From an uncultured Rhodospirillaceae bacterium (GTDB lineage Bacteria > Pseudomonadota > Alphaproteobacteria > Rhodospirillales > UBA2165): a stretch of 13,150 nt of DNA. The stretch covers positions 1-13,150 of the forward strand of contig CAJXJM010000026.1 of the NCBI GenBank assembly GCA_913054205.1. Reading direction: 5' to 3'. The notes below the pieces were generated by a model. That model was not told the DNA's origin and did not search any database. It saw only the letters and a program-made list of their open reading frames with translations. Shown here piece by piece: positions 1-13,150 of this stretch. Position 1 is the first letter of the stretch. Every line of letters starts with the position of its first letter. The position numbers and the translations under genes were made by a program.

Positions 1-119
1 ATGGCGAGAGCGACAAAAAACCATTTGCGCGCGTTGCGATTGTTGATACGAGCTTTATTGGCAACTTGAAGAGCCAGGCCGATATAAAGTGCAACTGCGA
101 TGATTAGAAATGTGGTCAC
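1..119 (-). CDS. Small membrane protein, N-terminal part only (runs off the left edge)
   Basis: On the minus strand a GTG at 117-119 opens a frame that stays open to base 1 (39 codons). A GGAG ribosome-binding site lies 8 bases upstream, which decides the start. The peptide begins VTTFLIIAVALYIGLALQ, a hydrophobic segment that could be a membrane helix or an uncleaved signal anchor. A basic, asparagine-rich stretch (KARINNRNARK) follows, then WFFVALA at the edge, which could begin a second helix. This suggests a small integral membrane protein with a cytoplasmic basic loop. I do not recognise the family, and the C-terminus is missing. It points the same way as the ABC operon but is separated from it by about 200 bases with a REP-like palindrome, so it is probably a separate unit. 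Confidence 0.55.
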   Translation of the reverse strand, partial: MTTFLIIAVALYIGLALQVANKARINNRNARKWFFVALA

Positions 120-187
120 GATTAATACTCCAGTGATAGGGACTGATTGGTTCCCTTATGTGAGGCATTTGTCCTCGCCAGAGAAGC

Positions 188-231
188 GCTATTCTTGCAT
201 TCGGGCTATGCAGTTTTGGTATAGCAAGAAT
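188..231 (-). promoter_or_regulatory. Long-range inverted repeat in the leader of the left-edge gene
   Basis: ATTCTTGC at 191-198 is perfectly complementary to GCAAGAAT at 224-231 (8-bp arms, 25-base loop). GCTAT occurs at both 188-192 and 205-209 and can pair with ATAGC at 221-225, so alternative foldings compete for the same right arm. On the minus strand this lies about 70-110 bases upstream of the GTG start at 119. It could be a leader structure or a regulator-binding dyad. No known riboswitch core was recognised. The rest of 120-321 holds nothing else I can name apart from the palindrome at 281-316. Confidence 0.25.
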
Positions 232-280
232 TGTGGTTAATCTAAACGCTGGTTGTTCGATTTTTGAAAGCTGACACCCT

Positions 281-316
281 TCACCCCGACCCTCTCCCAC
301 AAGGGGAGAGAGAGGT
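281..316. repeat. REP-like palindrome
   Basis: The palindrome CTCTCCC (292-298) / GGGAGAG (304-310) has a 5-base ACAAG loop and is flanked by TCACCCCGAC. This is the general look of extragenic CCCTCTCCC...GGGAGAGGG elements dispersed in many proteobacterial genomes. It lies just beyond the permease stop codon. It has no T-run on the minus-strand exit side, so it is not a classical intrinsic terminator, though it could protect the 3' end of the operon mRNA. Only one copy is in this window, so its repetitive nature is inferred from general knowledge. Confidence 0.45.
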
Positions 317-321
317 TACTT

Positions 322-1845
322 TTAAACCACATCGGCAGTGGTTCTGAGCCTTAGCCGGCCACGAATATAGCGGGATAATGTGTCGATGCCGATATTTAAA
401 ATTGCCGTGACGATGATTAGGAACATCGCGCGGTCAAAACGCAAATCAGCGAAGGCACTGTCGATATAAAAGCCGAGTGTGGCTATGCCCAGAATGCCAA
501 GGATTGCGGTTTCGCGCATAATGACCTCCCAGCGATAAAACAGAAAAGCCAGGAACTGCGGATAAAGGCGTGGAAGAACGTCATAGGCGTAGAGATTTAG
601 GCCTTTCGGACTGTCGGGTCTAAGATCCATATCTTCGGTGTAACGACCGATCAAATGCCCAATGATTGCACCGTTATGCAGCGCTAAGGCGACAGCCGCC
701 GGCAACATGGAAGGCCCCCATAACAATAAGAAAATGAGCGCCAATACATATTCCGGCGTTGATCGTAGGACCACCAAAAAGATATGGCCTGTTGTGCGCC
801 CAAAAGTATTAAAGAATTTCGGAGAAATCAGCGGGAAGAACAATAGTGTCAGTGCGCCTGATCCGACGAGTGCCACTTGGGTTAGAATTATCGTGGCGAT
901 GATGCCGGGGAGGGCTTGCTCGTTCCACATAATGCTCAGCCATGCGCCGAGAGCCGAGAGTGTTCCCATGTCGAATGTCTCAGCAACCCGGAGCGGATGC
1001 GGCAAAATATCATAGGTGAAAAAGCGAACAAGATTGCTTGTCGCGAGTTCACCGGTCCATGGAATGACCAACAGGGCCAAAATTATATAAAGCGGGATCA
1101 AACGGGCGTGAACCCATTTCCGAATGGTCGCGATTATCACATAAAAAATGATCAAAAGCGCGGTGACTTCTGAATATCTGCCTTGGGAAAAGGCGGATTC
1201 TAAGTGAAAGCCAATCGTTGGTAGACCAACAAAACCTAGAACGGCACTTGAGCGCAGCCCGCATTCCAATCGATAGAGGGCGTAGGTCTTGAAATGCGCC
1301 CAGGCATCCGGCATGCGGACAAACATAAATGTCGAAATACTGCTCGTGCCTTTGGGAAGTGTCTGCAAGGGTGCCGGATCAGATTCTTCAAGTATTTCTG
1401 AGTAAACTTTTGCGAATATGCCGGCATAGGGTATGGCAATAGCCAACACGCCGGTCAGCGGCGTAAGGCCAAATACTTGCAAAAATATGAGCGCCCAAAA
1501 AAGCTCATGCACCGAGCGAATGAAGGCGCATAGGATGCGAACTGCTCTGAACTGAAAAGCCAAGGCGAGTGGAAACCCCATGGCATTGCCGAGCGCCACG
1601 CCTAAAATTGCGAAAGCAACCGTGTTGACGACAGCACTCCATAAATCCTCTGTCGCGGAGAAATCAGGTGTGATAATGCCGGCAACCATGCGTTCAATCT
1701 CGATCCACGGATCAAGTGTGGTGATCTCAAAATCACCAAGTAGTCCCAAGACAAGTGCAATCACTAGGAAGCCAAGGCTGATTCGTAGGAGCGGGCGAGG
1801 CTTGGAACCCGCCTTGAATCCATTACTGCTTATAGAGGCCGTCAA
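322..1845 (-). CDS. ABC transporter permease, PhnE-like, two permease domains fused
   Basis: Inner-membrane channel of the three-gene importer encoded here. The 507-residue product is about twice a usual PhnE permease (about 260-290 residues) and contains two homologous permease halves, roughly residues 55-255 and 285-500. Each half has its own ATPase-coupling region: RSVHELFWALIF in the first and RSTPEYVLALIF in the second. About ten to twelve hydrophobic segments are visible. The proposed start is a TTG at 1843-1845 with AAAGG nine bases upstream, overlapping the ATPase 3' end by 23 bases; no in-frame ATG near this point is better. The fused form can supply both permease copies, which fits the absence of a second permease gene. 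The family imports small oxyanions such as phosphonate, phosphite or, by annotation, selenate. The substrate cannot be read from this subunit. Confidence 0.88.
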   Translation of the reverse strand: MTASISSNGFKAGSKPRPLLRISLGFLVIALVLGLLGDFEITTLDPWIEIERMVAGIITPDFSATEDLWSAVVNTVAFAILGVALGNAMGFPLALAFQFRAVRILCAFIRSVHELFWALIFLQVFGLTPLTGVLAIAIPYAGIFAKVYSEILEESDPAPLQTLPKGTSSISTFMFVRMPDAWAHFKTYALYRLECGLRSSAVLGFVGLPTIGFHLESAFSQGRYSEVTALLIIFYVIIATIRKWVHARLIPLYIILALLVIPWTGELATSNLVRFFTYDILPHPLRVAETFDMGTLSALGAWLSIMWNEQALPGIIATIILTQVALVGSGALTLLFFPLISPKFFNTFGRTTGHIFLVVLRSTPEYVLALIFLLLWGPSMLPAAVALALHNGAIIGHLIGRYTEDMDLRPDSPKGLNLYAYDVLPRLYPQFLAFLFYRWEVIMRETAILGILGIATLGFYIDSAFADLRFDRAMFLIIVTAILNIGIDTLSRYIRGRLRLRTTADVV

Positions 1846-2479
1846 GATCTGATGCCTTTAAGCTGCCAGAGGGTTCGTTCATCACAAGATCGCCATCTTT
1901 CAAACCGATGACGCGGCTAGAATATTTGAGGGCGAGTTCAACATCATGCATCGAAAGAACGACCGTTTGGTGACTGGCCGAGATCGCCTGCATGACGGTG
2001 TGAGATTGGTGTTCATCGACAGCCGACACCGGCTCGTCTCCGAAAAATATTGAGCTGTCTTTAAAAATCGCGCGGGCGACAGCGGTGCGTTGTTGTTGTC
2101 CGCCGGATAATTCACGGATCGGCTCAAACACTTTTTCTTCGAGGCCAACCTGGATAAGGATCGGCAGAACCTGATCCACTTCTTTTTTGAGAGGTTTGAT
2201 CAAATTGACGACGTTGTACCAGGAGGGATGTTTATTGAGCCGCCCCATATAGACGTTATGGAACACTGAAAGGGAACGGACCAGGCCAAGATCTTGCGGT
2301 ACCAGCGCGGCGTCTTCTTTGCATTGCTGATACAACAAATTCAGCAGCGTAGACTTGCCGGCCCCGCTTTGGCCGACAAGTGCTATTTTCTCACCTTGCT
2401 CTATCCCGAGGGATAGATTGTTGAGAACGGCTGTTCCATTATATTGGACAGTGGCATTTTTGAGTTCGAGTAATGGCAT
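1823..2479 (-). CDS. ABC transporter ATP-binding protein (PhnC-like)
   Basis: Cytoplasmic ATPase that drives the importer. All nucleotide-binding motifs are intact in the 218-residue product: Walker A GQSGAGKST (36-44), Q-loop Gln62, signature LSGGQ (124-128), Walker B IFFGDE (144-149), D-loop SAVD (152-155) and switch His178. It is shorter than typical PhnC (about 260 residues) and lacks a long C-terminal extension, but it covers a complete nucleotide-binding domain. The ATG lies 16 bases after the binding-protein stop, and its own Shine-Dalgarno site is poor, so translation may be coupled. The gene overlaps the permease gene by 23 bases. Order and spacing imply a single transcript of binding protein, ATPase and permease. 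Confidence 0.9.
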   Translation of the reverse strand: MPLLELKNATVQYNGTAVLNNLSLGIEQGEKIALVGQSGAGKSTLLNLLYQQCKEDAALVPQDLGLVRSLSVFHNVYMGRLNKHPSWYNVVNLIKPLKKEVDQVLPILIQVGLEEKVFEPIRELSGGQQQRTAVARAIFKDSSIFFGDEPVSAVDEHQSHTVMQAISASHQTVVLSMHDVELALKYSSRVIGLKDGDLVMNEPSGSLKASDLDGLYKQ

Positions 2480-2495
2480 GGTTCACACGTGGCCT

Positions 2496-3356
2496 CTACT
2501 CCAACAGGCCAATTTCTTTGCCGACGGAAACAATTGGCGCGTAGTCATCATTGGAAGCCGCAATGAAAGAATTCCTCGGGAACTGCTTGAGCAAATTAGG
2601 ATCATTCATGTTCAGCAATGCCTTTTTTACTTTGCCGATGAAGCCCCCACCATAGCGTTTGTCCGCATCGCCCCGGATGCTCCAATTGTAATCCGGATAG
2701 TCTGGCGTGGTCCAAATAATTGAAACTTTGGAGGTATCGATTTTACCGGTTTTCAATTCTTTGTCCCACACGGCAAAATTCACGGCACCAATTTGAAAAG
2801 CCCCAGATTGAACGAGGGCAATGGTGCGGGAGTGGTCGCCGCTAAAGCCGACACGACTAAAGACATTTTTAGGCTTTTTTTTGAAATTCTTGCGGATATG
2901 GAATTCCGGCATCAACCGGCCAGAGGTTGATCCTTTGGAGCCGAAAGTAAATGTTTTCCCCGCCATGGATTTTGGGAAACTCGAAGATTTTTTTAGACCG
3001 GTGCTGGTATGGGCAATGAAATATGTCTTAAACGCCTTATCCTCTGCGCCTTGAGCAATGGCTTGAGAGCCTTTGACCAAATTACGGGCGCGCACACCAG
3101 AGAGACCACCGAACCATGCAAGTTGTACCTGATTGTTGCGGAAAGCAGTGACTGCGGCTGAATAGGATTTGACCGGAATATACTTAACCTCGACGCCAAG
3201 TTCCTTTGTGAGGTAATTGGCAATCTTGCCGAAGCGTGCCTTCAAGGCGCTATCATCTTGATCCGGAATCGCTGTAAACGTAAAGGTTTCTGCAAAAGCC
3301 GGCGCAGACAGGCTGGCAATTAGCGCCGCTGTCGCTAGGGTTTTTACGAAATTCAT
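2496..3356 (-). CDS. Periplasmic binding protein, PhnD-like, of the putative-selenate (oxyanion) subfamily
   Basis: Periplasmic receptor that delivers a ligand to the fused permease. The start at 3356 is set by an AGGAG site seven bases upstream and by an ordinary signal peptide (residues 1-21, cleavage after APAFA); the longer in-frame extension to 3473 is not used. The mature protein begins ETFTFTAIPDQD and carries motifs typical of PhnD-like receptors: VKSYSAAVTAFRNNQVQLAWFGG, then the segment FGSKGSTSGRLMPEF, then FSGDHSRTIALVQSG. From memory, these match the subfamily annotated as putative selenate ABC transporter binding protein better than the 2-aminoethylphosphonate receptors. That label rests on genomic association rather than transport data. 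No selD or other selenium gene is visible here. First gene of the importer operon, about 130 bases downstream of the IclR gene. Confidence 0.85.
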   Translation of the reverse strand: MNFVKTLATAALIASLSAPAFAETFTFTAIPDQDDSALKARFGKIANYLTKELGVEVKYIPVKSYSAAVTAFRNNQVQLAWFGGLSGVRARNLVKGSQAIAQGAEDKAFKTYFIAHTSTGLKKSSSFPKSMAGKTFTFGSKGSTSGRLMPEFHIRKNFKKKPKNVFSRVGFSGDHSRTIALVQSGAFQIGAVNFAVWDKELKTGKIDTSKVSIIWTTPDYPDYNWSIRGDADKRYGGGFIGKVKKALLNMNDPNLLKQFPRNSFIAASNDDYAPIVSVGKEIGLLE

Positions 3357-3456
3357 TGGATATCTCCTGACTAAAAATCGAATACTTAAATTAAAGAGAA
3401 AATACCATAGGAAAGCGATTCCCAGAGGTAAACTACAAATTTGGTAGGGTTTTCTA

Positions 3457-3479
3457 ATATGCGGTTTTCTCACGCATAT
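3457..3479. promoter_or_regulatory. Inverted repeat between the IclR gene and the importer operon
   Basis: ATATGCG (3457-3463) and CGCATAT (3473-3479) form a perfect 7-bp dyad around a 9-base spacer. It lies 9 bases beyond the IclR stop codon and about 100 bases upstream of the binding-protein start. There is no T-run, so it could equally be an operator for the importer operon or a weak 3' hairpin for the IclR mRNA. No convincing -35/-10 pair was found in 3357-3488, although the stretch from about 3370 to 3410 is very AT-rich and is the likeliest promoter location. Confidence 0.3.
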
Positions 3480-3488
3480 GTGATGGGC

Positions 3489-4265
3489 TTAGCGATTGAG
3501 GCCGAGTGCGTGATTGATCTTTTCGCGGCAAGCTTTGAGAGCCTGGGTGTAGCGTTCCTCATTGCCTTCAAATCGTTGTGTCGGCATTGGAATCGAAATG
3601 GCCGCGGTGCCGCGCGGCAAATTACTGATCACGGCGGAAACTGCTGAAATACCTTCCGTATGTTCTTGCCGATCAATCGCAATGCCATCAACGCGCACTT
3701 TCTGTAGTTCTTCCTGGAACGCCCTAATGTCCGTAATCGTTGAACTTGTCAGTTTTTCTAATTCCTGCGGCAAAAGATGGGCTAAGCTGCTTTCATCTAT
3801 TTCAGCGAGTAAACATTTTCCGGGCGCACAGGCGTGAGCCGGAAAACGTGCGCCTACTTCAGAGACGGCAACCAAACCTTTACGCTGCGAAGAACACTGA
3901 TCCAAAAACACCACAGAACTGCCGCTCAAGATCGAGAGGTCAACGGTTTCATTGAGTTCATCGCACAACTCTTCCAAATAGGGACGGATCGGATCTTTGA
4001 AGTCAGAAAGTGATGCCGCTGCAATGCTAAAGAATGCCGGTCCGATGCGAATTTGAGATTCGCCTGGGCCGTCTATGACAAAGCCCTCCACCTTGAGAGC
4101 GCCGACAATGCGCTGCACCGTTGATCGTGGCAGGTTTACTTGAGATGCTATTTGACCGAGACTAAGCCCACGAGATTCATCATTGAGTGCGCGCAGTATC
4201 TCAGCCGCTCTTGAGATAACGCGGATACCGGAGGAGCTTTTTTTAACAGATTCTGACATTGACAT
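3489..4265 (-). CDS. IclR-family transcriptional regulator (first copy)
   Basis: A 258-residue product with the two-domain layout of the family. An N-terminal winged helix-turn-helix spans about residues 14-75, with the recognition region LSLGQIASQVNLPRSTVQRIV and a wing near FVIDGPGESQIRIG. A C-terminal effector domain spans about 85-250, with the usual ARFPAHACAPGKCLLA and AVISNLPRGTAAISIPMP segments. Family members sense small organic acids or aromatic compounds and often control an adjacent catabolic operon. The gene is divergent from the molybdenum transhydroxylase genes across a 106-base gap, making those genes (and itself) the most likely targets. It also precedes the importer operon on the same strand. 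ATG at 4265 is used; ATG at 4259 is an equally possible start two codons later. Ligand unknown. Confidence 0.9.
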   Translation of the reverse strand: MSMSESVKKSSSGIRVISRAAEILRALNDESRGLSLGQIASQVNLPRSTVQRIVGALKVEGFVIDGPGESQIRIGPAFFSIAAASLSDFKDPIRPYLEELCDELNETVDLSILSGSSVVFLDQCSSQRKGLVAVSEVGARFPAHACAPGKCLLAEIDESSLAHLLPQELEKLTSSTITDIRAFQEELQKVRVDGIAIDRQEHTEGISAVSAVISNLPRGTAAISIPMPTQRFEGNEERYTQALKACREKINHALGLNR

Positions 4266-4371
4266 ATTTCCAAGATTCGATACGATTAATCATCTAGTGG
4301 TTGGAATGTACCACCATACGATACTGATAATCAACTGCTTAAAATAGAAAAAAATAAATAGGGACGGGCCG
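4266..4371. promoter_or_regulatory. Divergent promoter/operator region, IclR gene versus transhydroxylase operon
   Basis: The only space from which both the minus-strand regulator and the plus-strand molybdenum enzyme genes can be transcribed. It contains a direct repeat ATACGAT at 4280-4286 and 4316-4322, the palindrome GATTAATC at 4284-4291, and an inverted repeat GTGGT (4297-4301) / ACCAC (4310-4314). An IclR dimer could bind here, but none of these elements matches the 21-bp dyad found further right in the window. A weak AGGGA Shine-Dalgarno site precedes the ATG at 4372. Confidence 0.45.
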
Positions 4372-7300
4372 ATGAAACTTATACTTTCACTTATTCTATT
4401 CGCATTACCGTGGATGCTACGTTTTAAAGCATGGTTCCATAAAGAATTTCGTGAGCGTCTCAAAGAAAAAAATTTCACCGTCCAGATGAAAATCGCTGAT
4501 GATTCCACGGGTCGTTCTTTTACTTTCAAAGACAGTAAAATTTCGTCAGCAAGCGGCATTCACGCCAGCCCAGATGTGACGATCAGTTTTAAAACCGAAT
4601 CGCTTGCTGTGAAACTGCTTTTGCCACCAAGGGATTATCAGGCGCAAATTGACGCGATCAAAAACTTCAATCTCATGGCAATGGGCCCGGATGAGTTGGT
4701 CACGTGGTTTTCTGAAACCGTTATGATGAGCCAGACCGTTGGCTGGAAATATGGCACGCCCGTTGATAACGGCGAAATACGTTACAGCAATCATACCAAT
4801 GGCGGCCCGGTTCATGTTTATGTCAAAGACGGCAAGATTATTCGCATCACGCCGATCGATTTTCAAGATGACGATGGCGATACCTGGACGATTAAGGCGC
4901 GCGGCAGAGAATTTTCGCCACCGCGCAAGACGACGCTTTCACCTCATGGCTTGGCTTCCAAGTCGTTGGTCTATTCGAAAGATCGAAATCTTTATCCGAT
5001 GAAGAGAGTTGATTTTGATCCCAACGGAGATCGCAACTGTCAAAACAGGGGCATCTCCGGATATGAGCGCATCTCCTGGGATGAAGCGCTCGATATTGTT
5101 GCAAGTGAAATTAAACGCGTGAACCGGCAATATGGTCCTGGAGCAATTTTGGCAGCCCGAAGTTCTCATCATACTTGGGGAAATATCGGATATTACATCT
5201 CGGCCTATCAAAAATTTATCAATATTATCGGTGCGACGACCACCATGCTAAACCCAGACAGTTGGGAAGGCTGGTATTGGGGGGCAATGCATCATTACGG
5301 CCATTCGATGCGCAATGGCGCGACGGAAATATATGGCCAAGTTGAGGACTGCCTGCAGGAGGCTGAAATGATCGTCTTTTGGTCGAGCGATCCCGAAGTC
5401 ACCAACGGTGTCTATGGCTCTTTTGAGGGAACAATTCGGCGCCAATGGGAGAAAGAGCTTGGCATCGAAATGGTTCATATCGATCCGTACTTTAATGAGA
5501 CAGCCGCCTTCCTGGGCGGCAAGTGGATTGCGCCGCGCCCAACGACGAGCCCGGCCCTAGCGCATGCTATTACCCATGTCTGGATTGCCGAAGATCTCTA
5601 CGATAAAGACTATGTTGAAAAACGCACCACAGGGTTTGATAAGTGGAGCGCCTATATCATGGGCAAGGACGATGATGGTGTCGCTAAAACGCCGGAATGG
5701 GCCGAAGCGGAAACCGGTGTACCAGCGCGTGAAACACGCGCGCTCGCACGCAAATGGGCAAGCAAAAAAACCTATCTGTCAGCCGGCGGTATGGGGACGA
5801 CCTTTGGCGGCGCTTGCCGAACAGCAACCGGTGCTCAATGGGCGCGCTCGATGATTTGTTTAATGGCGATGCAGGGTTTGGGTAAGCCCGGGATTAACTT
5901 TGGCGGCCTGCAACTTGGCGCGCCGGTTGATTACAATTTTTATTTCCCCGGCTATGCGGAAGGCGGCTTTAACGGTGACAGCATGAACTCCGCCAATGGC
6001 GTGTCGCTATATCAGCGCATGCCGCATTTGATCAGTATGAACCCTACCCAACAGACAATCCCGCGCTTGAAAATGCCGGAAGCGATTATGGAGGGGAAAG
6101 CTGAAGGGTATCCGATTGATATTCGTTCGATCGAAGGCCAGTTCTTCCCGGTGCATTATCCGTCGCCCGGCCATTCGCCAGTGAAAATCATGTATAAATA
6201 TGGCTCGTCCTATATCAGCACGCAGCCGGATAGTAACCGCTATGTCAAAATGTATCAGACAGACGACCTCGAGTTCGTTGTCAGTCAATCGATCTGGTTT
6301 GAGGGTGAGGTTAAATTTGCCGACGTGATCTTGCCCGCCTGCACTAATTTTGAGCGTTGGGATATTGGCGAATGGTCCAATCCCGGTGGCTACGGCTATG
6401 ATTGGGTGGGGCAGCTCAATCACCGCGTCATTGGCATGCAGCACAAATGCATTGAGCCGTTGGGCGAGTCGAAATCTGACTATCAAATATTCAAAGAGCT
6501 TTGCATGCGCATGGGTCATGCTGCGTATTTCACCGAAGGTCACCGCGAGATCGATTGGGTCAAACGCATGTTTGATGCATCGGATCTACCCAAACATATT
6601 TCCTGGAAAAAATTTCGTACCAAAGGCTACTTTGTTGTGCCTGCTGAAAAAGAAAAGCTTCGCTCACCGGTCGCCTATAAATGGTTTGCTGATGGGGTTA
6701 AGAAAAATGTCCCGGAACCGCATCCGTTGCCGGGATCTTACGGTGAAGATTTCCTCGATGGATTACAAACTCAGTCTGGCAAAATTGAATTTGAGAGCCA
6801 GAGCTTGAAGCGATTCGGACAGGACCCGGAACGTCCACCACTGAATAAATATATCCCCTCTTGGGAAGGAATTCATTCCACTGAGCTGTTCGAGAAATTT
6901 CCGTTGCAGTTGATTTCGCCGCATTCTCGCTACAGCTTCCATACCAAGGGCGACGGTAAAGATAGTGCGATCAACGACATTAAAGATCATCGGGTTAATA
7001 TAGACGGATATTTCTATTGGCTGGTGCGAATTTCTGTCTCGGATGCCAAGGCACGCGGGATTGAAGAAAATGATCTGGTAAAACTTTACAATGAGCGCGG
7101 CGCGGTTATCTGTGCGGCGAATATAACCGAGCGGCTATTGCCGGGCATCATTCATTGCCGGCAAGCCTCTGCAGTTTATGATCCAGTTGGCAGGCCAGGC
7201 TATTCAGCGGATCGAGGCGGCTGCGTCAATGTACTCACACCGAAACGTACGCAATCGCTGAAGACCCACTCGGCGGCCTACAATTCCTGTCTCATTGAAA

Positions 7301-7380
7301 TTGAAAAATGGGATGGCAGCACGGGTGATGAACAGTTTGCAGCGGCCACTGCAGATACAACTTTAGTTCCGGCAGAATAG
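4372..7380 (+). CDS. Molybdopterin (bis-MGD) oxidoreductase, transhydroxylase/resorcinol hydroxylase-type large subunit with N-terminal SCP2-like domain
   Basis: Catalytic subunit of the DMSO-reductase superfamily. From about residue 134 ([21 protein letters not shown]) to the end it follows the Pelobacter acidigallici pyrogallol-phloroglucinol transhydroxylase large subunit as I recall it, including [11 protein letters not shown] (264-274), NPDSWEGW (294-301), [10 protein letters not shown] (523-532), [10 protein letters not shown] and ADRGGC. By that comparison Ser297 is the molybdenum ligand (Ser175 there), with Asp296 and His266 the active-site acid and histidine, and Cys657 the active-site cysteine. 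As in that enzyme there is no N-terminal Fe-S motif. Residues 1-130 are extra: a hydrophobic helix (1-16) and a segment with SCP2 sterol-carrier-like features ([40 protein letters not shown]). No twin-arginine signal, so probably cytoplasmic. Known relatives transfer or add hydroxyl groups on pyrogallol or resorcinol; the substrate here is not determined. Followed after 18 bases by its Fe-S partner. Confidence 0.92.
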
Positions 7381-7398
7381 GCGGGCAGGAGAATAAAA

Positions 7399-8241
7399 AT
7401 GAAAAAATGGAACCTGATTGTCGACGTTGCAAAATGTCATAACTCCAATAACTGCTTTTTGTCGGTGGCAGATGAGTATATGGGAAATGAGCATCCCGGC
7501 TACGCGACCGCCATGCCTAAACACGGCCACCACTGGATTAATATACTTCGCAGTGAGCGCGGCCAAGCGCCGATGGTTGATGTCACTTATGTGCCGACGA
7601 TGTGCAATCACTGTGATGATGCGCCGTGCATGGCGGCAGCCGAGAATGATGCGATCACCAAGCGCGACGACGGCATTGTCATCATCGATCCTGAAAAAGC
7701 CAAAGGCCAGAAGCAGATTGTCGATGCCTGTCCTTATGGTGCGATCTGGTGGAACGAAGAAAAAGAAGTGCCTCAGGCCTGGATTTTTGACGCCCATCTA
7801 TTAGACCGCGGCTGGAAGGAGCCACGCTGCGTCCAGGCTTGCCCAACCGGCGCACTAAAATCTGTCAAAATCGAAGACTCTGAAATGCAAAAACGCGTCG
7901 CGGATGAAGAACTTCAAGAACTCCATCCCGAGCACGGTACCAAGCCGCGGGTCTATTACAAAAATCTCGATCTTTTCACCAAATGTTTTATCGGCGGTTC
8001 CGTGATTGCCGATCTTAATGGCGTCGAAGAATGTATTGAGAAAGCAATCGTCCTGCTTAGCAAAGACGGTCACAAAGTTGCCGAAACCTGGAGCGACGCT
8101 TTTGGCGAATTTAAAATCGACGGCCTCGATGCGGAGAGCGGCGAATACGAAATTGAAGTCTCCCACCCGGATCATCCGTCAAAATTCGTAAACGTCATTT
8201 TAGGCGAAAGCAGCTATGTTGGGACAATTAAGCTAGATTAG
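7399..8241 (+). CDS. Iron-sulfur small subunit of the transhydroxylase-type enzyme, with reduced cysteine set
   Basis: Partner of the molybdenum subunit, with an AGGAG site seven bases before the ATG. The 280-residue product has a ferredoxin-type region (1-150) and a C-terminal transthyretin/Ig-like beta domain (about 195-280), as in the Pelobacter transhydroxylase small subunit. The segment GTKPRVYYKNL at 180-190 is also shared. Cysteines in the Fe-S region are C13, C19, C69, C72, C77, C111, C144 and C148. In the remembered Pelobacter sequence twelve cysteines bind three [4Fe-4S] clusters; here positions 16 and 23 are Ser and Val, and the later CxxC pair is W128 and D131. One cluster (C69, C72, C77, C111) is complete, one keeps three cysteines plus Ser16, and one has lost all but one ligand. 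At most two clusters are therefore expected. Confidence 0.9.
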   Translation: MKKWNLIVDVAKCHNSNNCFLSVADEYMGNEHPGYATAMPKHGHHWINILRSERGQAPMVDVTYVPTMCNHCDDAPCMAAAENDAITKRDDGIVIIDPEKAKGQKQIVDACPYGAIWWNEEKEVPQAWIFDAHLLDRGWKEPRCVQACPTGALKSVKIEDSEMQKRVADEELQELHPEHGTKPRVYYKNLDLFTKCFIGGSVIADLNGVEECIEKAIVLLSKDGHKVAETWSDAFGEFKIDGLDAESGEYEIEVSHPDHPSKFVNVILGESSYVGTIKLD

Positions 8242-8252
8242 GTGTTGTGTGG

Positions 8253-8273
8253 AAATCCCATTATATGGGATTA
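8253..8273. promoter_or_regulatory. Candidate operator, copy 1 of a shared 21-bp dyad (upstream of the cupin gene)
   Basis: A perfect inverted repeat, AATCCCA (8254-8260) / TGGGATT (8266-8272) around TTATA, starts 12 bases after the small-subunit stop and ends about 90 bases before the cupin ATG. Over 21 positions it matches the element at 10213-10233 at 17 positions without gaps. The recurrence in front of other genes favours a regulator site over a terminator, and no T-run follows. The remainder of the gap to 8365 is AT-rich and should hold the cupin promoter; it ends in a strong AAGGAGGA ribosome-binding site. Confidence 0.5.
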
Positions 8274-8365
8274 TGTACTTGTCTAATAAAACCAGACCTT
8301 ATACTACTATTTTCCATCGCAGCAATTCGACACCGAATTTATAACTTTCCAAGGAGGAATACCTC

Positions 8366-9226
8366 ATGCCGACAATAAATGATGTCACCATCATCAATTC
8401 AAACACTGCCGAAGCCAAGCCGGTCGATTCCGGGCTGGAAAGGACGATCTGCAGCGAGAGAGTGTGTGGTTCAAAGACCCTGAACGTTTACCGCCGAACC
8501 GTTTTAGAAGATCGTCGGTTCGAGCCGCAGGCAGGTGAAGATTACCACCTGATTTACGTCATGGAGGCGTCGAAAGATGGCACAATTAGCTTCAACGGTG
8601 AGTCGCACTCTGCCGATGAAGGCGCCGGTGTGTTGCTCGTGCCGGGCGAATCAGCCGAATTCGAGGTAGCCGGATCGGATCTCGAGCTGCTGCACATGAT
8701 AACGCCAAAGCCTCCTGCTGCAGTTGAAGACGGCTTAGCCGGAGGGCCGGGATATTTTTTCAATCAGGAGACGCTTCGTGTGCTCACTGACGCCAGCGGT
8801 GGCCGCGTGCGTCGTTTCTGCGCCGATTCTTCCGTCAATTTACTCGACGGCAGCCGGCTCACCTCGACCAATGCCATCCAGGCGGGTGAGATGCGCTATC
8901 TCGACGGCGGCTCATCACCTTATCATCAGCACGTCGGCACAGACGCAAATCCGGACGGTGCCGCTCATTGCTACATGACTTTTAAGGGCCGCGGCGTGGT
9001 TGAAGTTGGGGATACGTCCCAGGAACTCGAACCCGGCACACTGGTGTATTTCCCTCCAGGCGTGCCGCATCGGCTTCGCGCTCTTGGCGGTGTACTTGAC
9101 TACTTCGAGATACAGGCTTGGCGAAGTTTCAAGACCAACATCTTCAGCGAGGAGGAGTTAGGGCTCAGGTGGTATTACGATCCCGAATCGGAGGGTGCGG
9201 AGCGGGTGGAGTGGAACCAAACCTAA
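8366..9226 (+). CDS. Two-domain cupin protein
   Basis: A 286-residue product with two cupin barrels, led by an unusually strong AAGGAGGA Shine-Dalgarno site. The C-terminal barrel carries a plausible metal site: PYHQH gives His187 and His189, followed by His201 and by His235 in PPGVPH, with His201 where many cupins have the glutamate. The N-terminal barrel (about 40-115) has the fold signature (GTISFNGESHSADEGAGVLLVPGESAEF) but lacks the HxH motif, so it is probably structural. Bicupins include ring-cleaving dioxygenases, isomerases and decarboxylases. Placement after the transhydroxylase genes makes a metal-dependent step on a polyhydroxylated aromatic or its ring-opened product plausible, but this is inference and I do not recognise a named family. 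The upstream dyad suggests coordinated control with the duplicated-domain gene and the msrA/VOC pair. Confidence 0.85.
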   Translation: MPTINDVTIINSNTAEAKPVDSGLERTICSERVCGSKTLNVYRRTVLEDRRFEPQAGEDYHLIYVMEASKDGTISFNGESHSADEGAGVLLVPGESAEFEVAGSDLELLHMITPKPPAAVEDGLAGGPGYFFNQETLRVLTDASGGRVRRFCADSSVNLLDGSRLTSTNAIQAGEMRYLDGGSSPYHQHVGTDANPDGAAHCYMTFKGRGVVEVGDTSQELEPGTLVYFPPGVPHRLRALGGVLDYFEIQAWRSFKTNIFSEEELGLRWYYDPESEGAERVEWNQT

Positions 9227-9276
9227 ACTAACCTAATCTGGCGAATATGGGGATTGCAAAAATTCTCTTGATAATT

Positions 9277-9300
9277 CAGGGCAACCGCTTGGCTGCCCTG
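9277..9300. terminator. Hairpin between convergent genes, likely bidirectional terminator
   Basis: CAGGGCA (9277-9283) pairs with TGCCCTG (9294-9300). With CC/GG inside, the stem reaches about ten base pairs with one mismatch and a GCTT loop. It lies 50 bases after the cupin stop and about 60 bases beyond the stop of the convergent gene at 9359. A T-rich AAGATATCTT-TTT stretch (9311-9323) follows on the plus strand, next to a 12-base palindrome TATCTTAAGATA (9305-9316). The T-tract does not directly abut the stem, so efficiency is uncertain. Confidence 0.5.
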
Positions 9301-9358
9301 TGCGTATCTTAAGATATCTTTTTCAAGCCGACCTTTCGGTGCCACGGCATCAATGCGT

Positions 9359-10192
9359 TTATTGTCCAGCCACCAACTTACAAAAATCTTCCGAGCTCAT
9401 ACCAATCGAAGCGCCCAACGCTCCAGCCGTTTTGTTCACCAACGAAATTTCACCGTCTTTATAAACTGAAACAGAGTCGGATATTCGGGCTGACAGTGCG
9501 CTGACGGTTGCAGCTGGGATTGCTTGCTGATCGAGGGCAGGGAGGCGGCTGGTGCTCGATCCATCGAGGCATAGACCTCCATCATGGAAGACGGCGGCTT
9601 TCACTTTAATGCCGCGCGTGGCTGCCATGGGATTTTTCTGCGGATCACCGCCACCAACGAGCCCCCCGTGAGACCCCGTCAGTATAATCTGTCCGGCATC
9701 CTCGTCTTTAATAAGTCCCATGGTATCAAGGCCGATAATGCGCACGCTTTTAATCTCATCCAGCAAATGTCGTTGGGGTTCGTCTGAGGCGTCAGGAGTG
9801 CCACCGAACGGGTTTGCCTTACGCAATAATGTCGCCGCCTCCTGACATGGTTGTCCCGCCGTGACGCCAAGATTTTTCGCGAGGTCGTTGAAATGACTAA
9901 TCACCCCGCGGGCGAGCATGTCCTTACCGTCACTAATCCGCGCGGTTTTAGAATCGATAACAGCTGCCGCCATGCCAAGTTTTTGCAAATACGGCAGCGC
10001 TGATAGTCCTGCTTGATCTTTTCCTATGCCAGTATCATGGAGGATTAAGGCTCGAACTTCAGCCTGGGCGGCCCATAGCGCTGGACCGACCGTCGCCTGT
10101 GATCCTATTATAAAAACATTGCCTGCAGCCGTATCATCAAGCTGGGTGGCGCTATCAAGCGGTACAACGCGGACATTTACGGGATTTGCCAT
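9359..10192 (-). CDS. Unrecognised protein with an internal duplication (GSHGG / HD-G motifs)
   Basis: The 277-residue product has no signal peptide or membrane segment and is probably cytoplasmic. Two repeats of about 100 residues (about 25-124 and 168-272) have the same layout: a Gly-Ser turn (IIGS, 28-31; LTGSHGG, 171-177), then an HD-G motif (52-55 and 203-206), then L-P-L, then ARISD (84-88 and 235-239), then G-IS-N. From the two HD motifs onward, 51 residues align without a gap with 19 identities by hand count. I recall similar TGSHGG...AAVF-DAG proteins annotated only as hypothetical in proteobacteria, and do not know a function. Start ATG at 10192 has GAAGG seven bases upstream. A copy of the shared dyad lies 21 bases before the start, linking it to the cupin and VOC genes in regulation. 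Confidence 0.8.
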   Translation of the reverse strand: MANPVNVRVVPLDSATQLDDTAAGNVFIIGSQATVGPALWAAQAEVRALILHDTGIGKDQAGLSALPYLQKLGMAAAVIDSKTARISDGKDMLARGVISHFNDLAKNLGVTAGQPCQEAATLLRKANPFGGTPDASDEPQRHLLDEIKSVRIIGLDTMGLIKDEDAGQIILTGSHGGLVGGGDPQKNPMAATRGIKVKAAVFHDGGLCLDGSSTSRLPALDQQAIPAATVSALSARISDSVSVYKDGEISLVNKTAGALGASIGMSSEDFCKLVAGQ

Positions 10193-10212
10193 CTAGCGCC
10201 TTCTATATTATA

Positions 10213-10233
10213 AAATCCCGTAATATGAGATTT
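10213..10233. promoter_or_regulatory. Candidate operator, copy 2 of the shared 21-bp dyad (upstream of the duplicated-domain gene)
   Basis: AAATCCCG (10213-10220) and TGAGATTT (10226-10233) flank TAATA and form an imperfect dyad. It matches the 8253-8273 element at 17 of 21 positions. It sits between the msrA stop (10246) and the start at 10192, close enough to the start to overlap a promoter or the leader. A terminator role for msrA is the alternative reading, but only TTTTATAA follows the minus-strand stem, which is weak. Confidence 0.5.
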
Positions 10234-10245
10234 TTGTAGGAACCG

Positions 10246-10704
10246 CTAATGGTGGCCCTGTTTCTCGAAATAGCGTTGGTGATAGTCTTCGCCCATATAA
10301 AAATTATCAATGGGAGCCAGCTCGGTCACAACGGGATTACGAAAGCGGCCATTTTCTTCAAGCGCTGAAATCGCTTTTTTTGCGGCGGCTTCTTGCTCGG
10401 GTGAATGGTAGTAGATCGCTGATCGGTATTGCGTGCCGATATCGGGGCCTTGCCGATTTAGCGTCGTTGGATCGTGCAGGCCCCAAAAAACTTCAAGGAG
10501 TTCTTCGTAGGTGACTTTATCGGGATCGTATTCGACTTGGACCACTTCAGTATGACCTGTTTTGCCAGAACACACTTGCTCATAGGTCGGGTCCTCTGTT
10601 GCGCCGCCTGCATATCCGACCGGAGCTTCTTGAACGCCCTCGACTTTTCGAAAGGCATGCTCGATGCCCCAAAAGCATCCAGCGCCAAATGTTGCTTTTT
10701 CCAT
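10246..10704 (-). CDS. msrA: Peptide-methionine (S)-S-oxide reductase MsrA
   Basis: Reduces the S-epimer of methionine sulfoxide in proteins and free methionine, protecting against oxidative damage in the cytoplasm. The 152-residue product shows the family signature at the very start: GAGCFWG, with catalytic Cys10, followed by GYAGG, the segment [40 protein letters not shown] and a C-terminal YHQRYFEK. It lacks the C-terminal resolving-cysteine tail of longer MsrA proteins; a second cysteine lies in VCSGKTGH. Start ATG at 10704 has AGAGGAAAG just upstream. It is divergent from the VOC gene with only 48 bases between the starts and a candidate operator inside that gap, so it may be co-regulated with the putative oxygenase. 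This fits protection during oxidative aromatic metabolism, but is inference. Confidence 0.95.
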
Positions 10705-10720
10705 TTCGATCTTTCCTCTA

Positions 10721-10741
10721 AAATTCCCTGATACGTGAAAG
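10721..10741. promoter_or_regulatory. Candidate operator, degenerate copy 3 of the shared dyad (msrA/VOC divergent gap)
   Basis: An imperfect dyad with half-sites AAATTCCC (10721-10728) and GTGAAAG (10735-10741). Without gaps it matches copies 1 and 2 at 13 of 21 positions each. It abuts the msrA ribosome-binding region on one side and overlaps the AAAGG site of the VOC gene on the other. A protein bound here could block both genes. There is no gene end here, so a terminator is excluded. This copy is the weakest by sequence. Confidence 0.35.
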
Positions 10742-10752
10742 GTAATTCATTA

Positions 10753-11577
10753 ATGTTGAATGTCAAATTACACCATCTCTCGTTTTCGACCGATCAGCGT
10801 GATCAAATGATTGAATTCTATCGTGATCAGATGGGAATGACCGAGATCGAAGAAGTTGGTGGCGATGTTGTGTTGCGGGCTAAGAACCGCATTATGCACT
10901 TTGTCGATGGACCTAAGAACCGCTTGAACTACGCAGCGTATGGCGCGCCGGATCAAAATGTTTTGGACGAGTTGCGCCAAAAGCATGAAACAGCTGGTGT
11001 GACTTTGTCGCCGTCCCCATCGCCGGTCTTTGGTGAGGATGCCTATGCGATTACCGATCCTGACGGTAATCAAATGGTTTTTGGTGTTTATTCAGAGATG
11101 GCTGATGATCAATCAATGGCGGGTCGCATGCAGCACGTCGTTGTCGCCAGTACTCAAGTTGAAGCAATGATCGCGTTTTATTCCGACAAAGTTGGTTTTG
11201 CTGTTACTGATATTGTGCGTAAAGACGACGGTGTGATCACGTCCTGCTTTATGCGATCCAACAACGAGCACCACAGTTTTGCCGTTTTTTTGGGCGAAAC
11301 TGCGAAACTCGATCATAATTGTTATGAATCTTCCAGTTGGAATGACATCCGTGATTGGGCAGATCATTTTTCGGATTCTGAAATTACGATTTTTTGGGGT
11401 CCTGGACGCCATGGTCCCGGCAACAATTTATTTATTATGGTGCGTGATCCAGATGGTAATCCAGTTGAGATTTCTGCCGAAATTGAACAGGTGCCTGAAG
11501 ATCGTGAAACCGGCAATTGGGAGCACAATCCACGTACATTGAATTACTGGGGCAAAGGGATGCAGCGAGTTGAGTAA
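10753..11577 (+). CDS. Two-domain VOC protein related to extradiol (catechol 2,3-) dioxygenases
   Basis: The 274-residue product consists of two vicinal-oxygen-chelate modules (about 5-115 and 125-245), the layout of type I extradiol dioxygenases, which open catecholic rings beside the two hydroxyls using Fe(II) or Mn(II) and O2. In the C-terminal module the metal triad is present: His128 (MQHVVV), His188 (LDHNCYE) and Glu239 (GNPVEIS). The second-shell histidines are His174 (NEHHSFAVF) and His220 (GPGRHGPGNN). The conserved tyrosine nine residues after the latter histidine (Tyr255 in XylE) is Met229. The N-terminal module lacks the triad. ATG at 10753 preceded by AAAGG is chosen over a GTG at 10735. 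The regulator gene follows after 37 bases, probably in the same transcript. The substrate is unknown; a polyhydroxylated product of the nearby molybdenum enzyme is plausible but unproven. Confidence 0.87.
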   Translation: MLNVKLHHLSFSTDQRDQMIEFYRDQMGMTEIEEVGGDVVLRAKNRIMHFVDGPKNRLNYAAYGAPDQNVLDELRQKHETAGVTLSPSPSPVFGEDAYAITDPDGNQMVFGVYSEMADDQSMAGRMQHVVVASTQVEAMIAFYSDKVGFAVTDIVRKDDGVITSCFMRSNNEHHSFAVFLGETAKLDHNCYESSSWNDIRDWADHFSDSEITIFWGPGRHGPGNNLFIMVRDPDGNPVEISAEIEQVPEDRETGNWEHNPRTLNYWGKGMQRVE

Positions 11578-11614
11578 TTTGCTATAAGGAACTGCACTGG
11601 TTTGAAGGAAAACA

Positions 11615-12433
11615 ATGTCTAGCTTAGAACGCCTATTAAGCATTTTGGATCTTTACTCAGAAGCCGAGCCGATTTGGACTCTCGAAGAGATCACACGAGA
11701 GACCGGCTATGCGCGCTCGACCGCCTATCGGTATGTGAAGGAGCTTTGCGATTCCGGTCTTTTGATCTCAATTGGAAAAGGGGCGCATGTTTTGGGTCCG
11801 CGCTTTATCGAATTTGACCGATTGATCAGAAATACCGATCCATTGCTGATCGCGGCGCAAAACTTAATGCCTGACCTGCATCAGGAATTTGGTGAAGGAT
11901 TGTTACTGCTCAGCAGTCTTTACGGCGATAAAGTGCTCTGCATCCATCAAGAACCGCTGATCACTGATTTTAGCGTTAGTTATACACGAGGGCGCCCAAT
12001 GCCATTGTTTTATGGTGCTACGGCAAAAATCATTCTTGCAAATCTTCCCGAGCGGCGATTGGTAAAATTGTTTCTCAATCACCGTTTGGAAATTGCCAAA
12101 GCTGGACTTGGTGAGGAGTGGGACGATTTTAAGGAGCATTTGGCCGAGATGAGGCGCAAAGGCTATTGCATCTCGAGAGGCGAAGTCGATACCGGCGCAA
12201 CAGGTATTGGGGCCGCGATATTCGCCAGTGATAAAACTGTAATCGGCAGTCTCACCCAGGTCTTTATGGATGGTAGTCAAGATGTAGATCCATCAATCAT
12301 GGATCGTTTGATCAAAGGCTGCGATAGAATTTCCAGCGAAATAGAAAAAATACTGCAAGCCCACGATGACATGTCTGAACACTATTCGCCTGTTATTCCT
12401 TTTAAGAAGCCAGGCTCCGAAGGCGCTGCTTAA
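11615..12433 (+). CDS. IclR-family transcriptional regulator (second copy)
   Basis: A 272-residue product. An N-terminal winged helix-turn-helix spans about 1-65, with recognition region WTLEEITRETGYARSTAYRYVKEL. The effector-binding domain spans about 75-250, with YTRGRPMPLFYGATAKIILANL and a GEVDTGATGIGAAIF segment typical of the family. Compared with the first IclR copy it is clearly diverged (different recognition helix and a longer C-terminus with a proline- and charge-rich tail), so the two probably bind different sites and ligands. It follows the VOC gene closely and is the best candidate for the protein that binds the shared 21-bp dyad, giving autoregulation through the site at 10721. 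A GAAGGAA site precedes the ATG. Confidence 0.9.
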   Translation: MSSLERLLSILDLYSEAEPIWTLEEITRETGYARSTAYRYVKELCDSGLLISIGKGAHVLGPRFIEFDRLIRNTDPLLIAAQNLMPDLHQEFGEGLLLLSSLYGDKVLCIHQEPLITDFSVSYTRGRPMPLFYGATAKIILANLPERRLVKLFLNHRLEIAKAGLGEEWDDFKEHLAEMRRKGYCISRGEVDTGATGIGAAIFASDKTVIGSLTQVFMDGSQDVDPSIMDRLIKGCDRISSEIEKILQAHDDMSEHYSPVIPFKKPGSEGAA

Positions 12434-13150
12434 ATGAAACGCGCAAGTTTTTTCCTTCTGGTCTTTGCCTTGGCGATGAACCCGCTGGATGGTTTTGCCC
12501 AGAAAAACGAAAATCCAGAGAAAATAGTCGAGAAATTTCACTCGGTTCTATTGGACGTAATGAAAGAAGCAAAATCATTGAGCGCCAAGGAACGTTATAT
12601 TAAACTTGAGCCTGCCATCGACACGGCCTACGACCTTGGCTTTATGGTCAGAGTAGCGTCTGGAACAGCTTGGCGAAAAACCAGCGATGACCATAAAATA
12701 AAATTAGCTAAGGCCTTTCGGCGTATGAGTATCGCTACCTACGCCTTTCGTTTTAAAGGCTATTCCGGCCAGCGCTTTGAGACGTTAAAGGTTGGTAATG
12801 GACCGCGAAAAACGAAGTTGGTTTTTACCCAGATAATCAGCCCTCCAAAGAAAAATACTAAGCGCGAAATTAAAGTCAAATTGACCTATGTCACAAAAAA
12901 TATCAAAGGTAAGTGGAAAATAATCGATGTTCTTTTGGATGGCGGCATTAGTGAGCTATCAGTTAAACATTCTGAATACCGCAGGATTTTAAGAACCAAA
13001 GGTGCCTTTGTGTTGGCCGAATTGCTGGATAAAAACCCCGCTGTTTTGGCGGCGGCCAACAGCGCCGGCGGCTCCTTGGGAAGCATGGTCGCTCCCGCCA
13101 AGGTTCTGGTGGGCTGCTCGACCGCCGGCCTGGGAGGAAGGGAAGGGGAG
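12434..13150 (+). CDS. MlaC/HpnM-like periplasmic protein, 3' end replaced by foreign sequence or chimeric (runs off the right edge)
   Basis: The ATG directly abuts the TAA of the regulator. The N-terminus is a signal peptide (about 1-22, cleavage after DGFA). Residues 25-195 fit the MlaC/Ttg2D/HpnM family of periplasmic phospholipid or hopanoid carriers: an early VEKFHSVLLDVMKEA helix, YDLGFMVRVASGTAWRKTSDDHKIKLAKAF, FKGYSGQRFETL, LTYVTKNIKGKWKIIDVLLDGGISEL and a final HSEYRRILRTKGAFVLAELLDK. The family normally ends about here, at 200-215 residues. Instead the frame stays open to the window edge with AANSAGGSLGSMVAPAKVLV and more, which belongs to a different family. The role, if intact, is lipid trafficking between outer and inner membranes, with no evident link to the aromatic genes. 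Confidence 0.7.
   Translation, partial: MKRASFFLLVFALAMNPLDGFAQKNENPEKIVEKFHSVLLDVMKEAKSLSAKERYIKLEPAIDTAYDLGFMVRVASGTAWRKTSDDHKIKLAKAFRRMSIATYAFRFKGYSGQRFETLKVGNGPRKTKLVFTQIISPPKKNTKREIKVKLTYVTKNIKGKWKIIDVLLDGGISELSVKHSEYRRILRTKGAFVLAELLDKNPAVLAAANSAGGSLGSMVAPAKVLVGCSTAGLGGREGE
13037..13150 (+). other. GC-rich segment resembling L-lactate permease C-terminal region
   Basis: From about 13037 the composition jumps to roughly 70 % G+C, whereas the preceding kilobase is AT-rich by eye. The translation in the MlaC frame (ANSAGGSLGSM, then APAKVLVGCSTAGLGGREGE) resembles, from memory, the C-terminal motif of bacterial L-lactate permease (ANSAGG..GS..APAKV.VGCSTVGL.G.EG). The exact breakpoint cannot be placed; it lies between about 13022 and 13045. 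It is either a contig-end assembly chimera or a real junction with transferred DNA. Confidence 0.5.

Follow-up and report, generated by a model that had tools for sequence, protein, structure and literature searches.

What does an additional domain contribute when it stands in front of a molybdenum enzyme? This question is raised by the window analyzed here, a stretch of 13,150 nucleotides from an uncultured marine Rhodospirillaceae bacterium, in which a large molybdenum subunit starts with about 130 residues that the pyrogallol-phloroglucinol transhydroxylase AthL of Pelobacter acidigallici lacks. This difference, stated in an earlier note on the sequence, was confirmed: the alignment with the AthL structure (4v4c) begins only at residues 132-136.

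Judged from its domains, active-site residues and iron-sulfur partner, the window protein is a putative pyrogallol transhydroxylase-like MopB enzyme. The N-terminal segment (residues 1-123; 4372..4740, + strand) leads over a connection (residues 124-144; 4741..4803, +) into the AhtL-like first domain PF21423 (residues 145-199; 4804..4968, +; 95.8 bits against a cut-off of 27), the Molybdopterin oxidoreductase domain PF00384 (residues 207-711; 4990..6504, +), which includes His266, Ser297 and Tyr528, and the Molydopterin dinucleotide-binding domain PF01568 (residues 846-973; 6907..7290, +). All three catalytic domains exceed their Pfam cut-offs, and Ser297 is, by analogy, the probable Mo ligand. 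The gene is followed by those for a small iron-sulfur subunit of 280 aa (Fer4_11; 7399..8241, +), with a C-terminal CarboxypepD_reg-like stretch below cut-off, and for two possible pathway partners, i.e. a cupin protein (8366..9226, +; Cupin_2 above cut-off) and a VOC-family catechol-2,3-dioxygenase-like protein (10735..11577, +; it passes the Pfam cut-off for Glyoxalase but not those of the NCBIfam equivalogs). IclR regulators are present in the locus, among them a divergent one recognized by profile matches (3489..4265, - strand). Further upstream lie a substrate-binding protein matching the NCBIfam model of a putative selenate ABC transporter (2496-3473, -; 378.9 against a cut-off of 250) and, after it, ATPase-like and permease-like ORFs assigned by eye (1823-2479 and 322-1845). 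A protein adjoining MsrA (9359-10192, -), also seen at the related loci L009 and L010, had only a sub-threshold match to DUF1805.

Translation from the first ATG at 4372 is consistent with a likely ribosome-binding site, AGGGA (4360..4364, +), 7 nt before it; no comparable site was recognized by eye for the later in-frame starts at codons 102, 104, 109, 118 and 119. Compared with five relatives, codons 1-124 had pS values of 0.69-0.85 but pN values of only 0.12-0.24, and this stretch is therefore judged from the sequences to be coding and under purifying selection. In the same five pairs, the non-synonymous rate of the N-domain was two to nearly three times that of the core.

An AF2 model, Foldseek and VIA agree on an alpha/beta fold for residues 1-123, with elements in SCP2 order and UbiJ-SCP2 as the best Foldseek match. 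The earlier note had proposed an SCP2-like segment preceded by a hydrophobic helix. The fold was borne out and the helix is present (helix 1, residues 2-22), but in the model and in VIA it belongs to the SCP2-like fold instead of standing apart from it. Its mean hydropathy was 1.30, compared with -0.41 in 12 canonical SCP2 proteins. The full-length model reached a pLDDT of 85.1 and a pTM of 0.87, with values below 50 in loops 266-274 and 671-674, the equivalents of active-site loops in AthL. When the domain was modeled alone, ten-residue blocks from residue 81 (the last ending at 137) had pLDDT values of 70, 65, 88, 83, 57 and 63; in the full-length model these rose to 87, 91, 94, 93, 92 and 93, a hint that the N-domain packs on the catalytic core, although the rise also reflects a different alignment.

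At the level of sequence, homology to canonical SCP2 is less certain. Residues 1-137 scored 18.2 bits with PF02036, below the gathering cut-off of 21.3, and 13 of 67 N-domains matched this profile with E values no higher than 1, the lowest being 0.0016. With hhalign, the probability for the N-domain against canonical SCP2 was 0.2%, or 2.9% with the stand-alone family described below; wider sets gave 0.8% and 19.5%, with reversed controls at 0.3-3.1%. One stand-alone relative matched PF02036 positions 12-99 of 101 (E 0.009, below cut-off). Sequence searches of the PDB with residues 1-137 and with alignments A1 and A5 returned no hit (best E 1, 0.76 and 1.2), and PF02036 detected no SCP2 in the window genome at E ≤ 1e-3. 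Residues 1-123 are described here as a divergent SCP2-like module, whose likeness to canonical SCP2 rests on the predicted fold.

A protein search with the window enzyme scored 7,997 candidates, of which 5,031 reached E ≤ 0.001. Among the best 120 of these 5,031 homologues, 119 aligned to the N-domain over at least 100 residues (the exception, P0039, over 29); the domain is nameless in Pfam. Median identity over the best 120 was 49.6% for the N-domain against 67.5% for the core. Of 80 genome loci kept from 262 relatives, 78 carry the domain and the other two begin at a contig edge. A core tree was built from 95 rows (85 with the domain, defined by over 100 residues ahead of the core, and ten without, namely AthL and nine locus copies; the second copy of L075 has 26 such residues). 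L001 and L089 of the window genome itself, identical rows, rows with X and spans below 800 query residues were left out of the trees. A single branch with SH-aLRT 100 separated all 85 domain-bearing rows from the others, AthL among them, in a quick search with no bootstrap and with a long-branch warning among the rows lacking the domain. The clade comprises rows from Pseudomonadota, Thermodesulfobacteriota, Myxococcota, Chloroflexota and Bacillota, many of them MAGs, so that single placements may err. The expectation that proteobacterial relatives share the layout held, and the layout extends beyond that phylum; the domain is common to one widespread branch of the enzyme family. As the simplest account, the module would have been gained once within this branch of the pyrogallol-transhydroxylase family and then retained. 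Among the papers listed in searches of the open-licence PMC literature, we recognized none on an SCP2-transhydroxylase fusion.

The enzyme is rare in even samples: it was found in 1 of 398 genomes by phylum (the window genome itself; E ≤ 1e-80) and in 3 of 300 by order (the order of G612, G612 counted; E ≤ 1e-100), while the N-domain occurred in 6 of 240 by class, including the window genome and a weak stand-alone match in G099. Five loci (L053, L064, L065, L074 and L075) have a domain-less copy of about 49% identity near the fused one; in the last four, the two copies are adjacent on opposite strands. In the window genome, complete fused copies occur on contigs C26, C131 and C44, three in all. 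Contig C10 carries a C-terminal part with the gene for an iron-sulfur subunit after it, and an N-terminal part lies at the end of contig C18 (L005). The latter was rejected as a stand-alone copy, its frame running off the contig, and is probably a fourth fused paralogue. Likewise, 14 close stand-alone candidates from the A2 search were taken for fragments, because 7 of the 14 continue into the core and the contigs, stated for 12 of the 14, measure only 413-4,010 bases. Selenocysteine in a Desulfamplus copy was also rejected; the TGA codon comes immediately behind the aligned part and terminates the gene itself.

Residues His144, Arg153, Asp174, Ser175, Trp176, Trp354, Tyr404 and Cys557, which we take to be the active-site and pocket residues of AthL, reportedly line its pocket according to the 2004 paper on the structure. 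None of the 85 clade rows departs from His144, Ser175, Trp176 or Tyr404, and Asp174 is retained in 84 of them. The position of Arg153, by contrast, has become aromatic in 84 of 85 members (Tyr 59, Trp 24, Phe 1, with a single Gln), including Tyr275 of the window protein (5194..5196, +), compared with Lys in six, Pro in three and Arg in one of the ten domain-less rows. Trp354 is replaced by Phe, His, Leu or Tyr in 82 of 85. Since the catalytic residues are retained while Arg153 gave way to an aromatic residue, these alignments suggest that the clade keeps the chemistry of AthL and acts on a less polar substrate.

Stand-alone relatives of the N-domain do exist. A 126-residue ORF in G099 (L094) matched its profile with 43.7 bits, and a family of 16 proteins (A5) aligned to it by hhalign with a probability of 98.6 (E 6.5e-16, 119 columns). 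A5 matched 23 of the 398 genomes of the phylum sample at E ≤ 0.001, the window genome counted, and the fused-domain profile scored stand-alone hits at E of about 1e-10 to 1e-28. We inspected 25 such loci (L155-L179 without L173, plus L094), several of which share one genus and one of which (L175) was matched by A5 only and scores as canonical SCP2. Neighbors were called by tblastn (E ≤ 1e-8) to one example each within the fetched flanks. By this measure, a reductase gene that we read as rubredoxin-type lies nearby in 12 of the 25 (L161, L163, L165, L168-L170, L172, L174 and L176-L179), an FAD monooxygenase gene in three, and neither in ten. The stand-alone group at L094, L155 and L156 is located beside a PRK06126-type FAD aromatic monooxygenase. 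The best NCBIfam models stayed below cut-off, with two reductases NorW-like and two monooxygenases PRK06126-type (423.8 and 396.1 of 445 bits).

One group of paralogues, 80-95% identical to the copy at L055, has a gene setting different from that of the window copy. At L041, L047, L055 and L068, hmgA, fahA, the fusion and a P450 gene follow each other on a single strand; L048 shows hmgA, fahA and the fusion before the contig ends, and L061 a contig start followed by the fusion and the P450. In the window genome, C131 (L002) carries the end of the fumarylacetoacetase gene fahA, the fusion and the P450, whereas hmgA and the start of fahA are on C318 (L148), probably one operon split by assembly. 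No iron-sulfur gene lies between fusion and P450 in this group. At L026, a fusion nearer to that of the window, with an iron-sulfur subunit, faces P450, fahA and hmgA. Both hmgA and fahA of L055 exceed their NCBIfam cut-offs. Judging from this operon context, the enzymes of this one group may form homogentisate or a closely related compound. A step analogous to that of the flavin enzyme MhaAB of Pseudomonas putida, which converts 3-hydroxyphenylacetate to homogentisate (PMC3053370), would be reasonable for the fusion, although the P450 could equally be the homogentisate-forming enzyme.

In our view, the observations are best explained by a docked hydrophobic-ligand module at the membrane surface that feeds a phenol-hydroxylating Mo site, a reading to which we give an even chance. 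The SCP2-like module would pack on the catalytic subunit, bind its hydrophobic ligand at the surface of the membrane and deliver substrate to a site in which His, Asp, Ser, Trp and Tyr are unchanged and the pocket is without AthL's charged Arg. This ligand could be the very aromatic that is to be hydroxylated, or else a lipid holding the enzyme at the membrane; an alkyl-resorcinol, a quinone precursor or a lipid-linked phenol, as the earlier note envisaged, would be candidates. This reading is favored by the fold, the single clade, the switch at Arg153, the contexts of the stand-alone proteins, the hydropathy of helix 1 and an OmpW gene directly upstream of one plasmid-borne fused copy. Another plasmid-borne copy has a gene for an 'outer membrane protein transport protein' about 5 kb away (three of eight matching plasmid records were viewed, one of them without annotation). 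Resorcinol hydroxylase activity is reportedly membrane-associated, according to the abstract of Darley 2007. A review places both RhL, the resorcinol hydroxylase of Azoarcus anaerobius, and the enzyme of Pelobacter in the cytoplasm (PMC10100899), which counts against a membrane location.

The main rival, which we regard as possible but unlikely, gives the domain a respiratory quinone as ligand and, with it, the role of electron exit or quinone dock. Hydroxylation with oxygen derived from water frees two electrons and needs an acceptor while transhydroxylation by AthL is redox-neutral, so that the absence of the domain from AthL would be accounted for. UbiJ, whose SCP2 domain is the best structural match, is a ubiquinone-synthesis protein, some stand-alone relatives lie near redox genes, and, according to the same review, resorcinol serves RhL as electron donor in anaerobic respiration (PMC10100899). 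On the other hand, the fold by itself does not reveal the ligand, an FAD monooxygenase neighbor needs no quinone, and the expected electron route is the iron-sulfur subunit, for which no gene lies between the fusion and the P450 in the paralogues of the hmgA operon. Equally doubtful to us is a structural or oligomerization domain, or a plain membrane-surface anchor, with no specific ligand in the catalytic cycle. The very hydrophobic helix 1 would fit such a role, as would the faster non-synonymous evolution and lower conservation relative to the core, but all 85 clade rows, drawn from several phyla, have retained the domain, and this, like the stand-alone relatives near hydroxylase or reductase genes, speaks for more than a filler role.

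We give still less credence to a broader, joint reading, in which the domain would be a general module delivering hydrophobic substrates to unrelated hydroxylases (fused to Mo phenol hydroxylases, free beside FAD aromatic monooxygenases and rubredoxin-type reductases) and the fused enzyme would provide marine Rhodospirillales with an O2-independent route to homogentisate replacing 4-hydroxyphenylpyruvate dioxygenase. All seven genomes considered (G000 and those of L026, L041, L047, L048, L055 and L068) have hmgA over cut-off, but only two (L026 and L068) have 4-hydroxyphenylpyruvate dioxygenase over cut-off; in the window genome, 88.9% complete, homogentisate dioxygenase was found and 4-hydroxyphenylpyruvate dioxygenase was not. 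Among 27 other genomes with hmgA in the class sample of 240, 22 had the dioxygenase (both at E ≤ 1e-60), a difference with Fisher p 0.014 between genomes that are related and incomplete. The link between fusion and dioxygenase absence is suggestive only, being weakened by this kinship and incompleteness, by G208, which has fusion, hmgA and dioxygenase together, and by the five of 27 genomes without the dioxygenase, none of which is among the N-domain-bearing ones. Moreover, homogentisate is water-soluble, so the hmgA context alone does not call for a lipid carrier.

Finally, a mis-called start, with translation from near codon 118-134 and a frame open upstream by chance, is highly improbable: in-frame ATG codons occur at 102, 104, 118 and 119, but only codon 1 has a good ribosome-binding site (by eye), and the conserved coding sequence under purifying selection, the confident predicted fold and the conservation across phyla contradict it, as they do the start near codon 124-134 that the earlier note had considered.

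The docked-module model suggests that the fused enzymes handle greasy or membrane-bound partners, beyond free water-soluble phenols. Should the domain prove to have a hydrophobic partner, it would single out a so far uncharacterised group of Mo phenol hydroxylases acting at the membrane or on greasy aromatics. The pocket switch and the hmgA operon provide testable leads on the substrate, and there are similar leads on the stand-alone proteins linked to hydroxylase or redox genes. Among known systems, AthL has no SCP2-like domain and lies outside the fused clade; its pocket residues Arg153, Trp354 and Cys557 are not retained in the window protein, which has Tyr, Phe and Pro at these places. RhL likewise belongs to the Ser-coordinating MopB branch and hydroxylates a phenol (PMC10100899). 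UbiJ-SCP2 (6h6n/o/p) and the SCP2-like domain of human MFE-2 (1ikt) share 13-15% identity with the N-domain in VIA alignments; unlike these, the module described here is fused to a Mo hydroxylase, and its first helix is more hydrophobic than those of the 12 canonical SCP2 proteins. In the alkylsulfatases SdsA1 and Pisa1, an SCP2-like domain is attached to an unrelated catalytic domain and is C-terminal, whereas here it is N-terminal.
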